NCBI GenBank assembly: GCA_018262985.1
Contig: JADFDI010000006.1
Location: 62,001 to 126,000, forward strand
Source of the DNA: Spirochaetota bacterium
GTDB lineage: Bacteria; Spirochaetota; Spirochaetia; Treponematales; UBA12059
DNA: 64,000 nt
Reading direction: 5' to 3'
The first letter of the stretch is position 1; each line of letters opens with the position of its first letter. Shown here piece by piece: positions 1-64,000 of the stretch. The notes beneath the pieces are model-generated. The model saw only the letters and a program-made list of their open reading frames with translations. It ran no database searches and was not told where the DNA came from. Both the position numbers and the translations under genes were made by a program.

Positions 1-75
1 CCGGGAAGGAAGGGCGGAGCCCTTTCGTCCCGGACGGCTCCCGGATTCCTGACCGACGCGCCGGGCAAATAAACC

Positions 76-104
76 TTGCCCCGATCCGCCGCGCCGCTTA
101 CCAT
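76..104 (+). promoter_or_regulatory. Promoter for the permease-EIIA gene
   Basis: TTGCCC at 76-81, a 17-base spacer and TACCAT at 99-104 match the pattern that recurs before many genes in this window. Transcription would start near 111, giving a short leader that contains the GGGAGG ribosome site at 129-134. Predicted from sequence only. Confidence 0.5.
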
Positions 105-138
105 GGGAAGGCAGCGACATTCCGCCCCGGGAGGCCCG

Positions 139-2061
139 ATGGAACTCAGGAAGTCCCTCGACACGATCGGCGTGTTCAGCCTCGGCGCCGGCGCCATGAT
201 CAGCTCGGGGCTCTTCATCCTGCCCGCCCTCGCCTTCTCCGAAGCCGGACCCTGGGGCGTGCTGGCCGCGTACGCGGTGGCCGGTCTCGGCATGCTGCCG
301 GCCATCTTCTCCAAGCTCGAGCTGACGAGCGCCATACCCCGCTCGGGGGGCGCCTTCTTCTACCTGGCCCGCATCTTCGGCGGCGGGGTCGGCACGGTCG
401 CGGGGCTGGCCGACTGGTTTTCCATCGCCCTGAAAAGCGCCTTCGCCCTGGTCGGCATCGGCCTGTTCGGCAGCCTGGTGGCGCCCGGCCTCGGCGAGGG
501 CGAATTCAAGCTGATCGCCCTGGGCGCGCTCGTACTCTTCACCCTGGTCAACGTCCTCTCCGTGGAAGGCACCGGACGCTTCCAGGTCGCCATGGTGGTC
601 GCGCTGCTCGCCATACTGGTCGCGTACATCGTGGTCGGGTACAGCTCGATGGACTTCGTCCACTTCTCCGCCTCGTCCTTCCCGGGGGCCAAGGCCATGC
701 TCTCCGTGACGGCCATGGTCTTCATCTCCTACGGGGGCATCACCAAGATAGCGGCCGCGGTCGAGGAGGTGCGCGACGCGAAGCGCATGCTGGTGCCGGG
801 CATGCTGGCCGCCTTCCTGGTCGTCCAGGTCGTCTACCTGCTCGCGGTCTTCGTGACCGTCGGCGCCATGGACGGAGCGAGGCTCTCGTCCTCGGTCTCC
901 CCGCTCACCGACGCGGCCTCCGGATTCTTCGCCTCGCCGGCCCTCTCCGAAGTCGCGGTCGTCGCCGTGGCGGCGGCGGGCCTCCTCGCGTTCTTCACCA
1001 CCGCCAACGCGGGCATCCTCTCGGCGAGCCGCGTGCCCATGGCCATGGCGCGCGACGGACTCCTGCCCGCCTTCCTCGGGAAGGTCTCGCGCAAGGGCAC
1101 GCCGGTGCCGGCCATCCTCGCCACGAGCGGCTTCATGGCGGCCGTCATCCTCGGTCTGGGGGCGAAGGAGCTCGCGAAGGTCGCCTCGCTCTTCCTGCTC
1201 CTCGTGTTCGCCCTCGAGAACCTCGGGCTCGTGCTCATGCGGGCCTCCCGCATGGCGAACTACCGGCCCATCTTCCGCTCGCCGCTCTTCCCCGCCATGC
1301 AGATCGCGGGCATCGTCCTCTACCTCTCGCTGATCGCCTCGACCGGCCTCGTGCCGCTCGTCATCGCCGCGGTTTTCGTCGTCGCCGCCCTGGCGTGGTA
1401 CCTGGCCTGGGGCCGCCGCGGCTGGAACCGGACCTCGGCGCTCCTGACCATGACGCGGCGCCTCTCGGAGCCGGACTTCGGCTCGACGGTGAACGACCTG
1501 GAGGACGAGCTGCTCGAGGTGCTGATGGAGCGCGACAATATCGTCGAGGACCGCTTCGATCGGCTCGTCAAGGAATCCGCCGTCATCGACTACGACCGCA
1601 CCGTCGACCGCGAGGAGCTCTTCCGGGACGTGGGCGACCTCTTCGGCGACCGCCTGCGCATGGACGGCGCCGCCCTGGCCCGCCGCTTCGCGGCGCGCGA
1701 GAACGAGGCTTCCACCATCATCGATCCGGGCGTCGCGGTTCCCCACGCCCTGCCCCACGTGGTGCTCGAGGGCGAGAGCCTCTTCGACCTGGTGCTGGTT
1801 CGCAACCGCTTCGGCATCAAGTGGGGCGGCGACGAGGTGGTCTACACGGCCTTCTGCATGGTGGGTTCGCGCGACGAGCGCACCTTCCACCTCAAGGCCC
1901 TCATGTCGATCGCGCAGAGCCTGCAGGATCCCGCCTTCGTCAAGGCCTGGTCCGAGGCCCGGACCGAGCGCGAGCTCCGCACCGCCCTGGTGCTGGCCCG
2001 GCGCAAGCGCTTCCCCGACGGAGGAACCGAGCTTCCGGCGAAGGAGTCGCCCCTCGGCTGA
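139..2061 (+). CDS. APC-family amino-acid permease fused to a PTS EIIA-like domain
   Basis: Predicted inner-membrane amino-acid transporter of 640 residues. Residues 1-430 form about 12 hydrophobic segments with the glycine-rich first helix (GAGAMISSG) typical of the APC superfamily. After a linker, residues about 470-630 resemble a fructose/mannitol-type EIIA domain; the phospho-acceptor His would be H536 in GVAVPHALP. In known families such a domain takes phosphate from HPr or acts as a regulatory module, so the fusion suggests transport controlled by phosphorylation or a regulatory role; that is inference. The ATG at 139 is chosen because GGGAGG lies five bases upstream; an in-frame ATG at 76 would put the reading frame through the predicted promoter. 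The gene is followed closely by an oxidoreductase with its own promoter. Confidence 0.85.
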   Translation: MELRKSLDTIGVFSLGAGAMISSGLFILPALAFSEAGPWGVLAAYAVAGLGMLPAIFSKLELTSAIPRSGGAFFYLARIFGGGVGTVAGLADWFSIALKSAFALVGIGLFGSLVAPGLGEGEFKLIALGALVLFTLVNVLSVEGTGRFQVAMVVALLAILVAYIVVGYSSMDFVHFSASSFPGAKAMLSVTAMVFISYGGITKIAAAVEEVRDAKRMLVPGMLAAFLVVQVVYLLAVFVTVGAMDGARLSSSVSPLTDAASGFFASPALSEVAVVAVAAAGLLAFFTTANAGILSASRVPMAMARDGLLPAFLGKVSRKGTPVPAILATSGFMAAVILGLGAKELAKVASLFLLLVFALENLGLVLMRASRMANYRPIFRSPLFPAMQIAGIVLYLSLIASTGLVPLVIAAVFVVAALAWYLAWGRRGWNRTSALLTMTRRLSEPDFGSTVNDLEDELLEVLMERDNIVEDRFDRLVKESAVIDYDRTVDREELFRDVGDLFGDRLRMDGAALARRFAARENEASTIIDPGVAVPHALPHVVLEGESLFDLVLVRNRFGIKWGGDEVVYTAFCMVGSRDERTFHLKALMSIAQSLQDPAFVKAWSEARTERELRTALVLARRKRFPDGGTELPAKESPLG

Positions 2062-2072
2062 GCCGCCCTCGC

Positions 2073-2101
2073 TTGCCCAAGCGCCCGGGAAACCGTAGGC
2101 T
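2073..2101 (+). promoter_or_regulatory. Promoter giving a probable leaderless mRNA for the oxidoreductase
   Basis: TTGCCC (2073-2078), 17-base spacer, TAGGCT (2096-2101). The ATG at 2109 lies seven bases after the -10 box and has no Shine-Dalgarno sequence, so the transcript probably begins at or next to the start codon. Confidence 0.5.
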
Positions 2102-2108
2102 GTCTTCC

Positions 2109-3668
2109 ATGGGATACGCCGAACACGACATCCGCCTTCCCGCCGCGGCCGGCGACGCCGAGCTCCGCGCGCTGGTCGCGAAGAAGACGGGACTGCGCGT
2201 CTTCACCTTCGCCATCCTCAAGAAGAGCCTCGACGCGCGCCGCAAGGGCGACATAGCCTGGCTCTTCCGCGTGGGGGTGAGCTCGCCGGAAATCCCCTCC
2301 GGCGAGGCGCCCGCGGCCCAGGACCTGGAGCCGGAGCGACGGAAGCGCGACGAACGGGTCGTGGTGGTCGGCACCGGGCCGGCCGGCGTGTTCGCCGCCG
2401 ACTACCTTTGCCGCGCGGGCTTCGCCGTGACCGTGCTCGAGCGCGGCGGCCGCGTCGAGGACCGCGCCGCCGCCATCGCCGCCTTCGAAGCGGGCGGGTC
2501 CTTCGGCGCCTCGGACAACTACGCCTTCGGCGAAGGATGCGCGGGCACCTTCTCCGACGGCAAGCTCTCGTCGCGCAGCAAGGGCATCGGCTTCGAGCGC
2601 GAGTACGTCTTCCGGCGCTTCATCGAGGCCGGCGCCCCGGACGAGATCCTCTACATGACCCATCCCCACCTCGGCTCGGACCGGCTCTTCCGCATGACGG
2701 CAGCCCTGCGCCGCTCGCTCGAAGAGCGGGGCGTCGCGTTCCGCTTCGGCGAGCCGATGACGGACCTCGTGGTCCGCGAAGGGAAGGTCGCCGCCCTGCG
2801 GACGCCAGCCGGCGACCTCGAGGCGGAGCGCTTCATTCTTGCCACGGGACATTCGGCCTTCGAGACCTTCCGCACGCTGATCGCGCGCGGCGTGCCGTTC
2901 CGGCCCAAGAATTTCGCCGTCGGATTCCGGGCCGAGCACGCGCAGGAAGCGATCAACCGCGCGCAATGGGGCGTTCCCCGCATCCCGGGCGTCAAGGCCG
3001 CCGAATACCGCCTGGCCGCCCAGGCGGGCGACGGCACGGGCGTCTACTCGTTCTGCATGTGCCCGGGGGGAACCGTGGTGCCGGCCTCCGCCTACGAAGG
3101 CTGCTCGGTGGTGAACGGAAAGAGCGACTACGCGCGCTCAGGTCCCTTCGCCAACGCGGCGGTGGTCGCGGGCCTGTCCCTCCCCGCGCTGCTCGGCCGG
3201 GAAATCGGCGCGCTCGAATCGCTCGACTGGCTCGAGGCGCTGGAACGCTCGTACTTCGCCTTCGCGCGCGGCTGGGCCGCGCCCGCCATGACCATCAGGG
3301 ACTTCCTCGCGAACCGCGCGGGCTCGCGCCTGCCCGACGCGACGAGCTACCCGCTCGGCCTCGTTCCCGCCGACCTCGCCGAGCTCCTGCCCGGGGCCCT
3401 GGTCGCGCCGCTCCGCGAGGGCCTGGCCGAGTTCGCGCGCAAGCTCCGCGGCTACGACGAAGGCCTCGTCCTCGGGCTCGAGAGCAAGACGAGCGCGAGC
3501 GTACAGGCGGTCCGCGACCCTGAGACCTTCTCCGCGGGCTTCCCGAACCTCCACCTGGTCGGCGAAGGTTCCGGCTGGTCCGGCGGCATCGTCAGCTCGG
3601 CCGCCGACGGCCTCAAGGCGGCCCGCGCCATCGCCCGCCGAGGCGCGGCCGGCGCCGGGACGGTCTAG
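2109..3668 (+). CDS. FAD-dependent oxidoreductase (COG2509 type)
   Basis: Soluble flavoprotein of 519 residues. A dinucleotide-binding motif (VVGTGPAGVFAA) begins near residue 84, followed by a charged ERGGRVEDR stretch, and the C-terminus has the FAD-binding signature LVGEGSGWSGGI. The N-terminal 75 residues before the Rossmann fold, including KKSLDARRKGD, fit the uncharacterised FAD-dependent dehydrogenase family COG2509 (YhfW-like/geranylgeranyl reductase-related), whose substrate is not known. The 3' end converges on and overlaps the polyphosphate kinase gene by four bases (shared CTAG). The start follows a promoter at leaderless spacing. Confidence 0.8.
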   Translation: MGYAEHDIRLPAAAGDAELRALVAKKTGLRVFTFAILKKSLDARRKGDIAWLFRVGVSSPEIPSGEAPAAQDLEPERRKRDERVVVVGTGPAGVFAADYLCRAGFAVTVLERGGRVEDRAAAIAAFEAGGSFGASDNYAFGEGCAGTFSDGKLSSRSKGIGFEREYVFRRFIEAGAPDEILYMTHPHLGSDRLFRMTAALRRSLEERGVAFRFGEPMTDLVVREGKVAALRTPAGDLEAERFILATGHSAFETFRTLIARGVPFRPKNFAVGFRAEHAQEAINRAQWGVPRIPGVKAAEYRLAAQAGDGTGVYSFCMCPGGTVVPASAYEGCSVVNGKSDYARSGPFANAAVVAGLSLPALLGREIGALESLDWLEALERSYFAFARGWAAPAMTIRDFLANRAGSRLPDATSYPLGLVPADLAELLPGALVAPLREGLAEFARKLRGYDEGLVLGLESKTSASVQAVRDPETFSAGFPNLHLVGEGSGWSGGIVSSAADGLKAARAIARRGAAGAGTV

Positions 3669-5818
3669 TCCGAGGGCTTCCTCCGCACCGTCAGCTCCGC
3701 CTCGGGCTCGGCCAGGGCCGCGTTCCGCTCGCGCTCGACCCGGCGGAATTCCTCCTGGGACGAAAGCCCGCCTCCGACGCGCGCCTTGACGGGCTTCCAG
3801 CGTCCCGAGGGCCCCAGCTCGCGCGCCTTCGCCTCGTCGCGGAAATAGGTCTCGAGTATGGCGCGGATCCGGCTTCGCGCGCCGGGGTCGGTCACGGGGA
3901 AGAGCAGCTCGATGCGTTTCTCGAGGTTCCGGGGCATCCAGTCCGCGCTCGAGAGGTACACCTCCTCCGAGCCGCCGTTCAGGAACAGGAAGGCGCGGGC
4001 GTGCTCGAGGAAGCGCCCGACGATCGAGACGACGCGGATGTTCTCGGAGAGGCCCTTGATCCCGGGCGCCAGGGTGCAGATGCCGCGCACGTTGAGCAGC
4101 ACTCGTACTCCCCGCGCCGAGGCGCGGTAGAGCGCGCGGATGACGTCCTCGTCGCAGAGCGAATTCATCTTCGCCATGACCAAACCCGGCGTCTCGTCAT
4201 GGCTGCGCTCCGCCTCGCGCTCGATCAGGGCGATGACGCGGCGCTTCAGGTCGAAGGGCGCGACGCCGATGGTCCGGAGCCCACGGGCGGAGGACAGGCC
4301 GGTCAGCGCGTTGAAGAAGAGGGCCAGGTCGGCGCAGACGGCCTCGGACGCGGTCAGCAGGGAAAGGTCCGCGTAGATGCGCGCGGTGCGGTCGTTGTAG
4401 TTGCCGGTGGAAAGGTGGGCGTAGCGGCGGAGGCGGCCGTCGTCCTCGCGGCGGATGACCAGGGCGGCCTTCGCGTGCACCTTGAGGCCCGCCACCCCGT
4501 ACACCACCACCGCCCCCGCCTGCTCGAGCCGCTGCGCCCAGGCTATGTTCCGCTCCTCGTCGAAGCGGGCCTTGAGCTCGACCACCACGGTCACCTGCTT
4601 GCCCGAGCGCGCGGCCCGGGTGAGCGCCTTGACGATGGGGGAGTCGCCCGAGGTGCGGTACAGGGTCATCTTGACCGCGAGCACGCGCGGATCGTCCGCG
4701 ACGGCCTCGATGAAGCGCACCACCGGCCGGAACGACTCGTAGGGCAGGTGCAGGAGCACGTCCCGCTCGCGCACGCGAGCGAAGATTTCCTCCGGCCCCG
4801 CGGGCGACCAGGTCTCGAGCGGCTTCCAGGGCTCGGCCCGCAGTCGGTCGAAGCCCGGCGCCTCGGCCAGCTCGAGGAAGCCCTTGAGGTCGATCGGGCC
4901 GTGCATGAAGTACACGTCCTCCATTCCTAGACCGAGCGCCGCAGCCAGCCGGGCGGCCAAGGGATCGGCGTCGCCCGAGACCGAGATCCGAACCGGCCAC
5001 GAATTCTGCCGGTTGATCAGGATCTCCTCCATGGCCGCCACGAAGTCGTCGTCGCGGCCCTCGTCGACGCCGATGTCGGCGTCGCGCGTCACCTTGAAGA
5101 GGCTGCGCTCGAGCACCTTCCGGCCGGGGAAGAGGGCGTGCCCGAAAGCCAGCAGCGCGTCGTCGAGCAGGGCGATGCGCACGGCGTTCCCGGTGGCGGG
5201 CACCGGCACGAAGCGGTCGAGGTTCTGGGGCATCTGCACGATGGCGAGCTCCTCCGACGGCGGAAGGGCCGCGGGGCCTCCTTCGGCCGCGTCCGACGCT
5301 TCCGCCTCGGGCGCGGTCCCCGCCTCGCCGCGGAGCAGGAAGGCCGCGTGGATGCGCAGGTTCCCGGTGGAGGGGAAGGGCTCGTCCGGCTTGACCGCGA
5401 GGGGAGTGAGCACGGGCAGCACCGACTCGGCGAACCAGGACTCGAGGTAGCGCAGGGCTTCGCCGTCCCAGGAGCCCGGCCGGACGATCTCGAGCCCGCC
5501 TTCGGCGAGTTCGGGAAGGATCTCGCGCGAAAGGCAGTCGTACTGCCGGCCGACGATCTCGCGGGCGCGGCGGGAAACCGCCTCGAACTGGGCGGCGGGA
5601 CTCAGGCCGGACGCGTCCGGAGCGGTTTCTCCCGCCCGGAGCTGGGCCTTGAGCGAGGCGACGCGCACCATGAAGAACTCGTCGAAGTTCGAAGAAACGA
5701 TGGCCAGGAAGCGCAGCCGGTCGAGCGGGGCGTTGCTGCGGTCCAGGCCCTCCTCGAGCACGCGGGCGTTGAACTCGAGCCACGAGAGCTCGCGGTTGAA
5801 GAACCACTCGCTCTTCAT
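3665..5818 (-). CDS. ppk1: Polyphosphate kinase 1
   Basis: Makes inorganic polyphosphate from ATP reversibly. The 717 residues match the usual PPK1 length and four-domain layout. The N-terminus carries the conserved FNRELSWLEFN and SSNFDEFFMVR blocks. The autophosphorylated His is probably H448 in LKVHAKAAL, followed by LSTGNYND; a second active-site block, EHARAFLFLNGG, and SADWMPRN near the C-terminus are also present. The start ATG overlaps the stop of the upstream exopolyphosphatase gene (ATGA), so both are likely co-transcribed and translationally coupled, placing synthesis and breakdown of polyphosphate in one operon. A family-level assignment is very secure. Confidence 0.97.
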   Translation of the reverse strand: MKSEWFFNRELSWLEFNARVLEEGLDRSNAPLDRLRFLAIVSSNFDEFFMVRVASLKAQLRAGETAPDASGLSPAAQFEAVSRRAREIVGRQYDCLSREILPELAEGGLEIVRPGSWDGEALRYLESWFAESVLPVLTPLAVKPDEPFPSTGNLRIHAAFLLRGEAGTAPEAEASDAAEGGPAALPPSEELAIVQMPQNLDRFVPVPATGNAVRIALLDDALLAFGHALFPGRKVLERSLFKVTRDADIGVDEGRDDDFVAAMEEILINRQNSWPVRISVSGDADPLAARLAAALGLGMEDVYFMHGPIDLKGFLELAEAPGFDRLRAEPWKPLETWSPAGPEEIFARVRERDVLLHLPYESFRPVVRFIEAVADDPRVLAVKMTLYRTSGDSPIVKALTRAARSGKQVTVVVELKARFDEERNIAWAQRLEQAGAVVVYGVAGLKVHAKAALVIRREDDGRLRRYAHLSTGNYNDRTARIYADLSLLTASEAVCADLALFFNALTGLSSARGLRTIGVAPFDLKRRVIALIEREAERSHDETPGLVMAKMNSLCDEDVIRALYRASARGVRVLLNVRGICTLAPGIKGLSENIRVVSIVGRFLEHARAFLFLNGGSEEVYLSSADWMPRNLEKRIELLFPVTDPGARSRIRAILETYFRDEAKARELGPSGRWKPVKARVGGGLSSQEEFRRVERERNAALAEPEAELTVRRKPSD

Positions 5819-7386
5819 GCCAGCACCGCCCGCAGGCCGAACACGTCCTCGAAGAGGTCGCCCTTTTCCTCGAGCGAGAGCCGCTCGAGCCCGAGCTCGA
5901 GGGCGCCCTCGGTGCGGATGACGCAGGCGTCCTCGCGCAGCTCGACCGAGGCGATGCCCACGCGCTGGGTGTGTCCGCGGTCGAGGGCGTCCGCGACGCG
6001 GAGCAGGGCCGAGAGCTTCAGCACCGCCATGCGGTCCTCGCGCGAGAGGCCCATGAAGGTCGCGTGCGCGTTCGACGGCCCCTGCTTGCGGTGGTAGCGC
6101 GCACAGCTCGCCACGACGGCCGCGTCGTCGCGCTGCAAGCCGAAGATCTCGCTGTTCTGGATGATGTACTCGGAATGGCGGTGGTGCCCGCTCGAGCGGA
6201 TGAAGGAGCCCACGTCATGGAGGATGGCGGCCGCCTCGAGCAGGAGCCGCTCGCGCGCGCCGAGGCCGTGCTCCTCCTTGAGCTCGTCGAAGAGCCGGAG
6301 CGCCAGGTTCGCGACGTGCAGCGCGTGCTCCTCGTCGTAGCGGAAGCGGCGGCCGAGGCTCGCCGAGCTCGCGAGCACCTGCCTGCGGATCTCGTCGTCG
6401 GAATCCGCCGCGTTGCCGAGCGCCACGCGTACCAGGAGCCCTTCGCGGATCGAGGCGGAAGGCACCACCAGCTCGTCGGCCGCGGTGCGGTCCAGGAAGA
6501 GCTTGAGGACGAGCAGGCCGGGGCCGATGCCCTCCGCCTCGTCGAAGGGCAGGCGGAAGCGGTTGACGATCTCCTCCGGGCGGAGCGAGGCGAGCTCCTC
6601 GGCGAAGGCCGAGAAGGTCACGCGGTCGATGATCGCGTAGCCTTCCTCCTCCGCGTCCGTCCCGTGGGCGGCCAGGGTCCGCGCGGCGAAGCGGGCGTCC
6701 CCGCCGATGGCCACGAAGGTGCGCACCGTGTCGAGCGCCATGTCGGCTTCGAGCATGTCGCAGGTGGTCCGCACGTGGTCCTCGAGGAAGCGGCCGAGCC
6801 AGGCCGCCGAGCCCGTGGTGGCGCGCACCTGCTCGTCGACGCGGATGGTTCCGATGCGGATCGAGTGGGCCGCCGCCATCTTGCCCCGGCGGAGCAGCAT
6901 CAGCTCGGTCGAGCCGCCGCCCACTTCGATGATCAGCGCGTTGGAGCCGCGCGAGCGGGTTTTCCACTCGTCCCCGAGGGCCCGCTGCACAGCCAGGTAC
7001 ATGAGGTGGTTCTCCTCGATGTCCTCGACCACCTGGATCGAGAAGCCCGTGCGGAGCGACACGCGGTCGACGAAGGTCTCGCGGTTCGAAGCCTCGCGGA
7101 GCGCGCTCGTCGCGATGACGCGCGCGTCCTCGGGCTTGAGGCCGTAGCCGGCGAGCAGCTCGCGGAAGCCGCGCAGGATGGCGATGGCCTCGACCATGGA
7201 AGCGCGCGAGAGCGAACCCCGGGTGAACACGTCTCGCCCCAGGCGGGCCGGCTTTCCGGCCCGGTCGACGATGCGGAAACCGCCCGCGCCGTCCAGCTCC
7301 GCGACCAGGAGCCGCAATCCGGTCGAACCTATCTCGACGACCGCCTCGAGCCCCGAAGGCGCGAGGCGTCGATCCACGCCGCTCAC
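5815..7386 (-). CDS. ppx: Exopolyphosphatase / guanosine pentaphosphatase (Ppx/GppA) with HD domain
   Basis: Predicted to release phosphate from polyphosphate ends or hydrolyse pppGpp. Residues about 10-310 form the ASKHA-type Ppx/GppA domain (VVEIGSTGLRLLVAE, then VEVGGGSTELMLL-like IIEVGGGSTELML). The C-terminal part contains an HD-type helical region (AILHDVGSFIRSSGHHRHSEY), as in long Ppx enzymes; 523 residues fits them. A GTG start at 7386 is chosen because GGGAGG lies six bases upstream; a longer reading frame to 7437 adds low-complexity sequence. It is first in an operon with ppk1. Which of the two activities dominates cannot be told from sequence. Confidence 0.93.
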   Translation of the reverse strand: MSGVDRRLAPSGLEAVVEIGSTGLRLLVAELDGAGGFRIVDRAGKPARLGRDVFTRGSLSRASMVEAIAILRGFRELLAGYGLKPEDARVIATSALREASNRETFVDRVSLRTGFSIQVVEDIEENHLMYLAVQRALGDEWKTRSRGSNALIIEVGGGSTELMLLRRGKMAAAHSIRIGTIRVDEQVRATTGSAAWLGRFLEDHVRTTCDMLEADMALDTVRTFVAIGGDARFAARTLAAHGTDAEEEGYAIIDRVTFSAFAEELASLRPEEIVNRFRLPFDEAEGIGPGLLVLKLFLDRTAADELVVPSASIREGLLVRVALGNAADSDDEIRRQVLASSASLGRRFRYDEEHALHVANLALRLFDELKEEHGLGARERLLLEAAAILHDVGSFIRSSGHHRHSEYIIQNSEIFGLQRDDAAVVASCARYHRKQGPSNAHATFMGLSREDRMAVLKLSALLRVADALDRGHTQRVGIASVELREDACVIRTEGALELGLERLSLEEKGDLFEDVFGLRAVLA

Positions 7387-7496
7387 GAAGTCCCTCCCCC
7401 GCGCGGCGCCGCCGGGTTGGCGACGCGCACCGGCCACTACTCTACTACGCGCGCGGCTCTGGAACGAGTCCCCGCCCCCGGGTTATGGTTCGGGCG

Positions 7497-8213
7497 ATGA
7501 GCGAATTCCTCCTGAACCTCGTGCTGGCCGCCCTTCCCGCCGCGGCGCTGATCGCCTGGGTGCTACTCCGCGACAGGGCGCGTCCCGAACCGCCGGGCGC
7601 GGTGCTGAAGGCCGTGGCCTTCGGCCTGCTCGCGGCGGTTCCCGCCATCGCCATCGAGCCCTTCGTCGACCTGCCCTCGGGCTCGTTCCCCTGGCCGCTC
7701 GACGCGGCCTGGCGGGCCTTCGCCGTGGCCGCCCTGGTCGAGGAAGGACTCAAGTTCGCCCTGGTCAGGCTCTGGATCTTCCGCTCGAAGAACTTCGACG
7801 AGGCGATGGACGGCATCGTCTACACCATGTGCGTCTCGCTCGGCTTCGCCTTCGTCGAGAACGCCCTCTACGGCTACGCCGACCGGTGGATACTCCTGGT
7901 GCGGGCCTTCACCGCGGTGCCGATGCACGCCGCGGCCGCGGGTCTCATGGGCTGGCGCCTCGGGCTGGCCCGCCTCGAACGCGATCGCGCCCCGGACCTC
8001 GCGCGACACCACGCGATCGCGGGCCTCGGCGTAGCCGTGCTCGTGCACGGACTCTACGACTTCGCGGTCTTCGCCGGACCGATCGGCGCCTGGGCCGCCC
8101 CCCTCGTCGTGATCGCGGCCTGGATCGCCCTCGTCCGCCGCATCCGGCGAGCGGTGGACCTGGACCGCGCCCGGGGCGGCACGCCGGGCACGAACGGGGA
8201 CGGCGGCGCGTGA
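7497..8213 (+). CDS. PrsW-like intramembrane metalloprotease
   Basis: Membrane protein of 238 residues with about seven hydrophobic segments. It carries the family motifs in order: EEGLKF (EExxK), FDEAMDGIVY, GFAFVENALY (FxxxEN), PMHAAAAG and VHGLYDF, which form the predicted zinc site of the PrsW/CAAX-protease-like superfamily. PrsW proteins cleave anti-sigma factors in some Firmicutes; no anti-sigma factor is next to this gene, so its substrate is unknown. Start: ATG at 7497, seven bases after a TATGGT -10-like box, rather than ATG at 7485 which overlaps that box. The stop codon overlaps the GTG start of the next gene (GTGA). Confidence 0.85.
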   Translation: MSEFLLNLVLAALPAAALIAWVLLRDRARPEPPGAVLKAVAFGLLAAVPAIAIEPFVDLPSGSFPWPLDAAWRAFAVAALVEEGLKFALVRLWIFRSKNFDEAMDGIVYTMCVSLGFAFVENALYGYADRWILLVRAFTAVPMHAAAAGLMGWRLGLARLERDRAPDLARHHAIAGLGVAVLVHGLYDFAVFAGPIGAWAAPLVVIAAWIALVRRIRRAVDLDRARGGTPGTNGDGGA

Positions 8214-8980
8214 GCGGACCCGAAATCCTCGGCCTTTTCTCGGGCCTCCGCGAGCGCGACTACGCCGCGCGCGGCCTCATGGTCCTCGAGGGCCGCATCC
8301 TGCTCGACAAAGCCCTCGACGCCGGGCTTTCGATGGAGGCGGCGCTCTGCGTGCCCGCCGATCACGCGGCGCTCGAGGCGCGCGCAGCCGGCGCCTTCCC
8401 CGTCCTCACGCTCCCCGCGCCCGATCTCTCGGAGCTGGTCGGATTCGGCTTCCACCGAGGCGTGCTCGCAGTCGCCCGACGACCGGAGATCCCCGCGCCA
8501 GGCGCGGACGGCGCCGGGATTCCCGACGGCCACGCCCTGGTCCTCTGGAACGTCACCGACCCGGAGAACCTCGGCCTGCTCTCGCGCAGCGCCGCCGCGC
8601 TCGGGGCCGCCGCCGTCGCGCTCGGCCCCGGCTGCGCCGACCCCTTTTCGCGCAAAGCCCTGCGGACCAGCATGGGCAACCTGCTCGCGCGACCGCTCCT
8701 CCGGGTCGACCTGGCCGGACTCGGCGCCTTCCGCGGCCCCGGGCGAGCCCTCGTCGCCGCGGCCCTCGGCCCCCGCTCCCGCGAGCTGCGCGGCTTCGAT
8801 CCGGCGGGCCGCGCCATCGCCCTGGCGCTCGGCAACGAAGGCTACGGCCTTCCGGACGAGGTCGTCGGCGCCTGCGACGAAGCCCTCGTCGTCCCCATGG
8901 CCTCCGGCGTCGACAGCCTCAACGTCGCCGCCGCCGGCGCCATCATGATGTGGGAGCTTTTCGGGAAAGACCCGGCCTGA
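8210..8980 (+). CDS. TrmH/SpoU-family RNA 2'-O-ribose methyltransferase
   Basis: SAM-dependent SPOUT methylase of 256 residues acting on tRNA or rRNA. The N-terminal part is a substrate-binding domain of the L30e-like kind (LEGRILLDKALDAG). The SPOUT motifs follow in order: NVTDPENLGLLSRSA (motif 1), IALALGNEGYGL (motif 2) and VDSLNVAAAGAIMMWE (motif 3), which build the knotted SAM site. It starts with GTG overlapping the stop of the PrsW-like gene, so the two are probably translationally coupled. Exact target base not deducible. Confidence 0.9.
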   Translation: MSGPEILGLFSGLRERDYAARGLMVLEGRILLDKALDAGLSMEAALCVPADHAALEARAAGAFPVLTLPAPDLSELVGFGFHRGVLAVARRPEIPAPGADGAGIPDGHALVLWNVTDPENLGLLSRSAAALGAAAVALGPGCADPFSRKALRTSMGNLLARPLLRVDLAGLGAFRGPGRALVAAALGPRSRELRGFDPAGRAIALALGNEGYGLPDEVVGACDEALVVPMASGVDSLNVAAAGAIMMWELFGKDPA

Positions 8981-9012
8981 GCCGGGCGGCCGCCCGCCGC
9001 CCGTCGCCCGTC

Positions 9013-9050
9013 GCCGCGGCCGCGGCCGCGGCCGGAGCCGGGGCCGGGGC
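9013..9050. repeat. Low-complexity GC run
   Basis: Between two convergent genes lies a run of CCGCGG/CGGCCG-type hexamers followed by GGAGCCGGGGCCGGGGC. It is simple sequence; it could form secondary structure between the two 3' ends, but it has no U-tract and is not called a terminator. Confidence 0.6.
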
Positions 9051-9090
9051 GGATGCCGGACGGCGCGGGAAGGCCGGTTCCGGCCGAGGG

Positions 9091-9873
9091 CTAGCCCTTC
9101 CAGTTTTCCAGCATGGCCGCCACGGAGCGGCGCATCTCGTCCATGAAACCGGACGCGAGCTTGCGCCGGTACATGTGCTGGCCGTAGTTCGAGCAACCCT
9201 CGAGATACTTGAGCCCCTCGTACTCCGGTCGCGCGAACAGCCGCGCCGCGCCGTCCGCGTCGAGTTCCCGATAGCGGTCGCGGTGGACGACCAGGTCGGC
9301 GGGCGCCCGCGAGGTGAGGGGCCGCGCCTCCTGCTGGGCGCTCGGCCAGCCGAGGGTCAGCATCGCGATCGGGAAGGCCAGGCGGGGCAGGCCCAGTAGC
9401 TCGCGGTGGATCTCCCAGTTTTCCATCACGTCGCCGATGTAGCACGAGCCGAGGCCGACGCTCTCCGCGGCGATCGCGCACTGGTGGGCCGCGATCAGCG
9501 CGTCGGAGCAGGCCAGCAGGAGGTCGCCCTCGCGCGGCCGCTTCCGTTCCTCGCCCGACGCCGCGCATAGGGCGTCGACCGCGGAAAAGGTCAGCCAGTC
9601 CTCGAGGCGCTGCGCGTCCGCCAGGAAAACGAGCACCCACGGCGCGCGCGCGATGAAGGCCTGGTGGTCGCAGGTTTCCGACAGGCGCCGCTTCAGGGCC
9701 GGATCCTCGATCTCGAGTATCGTATACAATTGCAGATTCCCCGCGGTCGGCGCGCGCAGCGTCGCCGCGAGCACCGCCTCGCGCGTCTCCGGTCCGACCG
9801 GCCTGTCCTCGTAGGCCCGCACCGATTTCCGCGCCGCGAACAACGCCAGGGTCCGATTGTCGACGTGGTCCAT
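9091..9873 (-). CDS. Nitroreductase-family FMN oxidoreductase
   Basis: Soluble FMN enzyme of 260 residues. The N-terminal RKSVRAYEDRPV is the canonical FMN-phosphate binding motif of the NfsA/FRP-like branch, followed by APTAGNLQLYTI. The middle GLGSCYIGDVMENW and FPIAMLTLGWPSAQ blocks are also family features. The C-terminal SNYGQHMYRRKLASGFMDEM tail is typical of NADPH-dependent nitroreductases. ATG at 9873 is supported by GGAGG five bases upstream. Physiological substrate unknown. Confidence 0.88.
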   Translation of the reverse strand: MDHVDNRTLALFAARKSVRAYEDRPVGPETREAVLAATLRAPTAGNLQLYTILEIEDPALKRRLSETCDHQAFIARAPWVLVFLADAQRLEDWLTFSAVDALCAASGEERKRPREGDLLLACSDALIAAHQCAIAAESVGLGSCYIGDVMENWEIHRELLGLPRLAFPIAMLTLGWPSAQQEARPLTSRAPADLVVHRDRYRELDADGAARLFARPEYEGLKYLEGCSNYGQHMYRRKLASGFMDEMRRSVAAMLENWKG

Positions 9874-10025
9874 GGTTCCTCCGGCGGAAATCATAGCACC
9901 GTCGGCCGGGCTTCGAAGCTTCCATGGGGAAAATGGCGCGGGCTTTATCCTCCAGCTCGCGTTGCGTCCGCCGGCGGGCCCGCCGGCCTCTTCGCGGCGC
10001 CTCCGGTCCCCGCGGGCGTTCCCTT

Positions 10026-10871
10026 TCAGGTCCGCTTGATGAAGGTCCCCTCGTCGAGTTCCGCGAAGGCTTTCTCGAGCTCCTCGCGCGTGTTCATCAC
10101 GATGGGACCTCCCCAGGCTATCGGTTCGCGGAGCGGAGGCCCGGAGAAGAGGACGCAGCGGACGCCGTGCGGCCCGGGCGCCCCGAGCCGCACGGCGTCG
10201 CCTTCGCCGAAGAGCAGCGCGCGCCGGCTCTCGAACGACTCGCCCCCGCCGCCGACCGAGACCCGTCCCTCCATCGAATAGGCGAAGCAGGCGTCGCCCG
10301 GCCGCACCGGGATCTCGAGCTCCGCGCCCGGCTCGAGGGAAATGTCGAGCATGGTCGCGTCGACGTAGGCGCCGCGCATGGCGCCTTCCGCGCCCGGGAA
10401 CTCGCCGCCGACCACGCGGACCGACCAGCCCTTCCCGCGGACCTCCGGGATGCGCTCCGCGACGAGGTCGTGGTAGGCGGGCGGTTTCATCTTGTCCGCG
10501 GCGGGCATGTTGAGCCAGAGCTGGAGGCCGAGCATGCGCGGCGCCGCCTTCGGCATTTCCTGGTGGATGATGCCCGAGCCCGCCGTCATCCACTGGCAGC
10601 CGCCGTCGACGATGCTTCCCTTGTTGCCGAGGCTGTCCCCGTGCTCGATCAGGCCGGAGGCCAGGAAGGTCACCGTCTCGATGCCCCGGTGCGGATGCCA
10701 CGGGAAGCCCTTCTCGTAGTCGGACGGGTCGGTCGAGTCGAACGCGTCGAGCATCAGGAAGGGATCGAACTCCTCCACGTCGCGCGAGCCGATCACCCGA
10801 ACGAGCTTCACCCCCGCCCCGTCCACCGCCGGCCGCCCCGTCACCACCTTGCGAATCTCCCGGTACTTCAT
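10026..10871 (-). CDS. Pirin-family bicupin protein
   Basis: Metal-binding cupin protein of 281 residues. The pirin N-terminal cupin is complete: HPHRGIETVTF gives two metal-binding His, and SGIIHQEMP gives the third His and the Glu. The C-terminal cupin includes a GESFESRRALLFGEGD loop and PIAWGGPIVMNTREE, a block conserved in pirins. Members act as quercetin 2,3-dioxygenases or redox-sensing regulators; which applies here is unknown. The ATG at 10871 follows a TATACT box by six bases with no Shine-Dalgarno sequence, so the message may be leaderless. Confidence 0.92.
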   Translation of the reverse strand: MKYREIRKVVTGRPAVDGAGVKLVRVIGSRDVEEFDPFLMLDAFDSTDPSDYEKGFPWHPHRGIETVTFLASGLIEHGDSLGNKGSIVDGGCQWMTAGSGIIHQEMPKAAPRMLGLQLWLNMPAADKMKPPAYHDLVAERIPEVRGKGWSVRVVGGEFPGAEGAMRGAYVDATMLDISLEPGAELEIPVRPGDACFAYSMEGRVSVGGGGESFESRRALLFGEGDAVRLGAPGPHGVRCVLFSGPPLREPIAWGGPIVMNTREELEKAFAELDEGTFIKRT

Positions 10872-10939
10872 GCCGCGAGTATAGCCCCTCCGCCCCCGCG
10901 CGCGCCATCGCTCGGTTTCCATCCTGCCGGGAGAGTCCA

Positions 10940-11091
10940 AATCAAGACCGGCGAAGGGCGTCATCGAGGCCGATGAGGGCGTGGCCTGACGCACGAGAAC
11001 TCACCCCACGCGCTGGCGCTTGGGGGCGCGTTCTCGCGCGTCAGGCCCCGCCCTGTAGTGTCCCGATAACGCCCCTCGCCGGCTTCGGATT
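10940..11091. repeat. Long imperfect inverted repeat (about 61 + 62 bp arms)
   Basis: The reverse complement of 10940-11000 matches 11030-11091 at roughly 80 percent by eye; both arms carry GTTCTCG-GCGTCAGGCC, a CGAT-A core and CGCCC-TCGCCGG. The loop is 29 bases. The right arm overlaps the last codon of the ABC-F gene. A third, more diverged copy lies at 25467-25525. Could be a small non-autonomous mobile element or a large transcribed hairpin. Confidence 0.7.
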
Positions 11092-13030
11092 ATCCCTCCA
11101 GCCCGTCCGCCTCTTCGCTCGTCGCGGCCCACTCCGCCTCCAGGGAGGCGGCTTCCCGCTCGAGCGCGGCGATGCCGTCCGAGAGCTTCTTCGCCTTGGC
11201 GCCGTCGGAGTAGTTCTCCGGCAGGCCCATGGCGTGCTCGGCCGCGGCCTTCTGCGCGGCGAGGGCGTCGAGCCGCGCCAGGATCTCCTCTTCGCGGCGG
11301 CGGAGCTTGCGGAGCCGCGCCTTGCGCTCCTTGTCCTCCTCCCACGAGCGGGACGCGGCGGGCGCTTCATCCCGGGCGGGCGCTCCGGTTCCGGCTGCCG
11401 CGGCGGCGTCCGCGTCGAGCGAGGCCTTCTTCCCGAGGAAGTAGCCGTAATCGCCCGGATAGAAGCGCGGCGTCGAGCCGCAGCTGAGCTCGAGCACGCG
11501 GTCGGCGAGTCCTTCGATGAAGAACTTGTCGTGGCTGACGAAGAGCACGGTGCCCTCGAAGCGCCTGAGCGCGTCGAGCAGGACGTCCTTCGAGTCGAGG
11601 TCGAGGTGGTTCGTGGGTTCATCGAGCACCAGGAGGTTGGCGGGACGGAGCAGCATCTTGAGGAGCGCGAGGCGCGCGCGTTCGCCGCCGGAGAGGATGC
11701 GCACGCTTTTGTGCACGTCGTCGCCCCGGAAGAGGAAGGCCCCGAGCAGGTTGCGCAGCTTCGGAAGGAGCTCGGTCGGGCAGACCGTCTCGGCCTCCTG
11801 CTCGACCGTGAGGTCGCCGGAGAGCCGGTCGGCCACGTCCTGAGCGAAGTAGCCGACGACGACGCCGGAACCCAGCCGGAGGGTGCCCGAGTAGTCGGCG
11901 TCCTCGCCCGCGACCAGGCGCATGAGCGTCGACTTGCCGGCGCCGTTCGGCCCGACGAAGGCCACCTTCCAGCCGGAGTCCACCTGGAACGAGAGGTCGC
12001 GGACGACGTTCTTCGCGCCGTAGCCCTTGTCGAGCCCCTCCGTCGAGAGCGCGATCCGCCCGCACTTCGGCGGCGCGGGGAAGGTGAAGTGGATCTTCTT
12101 CATCCCTTCGGGAATCTCGATCGGGACGATCTTCTCGAGCTGCTTCATGCGGCTCTGCACCAGGGCGGCCTTCGACTCGTTGTAGCGGAAGCGGCGGATG
12201 AAATCCTCGAGCTTCGCGATCTCCTCCTGCTGACGCTCCCAGGAGGCGAAGAGGGTCTCGAGCTCGCGCGCGCGGACCTTCTCGTAATTGGTGTAGTCGC
12301 CCTTGTAGAGCGAGAGGCGGCCGTTCCAGAGCTCGTGGACCTCGCGCACCGTGGCGTCGAGGAAGGATCGGTCGTGGCTGACCACCAGGAAGCCGCCCTT
12401 GAACGCGCGCAGGTAGTCCTCGAGCCAGTCGCGGGCCTCGAGGTCGAGGTAGTTCGTGGGCTCGTCGAGCAGCATGATGTCCGGGTTCTCGAGGATGACG
12501 CGGGCGAGCGCGACGCGCATGCGCCAGCCGCCGGAAAACTCCGCGAGCGGACGGTCGAGCTCGGCCTCCGCGAAGCCGAGGCCGGTCAGCACCTCGCGGA
12601 TGCGGTCCGAGCGTCGCCAGTAGCCGGAATCCTCGACGGTCTCGTGGATGGCGTGGTGCTCCTCGACCAGGGCCGCGAGCTTCGGATCCGCGGGATCGGC
12701 GGCCTCGAGGCGGCGCCCGAGCTCCTCGTAACGCTCGAGCAGGTCCTCGATCTCGCGGTAGGCCGTCTCCGCCTCCTCGCGGACGGTGCCGTCGCGGAAG
12801 GCCGCCTCGGACTGGGCGAGGTACGAGACGCGCGTGCCTTTCTGCACCGCCCGCTCGCCGGAGTCGGGCGGCAGGAGCCCCGCCACGATCTTCATGAGCG
12901 TCGATTTGCCGGCCCCGTTCGGCCCGGCGAGCGCGGCCTTCGAGCCGGAGGCGAGGTTGAGCGAGACGCCTTTCAGGATGTCGCGGGCGCCGAAGGCCAG
13001 CGACACCTCCGAGAACTGGACGAAGGCCAT
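11090..13030 (-). CDS. ABC-F family ATPase (ribosome-associated)
   Basis: Soluble tandem ATPase of 646 residues without membrane segments. Two Walker A motifs (GPNGAGKST) near residues 37 and 361, two signature motifs (FSGGWRMRVALA, LSGGERARLALL), two DEPTNYLDL/DEPTNHLDL Walker B blocks, and the positively charged linker FIRRFRYNESKAALVQSRMKQLEK between domains. A C-terminal arm rich in E, K and R (about 570-646) predicts a coiled coil like that of Uup/YdiF-type proteins. ABC-F proteins act on ribosomes to relieve stalling or give antibiotic protection. The gene starts seven bases after the stop of the SH3 lipoprotein gene, so they share an operon. The stop lies inside the inverted repeat. 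Confidence 0.93.
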   Translation of the reverse strand: MAFVQFSEVSLAFGARDILKGVSLNLASGSKAALAGPNGAGKSTLMKIVAGLLPPDSGERAVQKGTRVSYLAQSEAAFRDGTVREEAETAYREIEDLLERYEELGRRLEAADPADPKLAALVEEHHAIHETVEDSGYWRRSDRIREVLTGLGFAEAELDRPLAEFSGGWRMRVALARVILENPDIMLLDEPTNYLDLEARDWLEDYLRAFKGGFLVVSHDRSFLDATVREVHELWNGRLSLYKGDYTNYEKVRARELETLFASWERQQEEIAKLEDFIRRFRYNESKAALVQSRMKQLEKIVPIEIPEGMKKIHFTFPAPPKCGRIALSTEGLDKGYGAKNVVRDLSFQVDSGWKVAFVGPNGAGKSTLMRLVAGEDADYSGTLRLGSGVVVGYFAQDVADRLSGDLTVEQEAETVCPTELLPKLRNLLGAFLFRGDDVHKSVRILSGGERARLALLKMLLRPANLLVLDEPTNHLDLDSKDVLLDALRRFEGTVLFVSHDKFFIEGLADRVLELSCGSTPRFYPGDYGYFLGKKASLDADAAAAAGTGAPARDEAPAASRSWEEDKERKARLRKLRRREEEILARLDALAAQKAAAEHAMGLPENYSDGAKAKKLSDGIAALEREAASLEAEWAATSEEADGLEG

Positions 13031-13036
13031 GGCAGC

Positions 13037-14377
13037 CTAGGGAACGCTGCGCTCGAAGCGGAACGGCGCGCCGGGAGCGGCCACGAGGAGGGCGCCGTCG
13101 AGCGCGTCCGCTCCGATGGCCGCGAACTCCATCCAGCCCTGGCCGCTCCGGAAGGCGAGCGGGACCGCGCTTCCGTCCGGGAAGCGGAGGGTGAGTCCCC
13201 CTTCCCAGCCGCCGGGCAGCGCCGGATCCACGAAGATGTCGAGCTCCGCGGTACCCGAGTCGCCCGCGTACTCGGCCAGCCAGTCGCCCACGACGCGCTC
13301 GTAGGCGCCCCAGGTGAAGCGGTTTCCGGGCTGCAGGGTCAGCACGCCCGCGAGTTCGTTGCTGAAGCGGACGCCGCCCGAGATGAAGGAATTCCAGGCC
13401 AGCGCGCGCCGGCCTTCCTCGGCGCGGACCAGGGCGATCACGTCGCCTTCGAAATCGATGAAGGCTTCTTCGGTTTTACCGCCGTCATCGGCGACGGACA
13501 CGAGGATCTTCCGATCTCCCTCGAAGCGGACCCGCAACGGCGTCCCCTCGAAGGAGACCTCGTTGGCGCTCGTCGAGAGTCCCGTGTAGATGGCGGAGTA
13601 CGAACGCGTGGGAGTTTCGAGGCGCGCGCGGGAAGCGGCGGGATCGACGAAGAATCCGTAGCGCGGCTGGAAGCGCGCGAGGTCGACGCGTTCCTCGTCG
13701 ACCATCTCCTGGAAGTAGGCCGGGCGCCAGGTAACGGAGAAAAGCCTGGCGACCTTCTTCTCGTCGATGGCGGTCGAGCCCGCGGTGATCCCCGGACGCT
13801 CCTCGACCTTTTCGTCGAAGACGCGGAGCTGGTTCGAGAAAACGTAGCCCCGGGTGCCGTCGGCCGCCATGGCCAGCCACCAGTCCCCCTCGAGCTCGCG
13901 GCCGCCGGTCATCACCGGCTCGCCGTCGGCGACGCGGAGCAGCTTGACCACCTCGCCGAGCTGGAGCCGGTAGACCTGCGTGGCGCTGGCCCGGTTGTGG
14001 GGTTCCTTGCGGATCAGGAGCCCGTCGCGGAGGCAGACCGCGTAAAGGCTCGCGTTCTCCGCGAACGCCGCCGCCGCCTTCTCGGCCTCCTTCCGGCTGT
14101 CGTGGATCTCGACTTTCCAGAATGGCGCCTCGGCCTTTTCCTTGGTGCCGGGCACGCCGATGACGTAGAGCTTCTGGATGTTGGACCGGATGTACACGGG
14201 CACCACGGAACCCGAGGGGACCGAGGGCTCGTCCACGGACCAGAGCACGAGGCCCCAGCCGTGGAGCCGCGAGCAGGCGGAGGTCGAGAGGGCGACGAGG
14301 ATGGCGAGCGCCGCGAGCGCCGTGCCTGGAACCCTCGCGCGGGCGCGGGGCGCGGTCGTACGTGAAGGCTGGTGCAT
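13037..14377 (-). CDS. SH3-like domain lipoprotein
   Basis: Exported protein of 446 residues of unknown function. An N-terminal hydrophobic segment ends in a lipobox (ALSTSAC), so it is predicted to be lipid-anchored. A GWGLVLWSVDEPSVPSG segment follows, then a bacterial SH3-like region near residues 115-190 (LLIRKEPHNRASATQVYRLQLG, GDWWLAMAADGTRGYV). The remainder looks like a beta-rich domain (VRFSNELAGVLTLQPGNRFTW). I recall similar 'GWGxxLWS' SH3 lipoproteins from treponemes, which supports a spirochaete host; this is memory, not a search. Start: the ATG at 14377 is preferred over 14389 because the predicted -10 box (TAGGAT) overlaps the upstream ATG. Confidence 0.75.
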   Translation of the reverse strand: MHQPSRTTAPRARARVPGTALAALAILVALSTSACSRLHGWGLVLWSVDEPSVPSGSVVPVYIRSNIQKLYVIGVPGTKEKAEAPFWKVEIHDSRKEAEKAAAAFAENASLYAVCLRDGLLIRKEPHNRASATQVYRLQLGEVVKLLRVADGEPVMTGGRELEGDWWLAMAADGTRGYVFSNQLRVFDEKVEERPGITAGSTAIDEKKVARLFSVTWRPAYFQEMVDEERVDLARFQPRYGFFVDPAASRARLETPTRSYSAIYTGLSTSANEVSFEGTPLRVRFEGDRKILVSVADDGGKTEEAFIDFEGDVIALVRAEEGRRALAWNSFISGGVRFSNELAGVLTLQPGNRFTWGAYERVVGDWLAEYAGDSGTAELDIFVDPALPGGWEGGLTLRFPDGSAVPLAFRSGQGWMEFAAIGADALDGALLVAAPGAPFRFERSVP

Positions 14378-14384
14378 GATTGTA

Positions 14385-14414
14385 TCCATCCTACACGGTT
14401 TGCGCCCCTCTCGG
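14385..14414 (-). promoter_or_regulatory. Promoter for the SH3 lipoprotein operon
   Basis: On the minus strand TTGCCG, an 18-base spacer and TAGGAT; the -10 box overlaps an upstream in-frame ATG, leaving ATG 14377 ten bases downstream. Confidence 0.4.
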
Positions 14415-14460
14415 CAACGTCCCGGAGGCGACCGCGGTCCGGACCGGCCTTCTCGCCGTG

Positions 14461-14489
14461 TTGCGCTCGCGCTTCCCGCTCAATAGTAT
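14461..14489 (+). promoter_or_regulatory. Promoter for transketolase
   Basis: TTGCGC (14461-14466), 17-base spacer, TAGTAT (14484-14489). The predicted leader of about 55 bases contains the GGAG ribosome site of the gene. Confidence 0.5.
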
Positions 14490-14551
14490 GGAGGCAAGCG
14501 GGAGCCCGGCCCCGAAAGGCTTCCGCGACCATGACGCGATACGGAGTCCCT

Positions 14552-16519
14552 ATGAATACCGCAGCCCTCGACAAGGTCGCCTCGAGCGTACGCCTCTTGG
14601 CCATGGACGCCATCCAGACCGCCAATTCCGGCCACCCGGGCATGCCGCTCGGTTGCGCCGAACTCGGCGCCCTCCTCTACGGCGAACTCCTGCGCCACGA
14701 CCCGGCGGATCCCGCCTGGCTCGACCGCGACCGCTTCGTCCTCTCCGCGGGCCACGGCTCGACCTTCCTCTACTCGCTCCTCCACCTTTCCGGTTATCCG
14801 CTCGCCCTCGACGACCTGAAGCGCTTCCGCCAGGTCGGCTCGCCCTGCGCGGGCCACCCCGAGTACGGCATGATTCCCGGCATCGAGACCACCACCGGCC
14901 CCCTCGGCCAAGGCCTCGCGACGGCCGTCGGAATGGCCATCGCCGAATCCATGATGGCCGCCCGATTCAACACGCCGACCCGGAAGATCATCGACCACAT
15001 GACCTACGTCATCGCCGGCGACGGCTGCCTCATGGAAGGCGTCAGCGCCGAGGCTTCGAGCCTCGCCGGCCACCTGGGCCTCGGCAAGCTCGTCGTGTTC
15101 TGGGATTCCAACTCCATCTCGATCGACGGCTCGACCGATCTGACCTTCACCGAGGACGTGGGCGGCCGTTACGAGGCCTACGGCTGGCGCGTGCTCAAGG
15201 GCTCCATGTACGACTACGAGGGCATCGCCCGCATGGTCGCCGAGGCGAAGGCCGCGGGGGACAGACCCACCCTCATCGCCCTCGAATCCGTCATCGGCAA
15301 GGGCGCGCCCACCATGGCCGGCTCGAACAAGGTCCACGGCTCGCCCCTGGGCGACGAGGAGATCGCGAAGGCGAAAACCGCCATGGGCGTCGATCCCGCG
15401 CTCAAGTTCCACGTCTTCCCCGAGGCGCGGACCTATTTCGCCGAGCGCGCCAAGGCTTTCACCGCCGTCCGCTCCGCCTGGAAAAGCGAATACGAAGCCT
15501 GGCGGAACGAAAATCCGACGCTGGCCGCGGAACTCGACGCCTTCATGTCCGGCAAACCCCTCGCGCCCTACGCCGCGCCGGCCTTCGCGACCGGCGACAA
15601 GGTCGCGACGCGCAACGCCTCGGGAAAGGCGCTCGCCGCCGTCGCCGCGTCCCGGCCGAACCTGGTCGGCGGCTCCGCCGACCTGACCGGACCCAACGTC
15701 ACCCAGCTCGCGGGCGGCGTCTATTCCCGCGCGAACCGCTCCGGCCGCATGATCCATTACGGGGTGCGCGAGCACGCCATGGCGGCCATCTCCAACGGCG
15801 TCTCCCTGCACGGGGGACTCAGGGCCTTCTGCGCCACCTTCCTCGTCTTCTCGGATTACCTCAAGCCCGCCCTGCGCCTTTCCGCGCTCATGCGGCAGCC
15901 GGTCGTCTACGTGCTCACCCATGATTCGATCTACATCGGGGAGGACGGCCCGACCCACCAGCCCGTCGAACACCTGGCCGCCCTGCGCGCGGTGCCCAAC
16001 GTGCGGGTGCTGAGGCCCGCCGACGCCGAAGAGACCGCGCTGGCCTGGGAACTCGCCATGGAACGGATCGATGGCCCGACCGTCCTGGCCTTGAGCCGCC
16101 AGAACCTGAGCGTACTGTCGAAGGCCGATCCGGACTGGCGGAACACGGCCCGCTGCGGCGCCTACGTGGCGCGCGCGACCGAGGGCGAACCGGACCTCGT
16201 CGTGGTGGCCACCGGTTCCGAGGTGGCGCTCGCGCTCGCCGCGGCCGACAAGGTGGCGGGGAAAAAGGTCAGCGTGGTCTCGATGCTCTCGCGAGAGCTC
16301 TTCCTCTCGCAGCCCGCTCCCGTTCGCGACGCCATCGTGCCGCCGGGCGCCCGGGTGGTCGCCGTCGAGGCGGGCGCCTCGCAGGGCTGGGAACGGATCG
16401 CCACGAGCCACGCCGACGTCTTCGCCATCGACCGCTTCGGCGAGTCGGGGCCGGGGGACGACGTCGCGCGCCACCTCGGCTTCACCGTCGACGCGCTCGC
16501 CGCCCTGCTCTCCCGCTGA
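14552..16519 (+). CDS. tkt: Transketolase
   Basis: Thiamine-diphosphate enzyme moving two-carbon units in the pentose phosphate pathway. 655 residues, the usual length. NSGHPGMPLG near the N-terminus, the ThDP/Mg motif GDGCLMEGVSAEASSLAGH (GDG..N-type), GHPEYG and TTTGPLGQGLATAVGMA, the pyrimidine-binding block (GVREHAMAAISNG) and THDSIYIGEDGPTHQPVE are all present. ATG at 14552 is chosen over an ATG at 14531 because GGAG lies five bases upstream of it. The stop is followed by a bidirectional terminator. Confidence 0.97.
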   Translation: MNTAALDKVASSVRLLAMDAIQTANSGHPGMPLGCAELGALLYGELLRHDPADPAWLDRDRFVLSAGHGSTFLYSLLHLSGYPLALDDLKRFRQVGSPCAGHPEYGMIPGIETTTGPLGQGLATAVGMAIAESMMAARFNTPTRKIIDHMTYVIAGDGCLMEGVSAEASSLAGHLGLGKLVVFWDSNSISIDGSTDLTFTEDVGGRYEAYGWRVLKGSMYDYEGIARMVAEAKAAGDRPTLIALESVIGKGAPTMAGSNKVHGSPLGDEEIAKAKTAMGVDPALKFHVFPEARTYFAERAKAFTAVRSAWKSEYEAWRNENPTLAAELDAFMSGKPLAPYAAPAFATGDKVATRNASGKALAAVAASRPNLVGGSADLTGPNVTQLAGGVYSRANRSGRMIHYGVREHAMAAISNGVSLHGGLRAFCATFLVFSDYLKPALRLSALMRQPVVYVLTHDSIYIGEDGPTHQPVEHLAALRAVPNVRVLRPADAEETALAWELAMERIDGPTVLALSRQNLSVLSKADPDWRNTARCGAYVARATEGEPDLVVVATGSEVALALAAADKVAGKKVSVVSMLSRELFLSQPAPVRDAIVPPGARVVAVEAGASQGWERIATSHADVFAIDRFGESGPGDDVARHLGFTVDALAALLSR

Positions 16520-16573
16520 GCCAGGGCCGGGCCTCCGCGTGGCCCGGTCGCCCGGCCGACGCGCATCATGCAC

Positions 16574-16607
16574 AAAAAAGCCCTTCCCGCTCCGGGAAGG
16601 GCTTTTT
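16574..16607. terminator. Bidirectional rho-independent terminator
   Basis: A run of six A, the stem GCCCTTCCC / GGGAAGGGC with a five-base loop, then five T. It can end transcription of transketolase on the plus strand and of the small membrane protein gene on the minus strand. Confidence 0.9.
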
Positions 16608-16647
16608 CACGCGACGCCCTCGAGGCGCCGTCGCGGGATATCCGGAA

Positions 16648-16929
16648 TCACCACCAGCCGAAGGCGGTGCCGACGCGGGTCAGGTACCACACGAAAATGA
16701 TGGAGACGATGACGGAGTACGCGTTGAACCAGACGGCGAGCGCCTCGCCGTTGCGGTGCGAATTGTAGCCGAAGAAGAATCCCATGCCTATGCAGACAAG
16801 GAAGCCGATCAGCGCGTAGATGCCGTAGGCGGTGTTTTCGCCCGCGAGAGCGTCGAGGCTGAAGATGAAGGTGAAAGCGAAAAGCACGACGAAAATGAAG
16901 AAAATCAACAGGCCGTTCTTGGTTTCCAT
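16648..16929 (-). CDS. Small membrane protein of unknown function
   Basis: 93 residues with three predicted membrane segments: residues 7-25 (LLIFFIFVVLFAFTFIF), 36-53 (GIYALIGFLVCIGMGFFFG) and 65-82 (AVWFNAYSVIVSIIFVWYL). Its codons are less GC-rich because of the Phe/Ile-rich composition. The ATG has a good TAAGGAG site eight bases upstream, which supports it being a real gene. No family recognised. It ends before the bidirectional terminator. About 145 bases separate it from the RseC-like gene upstream; nothing clear is seen there. Confidence 0.75.
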   Translation of the reverse strand: METKNGLLIFFIFVVLFAFTFIFSLDALAGENTAYGIYALIGFLVCIGMGFFFGYNSHRNGEALAVWFNAYSVIVSIIFVWYLTRVGTAFGWW

Positions 16930-17075
16930 CCGACGTCTCCTTATTATCCGGATCCGGGCCGATCGGGAGGAGTATAAGACGTTTCCGGTGGGTTGTCCAT
17001 CGAGCCCCGGAAAAAGGCGCGCGGCCGTCCCGCGCGGGCGCGCGCCGACGACGACCGGAAGGGCGGACCGAGCGG

Positions 17076-17501
17076 CTAGAGAGCCTCCCCGACGTCGGAG
17101 GCCACCCTCACCAGGCGAGGCATGGCGGCTTCCTTCCGGCCGCGTTCGATGAGCGCGCCGACGGCCAAGCCCGCGACCAGGCCGCCGAGACCGAGCAAGG
17201 CGTGGACGCCCTCTCCCGAGGCGGGCAGGAAATTCGCTCCGGCCGCGTACGCAAGCGCGAACAGCGCGAGGGGCAGGCCGAGCATGGTCAGGGCGCCGCG
17301 CGCCTGGTTGGCCGCGCTGACCTCGACGCCGACGTATTCGCCCGGCGCTGGCGCGAGCCCGCCCCGATCGAGCGCGCTCACCACGGTGCCGGCGGCGCCG
17401 CAGCTGCCGTTCGCCGCGCACGAGGCGCAACCCGCCTGCTGCTCGATCCGGACCTGCACCACGCGTCCGTCCACCTTGACGACCCTACCCCGCTCAATCA
17501 C
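17076..17501 (-). CDS. RseC/MucC-family membrane protein
   Basis: Small inner-membrane protein of 141 residues. The N-terminal domain carries four Cys in QQAGCASCAANGSCG, the RseC signature, then two hydrophobic helices (about 70-90 and 100-118) and a short charged tail. RseC homologues help reduce the SoxR iron-sulfur cluster or accompany Rnf electron-transport complexes; no rnf genes are in view. The start overlaps the end of the YmdB-like gene by eight bases, so the two are probably co-translated. Confidence 0.85.
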   Translation of the reverse strand: MIERGRVVKVDGRVVQVRIEQQAGCASCAANGSCGAAGTVVSALDRGGLAPAPGEYVGVEVSAANQARGALTMLGLPLALFALAYAAGANFLPASGEGVHALLGLGGLVAGLAVGALIERGRKEAAMPRLVRVASDVGEAL

Positions 17502-18312
17502 GCAGAACCTCCGCGCAGGGCAGGCGCAGGGTCTCGATGGACCGCGCCCGCCCGGAATCCTCTATTTCCACGACGCAGCCCTGAAGCTCGAGGCTTCCGC
17601 CCGCGTCCTTGGCCCAATTCGGCACGCCCGTGAGGTACTCGGCCACGCGCATCTCCGGGTCCAGGCCGCCCACGGAATCCCGGCTGCCGGTCCTGCCCGC
17701 GTCGGTCAGGAAGGCCGTACCCGCCTGGGTGACGACCGGGTCGGCGGTCTGGACGCGCCCGTGCGAACCGATCAGGACCGCCGCCCTCCCGTCGATATGG
17801 GCGAGCAGGGTCCGCTTCTCGGCGGTGGTCGACGCGTGGAAATCCACGAACACGAGCGGCCTGGCGGGCGCGGCTTCCGCGCGCATGCGCTCGAGTACCG
17901 CGTCGAAAGCCCGCAAGGGATTCTCGAGGTGGGTCCGGGAAAAGCCCGACTGGCCCTGGAGAACCATGACGCCGAGCAGGACCGGCCCGACGCGCACCAG
18001 GCGCCAGCCCTTGCCGGGAACCCCTCCCTCGGGATAGTTGGCCGGCCTGAGCAACCATGGCGAGGTCGGGAAGAGCTCGACGATGTCCTTCTTGATGAAG
18101 GCCCCGTCGCCCGTCGTGACCGTGCCGGCGCCCAGCTTGCGCAGGTATCCGGCGTGCTGCTTTCCGAGCCCCGAGCCGCCGGTGGCGCCGTCGCCGCACA
18201 CGATTACGTGATCGACGCGCCGTTCGGCCACCAGAGGCGGCAGGAGCTTCCTGAGGGTGAATACGCCGGACTTGCCGACCAGCTCGGCCACGTAGAGAAT
18301 CCTTGTCGCCAC
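17494..18312 (-). CDS. YmdB-family metallophosphoesterase with altered metal ligands
   Basis: 272-residue calcineurin-like phosphoesterase of the TIGR00282/YmdB group; B. subtilis YmdB hydrolyses 2',3'- and 3',5'-cAMP. Family landmarks are recognisable: RILYVAELVGKSG at the N-terminus, VIVCGDGATGGSGLG, AGTVTTGDGAFIKKD, FVDFHASTTAEK and LIGSHGRVQTAD. Several expected ligands differ: Asp in the first motif is Glu, the NGEN-like motif reads CGDG, the GNH motif reads GDG, and the second His of THTH/HVQTAD is Arg. The single conserved His in FVDFHA and in GSH remain. Activity may therefore be changed or lost. The GTG start lies six bases after a TATTTT box, so the transcript is probably leaderless. 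Confidence 0.82.
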   Translation of the reverse strand: MATRILYVAELVGKSGVFTLRKLLPPLVAERRVDHVIVCGDGATGGSGLGKQHAGYLRKLGAGTVTTGDGAFIKKDIVELFPTSPWLLRPANYPEGGVPGKGWRLVRVGPVLLGVMVLQGQSGFSRTHLENPLRAFDAVLERMRAEAAPARPLVFVDFHASTTAEKRTLLAHIDGRAAVLIGSHGRVQTADPVVTQAGTAFLTDAGRTGSRDSVGGLDPEMRVAEYLTGVPNWAKDAGGSLELQGCVVEIEDSGRARSIETLRLPCAEVLRD

Positions 18313-18318
18313 GGTCAG

Positions 18319-18348
18319 AAAATACCCCGGAGCGGGAGCCGGGGGCAA
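18319..18348 (-). promoter_or_regulatory. Promoter for the YmdB-like gene (leaderless spacing)
   Basis: On the minus strand TTGCCC, an 18-base spacer and TATTTT, followed by six bases and the GTG start codon at 18312. Confidence 0.5.
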
Positions 18349-18404
18349 GCGGTCGTCGAGGCCGCAAGGCCGATCCCGTCAGGCGAGCAGGTTACGAGGC
18401 CGGC

Positions 18405-18902
18405 TCACTGGGCTTCGTAGCGCTCGACCTCGTCGTGGACGTACTCGAGGACCATGCCGACCTCGCGGAACATCGCCTCGCTCTCGGCCGCGTCATGGTA
18501 GCGACGCTCGCAGACCACCCTGACGATGCCGCAGTTGATGATCATCATGGCGCAGGAGCGACACGGGGTCATGCGGCAGTAGAGCGTGGCGCCCTCGATC
18601 GGCGTGCCGCGCCGGGCCGCCTGGCAGATCGCGTTCTGCTCGGCGTGGACGGTGCGTACGCAGTGCGTCGACGTCGTCCCGTCCTCGTTGACGAGGCGCT
18701 TCAGCTTGTGTCCGGCTTCGTCGCAATGCGGAAGCCCCGACGGCGCGCCGACGTAGCCGGTGGCCAGCACCTGGTGGTCGCGCGCGATGACGCAACCCGA
18801 GCGGCCGCGGTCGCAGGTGGCCCGCTTCGCGATGGCGTTGGCCACCTCCATGAAATACTCGTCCCAGGATGGCCGCCTGTACGCTTCATCCGCCCCGCCC
18901 AT
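18405..18902 (-). CDS. dCMP / cytidine deaminase-family zinc enzyme (ComEB-like)
   Basis: Predicted to deaminate dCMP to dUMP for thymidylate synthesis. 165 residues. Zinc-site motifs TVHAEQNAI (HAE) and [10 protein letters not shown] (PCxxC) are intact, and [12 protein letters not shown] before them is typical of the dCMP deaminase subgroup. The ATG has a purine-rich GGGAGGGAGG site. A minus-strand promoter (TTGACC with AATAGT) can be seen at about 18980-19003. Confidence 0.92.
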
Positions 18903-18951
18903 GCAGCCTCCCTCCCGGGGTCCGTCCCTCTTCCGGGATCCGTTCCTCTTC

Positions 18952-18965
18952 CGAGCTCTGTCCCC
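18952..18965 (-). repeat. REP-like short repeat copy 1
   Basis: CGAGCTCTGTCCCC, the reverse complement of GGGGACAGAGCTCG. It lies just upstream of the dCMP deaminase gene beside two imperfect TCCGTYCCTCTTCCG units. This is the only copy found before 30 kb. Confidence 0.75.
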
Positions 18966-19025
18966 GGGAGCACACTATTGGCCATGGCCCGCGGGGGGTC
19001 AAGACGCCCGCGCGGCGCGGCTCGC

Positions 19026-19054
19026 TTGCCCCGACGGCGCCCCTGCGCTACGAT
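19026..19054 (+). promoter_or_regulatory. Promoter for the prolyl isomerase
   Basis: TTGCCC (19026-19031), 17-base spacer, TACGAT (19049-19054), with a leader of about 23 bases holding GGAGG. Confidence 0.5.
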
Positions 19055-19083
19055 GCGCCATCACATCCGGTTCCGGAGGAATC

Positions 19084-20121
19084 ATGCCCCTGCTTCGCAC
19101 CGCGCGCCGCGCAGGCGTCGCCCTCATCCTGCCCTTCCTTCTCGTCATTTCGCTCGCCGCCTGCGGCGCGCAATCGCTCGACCTGGCCGACGGCCTCTAC
19201 GCGCGCATCCGCACGGCCAAAGGCGACATCGTGCTCCGCCTGGAACCGGCCAAGGCGCCGCTCGCCGTGGCGAATTTCGTCGGCCTGGCGGAGGGCACGC
19301 TCGACGCGAGCGCGGGCAAGCGCTTCTACGACGGCCTGACCTTCCACCGCGTCATCGCGGACTTCATGATCCAGGGCGGCGATCCGCAGGGCGACGGCTC
19401 CGGCGACCCCGGCTACTCCTTCCCCGACGAGTTCGACCCGACCCTGCGCCACGACGGTCCGGGCGTCCTCTCGATGGCCAACTCCGGCCCCTCGACGAAC
19501 GGCTCGCAGTTCTTCATCACCCACGTGGCGACTCCCTGGCTCGACGACGCCCACACGGTGTTCGGTCGCGTCGTCTCGGGCCAGGACGTGGTCGACGCCA
19601 TCGCGCAGGGCGATCGCATGGACAAGGTCGAGATCCTGCGGGTGGGAGCGGAATTCAAAGGCTACAAGGTGGATCAGGCGCGCTGGGACGAGCTGGCCGC
19701 CAAGGCGGTCTTCGCGGCCAACGAGCGCGCCAAGCTGGTCCGCGAAACCATGATCGCCGGATTCAGGACCAAGATGCCGGACCTGGTCGAAGGGCCGCGT
19801 GGACTCCTTTACAAGGTGCTCAAGGAAGGCACGGGCAAGCCGCCGCTCCGCGGTTCGCTGGTCAAGGTGGAGTACAAGGGGATGCTGGCGGACGGCCGCG
19901 TGTTCGACATGTCGAGCGCGCACGGCGGTCCCTTCGAGTTCGAGGCGGGTTTCGGCTACGTCATCCCCGGCATGGATTTCACCGTGCTGGAGATGAAACT
20001 CGGCGAAACCCGATGGGTGGCCATACCGCCGGAGCTGGCTTACGGATCGCAGGGAGCCGGCGGCGTCATTCCCCCGAACGCCTGGATCGTCTTCGAGCTG
20101 ACGCTGGTCGCCATCGAGTAA
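19084..20121 (+). CDS. Dual-domain peptidyl-prolyl isomerase lipoprotein (cyclophilin + FKBP)
   Basis: Predicted envelope chaperone of 345 residues. The signal peptide ends in a lipobox (SLAAC). Residues about 35-195 are a cyclophilin domain ([39 protein letters not shown]). Residues about 240-345 are an FKBP domain ([49 protein letters not shown]). The joining of both isomerase families in one chain is known as a dual-family immunophilin and is rare in bacteria. ATG at 19084 has GGAGG six bases upstream. A GC-rich hairpin follows the stop. Confidence 0.93.
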
Positions 20122-20151
20122 TCGACCGCCGCCGCGGCGTCACGAAGGAAA

Positions 20152-20187
20152 CGGGGCGGCAAGGGAACCCGGTCCCTCGCCGCCCCG
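20152..20187. terminator. Strong hairpin between convergent genes
   Basis: CGGGGCGGC pairs with GCCGCCCCG, and inside it AGGGA pairs with TCCCT around a short loop. There is no U-tract, so it may be a terminator that needs other factors or simply shields both 3' ends. Confidence 0.5.
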
Positions 20188-20215
20188 CTCCTCGCCCGCC
20201 GGCGTTCCGTCGCGC

Positions 20216-21190
20216 TCAAACGTCCTGTTTCGACGCTTCCTCGTCCTTGAGCGTCCAGCGTCCGTCCACGTGCTGGAAGCGGGAGGATTCCACCGTGAGG
20301 GTGCGGCCGTCCTCGCCGTGGAGTCGGATGCGGCCCGCCGGCACGTTGATCTCCACGACGCGGAACAGCGTTCCGTCGTAGGTGAAGCGGGCGCCCTCGG
20401 ACGGGATGCGCCGGCGCTCCTCGCGGTAGAAGCCGTACTCGTAGGCCAGGCAGCAGAGCAGCCGTCCGCAGGGGCCGGAAATCTTCATCGAGTTGAGGGA
20501 GAGGTTCTGGTCCTTCGCCATCTTGATGCTGACCGGGTTGAGCTTGTCGCTGACGCCGTGGCAGCAGAGCGCGCGGCCGCAGACGCCGCAGCCGCCGGTA
20601 ACGCGGGCCTCGTCGCGCACGCCGATCTGCCTGAGCTCGATCCGCGTCCGGAAAACGCCCACCAGGTCCTTCACCAGCTCCCGGAAGTCGACGCGCGATT
20701 CCGCGGCGAAGAAAAAGAGGATCTTCGGCTCGTCGAGGACGTAATGGGCGGACACCAGCTTCATCGAAAGGCGATGCGTCTCGATCTTCTTGCGGCAGAC
20801 CTCGAAGGCGTGCTCCTCCTTCGGCCGGTTCTGCTCGCGACGCTCGAGGTCGGCGCTCCCCGCGAGGCGGTCGATCTTGACGACATCGTCGGGAGCGAGG
20901 TAGCCGGGATTGCGCACTATGCCGAGCACCTTGCAGATATCCTTGCCGTAACGGGTCTGCAACACCACGAGGGCGCCGGGCTCGAGCGGCTCCGGCTCCT
21001 CCCTCCATGCGTAGAACGTCTCGCGGGCGTGCTCGAGCTGTACCCGGTAGAGCGGTTCGGGCAGGCTTTTGCCGGAGCGGTCCTTGGGAGCGCGGCTTTC
21101 GTCCTCCCGCTCCTCGTGGGCCGACCCGGCGTGCTCGTCCTCCAAATGCCTGAGCTCGTCCTCGGACTGCTCGTGTTCGTAATCGGGCAT
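20216..21190 (-). CDS. ricT: PSP1 C-terminal domain protein (RicT/YaaT-like)
   Basis: 324 residues. The central PSP1 domain has the Cys-rich iron-sulfur ligating blocks GGCGVCGRALCC and GPCGRLLCCLAYEYGFY typical of RicT/YaaT, which in Bacillus forms an Fe-S-containing complex (RicAFT) promoting mRNA maturation. The N-terminal 40 residues and the far C-terminus (HVDGRWTLKDEEASK) are charged extensions. AGGAGC lies ten bases before the ATG. It sits directly after yaaR, as in Firmicutes, in a cluster with bactofilin and an M23 peptidase. Its job in this organism is inferred only from the family. Confidence 0.92.
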   Translation of the reverse strand: MPDYEHEQSEDELRHLEDEHAGSAHEEREDESRAPKDRSGKSLPEPLYRVQLEHARETFYAWREEPEPLEPGALVVLQTRYGKDICKVLGIVRNPGYLAPDDVVKIDRLAGSADLERREQNRPKEEHAFEVCRKKIETHRLSMKLVSAHYVLDEPKILFFFAAESRVDFRELVKDLVGVFRTRIELRQIGVRDEARVTGGCGVCGRALCCHGVSDKLNPVSIKMAKDQNLSLNSMKISGPCGRLLCCLAYEYGFYREERRRIPSEGARFTYDGTLFRVVEINVPAGRIRLHGEDGRTLTVESSRFQHVDGRWTLKDEEASKQDV

Positions 21191-21200
21191 CGTATAGCTC

Positions 21201-21728
21201 CTAGCTCAAGAGGTCGACGAGCAGACCGGAGATCTCGTCGACCTTGCGCAGTATTTCCAACTTGTCGCGCTGTCCCGCCATGATTTCCGCCGCGAGGCGC
21301 TCGAGCTTCGCGTCGATGACCGCCAGCGCCGTGTACTTCTTCCGCTTCAGGATATTGCCACCGCTCGTGCGTTCCTCGACGGCGTAAACCTTGTCGACCA
21401 CATGCCGGACGAAGGCCCTGACCGCGCCTTTATAGGCGAGGATGGCGTCGGCGCTCGGGTTCCTCGAAAGCGCGTCGCCGAGCCGGTGCACCTCGTCGAG
21501 CAGGACTTCGACCGCCTGGTTCGCCTCTACCGTTCCGGGAGCGGCGACGCTTCCGGCGGCCCCGGCATCGAGCTCGTCCTCCGCCCCCGAAGCCTCGTCG
21601 GCCTTGCCGAGCAGGGCTCGGAAGGAGAGCCGTTCCTTCGCTCCCTTTCGCTCGCCGCGAGCGCTCTTGCCGGACAGCGAAGGCACGAGCCCGGCGAGGA
21701 TGTTGTCCTGAAGCCCTACTTTTTCCAT
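21201..21728 (-). CDS. YaaR-family protein (DUF327)
   Basis: 175-residue mostly helical soluble protein. The first 65 residues are low-complexity; the conserved helical core runs from about 70 to the end (LLDEVHRLGDALSRNPSADAI, VRAFVRHVVDKVYAVEER, KKYTALAVIDAKLERLA). Function unknown in the family, but it is regularly encoded beside RicT/YaaT, as here, ten bases upstream of ricT. Its start overlaps the end of the bactofilin gene by 13 bases. Confidence 0.88.
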   Translation of the reverse strand: MEKVGLQDNILAGLVPSLSGKSARGERKGAKERLSFRALLGKADEASGAEDELDAGAAGSVAAPGTVEANQAVEVLLDEVHRLGDALSRNPSADAILAYKGAVRAFVRHVVDKVYAVEERTSGGNILKRKKYTALAVIDAKLERLAAEIMAGQRDKLEILRKVDEISGLLVDLLS

Positions 21729-22156
21729 GAGCGGTTTTCCCCGCCGCCCGGACCGGACTCCGGCACTCGGGTGCCGTGGGCCTTCACGAACGCGAGGAGC
21801 GCCTCCTCCACGCCCTTCCCCGGTCCCGAAGCCCGGATGTCGCCATGGACGACGGCGCCTTCGGCGGCGTCGAAAACCGGGGCGAAGACGTTGCCGACGA
21901 CGACGGCGCCTTCGAGCAGCACCGCCCGGTCGAGCACCACGACATCGCCCTTCACGAGACCGCCGATGATGACGGATCTGGCCTGTATGTCGGCGCCTAC
22001 CCGACCCTTGCCGCCCACCACCACCTTGCCGCTGGCGCGCACCGCCCCCGCCACGTCCCCGTCGATGCGGAGCATGCCGGAAACGACGAGGTCGCCGGTC
22101 ACCGAGGAACCGGCGCCGACCAGGGTATTGACGATGACGTCACGGGATTCGGCCAT
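21716..22156 (-). CDS. Bactofilin (polymer-forming cytoskeletal protein)
   Basis: 146 residues. Repetitive beta-helix units rich in V, G and I (SGMLRIDGDVAGAVRASG, VVVGGKGRVGADIQARS, IIGGLVKGDVVVLDRA) form the DUF583 core that polymerises without nucleotide. A short Gly/Pro/charged tail follows. It lies directly downstream of an M23 endopeptidase gene, a pairing known from Helicobacter (CcmA with Csd enzymes) and spirochaetes, where bactofilins set cell curvature by positioning peptidoglycan hydrolases; the same role is inferred. ATG 22156 (MAESRDVIVN) is preferred over an upstream ATG that would overlap the M23 gene. Confidence 0.93.
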   Translation of the reverse strand: MAESRDVIVNTLVGAGSSVTGDLVVSGMLRIDGDVAGAVRASGKVVVGGKGRVGADIQARSVIIGGLVKGDVVVLDRAVLLEGAVVVGNVFAPVFDAAEGAVVHGDIRASGPGKGVEEALLAFVKAHGTRVPESGPGGGENRSWKK

Positions 22157-22188
22157 GCTGGAATGGTATCGGAGCGCGGGCGCCCGAG

Positions 22189-23208
22189 TCAACGCGCGGC
22201 GCTGCGGAGGTGCAGGAAGCGGAGCGGGTCGATCGTCTCGGTGCCGAGGTGGACCTCGTAATGGAGGTGCGGTCCCGTGGAAATGCCCGTGTTGCCGATG
22301 CGGCCGATCGGCTGCCCCTGGCGGACCACCTGGCCCTTCGTCACGAGCGACACCTGCATATGGGCATAACGGGTGAAGAACCCGTGCTTGTGCATGATGA
22401 TGACGTAGTTGCCGTAGCCGGTGTCGCTGGCTACCGTGACCACGGTGCCGTCGGCCGTGGCCAGTATCGGATCGCCGGAACGGAAGGTGGAAATGTCGAG
22501 GCCTTGATGGAGGTACCAGTAGCCGAAGAGCGGATGCTCGTTCTGCCCGTAATACATGGAGATGTGCCCGATGCCGCCCTGGATCGGCCAGATGTTGGGG
22601 ATCTCCGAGAGGGTCGACTCCTGCGCCTCCATGAGGGCGCCGAGCTCCTCGAGCGGCTTGATGGCCTTGTCGAGGTAACCGGCCACCTGGCGGATGGCGC
22701 CCACCTCGCGCAGGCTGCCGGTTCCGAGGTCCTGGACGTCGAAGAAGGCGGCGAGGTCGCCGTCGCGGGAGGAATCCGAGGCATCGGAAATCTTGACCCC
22801 GATGCGCGAAAGCGTGGTCGCCAGGGCCGTCTCGAAGGCGCGGGCGGAACGAACGAGGCCCGTGGTCTCGTCGCGGAGGGCGTCGAGATCCTCGCGGGTC
22901 TCCTGGAGGGTGTCCGCCTTGCCGGCGAGCGCGAGGCTGGCGTCGGTGTAGCGGACGGACGAGTAGACGAGCAGGCCGAGCCCGGCCACCAGCGCCAAGG
23001 CGATGGCCACGAGGCCGTAAAAGCTGAGCTGGAAGTTGACGATGCGTTTTTCGGTATGGGGCACGAACATGACGGTCAACTTCTGCCGACCGACCCTGTT
23101 GACCTTGCCGGCGGCATCGCCGACCGCCCGGGCGGCGTCGCCGACGGCCGTGCCGACCTTCCTGGCAATGCCGTTCTCGAGCTTCTTGTATTTTTTCAGC
23201 GTCGACAC
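22189..23208 (-). CDS. M23-family peptidoglycan endopeptidase, membrane anchored
   Basis: About 339 residues. The N-terminal cytoplasmic stretch is basic, one membrane helix lies at about 63-84 (FYGLVAIALALVAGLGLLVYS), then a helical coiled region (DTLQETREDLDALRDET), then the LytM/M23 domain at about 215-335. Zinc and catalytic residues are intact: HQGLDIS (HxxxD), YAHM and GPHLHYEV (HxH). It should cut peptide crosslinks in the periplasm. Start: GTG at 23208 with GAGAGGAAG just upstream is chosen; a GTG at 23244 lies only three bases after a -10 box. First gene of the bactofilin-yaaR-ricT run. Confidence 0.92.
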   Translation of the reverse strand: MSTLKKYKKLENGIARKVGTAVGDAARAVGDAAGKVNRVGRQKLTVMFVPHTEKRIVNFQLSFYGLVAIALALVAGLGLLVYSSVRYTDASLALAGKADTLQETREDLDALRDETTGLVRSARAFETALATTLSRIGVKISDASDSSRDGDLAAFFDVQDLGTGSLREVGAIRQVAGYLDKAIKPLEELGALMEAQESTLSEIPNIWPIQGGIGHISMYYGQNEHPLFGYWYLHQGLDISTFRSGDPILATADGTVVTVASDTGYGNYVIIMHKHGFFTRYAHMQVSLVTKGQVVRQGQPIGRIGNTGISTGPHLHYEVHLGTETIDPLRFLHLRSAAR

Positions 23209-23247
23209 GCTCTTCCTCTCGATGGTGGGCGGATGACTAGTCACGCT

Positions 23248-23277
23248 ACTCTAGCACTACAAGTATCGGCTTGTCGA
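23248..23277 (-). promoter_or_regulatory. Promoter for the M23-bactofilin cluster
   Basis: On the minus strand TCGACA, an 18-base spacer and TAGAGT. It diverges from the MBL-fold gene promoter 30 bases away. Confidence 0.45.
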
Positions 23278-23306
23278 GGGCTGTCGGCGCCGGAAGAATC
23301 GCGGGC

Positions 23307-23335
23307 TTGGAATGCGGAATCGGCCGATATATAGT
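23307..23335 (+). promoter_or_regulatory. Promoter for the MBL-fold gene (leaderless spacing)
   Basis: TTGGAA (23307-23312), 17-base spacer, TATAGT (23330-23335). Two adjacent ATG codons follow; the second, at 23343, is seven bases after the -10 box. Confidence 0.5.
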
Positions 23336-23342
23336 GGACATG

Positions 23343-24215
23343 ATGGATTCACTGGAAGCAAGGCGCGCCCTCGGGCCCGGGGAAGCCGCGCTCGAGAACG
23401 ACGGACGGCTCTCGTTGCTGTTCGTGGGCGCCGGATCCGCCTTCTCCAAGAAATTCTACCAGAACAACCTGCTCGTGGTGAAAGGGCGCGACCACGCCCT
23501 CGTGGACTGCGGTACGCGGGCGCCCGAGGCGCTCGCGCTCCTGGGCATACCCGTCACCAAGATAAGTACTTACGTCGTCACGCATTCGCACGCCGACCAC
23601 TCGGGGGGCCTCGAGGAGGTGATGCTCCTCAACCGCTACGTCACGAAGCGCAAGCCCCGCATCGTGGTCGCCGGACGCTACGCGCGGCATCTATGGAAGC
23701 GGACCCTCGCCGGCGGCGCGGCCTACAACGAGCGGAAAGGCGGCCGCTGGCTGCGCTTCGAAGACCTCTGGGAACGCGTACCCGTCCGGAAGCTGCGCGG
23801 CGCCGACCGCGAGCGCCAGGTCGCCCTGGTGGGCGGCATCGAATTCCAGCTCTTCCGGACCATGCACATTCCCGACTCCGCGCGCTCGTGGCGCGATTCG
23901 TCCTTGAGCTACGGCGTGGTGATCGACCGGCGCGTCCTCTACACGAGCGATACCCGGTTCGACCCGGACATGGTGAACTCGCTGGACGCGGAATTCGGCT
24001 TCGAGGCCATCTTCCACGACTGCCAGTTCTTCCCCGGCGGGGTGCACGCTTTCATCGAAGAGCTCGGAACCCTGCCGGCCGCGATCAAGGCGAAAACCCG
24101 CCTCATGCACTACGGCGACGCCGCGGACGAAAAGCGGGCGCGCGCGGCCGAACTCGGCTTCGCCGGCTTCGCGGAGCAGTGGACGCCCTACGAGTTCTCC
24201 GGCCCCTCAGACTGA
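23343..24215 (+). CDS. MBL-fold metallohydrolase (RNase Z / phosphodiesterase-like)
   Basis: 290 residues. The HxHxDH zinc motif appears as THSHADHSGG at about residue 80, after a KKFYQNNLLV-VDCG beta-strand block; later ligands are probably in FRTMHIPDS, YTSDTRFD (Asp) and MHYGDA (His). The layout resembles the RNase Z/ElaC-like and cyclic-nucleotide phosphodiesterase-like branch without a substrate-specific arm, so the target cannot be named. Its end overlaps a small opposite-strand gene by 28 bases. Confidence 0.85.
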   Translation: MDSLEARRALGPGEAALENDGRLSLLFVGAGSAFSKKFYQNNLLVVKGRDHALVDCGTRAPEALALLGIPVTKISTYVVTHSHADHSGGLEEVMLLNRYVTKRKPRIVVAGRYARHLWKRTLAGGAAYNERKGGRWLRFEDLWERVPVRKLRGADRERQVALVGGIEFQLFRTMHIPDSARSWRDSSLSYGVVIDRRVLYTSDTRFDPDMVNSLDAEFGFEAIFHDCQFFPGGVHAFIEELGTLPAAIKAKTRLMHYGDAADEKRARAAELGFAGFAEQWTPYEFSGPSD

Positions 24216-24544
24216 GCGCCCTCGAGCGGCGGTTCGACCAGGGTCGCGGGAATGCCCGCGCTCGCGAGCGCCGAGACGAAGCTCCGCGCGGAGCGCCAGG
24301 CTCGGACCCGACCGAGCCCGGCGGAGTCGGAAGGAAGGACGGGCACCAGGCTTACCCGTCCCTTTGAATCCACGCGAGCGCCGTGGAAGCGCGCCTCCGC
24401 GGCGAGGCCGCGGGTTTCGATCAGGAGGCTGAGCGCCTTCATCATCGACGCCGCGTCGAAGGCCGCCCCCCGTGATCCAAGCTCGATGCCGCCCCGCGTT
24501 CCCGGGCTCATGACGTCCTTCGCGTGCTTCCTAGACGTGGCCAT
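24188..24544 (-). CDS. Small hypothetical protein
   Basis: 118 residues from ATG 24544 (MATSRKHAKD). No family recognised. The core GAAFDAASMMKALSLLIETRGLAAEARFHG reads like a folded alpha/beta segment and codon third positions are GC-rich as expected for a real gene. A minus-strand promoter with a perfect TTGACA box lies only a few bases before the ATG. It overlaps the MBL-fold gene end by 28 bases. It is the least certain of the annotated genes. Confidence 0.5.
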   Translation of the reverse strand: MATSRKHAKDVMSPGTRGGIELGSRGAAFDAASMMKALSLLIETRGLAAEARFHGARVDSKGRVSLVPVLPSDSAGLGRVRAWRSARSFVSALASAGIPATLVEPPLEGAQSEGPENS

Positions 24545-24549
24545 AGGCC

Positions 24550-24601
24550 ATACAGCTCCATCCATAGGCAAATTGTCAAGCCGCGAAGCGGGGGCTAGCA
24601 T
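24550..24601. promoter_or_regulatory. Overlapping divergent promoters
   Basis: Plus strand: TTGTCA (24573-24578), 17 bases, TAGCAT (24596-24601), toward the XRE gene. Minus strand: TTGACA (24575-24580), 19 bases, CTGTAT (24550-24555), toward the small hypothetical gene. The two -35 boxes overlap in TTGTCAA, so polymerase binding should be mutually exclusive; autoregulation by the XRE protein is possible. Confidence 0.45.
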
Positions 24602-24624
24602 CCCGCGAGCTTCGCGGAGGTTTC

Positions 24625-24963
24625 GTGACCCAGTTCCAGAGCGTCCTGATAAGGAACCTAAAACGTTATCGGTCGGAATCCGGCCTGACGCAAGCGGGAC
24701 TCGCCGAACTGGCCGGAATCACCACCGGGTACGTCGCCGAAATCGAATCAGGCCGCAAGTACCCCTCCCCGGAACTGCTCGAACGCCTGGCCGTCGCCCT
24801 ATCCGTCCGCCCCTTCAGGCTCTTCATGGCGGACGAGGACCTGGTCGCCCTGGTCCGCTCCGAGCTCGCCTACCTGCTCGCCCCCGAAGGCCCGGACGCC
24901 TTCGTCGCCGAGATGGCGGAGACGCTCCGCAAAAGGCTCCTGCCTCCCGAAACGAAGGATTGA
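24625..24963 (+). CDS. XRE-family DNA-binding regulator
   Basis: 112 residues. A helix-turn-helix of the lambda-repressor kind spans about residues 8-62 (LIRNLKRYRSESGLTQAGLAE, GITTGYVAEIESGRKYPS, LLERLAVALSV). The C-terminal 45 residues are helical and may dimerise. The start codon is GTG with GGAGG six bases upstream. No toxin or phage gene adjoins it. Targets unknown, though the overlapping promoters upstream are natural candidates. Confidence 0.88.
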   Translation: MTQFQSVLIRNLKRYRSESGLTQAGLAELAGITTGYVAEIESGRKYPSPELLERLAVALSVRPFRLFMADEDLVALVRSELAYLLAPEGPDAFVAEMAETLRKRLLPPETKD

Positions 24964-25029
24964 ACCAGCCAGCCCATGGGCTCTTCAAGGATTGGAAGCG
25001 CGAAAGAATCCATGCACGGCGGCGAGCCG

Positions 25030-25526
25030 GGTCGCGAACCTTTCTGCGCGGGGCCTGGCGGCGAAAGAACGCACCCTTTCACTTCGTTCAAGGGCGCAAA
25101 GGTAGATCGACGAAGCCGCGGACCGGCTTCGTCGCCGCGACCGCCTCGGGCGGTCGCGAGCCACCCGCCGCCCTGGACGCTTGGCGGATCGGAAAGCCGG
25201 GTTCGGGTCTTCAGCACGCCGCTGCGCATCCAGGAACCGCGGTGCGGATCAGTCGAAGGCGCGCTTCGAACCGCAGCTCAACCATGCCACCCAAAACAAG
25301 CCCGAGTTTTCCCGCGCCCGCAGGCACGGGGCGTTGCACCCGGAGCGCGCCTTCCCCGTGAAGGCGGCGCGCTTGGGCAAACCCGGCTCTGCGCCTCGCG
25401 GAATCCGGCGACGCGGGGGGGGGCGCGAAACGACGTGCCCATGAACGGTCCCGAGTGAGTGGGCATGTTCTTTCGCGACAGGCCCCCCCGTGGCCGGTTT
25501 GCCTGACGCCCTTCGCCGTATTTGCT
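25030..25526. repeat. Non-coding structured stretch with inverted ends (possible element)
   Basis: The 656 bases between the XRE and NYN genes hold no convincing gene. GGCCTGGCGGCGAAAGAAC at 25052-25070 is an imperfect inverted match to 25467-25484, and 25467-25525 is a diverged copy of the repeat at 11030-11091. Between these ends are several strong hairpins. This looks like a non-autonomous element or its remnant; boundaries are approximate. Confidence 0.5.
25108..25158. repeat. Two adjacent perfect hairpins
   Basis: CGACGAAGCCG / CGGCTTCGTCG (25108-25134, 5-base loop) followed at once by CGCGACCGCC / GGCGGTCGCG (25136-25158, 3-base loop). The first shares CGACGAAG with a hairpin at 25571. 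Confidence 0.8.
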
Positions 25527-25551
25527 AAAAACCCCGCCCTCGCGGGCGGGG
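25527..25551 (-). terminator. Rho-independent terminator for the NYN operon
   Basis: Read on the minus strand, CCCCGCCC with a 4-base loop and GGGCGGGG is followed by five T. It lies about 70 bases after the NYN stop codon. Confidence 0.8.
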
Positions 25552-25570
25552 ACGGCATGCTACAGAAGAT

Positions 25571-25619
25571 CGACGAAGCGAAGCTTCGTCGCCGTCGGGA
25601 GCGCCCGGCGCTCCCGACG
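25571..25619. repeat. Two hairpins abutting the NYN stop codon
   Basis: CGACGAAGC-GAA-GCTTCGTCG (25571-25591) and a nearly perfect 27-base palindrome, CGTCGGGAGCGCC-C-GGCGCTCCCGACG (25593-25619). Together with the terminator they form three successive hairpins that may protect the mRNA 3' end. Confidence 0.8.
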
Positions 25620-26387
25620 CTAGCGCTTGCGGGCGCGGACGAAGATCTGCTTGCCCGAATCGTTGGGATTCTGCCGCTCCTCCACGTCGAACCAGCCGCA
25701 GCCGCGGATGAGCTCGCCGAACTTGCGGAAGCCGTAGTTGCGCGGGTCGAAGTCGGGCTGGCGGTTCGTGACGTACTGGCCCACGGGGCCGAGGTAGGAC
25801 CAGCCGAACTCGTCGGCGGAATCCTCGACGGCCTCGACGAGCAGGGCGCGGAGCTTGCGGTCGTTCTTCCAGTCCGCCGCCTGGGCGTGGCGCTTGCGCT
25901 CGGCCGCCGGCTTCTCGCGCTCCTCCTCCTCCTCCCTGAGGATCTCGGTGTAGAGGAACTTGTCGCAGGCGGCCACGAAGGGCTTCGGGGTCTTGCGCTC
26001 GCCGAATCCGATGACCAGCTTGCCCGCCTCCCTGAGGCGGGCGGCCAACCTCGTGAAGTCCGAATCGCTCGACACGATGCAGAAGCCGTCGAGTTTCTCG
26101 GTGTAGAGCAGGTCCATGGCGTCGATGATCATCGCGCTGTCGGTCGAGTTCTTGCCCGAGGTGTAGGAGAACTGCTGGATGGGCTGGAGCGCCCAGTCGA
26201 GCAGCTTGTCCTTCCAATGCTTGAGGTTGGTGGTGGTCCAGTCGCCGTAGATGCGCTTCACGCTCGCGATGCCGTACTTGGCCACCTCGCCGAGGAGGCC
26301 TTCGACGATCCAGGACTGGGTGTTGTCGGCGTCGACCAGCACGGCGAGCTTCAGCTGCGAGCGGTCTTCCTTATTGTTCACGTTCAT
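25620..26387 (-). CDS. NYN-domain nuclease with C-terminal OST-HTH/LOTUS domain
   Basis: 255 residues. Residues about 10-155 form a PIN-like NYN domain: LAVLVDADNTQ and CIVSSDSDFTRLA give the acidic metal-binding residues, with GYGDWTT-like YGDWTTTNL and TDSAMIIDAMDLLY between. The C-terminal 170-255 (LRALLVEAVEDSADEFGWSYLG, NYGFRKFGELI) fits an OST-HTH/LOTUS domain, which binds RNA. Such LabA-like proteins are predicted RNases. It is the last gene after the XPB helicase and its partner; its start overlaps the upstream gene by 17 bases. GGAG lies seven bases before the ATG. Confidence 0.9.
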   Translation of the reverse strand: MNVNNKEDRSQLKLAVLVDADNTQSWIVEGLLGEVAKYGIASVKRIYGDWTTTNLKHWKDKLLDWALQPIQQFSYTSGKNSTDSAMIIDAMDLLYTEKLDGFCIVSSDSDFTRLAARLREAGKLVIGFGERKTPKPFVAACDKFLYTEILREEEEEREKPAAERKRHAQAADWKNDRKLRALLVEAVEDSADEFGWSYLGPVGQYVTNRQPDFDPRNYGFRKFGELIRGCGWFDVEERQNPNDSGKQIFVRARKR

Positions 26388-28530
26388 CGTCGTCTCCGAA
26401 GAATAGGATGCGGACGCGGCGCAAGGCGCCGACGGCCGCCATGGAAATGTCGAACCGTTCGCCGGAACGACGGGCTCGGGGCGATCGGCGATCCGTCGCT
26501 CCGCTCCCGGAGATGCCATCGTCGGGGCGCTCCCCCACGACGATGGCGCGAAGCTCGAGGCCTTCGGCCCTCCTCCTGAGCTCGATGGGACGAACCAGAA
26601 CTCGCGCCGCCTTGCCTTCCTCGCCCTGCCCGGTCAGCGAGAGCTCGAGAAGGTCGAAGCGCGAACGGAGCGCGCGTTCGACCGCGCGGACCTTGCCGAC
26701 GTGGTCGAGCGCGCCGACCTCGCCCCGGTCCTGGCCCGGATCGGCCGCGCGAAGCTGGGCCGCGGTGAGCACGAGGCGACGCCCGACGCGTTCCGACAGC
26801 TCCCGCTCGCGTTCCGACCCGACGCCGAGCGCGGCGAGGGCTTCACGCAACGCGGCCAGGCGGTCGGACGCGGCGGCGGGATCGAAGGCGCCGGACGCCG
26901 AGGCGCCGTCGGCGAGGACGCGCAAGCCCGTGACCGCCGCCCTGATGGCGGCCGGGTCATGCTCGGGAGCGGCGCCGTCGCGGACGTGCTCCCGGAGGGG
27001 GACGGACCCGGCTGGCGCGGACCCGTGCATGGCGGGCGCGGGCAGGCCGGCCCTTCCGAATGCCTCCAGCACCGCCTCGAGGCGCTCCTCCGGAACGAAC
27101 CAGGCGCCCTCGGCGATTCGCTCGAGCCCGAGCTCGGCGAAGGCCGGTACCGCCGCCAGAAGGATTTGCGCTTGCCCGCTAGCGACGATGGTGGCGCCAC
27201 GGTAGACCCGCAGCGATTTCCGCTCGCGCTCCCAGGCCTCCAGGTTGAAGGCGGCGCCTTGCGGCACCGCCCGCCCCGTGGCGGCCTCGAGGCGGGCGAT
27301 TATCTCGCGCGCGTCCAGTCCGGCCTCGAAGGCGGCCGTCACCGAAGCGCGGTCGACGCGGAGCGTCCAGGTGCGATCGCGCTTCTCGAGGCGACCGACG
27401 AAGGCCGCCAGGCAGAGCGCGGCGGCGCCGGCGCCCGGCATAGCGCGGAGCTCCATGCTCGCCTCGAGCGTCAACTCCGGCCCTGGAGCGTCGCAGAAAA
27501 CGGCCTGCGGAGCGGGAGCGATGCCCGCAGCGCCCCGGCCGTAGGCACCGGCCGCCAACATGGCGCCGACGAAGGCGCGCGCGGATACCGCGACGCCGGA
27601 GCGCAGGGCGGCCGCCATGGCCAACCGCTCCGCCCCGTCTCGAGGCATGGCGGTGCCGGGCGCCGCGGCCTCGAGGAAAGCTCCGCAAAACGCGGCCGCC
27701 GCCGACGGATCGGGAACCGGGGCACGGAAACCGCCATCGGCGAGCGCCAGCCCGGCGAGCAGGCGCTCCACGAGCGCCTTGTCGCCCGCCTCCGCGGCCG
27801 CGCGGAACGCGGCCCCGTCGAAGCTCGTGGCCTCGTCCCCGCCCTGAAGAAAACCCGAGCCCCGGAACGCCTGGACGAGGACGTCCGCCCTGTCGCGCGT
27901 CGCGCCCGCCGGCTCCGGTTCCGCGCGCCGGTCGAGCTCGGGCAGCAGCGCGAAGATCCGCTTGCGGGCCCGGAGTCCGAGCGCGCCGGAGCGCCCGAAA
28001 GCCTTCGACTCGCGCGCCAGGACCCCCGCGAAGGCGCAGGCGGTCTCGGCGTCGAGCCAGGTGACCGACGGGGGCGAAGCCGAAGGCCGGCCGCCGAAGA
28101 GCGAGGCGGGGTCCGCGAGGCTCGCGATGAGCGGCGCGAAAGGCGGCGAGACGTCGACCGGCGCGCCCGGTCCGACGCCCGTGCGATAGGTGCAGAGCCT
28201 CTCCCTCAAGGAGGCGACTTGGGCGCGCGCGGCGAACGCCGCGCCCTCGTCACCATCCGCGGCAAGGATGTCCGCGAGCTCGTCCTCCGTCCGCGGCCCG
28301 AAAACCGAGAGCGCCGCGAGCGCCTTCCGGTCGTCCTCGTCGAGCAGCTCGCGCAGGGCTTCGGCCGTATCGGGCCGGCGCATGAACGCCTCGAGCCTCG
28401 ACACGAGGTCGTGCTTGTTGTACGGCGTCCTCAAGGGCCCGAGATAGTTCCGCGCGGCCTCGATGAGGAAGCGCGTCGAGCCCGAGAGCAGGGCGGCGCG
28501 CCAGGCCTCGAGCGGCGACGCCTCCGCCAT
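26371..28530 (-). CDS. Helicase-associated protein (XPB/Ssl2 N-terminal-domain-like)
   Basis: 719-residue Ala-rich soluble protein. The start (YNKHDLVSRLEAFMRRPDTAEAL, LDEDDRKALAALSVFGPRTEDEL) and the region near 450-560 (VDRASVTAAFEAGLDAREIIARLE, GATIVASGQAQILLAAV) resemble the helicase-associated C3/XPB N-terminal domain found in a second protein beside bacterial XPB genes. It has no ATPase motifs. The neighbouring XPB gene ends 24 bases upstream of its ATG, so they are co-transcribed and likely form a complex. Ends 17 bases inside the NYN gene. Name is by similarity and context. Confidence 0.72.
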   Translation of the reverse strand: MAEASPLEAWRAALLSGSTRFLIEAARNYLGPLRTPYNKHDLVSRLEAFMRRPDTAEALRELLDEDDRKALAALSVFGPRTEDELADILAADGDEGAAFAARAQVASLRERLCTYRTGVGPGAPVDVSPPFAPLIASLADPASLFGGRPSASPPSVTWLDAETACAFAGVLARESKAFGRSGALGLRARKRIFALLPELDRRAEPEPAGATRDRADVLVQAFRGSGFLQGGDEATSFDGAAFRAAAEAGDKALVERLLAGLALADGGFRAPVPDPSAAAAFCGAFLEAAAPGTAMPRDGAERLAMAAALRSGVAVSARAFVGAMLAAGAYGRGAAGIAPAPQAVFCDAPGPELTLEASMELRAMPGAGAAALCLAAFVGRLEKRDRTWTLRVDRASVTAAFEAGLDAREIIARLEAATGRAVPQGAAFNLEAWERERKSLRVYRGATIVASGQAQILLAAVPAFAELGLERIAEGAWFVPEERLEAVLEAFGRAGLPAPAMHGSAPAGSVPLREHVRDGAAPEHDPAAIRAAVTGLRVLADGASASGAFDPAAASDRLAALREALAALGVGSERERELSERVGRRLVLTAAQLRAADPGQDRGEVGALDHVGKVRAVERALRSRFDLLELSLTGQGEEGKAARVLVRPIELRRRAEGLELRAIVVGERPDDGISGSGATDRRSPRARRSGERFDISMAAVGALRRVRILFFGDDDEREQ

Positions 28531-28553
28531 CGCCCGGCTCCCCTCCCGCGTCC

Positions 28554-30224
28554 TCACGGCGTTTCGTCCCACGCCTCGATGGCGTAGCGGTAACCCTGCT
28601 CCGCGAGGAAGCGCTGGCGGTTGGCCGCGAATTCCTCCTCGACCGTCCAGCGCGACACGATCGAGTAGAAGTGGCTGTTGCGCTGCTTCGGCCTCAATAT
28701 GCGCCCGAGCCGCTGCGCTTCCTCCTGCCGGCTGCCGAAGGCGCCGGAGACCTGGATGGCCACCGAGGCGTCCGGCAGGTCGATGGCGAAATTCGCCACC
28801 TTGGAAACCACGATGACCCGCGCCTTGCCGGCCTTGAAGTCGGCGTAGATCCGCTCGCGCTCCGGGTTCGGCGTCTTGCCCGTGATGAGGGGGGCGTCGA
28901 GCAGCTTCGCGAGGTGCCCGAGCTGGTCGAGGTACTGCCCGATGACCAGGATGTGGTCCTCCGGGTGGTTCTCGACGAGCTCGCGCACCACCTCGAGCTT
29001 CGCGTGGTTTTCCGCGGCCAGCCGGTACTTCTGCCGGAGCTCTGCCACCGCGTAGCGAACCTGGTCGCGCTCGGGCAGCGGCACCCGGATCTCGCGGCAC
29101 ACCGCCTCGGCGATGAAGCCGCGTCGCTCGAGGTCCTTCCAGGGCGCGTCGTAGCGCTTCGGACCGATCAGGGCGAACACGTCCTCCTCGCGGCCGTCCT
29201 CCCGCACCAGCGTCGCGGTAAGCCCGAGGCGGCGCACGGCCTGTATCTCCGCCACCACGCGGAACACGGGCGCCGGCAGGAGATGCACCTCGTCGTAGAC
29301 GATGAGCCCCCACTTTTCGCGGCGGAATAGCTCGAAGTGCGGGAAATCCGACTCCTTGTCCGGCCGCCAGACGAGCACCTGGTAGGTGGCGATGGTGATC
29401 GGCTTGACGTCCTTGGCCCCGCCCGTGTACTCGCCCACGTCCTCGCGGCGGATCCAGGTCTTGTCGAGCAGCTCGTCGATCCACTGGTGGACCGCGGCCA
29501 CGTTGGTGGTGACCACGAGCGTCTTCCGGCCGATGCCAGCCATGGCCGCCATGGCCACCACCGTCTTGCCGGCGCCGCAGGGCAGCACCGCCACCCCGTA
29601 GCCCGAGCCCGGGCCGCGGTCGCCGAGCACCGCCGAGGCCGCGTCCGTCTGGTAAGCCCGGAGCGCGAAAGGACGCCCGGCCAGGGTCTCGTCGCGAAGC
29701 CTGAGCTCGAAGGGATCGCCGTCCGCGAGCGGCGCCTCGTCGCGCACCGGCCAGCCGAGGCGAATCAGTTCCTGCTTGACCGTGCCGCGGTCGACCAGCT
29801 TGACGAGGAAATCCGGTCCGTCAGGTTCGAGCCATTTCCGGAGCCGTTTCGACGCGCCGAGTTCCGAGGCGACCCGCGGGTCAGCGCAGACGAGCCTGAG
29901 AGTCCTTCCCTCCGCGTCCGCCTCGCGCAAGGAAAGCCGACCGAAGCGCGCGATGGTCTCCCGCGCCGACACGAGCACGCTCTCCGGCACCTCGTAGCGC
30001 GACCAGCGCGCGAGCGTCGCCGCCAGCGCGCCCGCGTCGAAGCCCGCCGAGGCCGCGTTCCACAGCGACAGCGGCGTGATTCGGTAGCTGTGCATGTGCT
30101 CGGGGCTCTTCTCGAGGTTGGCGAACACGCCGAGCTCCGCCCGCGCCTCCTCGAAGGAAGGGTCGTGGGCGTCGAGGAGGAGGCTCAGGTCGCTCTGTAC
30201 GATCAGCGGTCGTCCGTCGGGCAT
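28554..30224 (-). CDS. XPB/Ssl2-type DNA helicase
   Basis: SF2 helicase of 556 residues with the ERCC3/XPB layout. An N-terminal damage-recognition-like region (residues 1-190), then motif Q/I (LRAYQTDAASA, LPCGAGKTVVAMA), DEVH box (IVYDEVHLLPA), LTATLVRED, and the C-terminal lobe with DHILVIGQYLDQL, and QEEAQRLGRILRPK (motif VI). XPB homologues occur in some spirochaetes, including Treponema pallidum. Probable role in nucleotide-excision repair or transcription-linked unwinding. First gene of the three-gene set with the helicase-associated and NYN proteins. ATG is seven bases after a TACACT box and has no Shine-Dalgarno sequence. Confidence 0.95.
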   Translation of the reverse strand: MPDGRPLIVQSDLSLLLDAHDPSFEEARAELGVFANLEKSPEHMHSYRITPLSLWNAASAGFDAGALAATLARWSRYEVPESVLVSARETIARFGRLSLREADAEGRTLRLVCADPRVASELGASKRLRKWLEPDGPDFLVKLVDRGTVKQELIRLGWPVRDEAPLADGDPFELRLRDETLAGRPFALRAYQTDAASAVLGDRGPGSGYGVAVLPCGAGKTVVAMAAMAGIGRKTLVVTTNVAAVHQWIDELLDKTWIRREDVGEYTGGAKDVKPITIATYQVLVWRPDKESDFPHFELFRREKWGLIVYDEVHLLPAPVFRVVAEIQAVRRLGLTATLVREDGREEDVFALIGPKRYDAPWKDLERRGFIAEAVCREIRVPLPERDQVRYAVAELRQKYRLAAENHAKLEVVRELVENHPEDHILVIGQYLDQLGHLAKLLDAPLITGKTPNPERERIYADFKAGKARVIVVSKVANFAIDLPDASVAIQVSGAFGSRQEEAQRLGRILRPKQRNSHFYSIVSRWTVEEEFAANRQRFLAEQGYRYAIEAWDETP

Positions 30225-30231
30225 TCGTATG

Positions 30232-30237
30232 AGTGTA
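30232..30237 (-). promoter_or_regulatory. -10 box before the XPB operon
   Basis: TACACT on the minus strand, seven bases before ATG 30224. The same hexamer precedes the methyltransferase gene on the other strand. The -35 region is weak. Confidence 0.35.
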
Positions 30238-30271
30238 GTACGGGCAGGGCCCGCGCGGAAAGGGCGGACGC

Positions 30272-30325
30272 GGGGACGGAGCCCGGAGCTTCCGGGCGGC
30301 CGAGGCGATCGGGGGACAGAGCTCG
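30272..30325 (+). repeat. REP-like repeats 2 (variant plus full copy)
   Basis: GGGGACGGAGCCCG at 30272-30285 and GGGGACAGAGCTCG at 30312-30325, both in the gap between the divergent XPB and methyltransferase genes, just upstream of the methyltransferase promoter. Confidence 0.8.
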
Positions 30326-30338
30326 CTTGAGTCCGGGC

Positions 30339-30367
30339 TTGGCCCCTTACCGACCGGAAGCTACACT
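30339..30367 (+). promoter_or_regulatory. Promoter for the DNA methyltransferase (leaderless spacing)
   Basis: TTGGCC (30339-30344), 17-base spacer, TACACT (30362-30367), ATG six bases later. Confidence 0.5.
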
Positions 30368-30373
30368 GCCCGG

Positions 30374-31339
30374 ATGCGTTCCACCGAATCCGGCGGCCCC
30401 GGAGGCAAGCCCCGCTCGCCCCGAAACCGCACCTTGCGCCTGACCGAGGAGGACGAGCGGCGGCTCTCGCCTGAAATTCTCGAGCTCTGTCCCTCCGGCG
30501 GCGCCGGCCCGATCGACGCGATCGACCGCGTGGTCCACGGCGAGGTCCTCGAGGTCTGTCCCCGCCTGGAACGCGGCGCGTACTCGCTCCTGGTCGCCGA
30601 CCCGCCCTACAACCTGGGTAAGGATTTCGGCTCAGGCCGTTGGGCCCCGATGGCCGACGACGAGTACGAAGCCTGGACCGGAGCCTGGCTCGACCGGGCC
30701 CTGTCCCTCCTCAAGCCGGGAGCGTCGATCTACGTCTGCGGCGACTGGCGCTCCTCGAGCGCGGTCTACCGCGCGCTCTCCCGGCGCGTCGAGGTGCGGA
30801 ACCGCATCGTATGGGAACGGGAGAAGGGCCGCGCCGCCGCCGCGAACTGGAAAAGCGCACACGAGGAGCTCTGGTACGCGGTCGTGCCCGGAGCCGAGCC
30901 CTACTTCGACCGCGAGGCCGTGCGCTTGAGGCGCCGCGTCCTGGCCCCGTACCGCGACAGTGAGGGAGGCGCGAAGGACTGGGTCGAGGATCGGGACGGG
31001 CGCTGGCGGGACACGGCGCCTTCGAACTGCTGGACCGACCTCTCCGTGCCCTTCTGGTCGATGCCGGAGAACACCGAGCACCCGACGCAGAAGCCGGAGA
31101 AGCTCGCGGCGAAGCTGCTCCTCGCCTCGAGCGCGCCGGGCGACGCGGTGCTCGACCTGTTCGCCGGTTCGGGCACGACGAGCGTGGTCGCGCGGAAACT
31201 CGGCCGTCGCTTCACGGCGGTGGAGGCCGAGCGCTCCTGGTGTCTCGCCGCGCTCAGGCGCCTCGAGCTCGCGGCTGGCGACGCACGGATCCAGGGCCTC
31301 GAGCGCGGAGTGTTCCTGGAGCGCAACGCGCGCGGTTGA
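30374..31339 (+). CDS. DNA (adenine/cytosine-N4) methyltransferase, beta class, orphan
   Basis: 321 residues. The catalytic DPPYN motif (VADPPYNLGKDF, residue about 76) precedes the SAM-binding FAGSGTT block (LDLFAGSGTTSVVARKLGRRF), the order of beta-class enzymes; HPTQKPEKL lies between. DPPY supports adenine-N6 methylation. No restriction endonuclease gene adjoins it, so it may be regulatory or part of a distant system. Two REP-like repeat copies lie inside the N-terminal coding part, reading LELCP (residues 36-40) and LEVCP (58-62). Recognition sequence not deducible. Confidence 0.9.
   Translation: MRSTESGGPGGKPRSPRNRTLRLTEEDERRLSPEILELCPSGGAGPIDAIDRVVHGEVLEVCPRLERGAYSLLVADPPYNLGKDFGSGRWAPMADDEYEAWTGAWLDRALSLLKPGASIYVCGDWRSSSAVYRALSRRVEVRNRIVWEREKGRAAAANWKSAHEELWYAVVPGAEPYFDREAVRLRRRVLAPYRDSEGGAKDWVEDRDGRWRDTAPSNCWTDLSVPFWSMPENTEHPTQKPEKLAAKLLLASSAPGDAVLDLFAGSGTTSVVARKLGRRFTAVEAERSWCLAALRRLELAAGDARIQGLERGVFLERNARG
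30481..30563 (-). repeat. REP-like repeats inside the methyltransferase gene
   Basis: CGAGCTCTGTCCC at 30481-30493 and CGAGGTCTGTCCCC at 30550-30563. Each is preceded by a further GAG/CTCGAG-type base run, and the second covers the position where relatives usually read LEVLP. Confidence 0.8.
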
Positions 31340-31364
31340 CAGCTCGGGCGGGGCGTCGTAGCGT
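31336..31364 (+). promoter_or_regulatory. Promoter for the HDOD gene
   Basis: TTGACA (31336-31341), 17-base spacer, TAGCGT (31359-31364). ATG 31377 is 13 bases after the -10 box. Confidence 0.5.
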
Positions 31365-31376
31365 GGGGCTACCACG

Positions 31377-32228
31377 ATGGACACCTACGCCGCCCGACTG
31401 TCGAAGCTTCCCGTCAACCCGAGCATCGCCGCGAAGGTGCTCAAGATGGCCGACTCGCAGGACGTAAGCTTCGGCGCGCTCGAGGAGGTCATCATGGCCG
31501 ACCCGGGCCTGACGGCGCGCATCCTCCGCATCGCCAACTCGGCGCTGTACGCGCGGCAGACCAAGGTGACGCGCCTTCAGACGGCGTTCACCCTGCTCGG
31601 CACCAAGACCATACGGAACCTCGTCATCCTGGCCACGGGCTCGAGCCTGTTCCGCCGCGACCTCGCGTCATCCTTCTACGCCTATTTCTGGACGCACGCA
31701 CTCGCCACGGCGTTCCTCGCGCGCGACCTGGCGGCGCGCTGCGGCTTCGGTCAGCATGCGGAGGAGTGCTTCGTGGCCGGGCTTTTGCACGACGTGGGAC
31801 AGGTGGCTTTCCTGCTCGAAAGTCCCAAGGCGTACGAAGCGCTGGTCCTGGAAGCGCGGCTCAAGGGACGCTGCGTCTCCGAACTGGAAACCGAGGCCTA
31901 CGGCACCGACCACAAGAGGGTCGGCGCAGAGGTGCTGGCATCGTGGTCCTTTCCCGCGGTGTACGTCGACGCCGCGCTCGAGCACGGCTCGCCCAACCCG
32001 GCGTCCGCCTCGAAACAGGTAGTCGCCACGGTGACCGCGGCCGACCTGGTCGGCGCCAATTGGGCGCGCGAACCGGATCCGCCGCGTCCGCTCGCGGGTC
32101 TCGCCCCCTTCCTCGGCTACCTCAGGCTCGGCGCGGACGATTTGGACGCGTGGCAGGCCGAGACGAGGTCGCGCCTCGAGAAGGACCCCTTCTACCTCGG
32201 GTGCCGCGAGCTCATCACGGAAGGATGA
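31377..32228 (+). CDS. HDOD-domain signalling protein
   Basis: 283 residues, nearly all one HDOD domain (LPVNPSIAAKVLKMADSQ, ADPGLTARILRIANSALY, TAFTLLGTKTIRNLVI, LLHDVGQVAFL). HDOD proteins are non-catalytic relatives of HD hydrolases used in bacterial signalling; the HD pair (HD in LLHDVG) is partly kept. It overlaps the end of the convergent TPR/beta-barrel gene by 14 bases and lies beside the Pel locus, but a functional tie is not shown. Confidence 0.92.
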   Translation: MDTYAARLSKLPVNPSIAAKVLKMADSQDVSFGALEEVIMADPGLTARILRIANSALYARQTKVTRLQTAFTLLGTKTIRNLVILATGSSLFRRDLASSFYAYFWTHALATAFLARDLAARCGFGQHAEECFVAGLLHDVGQVAFLLESPKAYEALVLEARLKGRCVSELETEAYGTDHKRVGAEVLASWSFPAVYVDAALEHGSPNPASASKQVVATVTAADLVGANWAREPDPPRPLAGLAPFLGYLRLGADDLDAWQAETRSRLEKDPFYLGCRELITEG

Positions 32229-35200
32229 AGTCCGGCAGCGACACCGCCGTGCCTATCCTCGCCGTGAGCGACCAATAGGCCACGCCCTCCGCGTCACCCG
32301 TCCAGGAACCCGCGGCTTCTCCGTACACCGCGTGGCTGCCTTTGGAGAGTTCGGCGCGGAACGACGCGTCGAAACTCGGCAAGGACGATGCCGCGTCTAC
32401 CCGCGCGCCTGCCCAGAAGCGTGCCGAGAGTCCGAGCACGCGGTTCGATCCGACGCCGATCCAGGAGGACAGCTGCGGTCCCGCCCGCGCCACGAGCGCC
32501 CTGTCGGGGGCGTAGTAGTCGGTGGCGGCGGGATCGGCGGAATCCTCGTAGACCACGTGGCCGCCGAGGCTCGCCACCGTCCAAGGGGAACGGAACAACA
32601 GGAAGGTCGCGGAGCCCTCGCCCAGCGCCGTGAGGAGCATGTTGTCGCCTCCCGCGACGGGCGCGAAAAGCTTCGCCAGCTTTCCGTAGCCCCGGAATCC
32701 GACGGCCGCGAGCGGCCCGGTTGCGGTGAATTCCTTGTAGGCGGCCAGGGTCAGCTCGACGGCGTGCTCGTACCAGGCGTCGCGGCCGGGCAGGAAGGTC
32801 TCGGGCAGCTGGTCGAAGACATAGGCGGCGTTGACCGAGAACGGACCGCCGGACCACGCGAGCGCGGCCCCGGCTTTCGGCGCCACCAGATGGGCGAGCA
32901 GGAGGTCTTCGGGCTCGAAGGCCCGGAACAGGAAGGACTCCTCGCCCCAGAGTCGATTGTCGAGGGTGCCGCCGGCCGCGAGGTCGAGGCGGAGGCCAAG
33001 CTTTTCCAGCGAGAAGCGGAGCCCCGCCTCGATGCCCTGGAGTCCGGCCACGGCAGGCTCGGAGCCGCCGAAAGCGCTGTGGACCCGGAGCGCGTCGATC
33101 GAGTACGAGCCGACGAAGGCGATCTTCCCTTCCAGGTTGGCGACGTAGTCGATGCGGGCGCGAGCCGTGGTGCGGGTTGAATCGATGTCGGTACCCGCGC
33201 GGAATTCGATGCGGTCGGCATGGGCGCTCGCGAGGCGGTTGTAGGAGACGGCCGCGCTCGAGAGGGCCGGATCGATCTGGTCGACGCGGCGGTAGAGTTC
33301 CATCGCCTTCGACCAGTCGCCTGAAAGCTCGTGCGCGCGCGCCAGGGCGAAGGTGGATCCCGAGTCCCAGGGCGCCACGGCGAGGGCGCGGGACAGCTGG
33401 ACCGCCGCGTCCCGCGGGCGCCCGAGGGCGAGGTAGACGTCGGCGAGTTCGCGACGGTCGGCCACGGTCTCGGAGTCGAAACGGTACATGAAAACGAGGA
33501 AGCGCGCGCGGGCGCGGCGATGCAGGGCCTCGACGGCGCGGGCCGCCCGGGCCTCGAGCGCCGTCGCGCCGCGCGCGGCCTCGCGCAGGACGGCGATCGC
33601 GGCGCGCGCCTCTTCCGGCGTCGCTCCGGGCATGAAGAAGGCGCCTTCCGCGACGAAGGCGTCGTTGCCATACTCGAGGGCGAGACCCGCGAGCGCGGAG
33701 GCGTGGGCGAAATAGGCCGACGCATCCGGATCGGCGTCCCCGTCGCCGAAGGAACCCTCTAGCCAGATCCGCGCCTGAGTCCTGGCACGCGCGCCGAGGG
33801 GCAGAAGGGCCGCCGGTTCCGCGGAGCGCGCCGCCCGCTCCGCTCGGCTTGCCACTTCGGCAGGCTTGCGCTCCACGAGCGAGACGCGGTCGAGCAAGGC
33901 GGCGGCGAGGCTCTCGCCCGCCGCCGCGCGGGAAGCGAGTTCGGCCATATCGCCCTCGCGCGGCCAAGCCCAGGAACCGAAACCGCCGAGCAGTTCCGCG
34001 TCGGCGGACGCGCGGGCGGCTTCGGCCTCCGCCGCGTCGAGCGCGCGGACGTACCGGTCGGAGAGCTCGGCGACGCGGTCCCGGGCATGGACGGCTTCGA
34101 GCAGGGCGAGCGCGAGGTCTGTCCCCGCCCGCGCCTTGTTCTCCGCCGCGGAGGCGGCCTTGGCGGCGTCCCTGCCAAGCTCCGCCTTGGCGGCTTCGGC
34201 TTCGGCCTTCTCCCACGCGGCGAGCGCGGCGTCGAGCCGGTCCGCGACCGCGTCCGCCCCGGAGCTCTCGCGCGGGAAGCCGGCCCGGTGGACGGCGAGC
34301 TCGTCGAGCAAGCGCCAGGTCTCGACCAGCTCGCGCTCGAACTCATCGACCAGCAAGTACTGCTTGTTGATGAGGACGGTCCGGGCTTCGGCGGCCGCCT
34401 GCTCGAGCCTGCCGTTCCAGAAGTAGGCGGCGACGAGCTCCTCGCGAAGGCCAAGGTCGTCAGGATTCGCCTCGAGCCGCTCCGAGTACGCGGCGAGCGC
34501 GAGGTCCTTGAGCTCGGCCGCGCGGCGCCGGGCCGCGAGCAGGGCGTCGAGGCGCGGCGAAGGGACGAAGCGCCCGGCGGCTTCCCGTTCGAACGAGCGG
34601 GCGCCTTCGGAATCGCCGAGCGCGAGGCTGGCGGCCGAAGCTAGCAGGTAGAGTTCGAGCTCGTCGGGGAAGCGCCCGATGCCGTCCCGGTACGCGTCCC
34701 TCGCCTCGGTCGGATACCCGTTGACCGCGAAGATCTCGGCGAGAGCCTTCACGCCATTGACGCTCGCGAACGCGGTCGTACGCGCCTCGTCGATCCTCGC
34801 GTTCCCCTCAGACGCTCGTCCCGCCCATAGAAAGGTCAGACCATAATTGACGCGGAGGTTCAAGTCGTCCGGGAAGCGCTCGAGCGCGTCGCGGTAGAAA
34901 CCGAGGGAATCATCGTAGCGTCCGAGCCAGGCGGCCATCTTGGCGGCCTCGGCCCACACCGCCCGGTCGCCGCCGGAAACGCCGAGGAAATCCCGGAAGA
35001 GCCGTAGCCCTTCCTCGCCCTCCCCGCTCCAGACCCGGCTCCGCGCCGAGAGCAGCGTGAAGCGCGGATCGTCGCCGGCCGCGAGCTTGCCGCGCGCGAG
35101 CGTGCGCAGCGCGTTCGCGTGGTCGCCGATCATGCCGTACACCTGGGCCAGGCTCAGATAGGCGTTGCGGTCGGAGGGATTGGCGTCGATGCGCGCCGAG

Positions 35201-35922
35201 TACTGGGCGAGCGTCAAGTAGGGATTGTCGAGGCTGCGATCGGAAAGGTCGCGCGGGAAGCGCTCCGGCAGGACGGAACGGTCAATATCCGCCGAGGCGA
35301 CGGGCGACCCGTCCGCCAGCAGGAAGAAGGCGTCCAGGGCGAGGTACCAGCGCCGGTCGTGGCGGCGGCGTTCGGCCGCCTCGAAGCGCAGAGTGTGCAT
35401 GCCCGCTTCCAGGCTGATGCGATCGGCGGCCACGTACCAGAAACCGCCGACACCGTAGGACTCGACCACGGCCACGTTCTCGCGGTAAAGCGGACGCGGA
35501 GCGCCGCCGTCGACGGATACGCTGACGGGGGAACCGTAGGAAGGCAGGAGCTCGTCCGCCGGACCGGGCAGGCTACCCGCGACGAAGAGCCTGAAGGAAC
35601 CGGCTTCCTCGACGAGCAGCGCGAATTCCGCGTAGAAAGGCGCTCCGGGGGCGTCGCCCTCCCGGTTGAGACGAAGCGTCCGCGAACGGGAGGCGGAATA
35701 GTCGAGCGTCGCTTCGCGCGCGAAATTGGTGGACACCGCGTCCTCCGCCTCGACCCATACGAAACCGGGAGTCTCGGGCGGGAAGACCGGTTCTACGCCG
35801 CCCGATCCTTGGGCGGCGATGGAAGGGCCGAGAGCTGCGAGCGCCGCGAGGACTGCGAGCGCACGCGCGGCCCGATGCGAGTCTCCGGAGAACGTTCGCT
35901 TTCGTTCGTTCATGACCTTCAT
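32215..35922 (-). CDS. PelB-like outer-membrane TPR and beta-barrel protein
   Basis: Large exported protein of 1235 residues. A signal peptide (ALAVLAALAALGPSIAAQ) leads into a beta-rich N-terminal region (VWVEAEDAVSTNFA, VSVSVDGGAPRPLY, MHTLRFEAAERR) that resembles a carbohydrate-binding module. TPR repeats follow at about 240-560 and 830-930 (RNAYLSLAQVYGMIGDHANALRTL), with an Ala/Glu-rich helical stretch between. The last 300 residues alternate short beta-strands (GLRFSLEKLGLRLDLAAGG, AELSKGSHAVYGEAAGSW) as in an outer-membrane barrel. This TPR-plus-barrel design matches PelB, the Pel export pore, and the gene is divergent from pelD by 34 bases. The N-terminal module is an addition. A REP-like repeat encodes GTDL at about residue 600. 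Confidence 0.72.
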   Translation of the reverse strand: MKVMNERKRTFSGDSHRAARALAVLAALAALGPSIAAQGSGGVEPVFPPETPGFVWVEAEDAVSTNFAREATLDYSASRSRTLRLNREGDAPGAPFYAEFALLVEEAGSFRLFVAGSLPGPADELLPSYGSPVSVSVDGGAPRPLYRENVAVVESYGVGGFWYVAADRISLEAGMHTLRFEAAERRRHDRRWYLALDAFFLLADGSPVASADIDRSVLPERFPRDLSDRSLDNPYLTLAQYSARIDANPSDRNAYLSLAQVYGMIGDHANALRTLARGKLAAGDDPRFTLLSARSRVWSGEGEEGLRLFRDFLGVSGGDRAVWAEAAKMAAWLGRYDDSLGFYRDALERFPDDLNLRVNYGLTFLWAGRASEGNARIDEARTTAFASVNGVKALAEIFAVNGYPTEARDAYRDGIGRFPDELELYLLASAASLALGDSEGARSFEREAAGRFVPSPRLDALLAARRRAAELKDLALAAYSERLEANPDDLGLREELVAAYFWNGRLEQAAAEARTVLINKQYLLVDEFERELVETWRLLDELAVHRAGFPRESSGADAVADRLDAALAAWEKAEAEAAKAELGRDAAKAASAAENKARAGTDLALALLEAVHARDRVAELSDRYVRALDAAEAEAARASADAELLGGFGSWAWPREGDMAELASRAAAGESLAAALLDRVSLVERKPAEVASRAERAARSAEPAALLPLGARARTQARIWLEGSFGDGDADPDASAYFAHASALAGLALEYGNDAFVAEGAFFMPGATPEEARAAIAVLREAARGATALEARAARAVEALHRRARARFLVFMYRFDSETVADRRELADVYLALGRPRDAAVQLSRALAVAPWDSGSTFALARAHELSGDWSKAMELYRRVDQIDPALSSAAVSYNRLASAHADRIEFRAGTDIDSTRTTARARIDYVANLEGKIAFVGSYSIDALRVHSAFGGSEPAVAGLQGIEAGLRFSLEKLGLRLDLAAGGTLDNRLWGEESFLFRAFEPEDLLLAHLVAPKAGAALAWSGGPFSVNAAYVFDQLPETFLPGRDAWYEHAVELTLAAYKEFTATGPLAAVGFRGYGKLAKLFAPVAGGDNMLLTALGEGSATFLLFRSPWTVASLGGHVVYEDSADPAATDYYAPDRALVARAGPQLSSWIGVGSNRVLGLSARFWAGARVDAASSLPSFDASFRAELSKGSHAVYGEAAGSWTGDAEGVAYWSLTARIGTAVSLPDFILP
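34113..34126 (-). repeat. REP-like repeat inside the PelB-like gene
   Basis: CGAGGTCTGTCCCC on the plus strand, read in the gene as GGG ACA GAC CTC (GTDL) within an Ala/Glu-rich helix. Confidence 0.75.
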
Positions 35923-35956
35923 CCCCCGCTCGTGGCGATCCGATACTCGTAGCATA

Positions 35957-37384
35957 GTGCGCGCCACGCTGTCTCGCGAACGCCCCGCGGTCGTCGCCGC
36001 GGAAGCCCTCGGAGCGGCCCTGCTCGTCGGGGCCGCCGGCTTCCTGCCGGGCGCCTCGCCAGGATCGTTAGGACTCTACGGACTACCCGCCCTCGCCGCG
36101 GGACCGGTCTTCGCCGCGTTCTACGGCTTCGGCTGGGGCTTCGCGACCTGGCTTCTTTCCTGCGCCTCGGCCTTCCTCCTCGCCCCTCTCCTGGCGGACG
36201 CGTTCGACGCGGCGTTCGTCTCCTCGCTCGCGGGTACGCTCCCCGTTCCCGCCACGGCGTCGATCGCCCTCCTGGCCGCGGCGGGATTCGCCCGGAGCCG
36301 GGCCGACCGCTCCCGCGCGGAGCTGCTCGCCCGCCTCAAGGACGCCGTCGTCAGGTCCTTGCGCCTCGAGCGCGCCACGGAGACCCTGGAGCGGGTCAAC
36401 CGCGAGCTCGAGAATCGCGTGGCGGGGCAAGGCGACTCGGTGACCCTGCTGCACGACTCGGTGCGCAAGCTGGCGAGCCTCAACCTCGACGAAGCCTTGG
36501 CCAGCATCCTCGAAACCGTCGAGCTCTTCGCGGGTGCGAGGAGCGCCTCCATCTGGATACCCGGCGAAGCCGGCGGGCGCCTGAACCCCATCGCCGTAAA
36601 AGGGTGGCGGGCGGGAGAGGAGCGCGACACCGCGCTCGACCCCGAGACGAGCGTGGAAGGCTGGACCTTCCGAAACCGCAAGCCGTATTCGGCGCGCATG
36701 GCTTCCTCGGGCCCGCCCTTCGACCGGCTCGATTGCTCGCGCGCCATCATGGCCTTCCCCCTGGTCATCAAGGGAAAGTCGTGGGCGGTCCTCGTCATCG
36801 AGGATCTCCCCTTCGAACGCTACTCGCTCTACACCGAGAGCCTTCTGGCCATCGTGCTGAGCCTCGCCGAACCCTACCTCAAGACCATCGTCGAGTACGA
36901 AGCGCTCCGCTCGAGGCGCGAGGTCGACGAGGAAACCGGCTTGCCGGGCTTCCCCGTGTTGGCGCGCACGCTCGAACGCGAGCTCGCGACCCTCGGTTAC
37001 GAACAGGCGGCTCTGTCCCTGGTCGTGGTCGAAATGGCGAATTTCGCCGAGCTCCTCGGGAAAGGCAGACAGCGCCCGGAACTGAAACGCCTGGTGGCCG
37101 CCTGCCACCGCATCGTCGATCGCTCGGAAGGCTCGAAATCGCTGGCCTTCCATTTCAGGGAGGACTCCCAGTTGGCGCTGCTCGTCCCGGGCCTGGGCCC
37201 GGACGACGTATCCCTCTACTGCCTCGAGCTGCTCGGCACCCTCGCTGCCCTGCCCTTCGAGATCGGCGGGGAACACGTGCCGTTCGAAGCAATCGTCGGC
37301 TTCGCCTCGGCCGGCGCGGGGGGCGGCGACGCGGAGGCGATGCTCGCGGAAGCGGAGCACCTGCTTTCCCTTCAGAGGATCTAG
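35957..37384 (+). CDS. pelD: PelD-like c-di-GMP-receptor-type membrane protein with degenerate GGDEF
   Basis: 475 residues, close to PelD of Pseudomonas (about 455). Four predicted membrane helices at 11-110, a helical linker (LERVNRELENRVAG), a GAF domain at about 165-310 (SIWIPGEAGGRLNPIAVKGW) and a GGDEF-like fold at about 322-475. At the GGDEF site the sequence reads FREDSQ, so cyclase activity is not expected. The RxxD inhibitory site of c-di-GMP receptors would fall at residues 392-395 and reads GSKS; an RIVD lies at 385-388. Binding is therefore uncertain. PelD anchors the Pel synthase complex in the inner membrane. GTG start has no Shine-Dalgarno sequence but GATACT lies nine bases upstream. 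pelE starts four bases after the stop. Confidence 0.85.
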   Translation: MRATLSRERPAVVAAEALGAALLVGAAGFLPGASPGSLGLYGLPALAAGPVFAAFYGFGWGFATWLLSCASAFLLAPLLADAFDAAFVSSLAGTLPVPATASIALLAAAGFARSRADRSRAELLARLKDAVVRSLRLERATETLERVNRELENRVAGQGDSVTLLHDSVRKLASLNLDEALASILETVELFAGARSASIWIPGEAGGRLNPIAVKGWRAGEERDTALDPETSVEGWTFRNRKPYSARMASSGPPFDRLDCSRAIMAFPLVIKGKSWAVLVIEDLPFERYSLYTESLLAIVLSLAEPYLKTIVEYEALRSRREVDEETGLPGFPVLARTLERELATLGYEQAALSLVVVEMANFAELLGKGRQRPELKRLVAACHRIVDRSEGSKSLAFHFREDSQLALLVPGLGPDDVSLYCLELLGTLAALPFEIGGEHVPFEAIVGFASAGAGGGDAEAMLAEAEHLLSLQRI

Positions 37385-37388
37385 GCCC

Positions 37389-38150
37389 GTGGACACCCTC
37401 GCGACCATCCGTTCGCTCCGCTCAGGCTTCGTGCCGCGCACCCAGGCGCAGGCGTTCGCGGCCTTGAAGCGGGGCTTGGTGGAGGAAGCGGTCTGCGTCT
37501 GGCGCTCGGTGAACGTCCGCCCGATCCTCGAAGAGCCCTGGGACCTGGACGAGATAGAACGGCTGCTCGCCCGAGAACAACTCGACGAGGCGACGGTGCT
37601 CGCGCTGGTGCGCATTTTCGACAGGCTTTCGCGCGGCCCCGACAAGGAAGCCGCTCTCTTCGCCGCGGAGAGTCTCAACGCGCTCGAACTCCGGTACGAA
37701 AGGCGGGTCCAGCGGCTGCGAAAAGCGCTCAAGGCCCGTCCCTCGGCTCAGGCGACGCTCCAGTTGGCTGAGGCCTACCGAGCTCTGTCCCTCGCGTGCG
37801 GTTCCCGGCCCGTGCTCGCACGCTTCTACCTTGGAGAGGCTCTCGCCGCCCTCGACGGGGGCAAGGGCGGCGGCATGTCCGAACGGGACCGGCGCTCGAT
37901 CGCGGTCGCCGCGTCGGGGCTCCTCGTCGAACTCGGGAATCCGGAAGGCGCGCTGGAGAGGCTCGCCTCCCCGCTCGCGCGCACGCCCTCGGATCCGGCG
38001 CTGAGGCTCGCCGAGGCGCGCGCGCGTTTCGCCGCCCGGGACTTCCCCGCGGTCGCCCGGGTCCTCGAGGAAGCCGAACCCATACCCGGCGATCCTGATT
38101 CCGATCGGCTCGCCGTCCTGCGGGACTGCTGGCGGAGGGTGAGTCATTGA
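37389..38150 (+). CDS. pelE: PelE-like TPR protein
   Basis: 253 residues, all helical and TPR-like (ALKRGLVEEAVCVWRSVN, LQLAEAYRALSLACGSRP, LAEARARFAARDFPAVARVLEEAE). It occupies the PelE position between PelD and PelF. Pseudomonas PelE has two N-terminal membrane helices before its TPRs; none is visible here, so it may be a cytoplasmic or PelD-bound form. GTG start. The stop overlaps the TTG start of pelF (TTGA), giving tight coupling. A REP-like repeat copy (CGAGCTCTGTCCC) sits at 37779-37791 within a TPR helix. Confidence 0.78.
   Translation: MDTLATIRSLRSGFVPRTQAQAFAALKRGLVEEAVCVWRSVNVRPILEEPWDLDEIERLLAREQLDEATVLALVRIFDRLSRGPDKEAALFAAESLNALELRYERRVQRLRKALKARPSAQATLQLAEAYRALSLACGSRPVLARFYLGEALAALDGGKGGGMSERDRRSIAVAASGLLVELGNPEGALERLASPLARTPSDPALRLAEARARFAARDFPAVARVLEEAEPIPGDPDSDRLAVLRDCWRRVSH
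37779..37791 (-). repeat. REP-like repeat inside pelE
   Basis: CGAGCTCTGTCCC, coding for part of RALSL. It lies in a plausible TPR helix, so a chance match is less excluded than for other copies. Confidence 0.55.
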
Positions 38151-39664
38151 CGGAAAGGCCGCTCCGCGTATGCCTGGTCCTCGAAGGCTCCTACCCCTAC
38201 ATCACCGGCGGCGTGAGCGCCTGGGTACAGGATCTCGTCACAGGGTTGCCCGACATCGAGTTCAGCCTATTCACGATCTCGCCGAAATCCGGTCAGGAGC
38301 TCCGCTACAAGCTCCCGGCCAACATCGTCGAGCATCGCGACGTCGTGCTCGGATCGGCCGGAGCGGGCCGGGCGCCCCGCGGCGCGACGAAGCGCGCGAT
38401 CGGCGAGACCGTCAGCCAGCATCTGCGCATGTTCGCGGGAGCCGAGCCTTCGATCCGCGCGCTCATCGAAGTCCTGCCCGAGGACATGGACCTTTCGGAC
38501 GGATCGGTCGAGGACCCCCGAGCGTGGGAGCTGATCCGTCGCATGAACCGCCAGAGGAACCCCGCCTATCCCTTCGCCGACTACTTCTGGGCCTGGCGCT
38601 CGGCGCACTCGATGCTGTTCGACGTGCTCAGGGCCAAGGCGCCGGAGGCCGACCTCTACCACGCCATATCGACCGGCTTCGCCGGGCTCGCGGCCCTGGC
38701 CGCGGGGCAGCGCAGGGGCAAACCCTTCCTGCTCACCGAGCACGGGCTCTACCACAAGGAACGAGAGATCGAGATCCGGAAATCCTCCTTCATCCGCGGC
38801 TACCAGCGCGATATGTGGATCAAGGTCTACAAGCGCATCTCCGCGGTCTGCTACCGCGAGGCGGACGGCATCACCTCGCTCTTCGAGGAGAACCGGCGCA
38901 AGCAGCTCGAGCTCGGGGCCGCCCCCGAGAAGTGCCGGGTCATCCCGAACGGCATCGACCTTTCGCGCTTCGCCGCGGTGATCCGCGCGCCGCGGCCAGG
39001 CTTCCACGTGGGCCTCGTGGGACGCATCGTCCCCATCAAGGATGTGAAGACCTTCGTCTCCGCGGCCCGCATCGTACTCGACAAGCTCCCCGAGGCGCGC
39101 TTCTACGCCATCGGCCCCACCGACGAGGACCCCGAGTACTACGAGGAGTGCGTCGCGCTGGCCGAACGGCTCCGCGTCTCCGACCGGCTCGAGTTCACGG
39201 GGCGGAAGAACGTGCTCGAGTACTACGCGTTCCTCGACCTCATGCTCCTGACGAGCGTGCGCGAGGCCCAGCCGCTGGTCATCATCGAGGGCTGGGCGGC
39301 GGGCGTGCCGACGGCGGCCACCCGGGTCGGCAACGTGCCCGAGATGCTCGACGACGACGACCGCTTCCTCGCACCTTCAAAGGACGCCGGGAAGCTCGCC
39401 GAATCCGTGCTCTGGGCGCACCGCCATCCCGCCGAGCTCGCCGAGATCAACAAGCGCAACCGGCAGAAAGCCTTCGCGCGTCACGACCGCTCGGCCATGC
39501 TCGACGCCTACCGAGCCTTTTACGAAGAATCGGGCGCGCGCGGGGACAGGGCTCGCGGGGACAGGGCTCGCGGGGACAGAGATTGGGCGGTCGAGCGACT
39601 GGAAGGCGCCACGCCCCCCGGGGACGGAGCTCCGAGTTCCGGGGAGGCCCCATGGCGGGCATAG
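38147..39664 (+). CDS. pelF: PelF glycosyltransferase
   Basis: GT4-family enzyme predicted to polymerise the Pel polysaccharide from UDP-sugars in the cytoplasm. 505 residues, as in other PelF proteins. The N-terminal LVLEGSYPYITGGVSAWVQDL is the PelF hallmark; the GT-B donor site appears as GRIVPIKDVKTFVSAARIV and EAQPLVIIEGWAAGVP. TTG start with GGAGGG upstream, overlapping the pelE stop. The last 40 residues are not normal PelF: three tandem 15-base repeats encode GDRAR-GDRAR-GDRDW, followed by another variant, all derived from the REP-like motif. The tail overlaps pelG by 13 bases. Confidence 0.95.
   Translation: MTERPLRVCLVLEGSYPYITGGVSAWVQDLVTGLPDIEFSLFTISPKSGQELRYKLPANIVEHRDVVLGSAGAGRAPRGATKRAIGETVSQHLRMFAGAEPSIRALIEVLPEDMDLSDGSVEDPRAWELIRRMNRQRNPAYPFADYFWAWRSAHSMLFDVLRAKAPEADLYHAISTGFAGLAALAAGQRRGKPFLLTEHGLYHKEREIEIRKSSFIRGYQRDMWIKVYKRISAVCYREADGITSLFEENRRKQLELGAAPEKCRVIPNGIDLSRFAAVIRAPRPGFHVGLVGRIVPIKDVKTFVSAARIVLDKLPEARFYAIGPTDEDPEYYEECVALAERLRVSDRLEFTGRKNVLEYYAFLDLMLLTSVREAQPLVIIEGWAAGVPTAATRVGNVPEMLDDDDRFLAPSKDAGKLAESVLWAHRHPAELAEINKRNRQKAFARHDRSAMLDAYRAFYEESGARGDRARGDRARGDRDWAVERLEGATPPGDGAPSSGEAPWRA
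39541..39633 (+). repeat. Tandem REP-like repeats at the pelF 3' end
   Basis: CGGGGACAGGGCTCG occurs twice in direct tandem (39541-39570), followed by CGGGGACAGAGATTG (39571-39585) and GGGGACGGAGCTCC (39620-39633). The 15-base period keeps the reading frame and writes the C-terminal tail of PelF just upstream of the pelG ribosome site. Confidence 0.9.
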
Positions 39665-41019
39665 GCTTCGAACTAAGGCGCGTCATCGGCACGCGGGGCG
39701 TCTCGCGGAGCCTCGGCGCGGCCCTGTCGGGCGTCATGGTGGTGGCCGGGCCCTGGCTCACCACCATACTCGCGGTCAGCGCGTCGCGCCTCCTCTTCGC
39801 GCGCGGCGGCTCGCCCTGGGCGCCTCAGTTCCAGGCCGCGGTGGTCTACGCCTACGCGGTCTCGCTCGCTCTCTTCGCAGGTCCCCAGCACCTGTTCACC
39901 CGCATCGTCGCGGACCTGATCTGGGAAGGGAAGCGGCGGGAGGGAGCGCGCTGGCTCGTACGCTTCGCCTCGTTCGCGACCCTGGCTTCCGCGGTCCTCG
40001 GCATCGTCGCCATGGCCTTCCTGCCGGTGAGCGTTCCGGGAGCCTGGGCCTACCGCGGGGCATGGGCGCTCCTCTTCGCCGCCATCAACGCGCTCTGGAT
40101 GGTCATGCTTTTCGTTTCATTGCTCAGGCGCTACCTCCAGGTGGCCCTGGTCTTCGCCGGAGGCATGGCGGCGTCCGTGTCGCTCGCCGCGCTGGCGCCT
40201 ACGTCGTGGGGACCGGCGGGGCCCGTGCTGGGCTACGCCGTCGGCCATGCGCTGGCGGCCGTCGGCCTCCTGGCCCTGAGCCTCGCGGCCTTCCCTCCCG
40301 CGCCCGCCCCGAAGCCCTGGAAAACGATCGGCACGTACCTCGGGAAACGCGGCGCCCTGGTGCTGTCCGGCGCGTTTTACTACCTCGGGCATTGGGCGGA
40401 CAAGTTCGCCTTCTGGATCAGCCGCGGTACTCCGGTGGAGGGAACCCCGTTCGCGCTTTACGAGCGCTACGACCTTTCCGTCTACCTCGCGGGCCTCGTC
40501 CTGGTGCCCGGGCTCGTCTACTTCACCGTCTGGACGGAGACCGGCGTCGCCTCGTCGATACGGCGCTTCCTCCGGATCGTGGGGCGCGGAGCGGTCGATG
40601 ACATATCCGAAGCCCGCGACCGGCTCCGGGGGGAGGTCTTCGGCGAGCTCAAATCCCTCTTCCTCTTCCAGCTGCTTTTCTCGGCCGCGGCTGCGGCTTG
40701 GTTGCTTCGCTCGCCGGGGGAAGCGTCGACCCTGACCATCATCGCGCTCGGCGGCGCCATGCTTCAGCTGGTGCTCATGGCGTCGATCAACGTCCTGTAT
40801 TACTTCGAACTGCAGGGACGCGCGTTCGCGGCCGCCGCCGCTTTCCTCGCCCTCAACGCGCTCGTCTTCCCGCCGATCGCAGAAACCTTTCAAGGTCTGT
40901 CCCCGGGCGCAGGATACCTGGTCTCGGCCGGCATCGCGAGCCTGATCGCCCTGTCGCTCCTCGCGCAGGCCCTGCCGGCCACCGACCGCGCGCTCTTCCT
41001 CCGGGCGGTCAAGCGTTGA
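39652..41019 (+). CDS. pelG: PelG inner-membrane polysaccharide transporter
   Basis: 455 residues, the expected size (Pseudomonas 456), with about 12 membrane segments of the MOP flippase superfamily. The N-terminal MAGIGFELRR is the PelG signature; the loop YLGHWADKFAFWIS is also characteristic. PelG works with PelD/E/F to move Pel across the inner membrane. ATG 39652 has GGGGAGG five bases upstream, inside the end of pelF. A REP-like repeat (AAGGTCTGTCCCC, 40892-40904) lies in a loop and reads QGLSP at about residue 414-418. Confidence 0.95.
   Translation: MAGIGFELRRVIGTRGVSRSLGAALSGVMVVAGPWLTTILAVSASRLLFARGGSPWAPQFQAAVVYAYAVSLALFAGPQHLFTRIVADLIWEGKRREGARWLVRFASFATLASAVLGIVAMAFLPVSVPGAWAYRGAWALLFAAINALWMVMLFVSLLRRYLQVALVFAGGMAASVSLAALAPTSWGPAGPVLGYAVGHALAAVGLLALSLAAFPPAPAPKPWKTIGTYLGKRGALVLSGAFYYLGHWADKFAFWISRGTPVEGTPFALYERYDLSVYLAGLVLVPGLVYFTVWTETGVASSIRRFLRIVGRGAVDDISEARDRLRGEVFGELKSLFLFQLLFSAAAAAWLLRSPGEASTLTIIALGGAMLQLVLMASINVLYYFELQGRAFAAAAAFLALNALVFPPIAETFQGLSPGAGYLVSAGIASLIALSLLAQALPATDRALFLRAVKR
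40892..40904 (-). repeat. REP-like repeat inside pelG
   Basis: AAGGTCTGTCCCC, located in a short loop between the last membrane helices (ETFQGLSPGAGYL). Confidence 0.7.
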
Positions 41020-41029
41020 GCGGCGCGCC

Positions 41030-41044
41030 GGGGACAGAGCTCAG
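41030..41044 (+). repeat. REP-like repeat after pelG
   Basis: GGGGACAGAGCTCAG begins 11 bases after the pelG stop codon. Confidence 0.8.
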
Positions 41045-41060
41045 CCAATCCTTGGAGGAC

Positions 41061-41086
41061 GAAAAAGCCGGCCCGAGCGGGCCGGC
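41061..41086 (-). terminator. Rho-independent terminator for the LamG lipoprotein gene
   Basis: On the minus strand GCCGGCCC, a four-base loop, GGGCCGGC and then five T. It lies 36 bases past the stop codon. Confidence 0.85.
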
Positions 41087-41121
41087 CGTTCAACAGCGCA
41101 GCTTCACGACAAACGCAAGGC

Positions 41122-43116
41122 TTACCAATTGAATGTATTGTCCTTGCTCTCGTTGTACTTGACGAAAACCGCCGCGCCATCGAGGGCGGTGTCTAGGACA
41201 TTCACTCCGGTCACCTTGCCGTCGAGTCCGAAGTACCCATCGCGGGCGCGGTAGATGTCCGGCAACTGCGATCCGACAAGCAGGTCGGAATCGTTCGAAT
41301 GGTAGGCGGAGACGGTCGGCGTACCCGATGCGTCGAGGGCTCCATTTATATACAGATTGATGTACGGAGCCCCGGAACTCGGAGCGGCATCCCAGGTAGC
41401 GACCAAGTGGTACCAAGTTCCGCGGTTAAGATAGATTGAACTGACCACCGAGTCGTAGGTCGAACTATCGGAACCGTGGTCGAGCACGATGCCTACTTGA
41501 CCCCTGCGCCCCCAACCTTGGAGCGAGAAGGCCTCGTCGGCGAAGTTTAATTCGACACCTTTATGGACGATGCCGGCGGACTCGGTGTACTTGGCGATAT
41601 AGACCCAGGCCTCAACGGTACCCCGGACACCCATGTTCGATGTCTGCGTTACTTCCGCATAGGGAATCAGGGTGCCCATTGTGCGGGCCCCGAGGAAAGT
41701 CGAGACGCTGCTGTCAGCGAGCACGTTGGATGCGGGCGCGCCTTCCACGAGCCTGGTATCTGTCCCCGTGAGAATCGATACATATAGCGTGGTGAGCGGC
41801 TCGGAAAGACCAATGGCTTCCGATGCGGTGAGCGCGAAGCCCAAGATGCCGTCGCTGTCCGGGAGGTCCATTTGCTGCTCGCGAACGAAAACCGAGGCAT
41901 TTGAATCCTCGGCCAAGATCTCCGCGGCCATGCCGGTCGGTGCGAAAAAAGTCGAGTCGGCCAGACTGAAAGCCAGCGCTTCGCTGTCAATCTGCTCGAG
42001 AATGAAATCGCGGAGTCCCGCGGCATTTACCACGCGCGTGCGCATCCGCGATGTGAGCGTTCCCGTACCAGCAGCTATGTAGTAATCGTCGGGGGGGGTG
42101 CCCGTCGTTCCAAGCGCGTACACTACCCGCTGGCGGAACACCGACTCGGCGAGCGTTTCGTGAACGGATCCGACGGTGATTCCGGAGACTGTGTCCGCGA
42201 AATCGCCGGACTCAGTCGTGTAGACCGAGAGCGTCCGTTCAAAACTGGCAGTGTATGCGGTGTAGGTATTGGTGTCCGGGTCAGCCACCTCGGTATAGAA
42301 TCGGACGCCGAAGATGGTCTGGTTGAGCGAGCCAGCCCAGAACCAGTAGTTCGGATTGCTTGCCGGTGTCACGTAGTACATGACCACCGATGAGTACATG
42401 ACGTTCGGATCGGTACTCGAGGCGGGCACGAAGGCCTGCGAGAGGTCGAGGGACCCATCGATGTCGAATGCGGCCGGTGAGAATTTCAGGCCGCCGGCAG
42501 TGCTCGCCGAAACGATGGTCTCGGTGCGCTTGGTACCGTCGCGGAACGTGAGTTCCATTTTCTCGCGGTGCTTCTGGTCCTGGGCCCAGGTAGCATCCAC
42601 GATGGGGTCGTCGTCGGTCCAGTCGCCGTCCGGATTGGTAAAATCGCCGGAAGTGTCTCCGTCACGGACGAAATACTCCTCCACGTAGCTCGCCCGAAGA
42701 TCCGAGGAGGGAAAGGTGGTCGTCACGACGATGCGGTAGACCTTGACGGTCGGTTCGTCGTGCTCCAGCGTCGCCGTGAAGCTTGTCGTCTGCCCCGGCT
42801 CGGGGTAGTTCGGGAAAGTTTTCGGCTGCAGGTCCGAGAAAAGCACGGACTCAATCAGCCGGTCGACCGGCACGGTCGCCCGGGCGGCGCCCGAGTCCGC
42901 GGAGCGCGGGAGGAAGGGGGTGACGGCGCGGGCGACGTCGCCGGAGGGGGCGCCGCCGCGTTCGGCCCAGTAGCTCGACATGAACACCTTCGAGAAGGAT
43001 TCGAGCTGGGCGTCGGTGGGGGTGTCGATCAGGGGATCGCCGGTTCCGAACAGGGTGCAGGAACCGAGGGCGACGAGCAGGGCGGGCGCCGCGAGGAGCG
43101 CGGTGACGGTCTTCAT
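41122..43116 (-). CDS. LamG-domain lipoprotein
   Basis: 664-residue surface or periplasmic lipoprotein. Signal peptide with lipobox (LVALGSC). Residues 30-470 are beta-rich, with no known fold; the C-terminal 490-650 fits a concanavalin/LamG jelly-roll (GVRGTVEAWVYIAKYTESAGIVHKG, RGTWYHLVATWDA, INLYINGALDASGT, YFGLDGKVTGVNVLDTAL). LamG domains bind sugars or proteins. Base composition is clearly less GC-rich than the flanking genes, a sign of foreign origin or relaxed selection. It follows the Pel operon on the opposite strand; a link to the polysaccharide is possible but unproved. GGTAGAAG lies before the ATG. Confidence 0.78.
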   Translation of the reverse strand: MKTVTALLAAPALLVALGSCTLFGTGDPLIDTPTDAQLESFSKVFMSSYWAERGGAPSGDVARAVTPFLPRSADSGAARATVPVDRLIESVLFSDLQPKTFPNYPEPGQTTSFTATLEHDEPTVKVYRIVVTTTFPSSDLRASYVEEYFVRDGDTSGDFTNPDGDWTDDDPIVDATWAQDQKHREKMELTFRDGTKRTETIVSASTAGGLKFSPAAFDIDGSLDLSQAFVPASSTDPNVMYSSVVMYYVTPASNPNYWFWAGSLNQTIFGVRFYTEVADPDTNTYTAYTASFERTLSVYTTESGDFADTVSGITVGSVHETLAESVFRQRVVYALGTTGTPPDDYYIAAGTGTLTSRMRTRVVNAAGLRDFILEQIDSEALAFSLADSTFFAPTGMAAEILAEDSNASVFVREQQMDLPDSDGILGFALTASEAIGLSEPLTTLYVSILTGTDTRLVEGAPASNVLADSSVSTFLGARTMGTLIPYAEVTQTSNMGVRGTVEAWVYIAKYTESAGIVHKGVELNFADEAFSLQGWGRRGQVGIVLDHGSDSSTYDSVVSSIYLNRGTWYHLVATWDAAPSSGAPYINLYINGALDASGTPTVSAYHSNDSDLLVGSQLPDIYRARDGYFGLDGKVTGVNVLDTALDGAAVFVKYNESKDNTFNW

Positions 43117-43375
43117 CTTCTTCTACCTCCGCGGCGTCGGCGACATGGACCCCGCCGGACGCCGCGGCGGCAGGGCGCGGATCCAAAGATCCGCAAGAGT
43201 GTAAGCCGACTTTAGGGGATAGATGACAATGCGGAACATAATGTAACGCTTCTGTCAAGAAGAAACAAGGCGCTCGTCCGAGATCGGCGGAGGCGACATG
43301 ATCGCGGACCTGAGGTATGTCCCTCGTGGACACTTTCCGCGACCGTTCCGCGCCCGGGTCGGATCCGCCCGCTCC
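43117..43375. other. Intergenic region upstream of the LamG and MFS genes
   Basis: About 295 bases between divergent starts. It holds a less GC-rich patch (43190-43262) with minus-strand TTGTTT-17-TACATT or a nearby TTGACA that may be the LamG promoter, and a mutated REP-like copy, GAGGTATGTCCC, at 43312-43323. No gene is seen. Confidence 0.4.
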
Positions 43376-43405
43376 TTGACCCCGGCAGTCGAAGAACCCT
43401 AGTCT
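43376..43405 (+). promoter_or_regulatory. Promoter for the MFS transporter (leaderless spacing)
   Basis: TTGACC (43376-43381), 18-base spacer, TAGTCT (43400-43405), then six bases and GTG 43412 without a Shine-Dalgarno site. Confidence 0.5.
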
Positions 43406-43411
43406 GCCCGG

Positions 43412-44836
43412 GTGAATCCCATCATCCGAACCATCTCCGAATATCGCGACGCCTTCTCGAGCTTCACGCCCAACGCGAAGCGCTTCCTCGCGGGCAACGC
43501 CCTCGTCTGGATCGCCTCGAACCTGGTGCAGCTCCTGTTCAACCTTTACCTGAAGGAAGCCGGCTACGCCGAAGGCGCCATCGGAGCGCTGCTCTCGACC
43601 CGCGCGCTCGGTTCGGCCCTGGTGGCCCTGCCAGCGAGCCTCTTCATCGCGCGAATCGCTCCCGAGCGGATGTTGCCCGCCGGCGCCTTCCTGACCGCGG
43701 CCGCCTACGCGGGTCAGGCCCTGCTGCCCTCCGGCGGCGTGGCGGCGAGCGTCCTCGCCTCGGGCGCCTTTTCCACGATCTTCCAGGTGAGCGCCGGCCC
43801 CTTCTTCATGCGCAACTCGGGCGAGAAGGAGCGACTGCTCCTGTTCAGCCTGAACGGGGCGCTCTCCATGCTGACCGGGGTGGTCGGAAGCCTCCTCGGA
43901 GGGCTCGCGCGCGACCTTCTGGCGCCGGCGCTCGGCGACGGCCTCCTCGCGTACCGCATCGCGCTCCTGGCCGGCACGGCTTTCGCGGCCGCGGCCGCGC
44001 TGCCCTTCGCCCGAATCGACGAAGGCGCGGCGAGGCCGCCGAGCGGCCCTTCAGGGTTAAGGCTCGGTCGGAAGCCCGCCATGTCGCCGCCCTCTGAACC
44101 TCCCCGAGGGACAGACCTCGAAGTGCCGGATAACCTCGGAGTCCTCGCCGCAGGCCCCGACCAGCCATCGGGGAAAGGTCTCGCCCGCGCGGCGCGCGAA
44201 GCGCTTCGGTCAGCCCCTGGCAAGGGTCCCGGCGCGACGCACGTCGAAACGGAGCCCTCCATCTCGCTCTACCTACGCCTTCTGTTGCCGGGCTTCCTGA
44301 CCGGCATGGGCGCGGGGCTGACCATCCCCTACCTCAACCTCTATTTCAAGAATGTCTTCTTCCTGTCGGATTCGGCCATCGGCGGCATAGTGGCGGCGGG
44401 CCAGGTGGCCACCTTCATCGGCATGATGGCCGGCCCCGGCATCGCGCGCCGCATGGGCAGGCCCGAGCTCGTGTTCTGGTCCCAGGCCCTGAGCGTTCCC
44501 TTCATTTTGGTACTGACCTGGGTACGGGCCCTACCCCTCGTGGCCCTGGCCTTCCTTGCCCGGCAGACCCTCATGAACATGTCGACGCCGGTGTCGGACG
44601 CCTTCGGGCTCGGCCTCGTGCCGCCCCGGCGCCACCACCTTCTCAACGCGCTCCGCATGCTCAACTGGACAGGTTCGTGGATGGTCGCCGCCCGTGTTTC
44701 GGGCGTACTCATCGAGCGGAGCGGCTTCGAAGCCAGCTTCGTGCTGACCGCCGCGCTCTACGCGGTATCGACTGCCCTCTACGGCGTCTTCTTCGTGGGG
44801 AAGGGCAAGCCGGGTTCGCTCCCGAAGCGCGCCTGA
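43412..44836 (+). CDS. Major facilitator superfamily transporter
   Basis: 474 residues, about 12 membrane helices with a long cytoplasmic loop in the middle (about residues 205-285). First half: FLAGNALVWIASNLVQLLFNLYLKEAG and ALLSTRALGSALVALPASLFIAR (the A motif region). Second half resumes at LLLPGFLTGMGAGLTIPYLNLYF. Substrate unknown. The middle loop is unusually long and contains a REP-like copy at 44107-44120, read as RGTDL, and is rich in Pro, Gly and Ala. GTG start. Confidence 0.87.
   Translation: MNPIIRTISEYRDAFSSFTPNAKRFLAGNALVWIASNLVQLLFNLYLKEAGYAEGAIGALLSTRALGSALVALPASLFIARIAPERMLPAGAFLTAAAYAGQALLPSGGVAASVLASGAFSTIFQVSAGPFFMRNSGEKERLLLFSLNGALSMLTGVVGSLLGGLARDLLAPALGDGLLAYRIALLAGTAFAAAAALPFARIDEGAARPPSGPSGLRLGRKPAMSPPSEPPRGTDLEVPDNLGVLAAGPDQPSGKGLARAAREALRSAPGKGPGATHVETEPSISLYLRLLLPGFLTGMGAGLTIPYLNLYFKNVFFLSDSAIGGIVAAGQVATFIGMMAGPGIARRMGRPELVFWSQALSVPFILVLTWVRALPLVALAFLARQTLMNMSTPVSDAFGLGLVPPRRHHLLNALRMLNWTGSWMVAARVSGVLIERSGFEASFVLTAALYAVSTALYGVFFVGKGKPGSLPKRA
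44107..44120 (+). repeat. REP-like repeat inside the MFS loop
   Basis: AGGGACAGACCTCG, encoding part of PRGTDLEV in the central cytoplasmic loop, where insertions are tolerated. Confidence 0.75.
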
Positions 44837-44896
44837 AGAGCGGGCGACGGCGGACACCGAAGCGACCGCTCGCCTGGCACGCCAAGCCCGGGGGAC

Positions 44897-46054
44897 TCAG
44901 TCGACCGGAGCCGCGGCTAAGGTCACGGAGATGCGGCTGCCCGCCTCGGGAGAGCTTTCGATGACGAGCCCGCCGCCCGCGCGCGAGGCGAACTCGCGGG
45001 CCAGCGCGAGCCCGAGGCCCGAGCCCGCGGTAGCCGAGCGGCGCCGCGCCGCGCCGGTCTCGAGGACGGAGCGGAGGGTCTCCGCGTCCATGCCGGGACC
45101 GGTATCCGAGACTTCCACCTCGACCCCGGTGTCGGTCGCGCGAGCGGAGAGCCGCACCGAACCGCCCGCGGCGATATGGCGCACGGCGTTCGAACAGAGA
45201 TTGCGGAGCACCGTGGCGACCATCGAGCGGTCGGCGCGCGCGCGCAGCTCGCTCGGGCATTCGACCTCGAGGCCGATCCGCCGCTCGCCGGCGGGGCGGG
45301 CGTAGAGCGAGACGATCTCATCGAGCAACTCGACGACCAGGAAATCGGTCGGCGCGGGCGCGAGGCCGCCTGTCTGGGAGCGGGCCCAGGACAGGATGTC
45401 CTCGAGGAGGCCGGCGGTGCGCCGCGCCTGCGAAGCCACCTGGCCCGCGAGTTCTTTCACCCGCTCGGGCTCGAGCTCGTCGACGTAGCGTTCGAGGAGC
45501 TCCGCCCCCGAGACGACCACCGTGAAGGGATTGCGGAGATCGTGGGCGATGATGGACATGAAGCGGTCCTTCTCCGCCACGAGGCGCTCGAGCGCGAGCT
45601 CGTTCTCCTTCCGCTCGGTGACGTCGAACACGATGCCTGCGACCATGAGCGGGGCGCCGTGCGCGTCGCGCTCCGCGACGTAGCCCCGGTCGTAGAACCA
45701 CTTCCACGCGCCGTCGCGCCTGCGGATCCGGTATTCGGCCTCGTAGGCCGGCGCGAGGCCGGCGAGGTGGTCGCGCATCGCGCGCATGGTCCGCTCGTGG
45801 TCCTCGGGATGGATGAGCTCGGTGAAGTCGTACACCTTCCAGGCGCGCTCACCGGGCTCCCAGCCGAGGGCTCGGAGCTTGCGCGGATTGGCATCGACCT
45901 CGCCGCTCCGCACATCCCAGTACCAGCGGCCGAGATTGCCCGCCCATGAAAGCTCGAGCCGTTCCGCGAGCTCGCCGAGCGCCCGCTCGCCTTCCTCGGC
46001 GCCCTTGCGGGACGGCTCGCCCTGCTCCGTTGCCTTCACTGTCTCCGACGGCAT
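44897..46054 (-). CDS. PAS-domain sensor histidine kinase
   Basis: 385 residues, no membrane segment. PAS/PAC at about 40-150 (WYWDVRSGEVDANPRKL, FDVTERKENE), HisKA with phospho-acceptor H171 in FMSIIAHDLRNPF, and HATPase with N box (LRNLCSNAVRHI), G1 (VSDTGPGMD) and G2 (GSGLGLALAREF). Cytoplasmic two-component kinase. No response regulator is adjacent, so the partner is unknown. ATG 46054 is preferred because GGGGGTG precedes it. Confidence 0.93.
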   Translation of the reverse strand: MPSETVKATEQGEPSRKGAEEGERALGELAERLELSWAGNLGRWYWDVRSGEVDANPRKLRALGWEPGERAWKVYDFTELIHPEDHERTMRAMRDHLAGLAPAYEAEYRIRRRDGAWKWFYDRGYVAERDAHGAPLMVAGIVFDVTERKENELALERLVAEKDRFMSIIAHDLRNPFTVVVSGAELLERYVDELEPERVKELAGQVASQARRTAGLLEDILSWARSQTGGLAPAPTDFLVVELLDEIVSLYARPAGERRIGLEVECPSELRARADRSMVATVLRNLCSNAVRHIAAGGSVRLSARATDTGVEVEVSDTGPGMDAETLRSVLETGAARRRSATAGSGLGLALAREFASRAGGGLVIESSPEAGSRISVTLAAAPVD

Positions 46055-46140
46055 GGACACCCCCGCGTCCATCGTGCGTCATGCCGCGGAGCTTGTAAAG
46101 GCGATCCGGCGGATCCCGCCCGCGGGCGGCGGGCGGCAGC

Positions 46141-47229
46141 TCAGGCGTCCCGGCGCGAGAACTCGGCAAGGACGGGCAGGTGGTCGGAATAGCCGTCGCG
46201 GAGGACGGGATCCCATCCGAAGGGCAGGCCGTCGGGGCCGTAGAGGAAAGGCAGCTCCGGCACGCCGAACGACTCGAGCTCGAGACCCGCCCCGTCGTAC
46301 AGGCCGGGGGAGCAGAGCAGATGGTCGAGGCGGTCGCGGGAATCGCGGTAGGAGTAGGTGAAACCGTCGGCGCCGATCCAGGGCTCGACCAGCACGGGTT
46401 CTTCGAGGCCCGGGAAGGCCGATCCGGACGCGGCGAAGAGGAGCCGCCCCTCGAGCGCGGGTCGTTCGGCCGAGCGTTCGGCTGGAACCAGGGCGGTCGG
46501 CCAGTCGACCCGGTCGAACTCGGACGGGTCCTCGTTGAGGTCGCCCGCGACGAGGAGGGCGAGCCCGGGACGCTCCGCGAGCCGCGCCGCAACCAGCCCG
46601 GCGACCAGGCCGGCCTGCGCCCGCCGCTCGCCTTCCGTTTCCGCGTCGCCGCCCGAGCGGCTTTTCCAATGATTGACGAACACGACCAGCGGCAGCCCCG
46701 CGGCGTCCAGCTCGATTTCCAGCACGGCCCGGTCCGCGACACTCCCGTCGGCGAGCGCGGCCGAATGGGATCGCGCGGCGGTGATCGGCAGCTTCGAGAG
46801 GACGCCGACCCGCACCGCGGCTGGCAGGACGCCGGGATCGCCCGCGACGACCCGCCAATCGTAACCCCTACGCGCGAGCGGTCCGGCCGCCAGATCGTCG
46901 AGCACGCGAAGGTTCTCCGCCTCCTGGACAAGCACCAGATCCGGCCCGCCCGCCGTCGAGGCCAGAATGACCTTGGCCGCGAGCGCCAGGCGCATACGGT
47001 AATCGGCCTCCGACCAGTCGCCTTCCGCGATGCTCCAATCGTCGTATTCATTGCCCGAGTCGACTGGATCGAAGAGGTTCATGAGGTTCCATGACATGAC
47101 CGTTACGCCGTCGTTTCCGGACGAGGCCAAGGGCGGCGCGCAGCCGGCGCAGGCCGCTGCGGCGATGACGAGCGCCGGACAGAGCGCGGCGAGGGCCCTG
47201 ATCGGCGCCGACAGGCGGAGACGCTGCAT
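46141..47229 (-). CDS. Endonuclease/exonuclease/phosphatase-family lipoprotein
   Basis: 362 residues. Signal peptide with a lipobox region (AAAACAGC), so exported. The EEP fold is shown by VMSWNLMNLFD, LVLVQEAENL (metal Glu), VFVNHWKSRSGG (catalytic His region), VAGDLNEDPSE and DGYSDHLPVLAEF (final His). Acts on nucleic acids or phosphoesters outside the cytoplasm; the substrate cannot be told. GAGGAG lies just before the ATG at 47229. Confidence 0.9.
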   Translation of the reverse strand: MQRLRLSAPIRALAALCPALVIAAAACAGCAPPLASSGNDGVTVMSWNLMNLFDPVDSGNEYDDWSIAEGDWSEADYRMRLALAAKVILASTAGGPDLVLVQEAENLRVLDDLAAGPLARRGYDWRVVAGDPGVLPAAVRVGVLSKLPITAARSHSAALADGSVADRAVLEIELDAAGLPLVVFVNHWKSRSGGDAETEGERRAQAGLVAGLVAARLAERPGLALLVAGDLNEDPSEFDRVDWPTALVPAERSAERPALEGRLLFAASGSAFPGLEEPVLVEPWIGADGFTYSYRDSRDRLDHLLCSPGLYDGAGLELESFGVPELPFLYGPDGLPFGWDPVLRDGYSDHLPVLAEFSRRDA

Positions 47230-47402
47230 GAAGACTCCTCGCGGGCGCGCGAGGCGATTCGAGGCCGCCTGATGGCCGTGATGGCGACCGGCCGGCGGCG
47301 GCGTGAAGGCGAAGCCCGTACGGGAAGTTGGACGGGGGTGGGGGCGAAGCGCACGCCTTGACGGCGAAGCCCCTTTCCCCCATCCCCCGTCGGCGACGGT
47401 TT

Positions 47403-48398
47403 CTAGTTCTCTGCCACGTGCCCGCGCGCGATATCCGCAACGCTTTTCGCGAGCGCTTGCGGATCGAGGTCCACGGGGACGAATTTCTCTCCGGTGATCG
47501 CCTCGAAGGCGCGGACGTAGCGGAGGGCGGTCTCGACGCGCAGCTCGTCGGGGATTGAAGGCGGCTCGCCGTCGCCGGACCAACCGCGGTCCATGAGCCA
47601 GCGGCGAAAGGCTTCCTTGTCGAGCTCGCGCTGGGCGTCGCGGGCGGTGAAGCGTTCGGCGTAGCCGTCCGCGTACCAATACCGGCTCGAGTCGGGCGTG
47701 TGGATCTCGTCTGCCACCACGAGTCGTCCGTCCACGAGGCCGAACTCGTACTTGGTGTCCACGAGTATCAAGCCGCGCCGGGCGGCGAGCTCCTGCCCGC
47801 GGCGGAAGAGGGACAGAGCCGCCCGCTCGACCTCGACCCAGAGCTCGCGCTCAACGATTCCCGACGCGACGAGCTCCGCGCCGGAGACTGGGCGGTCGTG
47901 GCCGGCGGCTTCCTTGGTGGAAGGGGTGATGATCGGCACGGGGAATTTCTCGTCGCGCTCGAGTCCGGATGGAAGGACGAGGCCGGAAACGGGACGGCCC
48001 TCGCGGTAGTCGCGCCAGGCGGAGCCCGAGAGGTAACCGCGCACGACCACCTCGACCGGCAGCATGTCGGCCTTGCGGACCAGGGCGCAACGGCCGGTCG
48101 CCTCGGTGACGTCGAGGCCGCCGGTTTCTTCGGGACCTATGACATGATTCGGTACGAGATCCGCCGTTTCGCGGAACCAGAAAGCGGCGATTCGGGCGAG
48201 CACCTCGCCCTTGAAGGGAACGGTGGAGAGGACGCGGTCGAAGGCGGACAGGCGATCCGACGCGACGAGGAGGAGGCGATCCTTGCCGACGACGACGTCG
48301 CGAACTTTGCCGCGATAGACGGGGAGGCCGGCCGCGGCCTCCTCGGGCAGGGACCCGAAGGTCCGCTCGAGCGCGGCCGCGACGACCTCGCTCCTCAT
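47403..48398 (-). CDS. purC: Phosphoribosylaminoimidazole-succinocarboxamide synthase (SAICAR synthetase)
   Basis: Joins CAIR and aspartate in purine synthesis. 331 residues, the long PurC form. [10 protein letters not shown] near the start, [15 protein letters not shown], the [11 protein letters not shown] block, IITPSTKE, and [24 protein letters not shown] with catalytic residues. ATG overlaps the stop of clpP (ATGA), so it is coupled to it; purC with clpP is an unusual neighbour pair. Confidence 0.96.
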   Translation of the reverse strand: [331 protein letters not shown]

Positions 48399-49018
48399 GC
48401 CCCGAGCTCCTCGCGCCTGGCGACTATGCGCGAGACGAGGCCGTAGGCGATGGCCTCCTCGGCGTTCATCCAGTAGTCGCGGTCGGTATCGCGCGCGATG
48501 CGCTCGAGGCTCTGGCCGGTTTCCTCGGCGATGATGGCGTTGATGCGCTGCTTCGCGCGCTCGAGCTCGCGGGCGTGGATCTCGATGTCCGTGGCCACGC
48601 CGCGCATGCCCGAGAGTGGCTGGTGGATCAGGTAGTGCGAGTTCGGCAGGCCCAGGCGGCGCTCCTTGGGGGCGGCCAGCAGGATCAGGGCTGCCGCGCT
48701 GGCCACGAGGCCCATGCCGACGATGAACACGGGGGGTTTCACGAAGCGGATCATGTCGAAGATGGCGAAACCCGCGTCGACGTCCCCGCCGGGCGAGTCG
48801 ATGAAAAGCTTGATCGGGTCGGTCTCGGACATGGCCTCGAGCATGAGCAGGCGCGAGACGATCTTCTCGGCCTGGTCCTTGTCCACCTCGCCCGAGAGCA
48901 GGATGGTCCGGGTCTTGAGGAACTTCTCGGCCAGCGGATCGGGGCCCGCAGGGCGCTCGGACTTCTCGTCTTCCTCGTCGGCGCGGGGGCGGGCGAACTG
49001 GCGGCTCGTCTTGGTCAC
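48395..49018 (-). CDS. clpP: ATP-dependent Clp protease proteolytic subunit
   Basis: 207 residues. Catalytic triad S107 (GLVASAAALIL), H132 (YLIHQPL) and D181 (TDRDYWMNAEEA), the same spacing as ClpP of E. coli, and DSPGGDVDAG for the oxyanion area. The first 30 residues are a charged extension (RPRADEEDEKSERPAG) in place of the usual propeptide. GTG start with AAGGAG. A TATACT -10 box lies at 49053-49058 on the minus strand. Confidence 0.95.
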   Translation of the reverse strand: MTKTSRQFARPRADEEDEKSERPAGPDPLAEKFLKTRTILLSGEVDKDQAEKIVSRLLMLEAMSETDPIKLFIDSPGGDVDAGFAIFDMIRFVKPPVFIVGMGLVASAAALILLAAPKERRLGLPNSHYLIHQPLSGMRGVATDIEIHARELERAKQRINAIIAEETGQSLERIARDTDRDYWMNAEEAIAYGLVSRIVARREELGA

Positions 49019-49052
49019 GCTGGACTCCTTGCGTTCGTTGTCGATGCATTTG

Positions 49053-49058
49053 AGTATA
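49053..49058 (-). promoter_or_regulatory. -10 box for clpP-purC
   Basis: TATACT on the minus strand (AGTATA as written), 35 bases before the clpP GTG. The -35 region (TAGCCG) is poor. Confidence 0.4.
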
Positions 49059-49092
49059 CCAAAAACGGCCGGGGGCGGCTATCGAGCTCCCG

Positions 49093-49216
49093 CGAGGGAC
49101 AGAGCTCGCTGTAGGGACCACCCGGGAGGGACAGACCTCGGGAAGAACCAGCCCCTGGGGGATAGTGCTCCGGAAACAGTGACGACCGCCACCTACCTCA
49201 TCAGGGACAGACCTCG
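49093..49216 (+). repeat. Cluster of REP-like repeats between clpP and tlpA
   Basis: Three clear copies, GAGGGACAGAGCTCG (49094-49108), GAGGGACAGACCTCG (49126-49140) and GGGACAGACCTCG (49204-49216), plus a decayed one, GGGGATAGTGCTCC (about 49157-49171). All point the same way. The 367-base gap from 49019 to 49385 holds no gene; its end (49251-49281) is less GC-rich and may carry the tlpA promoter. Confidence 0.9.
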
Positions 49217-49385
49217 AGGAATGCGGCTCTCGATCCATGGAAATGCCAGTATCCATTACATAGACTTTTTGTTATGTTTAGTGTCCGCGGGCAGCGCTCG
49301 ATCGCGTCGCGCGGGCACGACCCATTCCCGGAACCGCACGCGGTGCGACTCATCCGCCTGCCGGCACCGCCTCGAAGGAGATCCG

Positions 49386-50009
49386 ATGAAAACCGCCCTG
49401 ATAGCCGCTTTCGCAGGTCTGTCCCTCTTCCTCACGTCCTGCGCGCCCAAAGCCGAGCCGGCCATCGCCGGAAATCCGGCTGACGCCGGCGCGGTCGAAG
49501 CTCCGGCCCTCGCGCCCCCGGTCTCCGCGACCGAGCGGCCCTGGTACGCCGACAGGCTCGAGACACTCGGCTTCTTCGTCTTCCCGGAGCCTGTCGCGTT
49601 GCCCCCCTTCACCCTGCCCGGCTACCCCTCAGGTTCCGTGGACTCCTCCAAGCTGGCCGGCAAGGCTACCCTGCTCAACTTCTGGGCGACCTGGTGCCCG
49701 CCCTGCAAGCAGGAGATGCCTTCCATCGAAGCGCTCTGGAAAAAGATGCGGGGCGAGGCTTTCGACATCGTCGCCATCAGCGTCCAGGAGAGCCGGAAGA
49801 CGGTCGAAACCTTTATGAAGGAGTATCCCTACACCTTCCCGATCTACCTCGACGAGTCGGGCGCGATCTCCGGCATGTTCGTGAGCCAGGGCATCCCGAC
49901 CACCTTCATCCTGGACAAGTCCGGCATGGTGATCGCCGGGACGGTCGGCGGACGCTCGTATGACGGTCCGGAACTCGTGGCGTTCTTCAAGGAGCTGGCC
50001 GCGAAATGA
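49386..50009 (+). CDS. Thioredoxin-like lipoprotein (TlpA/ResA type)
   Basis: Membrane-anchored disulfide reductase of 207 residues. A signal peptide with a lipobox (SLFLTSC) precedes a Pro/Ala linker and a thioredoxin fold with the active site ATWCPPCKQ (WCPPC) and GIPTTFILDKSG (cis-Pro). Likely reduces periplasmic cysteines using electrons from the adjoining CcdA. A REP-like motif (AGGTCTGTCCC) falls in the signal peptide at 49415-49425. AAGGAG six bases before the ATG; stop overlaps the ccdA start. Confidence 0.93.
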   Translation: MKTALIAAFAGLSLFLTSCAPKAEPAIAGNPADAGAVEAPALAPPVSATERPWYADRLETLGFFVFPEPVALPPFTLPGYPSGSVDSSKLAGKATLLNFWATWCPPCKQEMPSIEALWKKMRGEAFDIVAISVQESRKTVETFMKEYPYTFPIYLDESGAISGMFVSQGIPTTFILDKSGMVIAGTVGGRSYDGPELVAFFKELAAK

Positions 50010-51142
50010 TGACGGAAGCGCCCGGCCTCGCGGCCGCCTTCGCGGCGGGCCTGCTCTCGTTCCTCTCGCCCTGCGTGCTGCCCCTGGTGCCTGGCTACCT
50101 CTCGTTCATCACGGGCCGGAGCGCCTCGTCGATCAAGGCAGGATCCGTCTCAAGGCCGCTGGTTTTCGTCCGCACGGTCTTCTTCGTACTCGGTTTCACG
50201 CTGGTTTTCGTCGCGCTCGGCTTCGCATTCCGCGGAGCCTTCGCGATCGGAGGCGCCCGCCGGACCCTAACCATGATCGCCGGGGCCGTCGTCGTGGTCT
50301 TCGGCCTCAACACCCTCTTCGAATTCGCCCGCTTCCTGGAAATCGAGAGGCGCTTCCATCCGGTCAAGGGAAAGGGCGGTCCCTTCGGCGCCTTCCTGCT
50401 CGGCGTCGCCTTCTCGGCCGGTTGGTCTCCCTGCGTCGGACCCATGCTCGGTTCGATCCTGCTCTATGCGGGTCGCTCGGGCACGACCGTCCAGGCCGTC
50501 GCCCTACTCGCCTCCTACACCATGGGTTTTTCCCTGCCTTTCCTGGCCGCAGGCCTCTTTTTCGAGCGTACCAAGGGACTCCTGGACTTCTTCAAGCGCC
50601 ACGGACTCGCCGTACGCGTCGTATCGGGACTCCTGCTCGTCGGCCTCGGCCTGGCCATGCTGCTCGGGCAGCTGAGCCTGCTCAACGGCGTCTTCGCCCG
50701 CGCGGGCTGGGCCTTGCGGGAGGCCGCTGAAACGCGCCCCGAAGCGGCGCGGCTCTGGGCTCTCGGAAGCTACGCCCTGCTCTTCTGCCTCTCGACCCTG
50801 CTCGCCTTGGTCAAAGATGGACTGCGGAAGAGGGATACTGGGGACAGATCTCGCTCCGTTTCGCCGGACGGCGGAACGACGGCCGCGAGCATGATGCACT
50901 CGGGCAAGCGAGGAGACAGACCTCGAGTCGAAGCTGCCGTACCGGGGACGGACCAGCGAGGTAGGCCGGACCTTCAGGACTTCCCCGACGGAGCCGCGAA
51001 AGATCCCGCCGATCACCGAACTTCGCTGTGGCACCCCGCGCGCCTTGTCTTCATGGCGCTGCTGGCGCTCGCCGCGACGGGGGAGTTCGCCGGTTGGTGG
51101 AAGTCGGCGGAAATCATCGCGGGCTGGCTCTTGTTCCAGTAA
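50006..51142 (+). CDS. ccdA: CcdA-family thiol-reducing transporter with repeat-expanded linker
   Basis: 378 residues. The two CcdA Cys motifs are present: LSFLSPCVLPLVPG (helix 1) and SAGWSPCVGPMLGS (helix 4). Six conserved helices end near residue 265, giving the normal CcdA core. After that comes an unusual charged linker of about 70 residues (272-340) and one more hydrophobic segment at the C-terminus (LVFMALLALAATGEF). The linker contains three REP-like copies at 50840-50853, 50912-50925 and 50944-50957, read as TGDRS, GDRPR and GTDQR. It should pass electrons from cytoplasmic thioredoxin to the TlpA-like partner. Confidence 0.92.
   Translation: MMTEAPGLAAAFAAGLLSFLSPCVLPLVPGYLSFITGRSASSIKAGSVSRPLVFVRTVFFVLGFTLVFVALGFAFRGAFAIGGARRTLTMIAGAVVVVFGLNTLFEFARFLEIERRFHPVKGKGGPFGAFLLGVAFSAGWSPCVGPMLGSILLYAGRSGTTVQAVALLASYTMGFSLPFLAAGLFFERTKGLLDFFKRHGLAVRVVSGLLLVGLGLAMLLGQLSLLNGVFARAGWALREAAETRPEAARLWALGSYALLFCLSTLLALVKDGLRKRDTGDRSRSVSPDGGTTAASMMHSGKRGDRPRVEAAVPGTDQRGRPDLQDFPDGAAKDPADHRTSLWHPARLVFMALLALAATGEFAGWWKSAEIIAGWLLFQ
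50840..50957 (+). repeat. REP-like repeats inside the ccdA linker
   Basis: GGGGACAGATCTCG, GGAGACAGACCTCG and GGGGACGGACCAGC in one direction, each in a low-complexity linker between the core helices and the extra C-terminal helix. Confidence 0.8.
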
Positions 51143-51154
51143 GCGCGCTCGTCT

Positions 51155-53212
51155 CTACCCCGGGACGCGAACGAGACGGTCGACGAGTCCCCGCCAACCG
51201 CTCCGCTTAACGGGCATCCGGACTTGGGCGCTTGAACCCCTCGGGAATACGAGGATGGCGTCGAGGGTCTTGAGACGAGCGTCCAGCTCCCCGAGCAGCG
51301 GTTCGAGAGCGCGGTTCCCCGCTCTCGGCGCGACCAAGGCCACCAAGGCGCGTTCGTCCCTCTTGGCGTCCAACGCGCGCAACCCGACGCGCGCCTCCAT
51401 ATCAGAGAACTCGATGGATGACCCGAGCGGATGCCCCTCGAGCGCGCCGCGAGCGGCCTCGAGACCGGCGCCCGTTCCGAAGACCCGCGGCGCCACCTTG
51501 AGCTGCCGAGCGATGCCCGCGAGGGCGAGGACGCAGCCCCCGAAATCAGACTCGGCTTCGGCGCCCGGCGCCAGGACGAGCACCATGCGCGCGGCGGTGC
51601 CGGGCGGCGCGGACAGGCGGGCGGCGAACACGCGCGGACCTCCGCCCGCCAGCAATTGGTCGAGCACCCTCCTCATGCCGGAATCGAGGAAGGACTTCCG
51701 CGTCCGCCAGCCGATCACGATTTCCGTCGCCCTGAATTCGGCGGCGGCGTAGCCGAGTCCCGTGGCGACGTCGATGTCCGCCCTGTAGGCCGTCGCGACG
51801 ACCAGCCCGGCGGCGACCGCCCGATCCGCCACGGCGGCGAGGTTCCGCTCCGCCTCGGCGACGGCCTTCGGGTCGCTCGATACAGCGGGCACGATGCTCA
51901 CCGCCCTGAGGGCGCCGTCCCCGCGGAGCGTCATCGCGAGATCGAGCAGACGGCTCGCGCTTTCCGGATTCCCGACACCCAGAAGCAGCCGTCGCCCCGC
52001 AGGATCCGGTCCGGCCGACGCCGCGCGTTCGGCGGCCAGCTTCCGTCCTGACGTCTGCACCGATGCCGAACCGACCAGGACGGTGACGAGGATCATGACT
52101 ATGGTTCCGTTCAATACCGCATCGCCGAATATGCCGAGATCGTAGGCTACCAGTACCGCCGCGAGGGTAGCCGCGGCTTGGGGCACCGACAGGCCAAAAA
52201 CCACGCCGCGCCGGGCGCGCGACCAGCGGGAAAGCTTCTGGATCAGGAAGGCAGCCAGCCATTTCGCGACGATGACGCAGCAAGTCATGAGCGCGGCCAC
52301 CGCGAGCGATTCCAGGTCGGTCACGAGGGCGCGCGGGTTCACGAGCATGCCGACCGAGAGAAGGAAGGCCGGCACGAAGACCGCGTTGCCGAAGAATTCC
52401 AGGCGATTGGCCAGGGGCGATACGGGCGGAATGTGCCGACCAACGGCCATGCCCGCGAGGAAGGCGCCGATGATGGGCTCGACGCCCGCCAGTTCCGCGA
52501 TCAAGGCCGATAGGAACAATACGGCAAGCGAAAAAAGGAACTCGAGATCCTCGTGCCGCGCGAGCTTGCCGTAAGCCCAGGCCGCCGCCCGCGGCAGGAC
52601 GAAGAGTTCGAAGGCGGTGAACGCCGCGAAGGCGAGCGACATGCGCATGGCCGTCCCGGCGCCGAATTCCCCGCGTCGCGCTCCCGCGATCACCGCGAGC
52701 ACGAGCAAGGCGGCGACGTCCGTGATGATGGTCCCGCCGACCGTGACGCCGACAGCGTCATCCCCGGTAATGCGCAGGCGGGAGGCGACCGGATAGGCCA
52801 GCAGGGTATGCGAGGCGAACAGCGAAGCCAGCAGTATCGACTGCGCGACATCGAAGCGCAGTACCAAGAGCCCCGCGGCGATTCCGATCGCCATGGGCAC
52901 CGCGAAGGTGAGGAAGCCGAACAGGATGCTGCGCGAACGGTACCGCCGGAAATCGTTGCCGTCGATCTCGAGCCCGGCTATGAACATCAGGAAGAGGATC
53001 CCTACCGAGGCGAACAGCTCGATGACGCGGTCGCGCTCGAGGACGCCGAGCGAGAAGGGACCGAGCGCGATGCCGATGGCGATGAGACCTACGATTTCGG
53101 GGAATCCGAAGCGCCGCGCCAGCGCCGGAACCAGGAGCGCGCAGGCGACGATGACCAGGAAAATCGCGATCGGATCACGCAAGGGCAATGAAAGGAAGTG
53201 TCCTGACGGCAA
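51155..53212 (-). CDS. CPA2 cation/proton antiporter with C-terminal USP-like domain
   Basis: 685 residues. Residues 1-400 contain about 12 membrane helices of the KefB/NapA-type CPA2 family (GIGLALGPFSLG-like IAIGIALGPFSLGVL, GLEIDGNDF, LIAELAGVEPIIGAFLAGMAVG). Residues about 415-685 form a soluble domain with USP-like segments (LLLGVGNPESASRLLDLA, ATEIVIGWRTRKSFLDSG) in two halves. Exchanges Na+ or K+ for H+. TTG start with GGAGGT upstream. Confidence 0.92.
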   Translation of the reverse strand: MPSGHFLSLPLRDPIAIFLVIVACALLVPALARRFGFPEIVGLIAIGIALGPFSLGVLERDRVIELFASVGILFLMFIAGLEIDGNDFRRYRSRSILFGFLTFAVPMAIGIAAGLLVLRFDVAQSILLASLFASHTLLAYPVASRLRITGDDAVGVTVGGTIITDVAALLVLAVIAGARRGEFGAGTAMRMSLAFAAFTAFELFVLPRAAAWAYGKLARHEDLEFLFSLAVLFLSALIAELAGVEPIIGAFLAGMAVGRHIPPVSPLANRLEFFGNAVFVPAFLLSVGMLVNPRALVTDLESLAVAALMTCCVIVAKWLAAFLIQKLSRWSRARRGVVFGLSVPQAAATLAAVLVAYDLGIFGDAVLNGTIVMILVTVLVGSASVQTSGRKLAAERAASAGPDPAGRRLLLGVGNPESASRLLDLAMTLRGDGALRAVSIVPAVSSDPKAVAEAERNLAAVADRAVAAGLVVATAYRADIDVATGLGYAAAEFRATEIVIGWRTRKSFLDSGMRRVLDQLLAGGGPRVFAARLSAPPGTAARMVLVLAPGAEAESDFGGCVLALAGIARQLKVAPRVFGTGAGLEAARGALEGHPLGSSIEFSDMEARVGLRALDAKRDERALVALVAPRAGNRALEPLLGELDARLKTLDAILVFPRGSSAQVRMPVKRSGWRGLVDRLVRVPG

Positions 53213-53293
53213 CGGGGACCTCCGCGCGGCTGACGCGCCGCTTTGCCATTATATGCTACGCCCGAGCCGATCGTGCGTCAGGATCCGTGGCGC

Positions 53294-53989
53294 TCAGGCT
53301 TCGAGCATGAAATCCACGAGGGCGCGGGCGTGCAGCAGGGTGGTGTCCCAGTAGGGAACGGCCAGGTCCCCGTCGCGCATGGCCAGCGGGAGCTCGGTGC
53401 AGCCCAGGATTATGCCTTCCGCTCCGGCTTCAGCCAGCGAGGCCGCTATCTCCTTGAGCCGCGCGGCCGAACGCGGATCGATGACGCCGCGGCAGAGCTC
53501 GCCGAAGATGCAACGATCCACCTCAAGCCGGTCCGCGCGCTCCGGGACGATGACCTCGATGCCATGCCGCTCTCGCAGCCTGTCTCGATAGAAGGCTTCC
53601 TCCATCGTGAACACCGTGCCGAGCAGCCCCGCACGCCGGATTCCGGCGGCCTTAATCGCGGTGGCCGCGGCGTCGGCGATGTGGATCAACGGCAGGCCGC
53701 ACTCGGCTTCGAGATCGGCGGCGAATCGGTGCATGGTGTTCGTCGCGAGCGCGAGCGCCTCGACCCCGGCCATCCGAAGGCGCAAAGCCTCGCCGACGAG
53801 CGCTTCCCGAACGGAGCCCCAGTCGCCGGCCTTCATGGCCGCGGCGATCGGACCGAAATCCACCGAACTCAGGAGCAGGCGCGCCGAGGAGAGAGCGCCG
53901 AGCCGCGCGGCGATCTCATCGTTCACGATCCGGTAGTACTCCGCCGTGGATTCCCACGACATACCGCCGATGAGCCCGACGAGCCTCAA
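53294..53989 (-). CDS. Amino-acid (aspartate/glutamate-type) racemase
   Basis: 231 residues of the Asp/Glu racemase superfamily. VGLIGGMSWESTAEYY at the start, catalytic pair T83 (LATNTMH) and C196 (LGCTELP). The Thr/Cys pair rather than Cys/Cys matches the YgeA-like branch of E. coli, known to racemise several amino acids. It begins with TTG at 53989, inside a REP-like repeat copy (AAGGTCTGTCCCC at 53988-54000), and overlaps the stop of the upstream phosphoribosyltransferase gene (TTGA). Confidence 0.88.
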   Translation of the reverse strand: MRLVGLIGGMSWESTAEYYRIVNDEIAARLGALSSARLLLSSVDFGPIAAAMKAGDWGSVREALVGEALRLRMAGVEALALATNTMHRFAADLEAECGLPLIHIADAAATAIKAAGIRRAGLLGTVFTMEEAFYRDRLRERHGIEVIVPERADRLEVDRCIFGELCRGVIDPRSAARLKEIAASLAEAGAEGIILGCTELPLAMRDGDLAVPYWDTTLLHARALVDFMLEA

Positions 53990-54528
53990 GGTCTGTCCCC
54001 GCCGAGCGCCAGAGCGTCGTGCTCGTCGATGTCGGGCGCGTCCCAAGGGTACTTGATCCAGCGGTCATCCACCTCGAGCCCCTTCCAGTAGCGCGTCACC
54101 TCCGACGGCAGTTCCTCGCGCTTGGGCTTCCTCTTGTCGTGGAGCACGGCGACCGCCACCTCGGCGGGCGCGTGGCGCAGGAGTTCGCGCACGCAGTAAG
54201 CCAGTGTCGAGCGCGAGTCATCGACTTCGTCCACGAGCAGGATGCGCTTCCCGCCGAGCTTCCGCTCGGCCTCCTCGATCCACTGCACCGTACGGGGATT
54301 GTCCGTCGGCCGGTCCTCGTCATCGTAATACGAGACGCCCACCGCCAAGATCGGCCGGTCGAGGAAGGTACGCAGCATGCGCGCCGGAATGAAGCCGCCC
54401 GAGCCGATGGCGACGATCAGGTCGGGTGACCAGCCGGACGCCGCGATGCGCTCCGCGATCGAGCGTACCGTACGATGGATGTCCTGATAGGTGAGGCGGT
54501 ATGGAACCGAAGCCGTGGCTTCTGCCAT
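53986..54528 (-). CDS. Phosphoribosyltransferase (xanthine/hypoxanthine type)
   Basis: 180 residues. The PRPP-binding loop is LLVDEVDDSRSTLAYCV (VDEVDDSRST), and IVAIGSGGFIPARML is the N-terminal PRTase block. Substrate could be a purine base or, as in the related enzymes, xanthine; not fixed by sequence. ATG 54528 is chosen; a TTG at 54534 overlaps the stop of the M42 peptidase gene. The last codons and the stop are inside a REP-like repeat (GGDRP). Confidence 0.85.
   Translation of the reverse strand: MAEATASVPYRLTYQDIHRTVRSIAERIAASGWSPDLIVAIGSGGFIPARMLRTFLDRPILAVGVSYYDDEDRPTDNPRTVQWIEEAERKLGGKRILLVDEVDDSRSTLAYCVRELLRHAPAEVAVAVLHDKRKPKREELPSEVTRYWKGLEVDDRWIKYPWDAPDIDEHDALALGGDRP
53988..54000 (-). 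repeat. REP-like repeat at the PRTase-racemase junction
   Basis: AAGGTCTGTCCCC on the plus strand. It supplies the last codons of the PRTase gene and the TTG start codon of the racemase. Confidence 0.8.
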
Positions 54529-54530
54529 GA

Positions 54531-55565
54531 TCAATGCCCCGCGTACTCGAAGAGCAGCGCCAGCGTGTTCGCGATGGCGTCCGAATGGGTCCGCTCATAG
54601 CCGTGGCTCGCGTACACGCCGGGACCCACGAGGCCGTGGCGCACGTCGTGTCCCGCGGCCAGCGACACGTTGGCGTCGGAGGAGTAACGCGGGTAGACAT
54701 CCACCGCGAAATCGCACCCCGCGCGACCGGCTGCCTCTATCAAGGCCTGCGTGACGTCACGATCGTAGGGCCCCCCCGAGTCCTTGGCGCAGATGGAGAC
54801 CTGCCGGTCGGTGCACGACAGGTCGTCGCCGACGGCACCCATGTCCACAGATAGAATCTCGACGGCGCCCTCGGGAATCACGGCACCGCCGTGTCCGACT
54901 TCCTCGTAGGTCGTGAAGAGTAGCCAGACCTTGCGCGCGAGCTTGAGTTCGCCCGCGGCCACAGCCTCCGCGAGCGCGAGCAGGACGCCTGCGCTGGCCT
55001 TGTCGTCGAGGTGGCGGCTCTTCAGGTAGCCGGATTCGGTCAACACGGTCCGGGGATCGAGCGATACGAAGTCGCCAGGGGCGACGCCGAGCTCGCGGAC
55101 ATGGTCCTTCTTGGACACCTTCTCGTCGATCACTATCTCGCAGTGCTCGTCGTCGAGCTTCTGCTCGGCGAGCTTCGCGTTGACGTGCACGGAGGCGTCG
55201 GTCGGCTGCAGGGTACCTGAGTACCGCCGGCCGTCGCGCGCATGGATGGTCACGTTCTCGGTCAGCGCCAGGAAATCAGGGAATCCGCCGATCTTGGCGT
55301 AACGCAGGCGCCCGTTCGACTTGATCGAGCGCACCATGAGGCCGAGCGTGTCGATGTGCGCCGCCATGACCAGGGGCCGTCCCTCGCCGCCCAGGTCGAC
55401 CAGCACCGAGCGCTTGACGGTCCGCTCGCTCTTGAGCCCGGCGGCCTGCAGAGCCTGCTCGACGTATCCTTCCGCCAACGCGGTGAAGCCCGTGGGGCTC
55501 GGCAGGCGGCACAGTTCCATGACGTGGTGGATGGCGCGGTCGACTACGTTCTGGGCGATGTTCAT
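54531..55565 (-). CDS. M42-family metallopeptidase (glutamyl aminopeptidase-like)
   Basis: 344 residues. Di-zinc aminopeptidase with MAAHIDTLGLMV (metal His and Asp), LDDKASAGVLLALAEA (second metal Asp), TTYEEVGHGG (catalytic Glu pair) and ERTHSDAIAN (last His). The beta insert domain is at about 70-180. Cytoplasmic tetrahedral aminopeptidase family; frees N-terminal residues from peptides. First gene of the racemase operon; GGAGG six bases before the ATG. Confidence 0.93.
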   Translation of the reverse strand: MNIAQNVVDRAIHHVMELCRLPSPTGFTALAEGYVEQALQAAGLKSERTVKRSVLVDLGGEGRPLVMAAHIDTLGLMVRSIKSNGRLRYAKIGGFPDFLALTENVTIHARDGRRYSGTLQPTDASVHVNAKLAEQKLDDEHCEIVIDEKVSKKDHVRELGVAPGDFVSLDPRTVLTESGYLKSRHLDDKASAGVLLALAEAVAAGELKLARKVWLLFTTYEEVGHGGAVIPEGAVEILSVDMGAVGDDLSCTDRQVSICAKDSGGPYDRDVTQALIEAAGRAGCDFAVDVYPRYSSDANVSLAAGHDVRHGLVGPGVYASHGYERTHSDAIANTLALLFEYAGH

Positions 55566-55638
55566 GCGGACCTCCCGGATTCCACGATAGTACACTGGAG
55601 TGGCACATTGGTGGCCGGCATTCGGGTTATCAAGCGCC

Positions 55639-55706
55639 CGAGGACTGTCCCCGATCGGTCGCCGGCTATCCTTCAACAACTCCCGTCTTGACCGAGGTCT
55701 GTCCCC
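55639..55706 (-). repeat. REP-like repeats upstream of the small membrane protein gene
   Basis: CGAGGACTGTCCCC (55639-55652) and CGAGGTCTGTCCCC (55693-55706). The second fills the spacer between a TTGACC box at 55688 and a CACGAT box at 55712. Confidence 0.85.
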
Positions 55707-55717
55707 CTTGGCACGAT
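55688..55717 (+). promoter_or_regulatory. Possible promoter whose spacer is a REP-like repeat
   Basis: TTGACC (55688-55693), 18-base spacer, CACGAT (55712-55717). The spacer is almost wholly the repeat copy. ATG 55725 lies seven bases downstream. Confidence 0.35.
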
Positions 55718-55724
55718 GCGATCC

Positions 55725-56273
55725 ATGCGTCGCGTCAGATCGTACCTTCGCCGACTCCTCCTCGGCATCTTCGTCCTGCTCGCTATCATCGGAGTCCTTG
55801 TACTCGCGCAACTCGCCTTCGGCATCTTCGACGGAGCCATCGCCTATCTGGACCAGGACTTGGCGGCCTTCGACCGCACGCTTACGCGCGAAGCCATCGC
55901 GGGGGTGAGCTTCGGAGCTTTGTCCCTAGTGCTCGTCGTTGCGGCGCTACCCCTGCTCTCGCGCGGGGTCGGCAAGCGGCAGTATCTGGGTTCGCTGTTC
56001 CGCGGCATCCTGGCCTCCGGAATCTTCCTGGCCTCGGATCGCTTCTATTCCTTCATGGAGGGATACGGACGCTTCTACCTGACGGCTGCAGTCTTCGCCG
56101 CCGCCGTCCTGACCGTCATCCTGGTCGAAGTCGCCGTCCGCATGGGCAAGGCCGAGGAAGAAAAGGCCGCGCGCACGGATATCATCGCCAGCATCGTCGG
56201 GGGACTCGCGTTCGCCCTCATCCTGAGGCTCGGCTCGTACGGTATCGAGCAACTCAAGGCCGCGCTTGCCTGA
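55725..56273 (+). CDS. Hypothetical membrane protein
   Basis: 182 residues from ATG 55725 (an ATG at 55716 overlaps the predicted -10 box). Four or five predicted membrane segments: LLLGIFVLLAIIGVLVLAQ, GALSLVLVVAALPLL, SLFRGILASGIFLAS, FYLTAAVFAAAVLTVILVEVA and IIASIVGGLAFALIL. No family recognised. Sits alone between the M42 peptidase and the symporter genes. Confidence 0.7.
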   Translation: MRRVRSYLRRLLLGIFVLLAIIGVLVLAQLAFGIFDGAIAYLDQDLAAFDRTLTREAIAGVSFGALSLVLVVAALPLLSRGVGKRQYLGSLFRGILASGIFLASDRFYSFMEGYGRFYLTAAVFAAAVLTVILVEVAVRMGKAEEEKAARTDIIASIVGGLAFALILRLGSYGIEQLKAALA

Positions 56274-56341
56274 GCGACCGACGGAAAGGAGCCACGGAAG
56301 TTTCCGACGCTCCATCCCCGCGCCGACCATGTCCGTACGCC

Positions 56342-56370
56342 TTGCCCGCGAGCCCCGGCTCCGCTAGGCT
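56342..56370 (+). promoter_or_regulatory. Promoter for the GPH symporter
   Basis: TTGCCC (56342-56347), 17-base spacer, TAGGCT (56365-56370), the same two boxes as before the oxidoreductase at 2109. Confidence 0.5.
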
Positions 56371-56428
56371 TCGTTCCCTCGCGAGCGCGCCACGCGCCGC
56401 GTCGAAACCCGCCCCCGAGGAGAGCCAC

Positions 56429-57814
56429 ATGGCAGAGCGACCTGTTCCCTCCGTACATCCCGCAACGATACAGGCCGGGAAGCTCGCGCTCGGCACAAAG
56501 CTCGGATTCGGGATCGCCGACCTCGGCGGCAATCTTTTCTTTACCGCCATGGGCTTCTGGACGCTGTTCTACCTGACCGACGTAGTGGGCCTACCCGCGG
56601 CTCTCGCAGGCGCAGTTTTCTGGATCGGCAAGCTCTGGGACGCGGTCACGGATCCGCTCACGGGTTGGCTCTCGGACCGCACGCGTACGCGACTCGGCCG
56701 ACGACGACCCTGGATGCTCGCCGGCGCGATTCCCATGTTCCTTGCCATGTGGTTCTTCTTTTCGAAGCCCACGATCGACGGCCCCTGGGCGCTGGCAGCC
56801 TGGGCGACCCTCTCGCTCATGTTCCTCAATACCGCCTACACCCTCGTCAACATCCCCTACAGTTCGCTGACGCCCGACCTCACCGACGACTACCACGAGC
56901 GCATGAGCTTGAACGGCTTCCGCTTCGGATTCGCCGTCATCGGAACCATGGTCGGCGCCGCGGCGGTTCAACCGATCGTCAACCTCTTCCCGACACAGTC
57001 CTCGGGATTCTCCGCGGCCGGGGCCGTGCTCGGCGCGGTGATGGCCGCGACCGCCCTCGTCACCGTCGCCACGGTACGCGAAGGTCCCCACTCCCGGTCC
57101 TCCGTCCCGAAGGAAGGGTTCCTCGAGACCTTCGCCGTGGTCTTCCGCGACAAGGCATTCCTGATCCTGCTCTTCACCTACGCCCTCAACCTGACCGCGC
57201 TCACTTTCGTCCAGACGACGCTGGCCTACTACTTCAAGTGGCTCTACCGCGAAGAAAGCGCCACGACCCTGGCGATGGTCATCCTGCTCGTGGTCGCCAT
57301 GGTCTTCATTCCCGTCTCGGTATTGGTCTCGAAACGCATCGGCAAGAAGCGCACCTACCAAATCTGCTTCGTGATCCTCGCCGGATCGACGCTCCTCATC
57401 TGGGCCTTCGGTCATACCCTGGGCATGAATTTCTTCCTCGGCGTCATGGTTTTCGCAGGCATCGGCATCGGCTTCGGCTATGCCGCGCCTTGGGCCATGC
57501 TGCCCGACGTGGTCGAACTCGACGCGCTCCGCACGGGCAAGCGCAAGGAGGGAGCCTTCTACGGCGTCTGGACCTTCATGAGCAAGGTCGGCACCGCGGC
57601 GTCCGCAGTGATCACGGGGGCCGTCCTCCAGATTGCGGGATACTCCTCTGCCCTGGAATCCCAGGGGGAATCCGCCTTGAGCGCCATCAGGCTCCTCATC
57701 GGCCCCGTCCCCGCGCTCGTCTTCCTCGCGGCTCTCTTCCTCGTCGACCGCTACCCGGTCGACGAAAAGTCATACACCGCAGCCCTCAAGCGCGCGGAGG
57801 AAACCGCGACCTGA
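56429..57814 (+). CDS. GPH-family sugar:cation symporter (MFS)
   Basis: 461 residues with 12 predicted membrane helices. TKLGFGIADLGGNLFFTAMGFWTLFYL, IGKLWDAVTDPLTGWLSDRTRTRLGRRRPWMLAG and NTAYTLVNIPYSSLTPDLTDDYHERMSLNGFR are classic glycoside-pentoside-hexuronide family blocks. Probably brings in a sugar or glycoside with Na+ or H+. AGGAG six bases before the ATG. A GAAA-loop hairpin lies after the stop. Confidence 0.93.
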   Translation: MAERPVPSVHPATIQAGKLALGTKLGFGIADLGGNLFFTAMGFWTLFYLTDVVGLPAALAGAVFWIGKLWDAVTDPLTGWLSDRTRTRLGRRRPWMLAGAIPMFLAMWFFFSKPTIDGPWALAAWATLSLMFLNTAYTLVNIPYSSLTPDLTDDYHERMSLNGFRFGFAVIGTMVGAAAVQPIVNLFPTQSSGFSAAGAVLGAVMAATALVTVATVREGPHSRSSVPKEGFLETFAVVFRDKAFLILLFTYALNLTALTFVQTTLAYYFKWLYREESATTLAMVILLVVAMVFIPVSVLVSKRIGKKRTYQICFVILAGSTLLIWAFGHTLGMNFFLGVMVFAGIGIGFGYAAPWAMLPDVVELDALRTGKRKEGAFYGVWTFMSKVGTAASAVITGAVLQIAGYSSALESQGESALSAIRLLIGPVPALVFLAALFLVDRYPVDEKSYTAALKRAEETAT

Positions 57815-57821
57815 ACGGGAG

Positions 57822-57841
57822 GTGAAGGAGAAATCCTTCAC
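57822..57841 (+). terminator. Hairpin after the symporter gene
   Basis: GTGAAGGA-GAAA-TCCTTCAC, a perfect 8-base stem with a GNRA-type loop, eight bases after the stop codon. No U-tract. Confidence 0.4.
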
Positions 57842-57978
57842 GCCCGCCGAGGGACCCAGGCGGCCCGAACGCTCACGTCACCCTCCTCCTCGGGCGCACC
57901 GGCCGCACCCGGGCGGCGCCGCGATCGCGCCGGGCGGTGCCCGACCGGCGGTCGTATAGCTCGTCTTCGTCTCGCCGA

Positions 57979-58506
57979 TCATTCCGGGCCATCGAGGAGC
58001 GCGACCGCGTGGCCCGGGAACAGCGAAGCGAGCGCCGGTCCGAGCGGTCCCACGACATCGCGTAGACTGCGGCGTCGATGGGCCAGGGCTGAAGCCGTCC
58101 ATTCCCGCGGATACGCCGCGAGGCCCGCCCTGACCGGATTCGCGTCGATGTAGGTGAACAGGTCGACGAGGGCGCGGAACCCGTCGACTACCCACGACAT
58201 GAACCTATCGCCCCAGACATGCCCCCAACGGCCATACAACCTGTTCAGCTTCATCGCGAACACCCCGAGTATCCATTGCATGATCTTCGAAAGGCTCGCT
58301 CCTTCGCCTGGCCGTATCAGGATGTGCACATGGTTGCCCATCACGGTGAAGTTCTCGATCCGGAAATCGTACTTCCTCCGCGCGCGCGCAACAGTCTCCA
58401 TGAAAAGCCGCTTCGTCGACGCCTCTTCCAGAAGCAGCTCCTTCCCCGCGATACGCGCGCAGACATGGTAGAGCGCGCCGTCCCTCAGTATCCTCGAATG
58501 CCTCAT
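57979..58506 (-). mobile_element. REP-associated tyrosine transposase (RAYT, IS200/Y1-like)
   Basis: 175-residue single-domain HUH enzyme. MRHSRILRDGALYHVCARIAG opens the Y1 transposase fold; the HUH metal motif is H59-V60-H61 in GNHVHILI. The C-terminal helix reads LFTYIDANPVRAGL with the probable catalytic Y119, the RAYT signature. It is chromosomal, has no insertion-sequence ends seen on both sides, and lies within the REP-like repeat zone with copies at 58597-58608 and 58711-58722 upstream. RAYTs are known to process REP hairpins, so it is the best candidate for spreading or maintaining the repeats here; this link is inferred from co-occurrence. ATG 58506 starts the conserved region; upstream codons are not expected to be translated. 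Confidence 0.93.
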
Positions 58507-58596
58507 GCCACAAGACCGCCCCGGACGGCACGGACGCTTGCGAGTTGTGGGGAAAAAACACATCGCCTCGACGACCCCGCTCCGGACCTTACCGCT

Positions 58597-58722
58597 AGGT
58601 CCGTCCCCGCTGTTCACTCTCGCCCGCCCTGGCCGGCTTTTTTTCCGAAGCGCCTCAATCCAGGAGCAAACCCCAGCGCCTCGGGGTCCCGCCATTCCAG
58701 CCCGTACCGTGAGGTCTGTCCC
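58597..58722 (-). repeat. REP-like repeats upstream of the RAYT gene
   Basis: AGGTCCGTCCCC (58597-58608, one mismatch) and GAGGTCTGTCCC (58711-58722). The 264 bases between the RAYT and DUF2804 genes hold no other gene. Confidence 0.8.
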
Positions 58723-58770
58723 TGGATCCCCGTTCCCGGCTCATTCGATTTGACGACTCAATCCCGCTCA

Positions 58771-59847
58771 TTACCACTTGTTGTACACGTCCTCAGCGAA
58801 GCCGGGGAGATCCTGGAACTCCACGAAGCTCCCGTCCTCGAGCCGAGCCCGTCCGTGGAAACGGCCGAAGACCTGGTGCTGGTCCGAGACGACGAGCTTC
58901 AGATCCGTCTTCGAGGTTCGATCGACGACCGGATGGAACTCCGCCTCGAAGCTGCCGTCGTCGCTTGTCATTCGCCAAGGCGCGAGGTAATCGCTCACGT
59001 CGAAATTGAAGCTCACCCGACCGAGCTTATGAGCGCGGCCCGCGAAGAAAGCCATGTCCTCGCTCGCGGAATCCCGATCGGAGAAGCCATAGCCGAGATT
59101 GAAGCCGAAAGGCGTCCCCGCGACCGTCCCTGAGGCGGAGCTCCAGTACCAACGATTTTCGCGCGTCCACCGTCCACGCCCCCAGTCAAGCCCGGCCCAG
59201 CTGGAACCCGGAGCGAAATTGAGGACCGTCTCCACGGATGCCCCTCCGGCCGGCGACGAACGCGGCCCGATCCTCACGGTGCCCGTAACCGGCATGCAAC
59301 AAAGCTTCTGGTTGTAGTAGAACGCACGCCGGTTCTCGGCCCAACTCGTCGCGATGGCCATACGGTCCATGTCCGGCGCCTGAGCGATCTCAACCTCGCC
59401 CTCGAGTCCTACGCCACCCCTGGCCGCCAGGGAAGGCGCGCGGAAGCGGAGGCGCCGGACAGACCCATGCCTCAAGAATTCGAGGGTGAGTTTGCGACCG
59501 GAGTAGCCAATCGAGCCCTCGGCGTCACATTCCTCGGCGAAACCGGTGCGGTGCATGGTGAGCGGAACGATGCTGTCGACCTGCGCCACCTCGCCTCGCG
59601 CGAGATCGATGAACGCCAACGCGAACAGCCCCGCGTATCCTAGGTCGCTCATCGTCAGGCAGACGAAACAGTCGTCTTCGTCGGATCGCAAGTAGTAGTA
59701 ATCCCATTCCTTGATACGCCAGAGCGGCGCCCTGACTGCCGCCCGACGGTATCTCCAGCGCGGGGACCTCGCCCAGCCCTCCTGCGTCAAGGTTCCGTCA
59801 GGATTCAGGAGCTCGACATCTTCCGTGATTTCGGTCTGTCCCCGCAT
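58771..59847 (-). CDS. DUF2804-family protein
   Basis: 358 residues, soluble and beta-rich. Recognised from the family's characteristic blocks: LLNPDGTLTQEGWARSP, RIKEWDYYYL, MHRTGFAEECD, and SSWAGLDWGRGRW and NLGYGFSDRDSASE. Family function is unknown; a lipocalin-like, lipid- or carotenoid-binding fold has been suggested for relatives. The first six codons are a REP-like repeat copy (CGGTCTGTCCCC, 59832-59843), giving MRGQTEI. GGGAGG precedes the ATG, and TACAAT lies 24 bases upstream. Confidence 0.82.
   Translation of the reverse strand: MRGQTEITEDVELLNPDGTLTQEGWARSPRWRYRRAAVRAPLWRIKEWDYYYLRSDEDDCFVCLTMSDLGYAGLFALAFIDLARGEVAQVDSIVPLTMHRTGFAEECDAEGSIGYSGRKLTLEFLRHGSVRRLRFRAPSLAARGGVGLEGEVEIAQAPDMDRMAIATSWAENRRAFYYNQKLCCMPVTGTVRIGPRSSPAGGASVETVLNFAPGSSWAGLDWGRGRWTRENRWYWSSASGTVAGTPFGFNLGYGFSDRDSASEDMAFFAGRAHKLGRVSFNFDVSDYLAPWRMTSDDGSFEAEFHPVVDRTSKTDLKLVVSDQHQVFGRFHGRARLEDGSFVEFQDLPGFAEDVYNKW
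59832..59843 (-). repeat. REP-like repeat at the DUF2804 start codon
   Basis: CGGTCTGTCCCC, immediately after the start codon on the coding strand (ATG CGG GGA CAG ACC). Confidence 0.75.
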
Positions 59848-60009
59848 GGATGCCTCCCTTTCAAACGGACATTGTAGCCCGATACCAGAGAAAGAGGGAA
59901 ACCCTCGCGTCCGCCGGCTCGCGGCGTCGGCCCGTCAGCTCGAGTTGCGAGCGGCCGCGGGCGCGCCTAAGGTCGCCGACCGGCGCCACGAAACAGCGGG
60001 CGCCTGGCT

Positions 60010-60038
60010 TTGTCCTCCGACCCTCGAACCATTATCTT
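60010..60038 (+). promoter_or_regulatory. Promoter for the TspO-like gene
   Basis: TTGTCC (60010-60015), 17-base spacer, TATCTT (60033-60038). Confidence 0.5.
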
Positions 60039-60097
60039 TATCATCGGGTTCGGCGACTCTCGCGCTGCCGCGTCGGGAGGACCCCCAAGGAGCTGTC

Positions 60098-60925
60098 ATG
60101 AAAAGCACCGGATCGGCGCCGAGGGCGCTCTCCCTCCTCGTTCTCCTCGCCTTCGCCGGCGTGCTCGCGGTCAACGCGCTCGCGAACGCCCTGCCCCTGA
60201 ATGGCATGAATACGGGGGAGCTATCAGACTCCATTCCCAACCTCTTCGTTCCCATGGGCCTGACTTTCTCGATCTGGGGCCTCATCTACCTGGGCCTGGC
60301 GGCCTATGTCATCGTCGCACTCGTTGAAAGCTTCGGGAAAAGCGAAAAGGCGGGGGCGTTCGATTCGACGGACGCATTGCTGATCACGGGCAACTTCCTT
60401 GCCAATATCGCCTGGATCTTCGCCTGGCATTGGCAACTCCTGCCGCTTTCGCTCCTTTTCATGCTCGCCATCCTCGGCACGCTCATCGCGCTCGCTGAGC
60501 GCATCCACGCTCGGAAGGTTCCCGGGAAGGCCCTGTCCCCCGAAGGCCGAGGTTCCCGGTTCACCCGGTTCGCGCTCTCGACGCCCATCCACATCTACCT
60601 TGGCTGGATTTCCGTCGCCACGATCGCGAACGTCACGGCGCTTCTCGTCACCTTGGGTTGGGATGGATGGGGACTCGCCGAGCCTGTCTGGACCGTGATC
60701 GCCATCCTCGCGGGGCTCGGAGTGGCTCTGCTCTTCGTCGTCCTGCGCAACGGCTTCGCGGCCCCGCTCGTCGTGGTCTGGGCTTACGCGGGCATCGCGA
60801 TCAAGCGCCTGGGGACGGATCCCACGGAGACGGCGGCCGTCTGGATCGCGGCGATCATCGCGGCGGGGGCGATCGTCCTGGCGCTGGCGCTCCGCCACAT
60901 CATCAAGACCTACCCCAAGGACTGA
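60098..60925 (+). CDS. Tryptophan-rich sensory (TspO/MBR-like) membrane protein
   Basis: 275 residues with about seven predicted membrane helices. The motif NALANALPLNGMNTGELSD near residue 27 and FVPMGLTFSIWGLIYLGLA are typical of a TspO-related group annotated as tryptophan-rich sensory protein. The function in bacteria is unclear. A Pro/Gly/Arg-rich loop (KVPGKALSPEGRGSRF) interrupts helices in the middle; part of it resembles the REP-like motif weakly. AAGGAG six bases before the ATG. Confidence 0.82.
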   Translation: MKSTGSAPRALSLLVLLAFAGVLAVNALANALPLNGMNTGELSDSIPNLFVPMGLTFSIWGLIYLGLAAYVIVALVESFGKSEKAGAFDSTDALLITGNFLANIAWIFAWHWQLLPLSLLFMLAILGTLIALAERIHARKVPGKALSPEGRGSRFTRFALSTPIHIYLGWISVATIANVTALLVTLGWDGWGLAEPVWTVIAILAGLGVALLFVVLRNGFAAPLVVVWAYAGIAIKRLGTDPTETAAVWIAAIIAAGAIVLALALRHIIKTYPKD

Positions 60926-60949
60926 CCTGGCGGGCCGTCGCGCGACTCC

Positions 60950-60978
60950 TTGAAACCGCCGCGCGACGACCGTACCAT
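60950..60978 (+). promoter_or_regulatory. Promoter for iadA
   Basis: TTGAAA (60950-60955), 17-base spacer, TACCAT (60973-60978), with an AGGAGG ribosome site between it and ATG 60999. Confidence 0.45.
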
Positions 60979-60998
60979 GGCCCGGATCAGGAGGTCCC

Positions 60999-62216
60999 AT
61001 GATGCTCCTCGTCCGGAACGCCGAAACCTTCGCTCCCGAACCCTTGGGCCGCCGGGATATCCTCTGCGCAGGCGGAACCATCGTGGCCCTGGAGCCGCGG
61101 ATCGATTCCTCAGGCCTGCCCGGCGACTCAGAAATCATCGACGCGGCCGGCGCGGTCGTGGTGCCCGGTCTTGTCGATGGCCATGTACACGTTTCAGGCG
61201 GCGGCGGCGAGGCAGGCTTTGGCTCGCGTACACCACCACTCGACCCGGCCGACGCGTTCCGTGCCGGAGTGACGACGGTGATAGGCACGCTCGGAACGGA
61301 CGGAATCACACGTTCAATGGAAGACTTGGTTGCCCGAACTTTCGCGCTTCGTGAATCGGGCCTATCGGCCTGGTGCTTGACCGGGAGCTATCGCGTACCT
61401 CCGCGCACGCTCACTGGCGACGTCATGAAGGACATCATGTTCATTGAGCCGATACTCGGTCTTGGAGAAATCGCCTTGTCCGACCATCGTTCCTCGCGCC
61501 CGACGGATGCCGAGGTCGCAAGGCTCTTCTCCGAAGCAAGAATCGGCGGAATGCTCTCGGGGAAAACCGGGATTGTATGCGTCCATCTTGGCGACGCGCC
61601 GGATGGCTTCGGGAGCCTCGAGCGCGCAATCGCCTCTGGCGAGTTGCCGCGGTCGCAAATCTGGCCGACGCATTGCGGGCGCAATCCCGGCTTGCTCGAA
61701 GCTGCATTCTCTTGGATAGGCTCAGGCGGCTACGCGGACTTCACCGCGTCCCCACCGGATCTTTCTGGTCTGGAGCGGCCTGATCCTGAGACTTCGGGAT
61801 TGCCTAATAATCCGTCCGTCCTGACGAGCATCGATAGCGACAGGGGACAGACCTCAGCTTCAGCTTCCTTCGCGAAAGGTCTTTCCAAAGGCCTGTCTCC
61901 CGAAAGCTTCACCTGGACAAGCGACGGGCAGGGAAGCCTACCTCGTTTCGACGCGAACGGCAGGATTTCAGGTTACGAGGTCGGCACCTGCTCGAGCCTG
62001 CTTGCCGCGTTGCGAAGCGCGGTTCTTCGACTCGGTATTCCACTCAAGACGGCGCTGCTACCGGTCACCATGAACCCCGCGAAGATTCTCGGCCTGGACA
62101 GGAAGGGGCGCATCGCGGCCGGAGCCGACGCCGATCTCGTCGTCATGGGGACAGACCTCGTGCCGAGGCTGGTGATCGCAAAAGGTCGCCTCGTGATGTC
62201 AGTCCCAAGGGATTGA
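60999..62216 (+). CDS. iadA: Isoaspartyl dipeptidase (beta-aspartyl peptidase) with insertion
   Basis: 405-residue amidohydrolase that removes isoaspartyl residues from dipeptides. LVDGHVHVSGGGGEAGF, SYRVPPRTLTGDV, CVHLGDAPDG and FTWTSDGQGSLPRFD (IadA-specific) are present. E. coli IadA is about 390 residues; the extra part is a loop of about 25-30 residues (260-305) before TSDGQGS, containing a REP-like copy at 61843-61856, read as RGQTSAS. A second copy at 62147-62160 reads MGTDLV near the C-terminus, where the family normally has a variable but equal-length segment. AGGAGG precedes the ATG. Confidence 0.93.
   Translation: MMLLVRNAETFAPEPLGRRDILCAGGTIVALEPRIDSSGLPGDSEIIDAAGAVVVPGLVDGHVHVSGGGGEAGFGSRTPPLDPADAFRAGVTTVIGTLGTDGITRSMEDLVARTFALRESGLSAWCLTGSYRVPPRTLTGDVMKDIMFIEPILGLGEIALSDHRSSRPTDAEVARLFSEARIGGMLSGKTGIVCVHLGDAPDGFGSLERAIASGELPRSQIWPTHCGRNPGLLEAAFSWIGSGGYADFTASPPDLSGLERPDPETSGLPNNPSVLTSIDSDRGQTSASASFAKGLSKGLSPESFTWTSDGQGSLPRFDANGRISGYEVGTCSSLLAALRSAVLRLGIPLKTALLPVTMNPAKILGLDRKGRIAAGADADLVVMGTDLVPRLVIAKGRLVMSVPRD
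61843..61856 (+). repeat. REP-like repeat inside the iadA loop
   Basis: GGGGACAGACCTCA, in a loop absent from E. coli IadA. Confidence 0.8.
62147..62160 (+). repeat. REP-like repeat near the iadA C-terminus
   Basis: GGGGACAGACCTCG, exact consensus, on a position where homologues have no gap. Confidence 0.75.
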
Positions 62217-62295
62217 TCCTGCCGCCACGCTGCCGGAGAGATTACGATGGGAGACTGGAGTCCGATAAAAGAGCCTGTCCTGTCCGGTGTACAAA

Positions 62296-62412
62296 AGGGT
62301 CTGTCCCCTTGAACGGCGTTTCTCCATTAGTCTCGAACGAGTTGCCAATCTTCAACGCTCCGAGGTCTGTCCCTCCCTCCAGTCCATCCCTCCAGTCCCT
62401 CCCTCCATCCTC
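62296..62412 (-). repeat. REP-like repeats and pyrimidine-tract repeats
   Basis: AGGGTCTGTCCCC (62296-62308) and CGAGGTCTGTCCC (62361-62373), then a run of CCCTCCAGTCC-like units to 62412. The 302-base gap between iadA and the CDF gene has no gene; it also carries the promoter at 62483. Confidence 0.8.
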
Positions 62413-62482
62413 CGTCTCTACCAAGTTTCCCTTCCTGGAATCAGTGTCCAAAGCATCCCCTGGTGTTAGCTTTCCCGATCCG

Positions 62483-62511
62483 TTGACGCGCAAGCCATTG
62501 CGACCTAGCAT
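62483..62511 (+). promoter_or_regulatory. Promoter for the CDF transporter (leaderless spacing)
   Basis: TTGACG (62483-62488), 17-base spacer, TAGCAT (62506-62511), then seven bases and ATG 62519 with no Shine-Dalgarno site. Confidence 0.55.
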
Positions 62512-62518
62512 CGGTCGG

Positions 62519-63463
62519 ATGGATCCACGAAGCCGCGCCATCCGTACCGCCACGACGATCAGTCTGGCCGGGAATGCCCTTCTCGCCGCGCTCAAGATCG
62601 GCGCCGGGCTCGCCTCGGGCTCCCTCGCCGTGCTCGGCGACGGCATCGATTCTTCGACCGATGTGCTCATTTCGTTCGTGGCGCTCCTGACCGTGCGCTG
62701 GGCGGCCCAGCCGTCAGACGCCGAGCATCCCTGGGGCCACGGACGCGCGGAGACTGTGGCCACAGTCGGCCTCGCTTTCGCCATCTTCTTCGCCGGCGCC
62801 CAACTGGCGATCCAGGCGGGGCATAACCTTCTGGACGGCGTCGGCGCCGCGGTGCCGGGCCTCTTCGCCCTGCTGGCGACGGGAGTTTCCGTTGTCGGCA
62901 AGATTTTCCTGTCATGGAGCCAGACCCGCGCCGGACGTCGCCATGGCTCCCAGCTCCTCGTGGCCAACGGCGTCAACATGCGGAACGACGTGATCATGTC
63001 CCTGGCGGTCCTGGTCGGTCTGGTCGTCTCGCGACTCCTGGGCGCACCGGCCGTCGACTCGGTTGTCGCGATCATCGTCGGCCTCTGGGTCATGAAATCC
63101 GCGATCGGCATTTTCTTCGAGTCGAACGCCGAGCTCATGGACGGCAACACGAGCCATACGACCTACCGGCTTGTCTTCGATGCGGTACGATCGGTACCGG
63201 GCGCGGGCAATCCGCACAAGGCGCGGGTCCGGCGGATCGCGAATACGTGGGACATCGATCTCGACATCGAGGTGGACGGATCCATGACGGTGCGCGAGGC
63301 CCACGCGATCGCGGACCGGGTCGAGCGCGCGGTCAAGGAGCGTATCGATTCGGTCTACGACATCGTGGTGCATGTCGAGCCAGCCGGATCGGGAAAGCAC
63401 GGCGAGCAGTACGGCCTCGACGAGCACAGCCTCGACGACGAAAAGGGTAGCGAACCTCGCTGA
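62519..63463 (+). CDS. Cation diffusion facilitator (CDF) metal efflux protein
   Basis: 314 residues. Six predicted membrane helices with LAVLGDGIDSSTDVL (metal site A) in helix 2 and GVNMRNDVIMSLAVLVG in helix 5; the usual HxxxD in helix 5 reads NMRND, so one ligand is Asn in place of His. A histidine-poor loop, then a cytoplasmic C-terminal domain from about 205 (VRSVPGAGNPHKARVRRIAN, IDLDIEVDGSMTVREAHAIADRVE). Exports a divalent metal such as Mn, Fe or Zn; the altered site suggests a non-zinc type. ATG 62519 is chosen because the longer frame runs through the promoter. Confidence 0.9.
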   Translation: MDPRSRAIRTATTISLAGNALLAALKIGAGLASGSLAVLGDGIDSSTDVLISFVALLTVRWAAQPSDAEHPWGHGRAETVATVGLAFAIFFAGAQLAIQAGHNLLDGVGAAVPGLFALLATGVSVVGKIFLSWSQTRAGRRHGSQLLVANGVNMRNDVIMSLAVLVGLVVSRLLGAPAVDSVVAIIVGLWVMKSAIGIFFESNAELMDGNTSHTTYRLVFDAVRSVPGAGNPHKARVRRIANTWDIDLDIEVDGSMTVREAHAIADRVERAVKERIDSVYDIVVHVEPAGSGKHGEQYGLDEHSLDDEKGSEPR

Positions 63464-63547
63464 GCCGGGACCGGAACCGCGACTCGCGTTCCGCCGGCGG
63501 AATCGCTAGACTGGATGGGGTGCTTCCGCACTAGCCAGGAGGTTCCC

Positions 63548-64000
63548 GTGCGCAGCGAAGCTCCGGCGTCAAGGCGCTCCGTCAAGACCCCGGCCATCGA
63601 CCCCTTCGACGAACTCGCCAGGTCTTCCGGCCGCCTTACCGCGGTCTCCGACTTCTCCGGCATCGAGGCGGCGCTCGTCGATCAAGCGTGCGACGTCACG
63701 CGATCGGATCTCGCGACCCTCTATCTGGAACCCTCTGATCCCGGCGCGCCGCTCAGGCTCTCCAGGCGCCGCGGCGCTTGGGACGCCCCGGCCCGCCTCG
63801 CCCGCGACGAGCCCGCCGTTTCGTTCATAGCCGAATGCGGCGAAGCGGTAGTGCTCAACGAACGTCGCCCGTGCTTTCTGGAAGGACTGCTCCTCGACCC
63901 CCGGATGCGGTCGCTCATTGCCGTGCCGCTCACGACCCCTCGCGGCCCGGTCGGCCTCCTCGTGGTGAATTCCCGCGAAATCCGCCATTTCGACAGGGAT
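63548..64000 (+). CDS. GAF-domain protein (partial, cut by window end)
   Basis: First 151 codons of a gene on the plus strand. GTG start with AGGAGG five bases upstream. The frame stays open to the end of the window. Residues about 25-150 form a GAF domain: AVSDFSGIEAALVDQACDVTRSDLATLYL, EAVVLNERRP, RSLIAVPLTTPRGPVGLLVVNS. It is probably the N-terminus of a larger signalling protein such as a kinase or cyclase; the output domain is outside the window. Confidence 0.8.
   Translation, partial: MRSEAPASRRSVKTPAIDPFDELARSSGRLTAVSDFSGIEAALVDQACDVTRSDLATLYLEPSDPGAPLRLSRRRGAWDAPARLARDEPAVSFIAECGEAVVLNERRPCFLEGLLLDPRMRSLIAVPLTTPRGPVGLLVVNSREIRHFDRD

Follow-up and report, generated by a model that had tools for sequence, protein, structure and literature searches.

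A Pel-like exopolysaccharide locus of spirochaete type without detectable PelA or PelC homologues

The locus lies in a 64,000-nucleotide stretch (hereafter the window) of contig JADFDI010000006.1, from the draft genome of a Spirochaetota bacterium. Four genes, pelD, pelE, pelF and pelG, follow one another on the plus strand at 35957-41019. The first-pass annotation had described them as contiguous and overlapping, and this was confirmed: a gap of 4 bases separates pelD from pelE, pelE and pelF overlap by 4 bases, and pelF and pelG by 13. Back to back with pelD, on the minus strand, is the gene for a PelB-like outer-membrane exporter (32215-35922), whose 3' end is overlapped by a plus-strand gene encoding an HDOD-domain protein (31377-32228; PF08668, 1.8e-50). 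On the other side, a lipoprotein gene is found on the minus strand (41122-43116). The earlier gene list was correct for pelDEFG and the PelB-like gene, and had overlooked these last two linked genes.

Assignment of the core genes was made with family profiles. PelF (38147-39664) reached 340.6 bits against NF038011, for a cut-off of 100 (E = 1.9e-101), which identifies it as the Pel GT4 glycosyltransferase, that is, the polysaccharide polymerase. PelG (39652-41019) reached 245 bits against PF16933, for a cut-off of 29 (1.7e-72), and is the Pel inner-membrane transporter. PelD (about 35957-37384; the GTG at 35957 is the likely start, the ATG at 35912 a possible one) combines membrane segments with a GAF domain (PF01590, 3e-6) and with a GGDEF domain that is degenerate and was recognised by a profile match to the diguanylate cyclase 4URS (2.6e-6). 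The PelD GGDEF family PF16963, which does match Pseudoalteromonas PelD, gave no match in the host genome, and the same search was silent in every control genome. PelE (37389-38150) is a soluble TPR-type protein whose counterpart in canonical PelE is the C-terminal portion; the profile of spirochaete PelEs matches Pseudoalteromonas PelE at about 1e-11. As the first reading had noted, no membrane helix is predicted in it. The same holds for 49 of the 52 PelEs of the spirochaete set, while canonical PelEs have one to three. A galE-type epimerase, which is a generic enzyme, is present in the genome.

The RxxD motif of the c-di-GMP site is present in all three canonical PelDs used for the alignment. 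None of the spirochaete PelDs aligned has it at the corresponding position, where a motif of the H-[FY]-[KR] type is common. The alignment suggests that PelD here may not be under the usual c-di-GMP control. Of the 34 divergent loci, 22 have an HDOD gene adjoining the pel genes, and in seven of the eight co-directional operons this gene immediately precedes pelD. Its product is a candidate partner of PelD and a candidate new regulator of Pel.

The PelB-like protein is 1235 residues long from its likely start (the open reading frame itself opens at 35967) and has TPR matches in Pfam. After a signal peptide, an AlphaFold2 model, built with nine relatives in the alignment (mean pLDDT 79), predicts the following order: a CBM6-like beta-sandwich (residues 19-168; 35314-35763, minus strand), a TPR/helical solenoid and a 16-strand beta-barrel (residues 868-1194; 32236-33216, minus strand), the barrel being assigned from secondary structure and structural matches. 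Structure prediction had been proposed as a check on the barrel, and the model contains it, so that both the TPR domain and the 16-strand outer-membrane barrel expected of a PelB are predicted. The architecture claimed earlier, with an added carbohydrate-binding-like module at the N-terminus, is thus supported, the resemblance of this module to CBM6 being weak: CBM_6 was matched in 6 of 37 members of the exporter family (best E = 0.0012), and a beta-agarase chain matched the module below threshold.

In VIA-align comparisons the exporter model scored highest with PgaA (Z = 27.0), followed by BcsC (24.3) and PelB (9h80, 23.6). It gave no match to the PelB barrel family PF24604, which matches Pseudoalteromonas PelB at 2.1e-35, and in a profile comparison with canonical PelB the TPRs alone were aligned. 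The protein is therefore placed among exporters of the PgaA/BcsC/PelB kind, and according to the model it occupies the place of PelB; descent from PelB is not implied.

Homologous loci were collected by scanning genome contigs with an alignment of the PelB-like exporter, and the 70 loci found were annotated with profiles built in this analysis. As the patterns used derive from this exporter subfamily, the scan is blind to other forms of the locus. All but three of the 70 bear spirochaete names, the others being named only 'bacterium'. The exporter carrying a carbohydrate-binding module, which might have passed for a local oddity, is the usual form across these spirochaete-type loci. Three of them (L095, L098 and L117) have the exporter without pelDEFG within the contig stretch examined. 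Another carrier of the locus (L080) is a MAG labelled Gracilinema caldarium.

The protein encoded beyond pelG has a lipobox (LGSC), a conserved domain at the N-terminus and, at the C-terminus, a LamG/pentraxin-like domain (Laminin_G_3, 6.1e-15; pentraxin 3FLP, 8.2e-5). Among 57 relatives (11 with PelG, 46 without), it was present in 8 of the 11 and in a single one of the 46, whose genome is fragmented and which is of the same genus. Its N-terminal domain is shared with a lipoprotein devoid of LamG (hhalign probability 95.5, E = 1.5e-8), which other loci have next to pelG or to the operon. The structure model of the lipoprotein was poor (pLDDT 50), and with this model as query Foldseek returned no match below 0.001.

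The distribution of this family was compared with that of PelADA, the deacetylase of the Bacillus cereus system, over the 30 complete loci, in which both flanks are present. A family member was found in 17 of the 20 loci without PelADA and in one of the 10 with it (one-sided hypergeometric P of about 1.3e-4, a value that ignores relatedness among the 30 loci); three complete loci had neither. A strict mutual exclusion between the LamG lipoprotein and PelADA was considered and dropped, as the family is wider and locus L102 has both. We consider the LamG lipoprotein to be probably a polymer binder at the outer membrane, acting as a surface anchor or as an export partner.

The host genome is a draft of 3.44 Mb in 22 contigs, with a completeness of 99.8%. 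The nearest full-length named relative belongs to a Spirochaetales MAG (76% identity for the PelB-like protein), and the spirochaete origin that had been supposed is supported. The first-pass annotation had reported neither PelA nor PelC near the genes. This was borne out, and extended to the entire genome: profiles built from three sequences each found neither protein, and no pelABC elsewhere, while both recovered the positive control (W01, a control plasmid); the PelC search covered 10 genomes. Profile searches for GH114 and for DUF2194/PelADA were equally negative in the host genome, and PelC was absent from the spirochaete loci examined. DUF2194 is the relevant deacetylase family, since a spirochaete DUF2194 protein matches structure 9ZAU (5.6e-54), which is that of B. 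cereus PelADA (PMC13254593).

A class-wide survey was carried out on 297 spirochaete genomes, each at least 85% complete, in which PelG and DUF2194 were scored against cut-offs. PelG was found in 54 genomes and DUF2194 in 24, of which 23 had both (hypergeometric P = 2e-18). The locus is therefore not rare in spirochaetes, which had first been taken as an unusual lineage for Pel. The absence of PelA noted earlier holds for this genome and does not hold for spirochaete Pel loci generally, 23 of the 54 PelG genomes having DUF2194/PelADA. In the other 31, the host included, no PelADA is detectable anywhere in the genome. No relative of PelG was found in viral contigs.

The spirochaete-type locus can be described as follows: an exporter bearing the CBM6-like module, pelDEFG, a PelE mostly devoid of helices, a PelD without RxxD, no PelC and, often, an HDOD gene. 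In a subset of loci, a PelADA-type gene follows the exporter gene. The spirochaete PelADA-type proteins (L072, L086, L108 and L132) have about 800 to 870 residues, compared to 610 for the B. cereus protein. Two deep-branching loci, L132 (14814-17432, 19071-19970) and L133 (14865-17486, 17578-18402), combine a PelADA-type gene with a distinct PelA-hydrolase-like one. Published work describes Pel loci with a rearranged or split pelB in Gram-positives, Thermotogae and others (PMC7112168, PMC7112194). Our literature search returned no paper combining PelF, PelG and spirochaetes, and none describing spirochaete Pel.

The barrel of P. aeruginosa PelB has an acidic interior, which suits a cationic polymer (PMC12141448). 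The median net charge of the predicted barrel strands was about -9 in loci with PelADA, compared to about -1 in loci without it (Mann-Whitney, P = 6e-6), a difference that is suggestive only, because the PelADA state changes just three times on the tree, leaving at most three independent pairs for the test. More acidic barrel strands thus appear to accompany PelADA, in a phylogenetically confounded manner.

Taken together, these results lead us to propose, with moderate confidence, a functional Pel-like exopolysaccharide system of spirochaete type that works without PelA and PelC, its polymer not being deacetylated by PelA and the lipoprotein serving as anchor or export partner. PelF would polymerise the sugar at the inner membrane under the control of PelD and PelE, and PelG would carry the polymer across this membrane. 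The PelB-like protein, which has a CBM6-like module of its own and a TPR solenoid, would then guide it through the 16-strand barrel in the outer membrane, where the LamG lipoprotein would probably bind it. Since the genome search revealed no deacetylase of the PelA type, export without partial deacetylation is most likely, and the chain that leaves the cell would be neutral and probably of the GalNAc type. We infer this chemistry, as well as the export route, an assembly of the exporter that dispenses with PelC, and the role given to the lipoprotein. Neither P. aeruginosa nor B. cereus yields detectable Pel when the deacetylase is missing (PMC13254593, PMC10269871). A route that dispenses with this enzyme would be exceptional, and for this reason our confidence goes no higher. 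More tentatively, the scheme may apply to a large spirochaete group, with a fully N-acetylated, neutral Pel, a PelC-independent exporter, a dedicated LamG lipoprotein taking over surface attachment, and an acidic barrel lining that was relaxed once the cationic charge had been lost.

The need for a deacetylase in both studied systems also speaks for the first alternative, namely deacetylation of the polymer by an enzyme that is unlinked or was not recognised, the product being ordinary Pel. Also in its favour is a propeller protein with a polysaccharide-deacetylase-like domain (G000:C8:15719-17791; L053), a Treponematales-wide fusion that is the sole PF01522 protein of the host genome. It was ruled out as a substitute for PelA: it is present in 46 of the 57 relatives, mostly PelG-negative, and thus occurs with or without pel, and its usual metal-binding histidines are missing, GHEVGNMFFTTYD standing in place of the H-x3-H metal motif (by eye). 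Moreover, no homologue of PelA, GH114 or DUF2194 was found anywhere in the genome, and the strands of the barrel are not as acidic as those of loci with PelADA. We regard ordinary Pel as somewhat unlikely here.

It may also be that the relatives of PelF and PelG were kept for a different polysaccharide, in which PelA and PelC play no part. The structural score of the exporter, higher with PgaA than with PelB, its lack of a PF24604 match and the missing RxxD of PelD would all agree with another glycan. However, the same exporter accompanies PelADA in sister loci, together with PelD, PelE, PelF and PelG, and the B. cereus homologue of that PelADA acts on alpha-1,4-GalNAc oligomers (PMC13254593), which makes this explanation improbable.

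The locus could also be a remnant, incomplete or in decay, or PelA and PelC could have been lost in the gaps of a 22-contig draft. This deserves very little credence given the near-complete genome, the 31 PelG genomes missing PelADA, a conserved synteny, and a dN/dS of 0.07 to 0.19 against the sister genome in all seven genes, which indicates purifying selection: these genes are not decaying.

The preferred reading, a Pel-like system without PelA and PelC, bears on two rules. A deacetylase is held essential in both studied Pel systems, and the PelC lipoprotein is a hallmark of Gram-negative Pel (PMC12141448); here, a widespread group keeps synthase and exporter under purifying selection yet lacks both, so that both rules become testable. 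Loci with and without PelADA also provide natural pairs for asking whether the charge of the polymer shapes the export channel.

The locus of the window is a variant of known Pel systems. With the pelABCDEFG type of P. aeruginosa it shares PelF, PelG, a PelD composed of membrane segments, GAF and degenerate GGDEF, the TPR part of PelE, and an exporter made of TPRs and a 16-strand barrel. It differs from that type in what is missing (PelA, PelC, the membrane helices of PelE and the RxxD of PelD) and in what is added or displaced, that is, the CBM6-like module of the exporter, an exporter gene on the opposite strand, the lipoprotein and the HDOD gene. The PelDEFG core is also that of the Gram-positive B. 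cereus pelDEADAFG, of whose PelADA sister spirochaete loci have a clear homologue; the clade of the host is without PelADA, and has an outer-membrane exporter that is missing in Gram-positives. Finally, the TPR solenoid and 16-strand barrel are those of PgaA and BcsC, the exporters of PNAG and cellulose, which gave the top structural Z-scores; unlike them, the exporter has a CBM6-like module at its N-terminus and is linked to PelDEFG rather than to pga or bcs genes.
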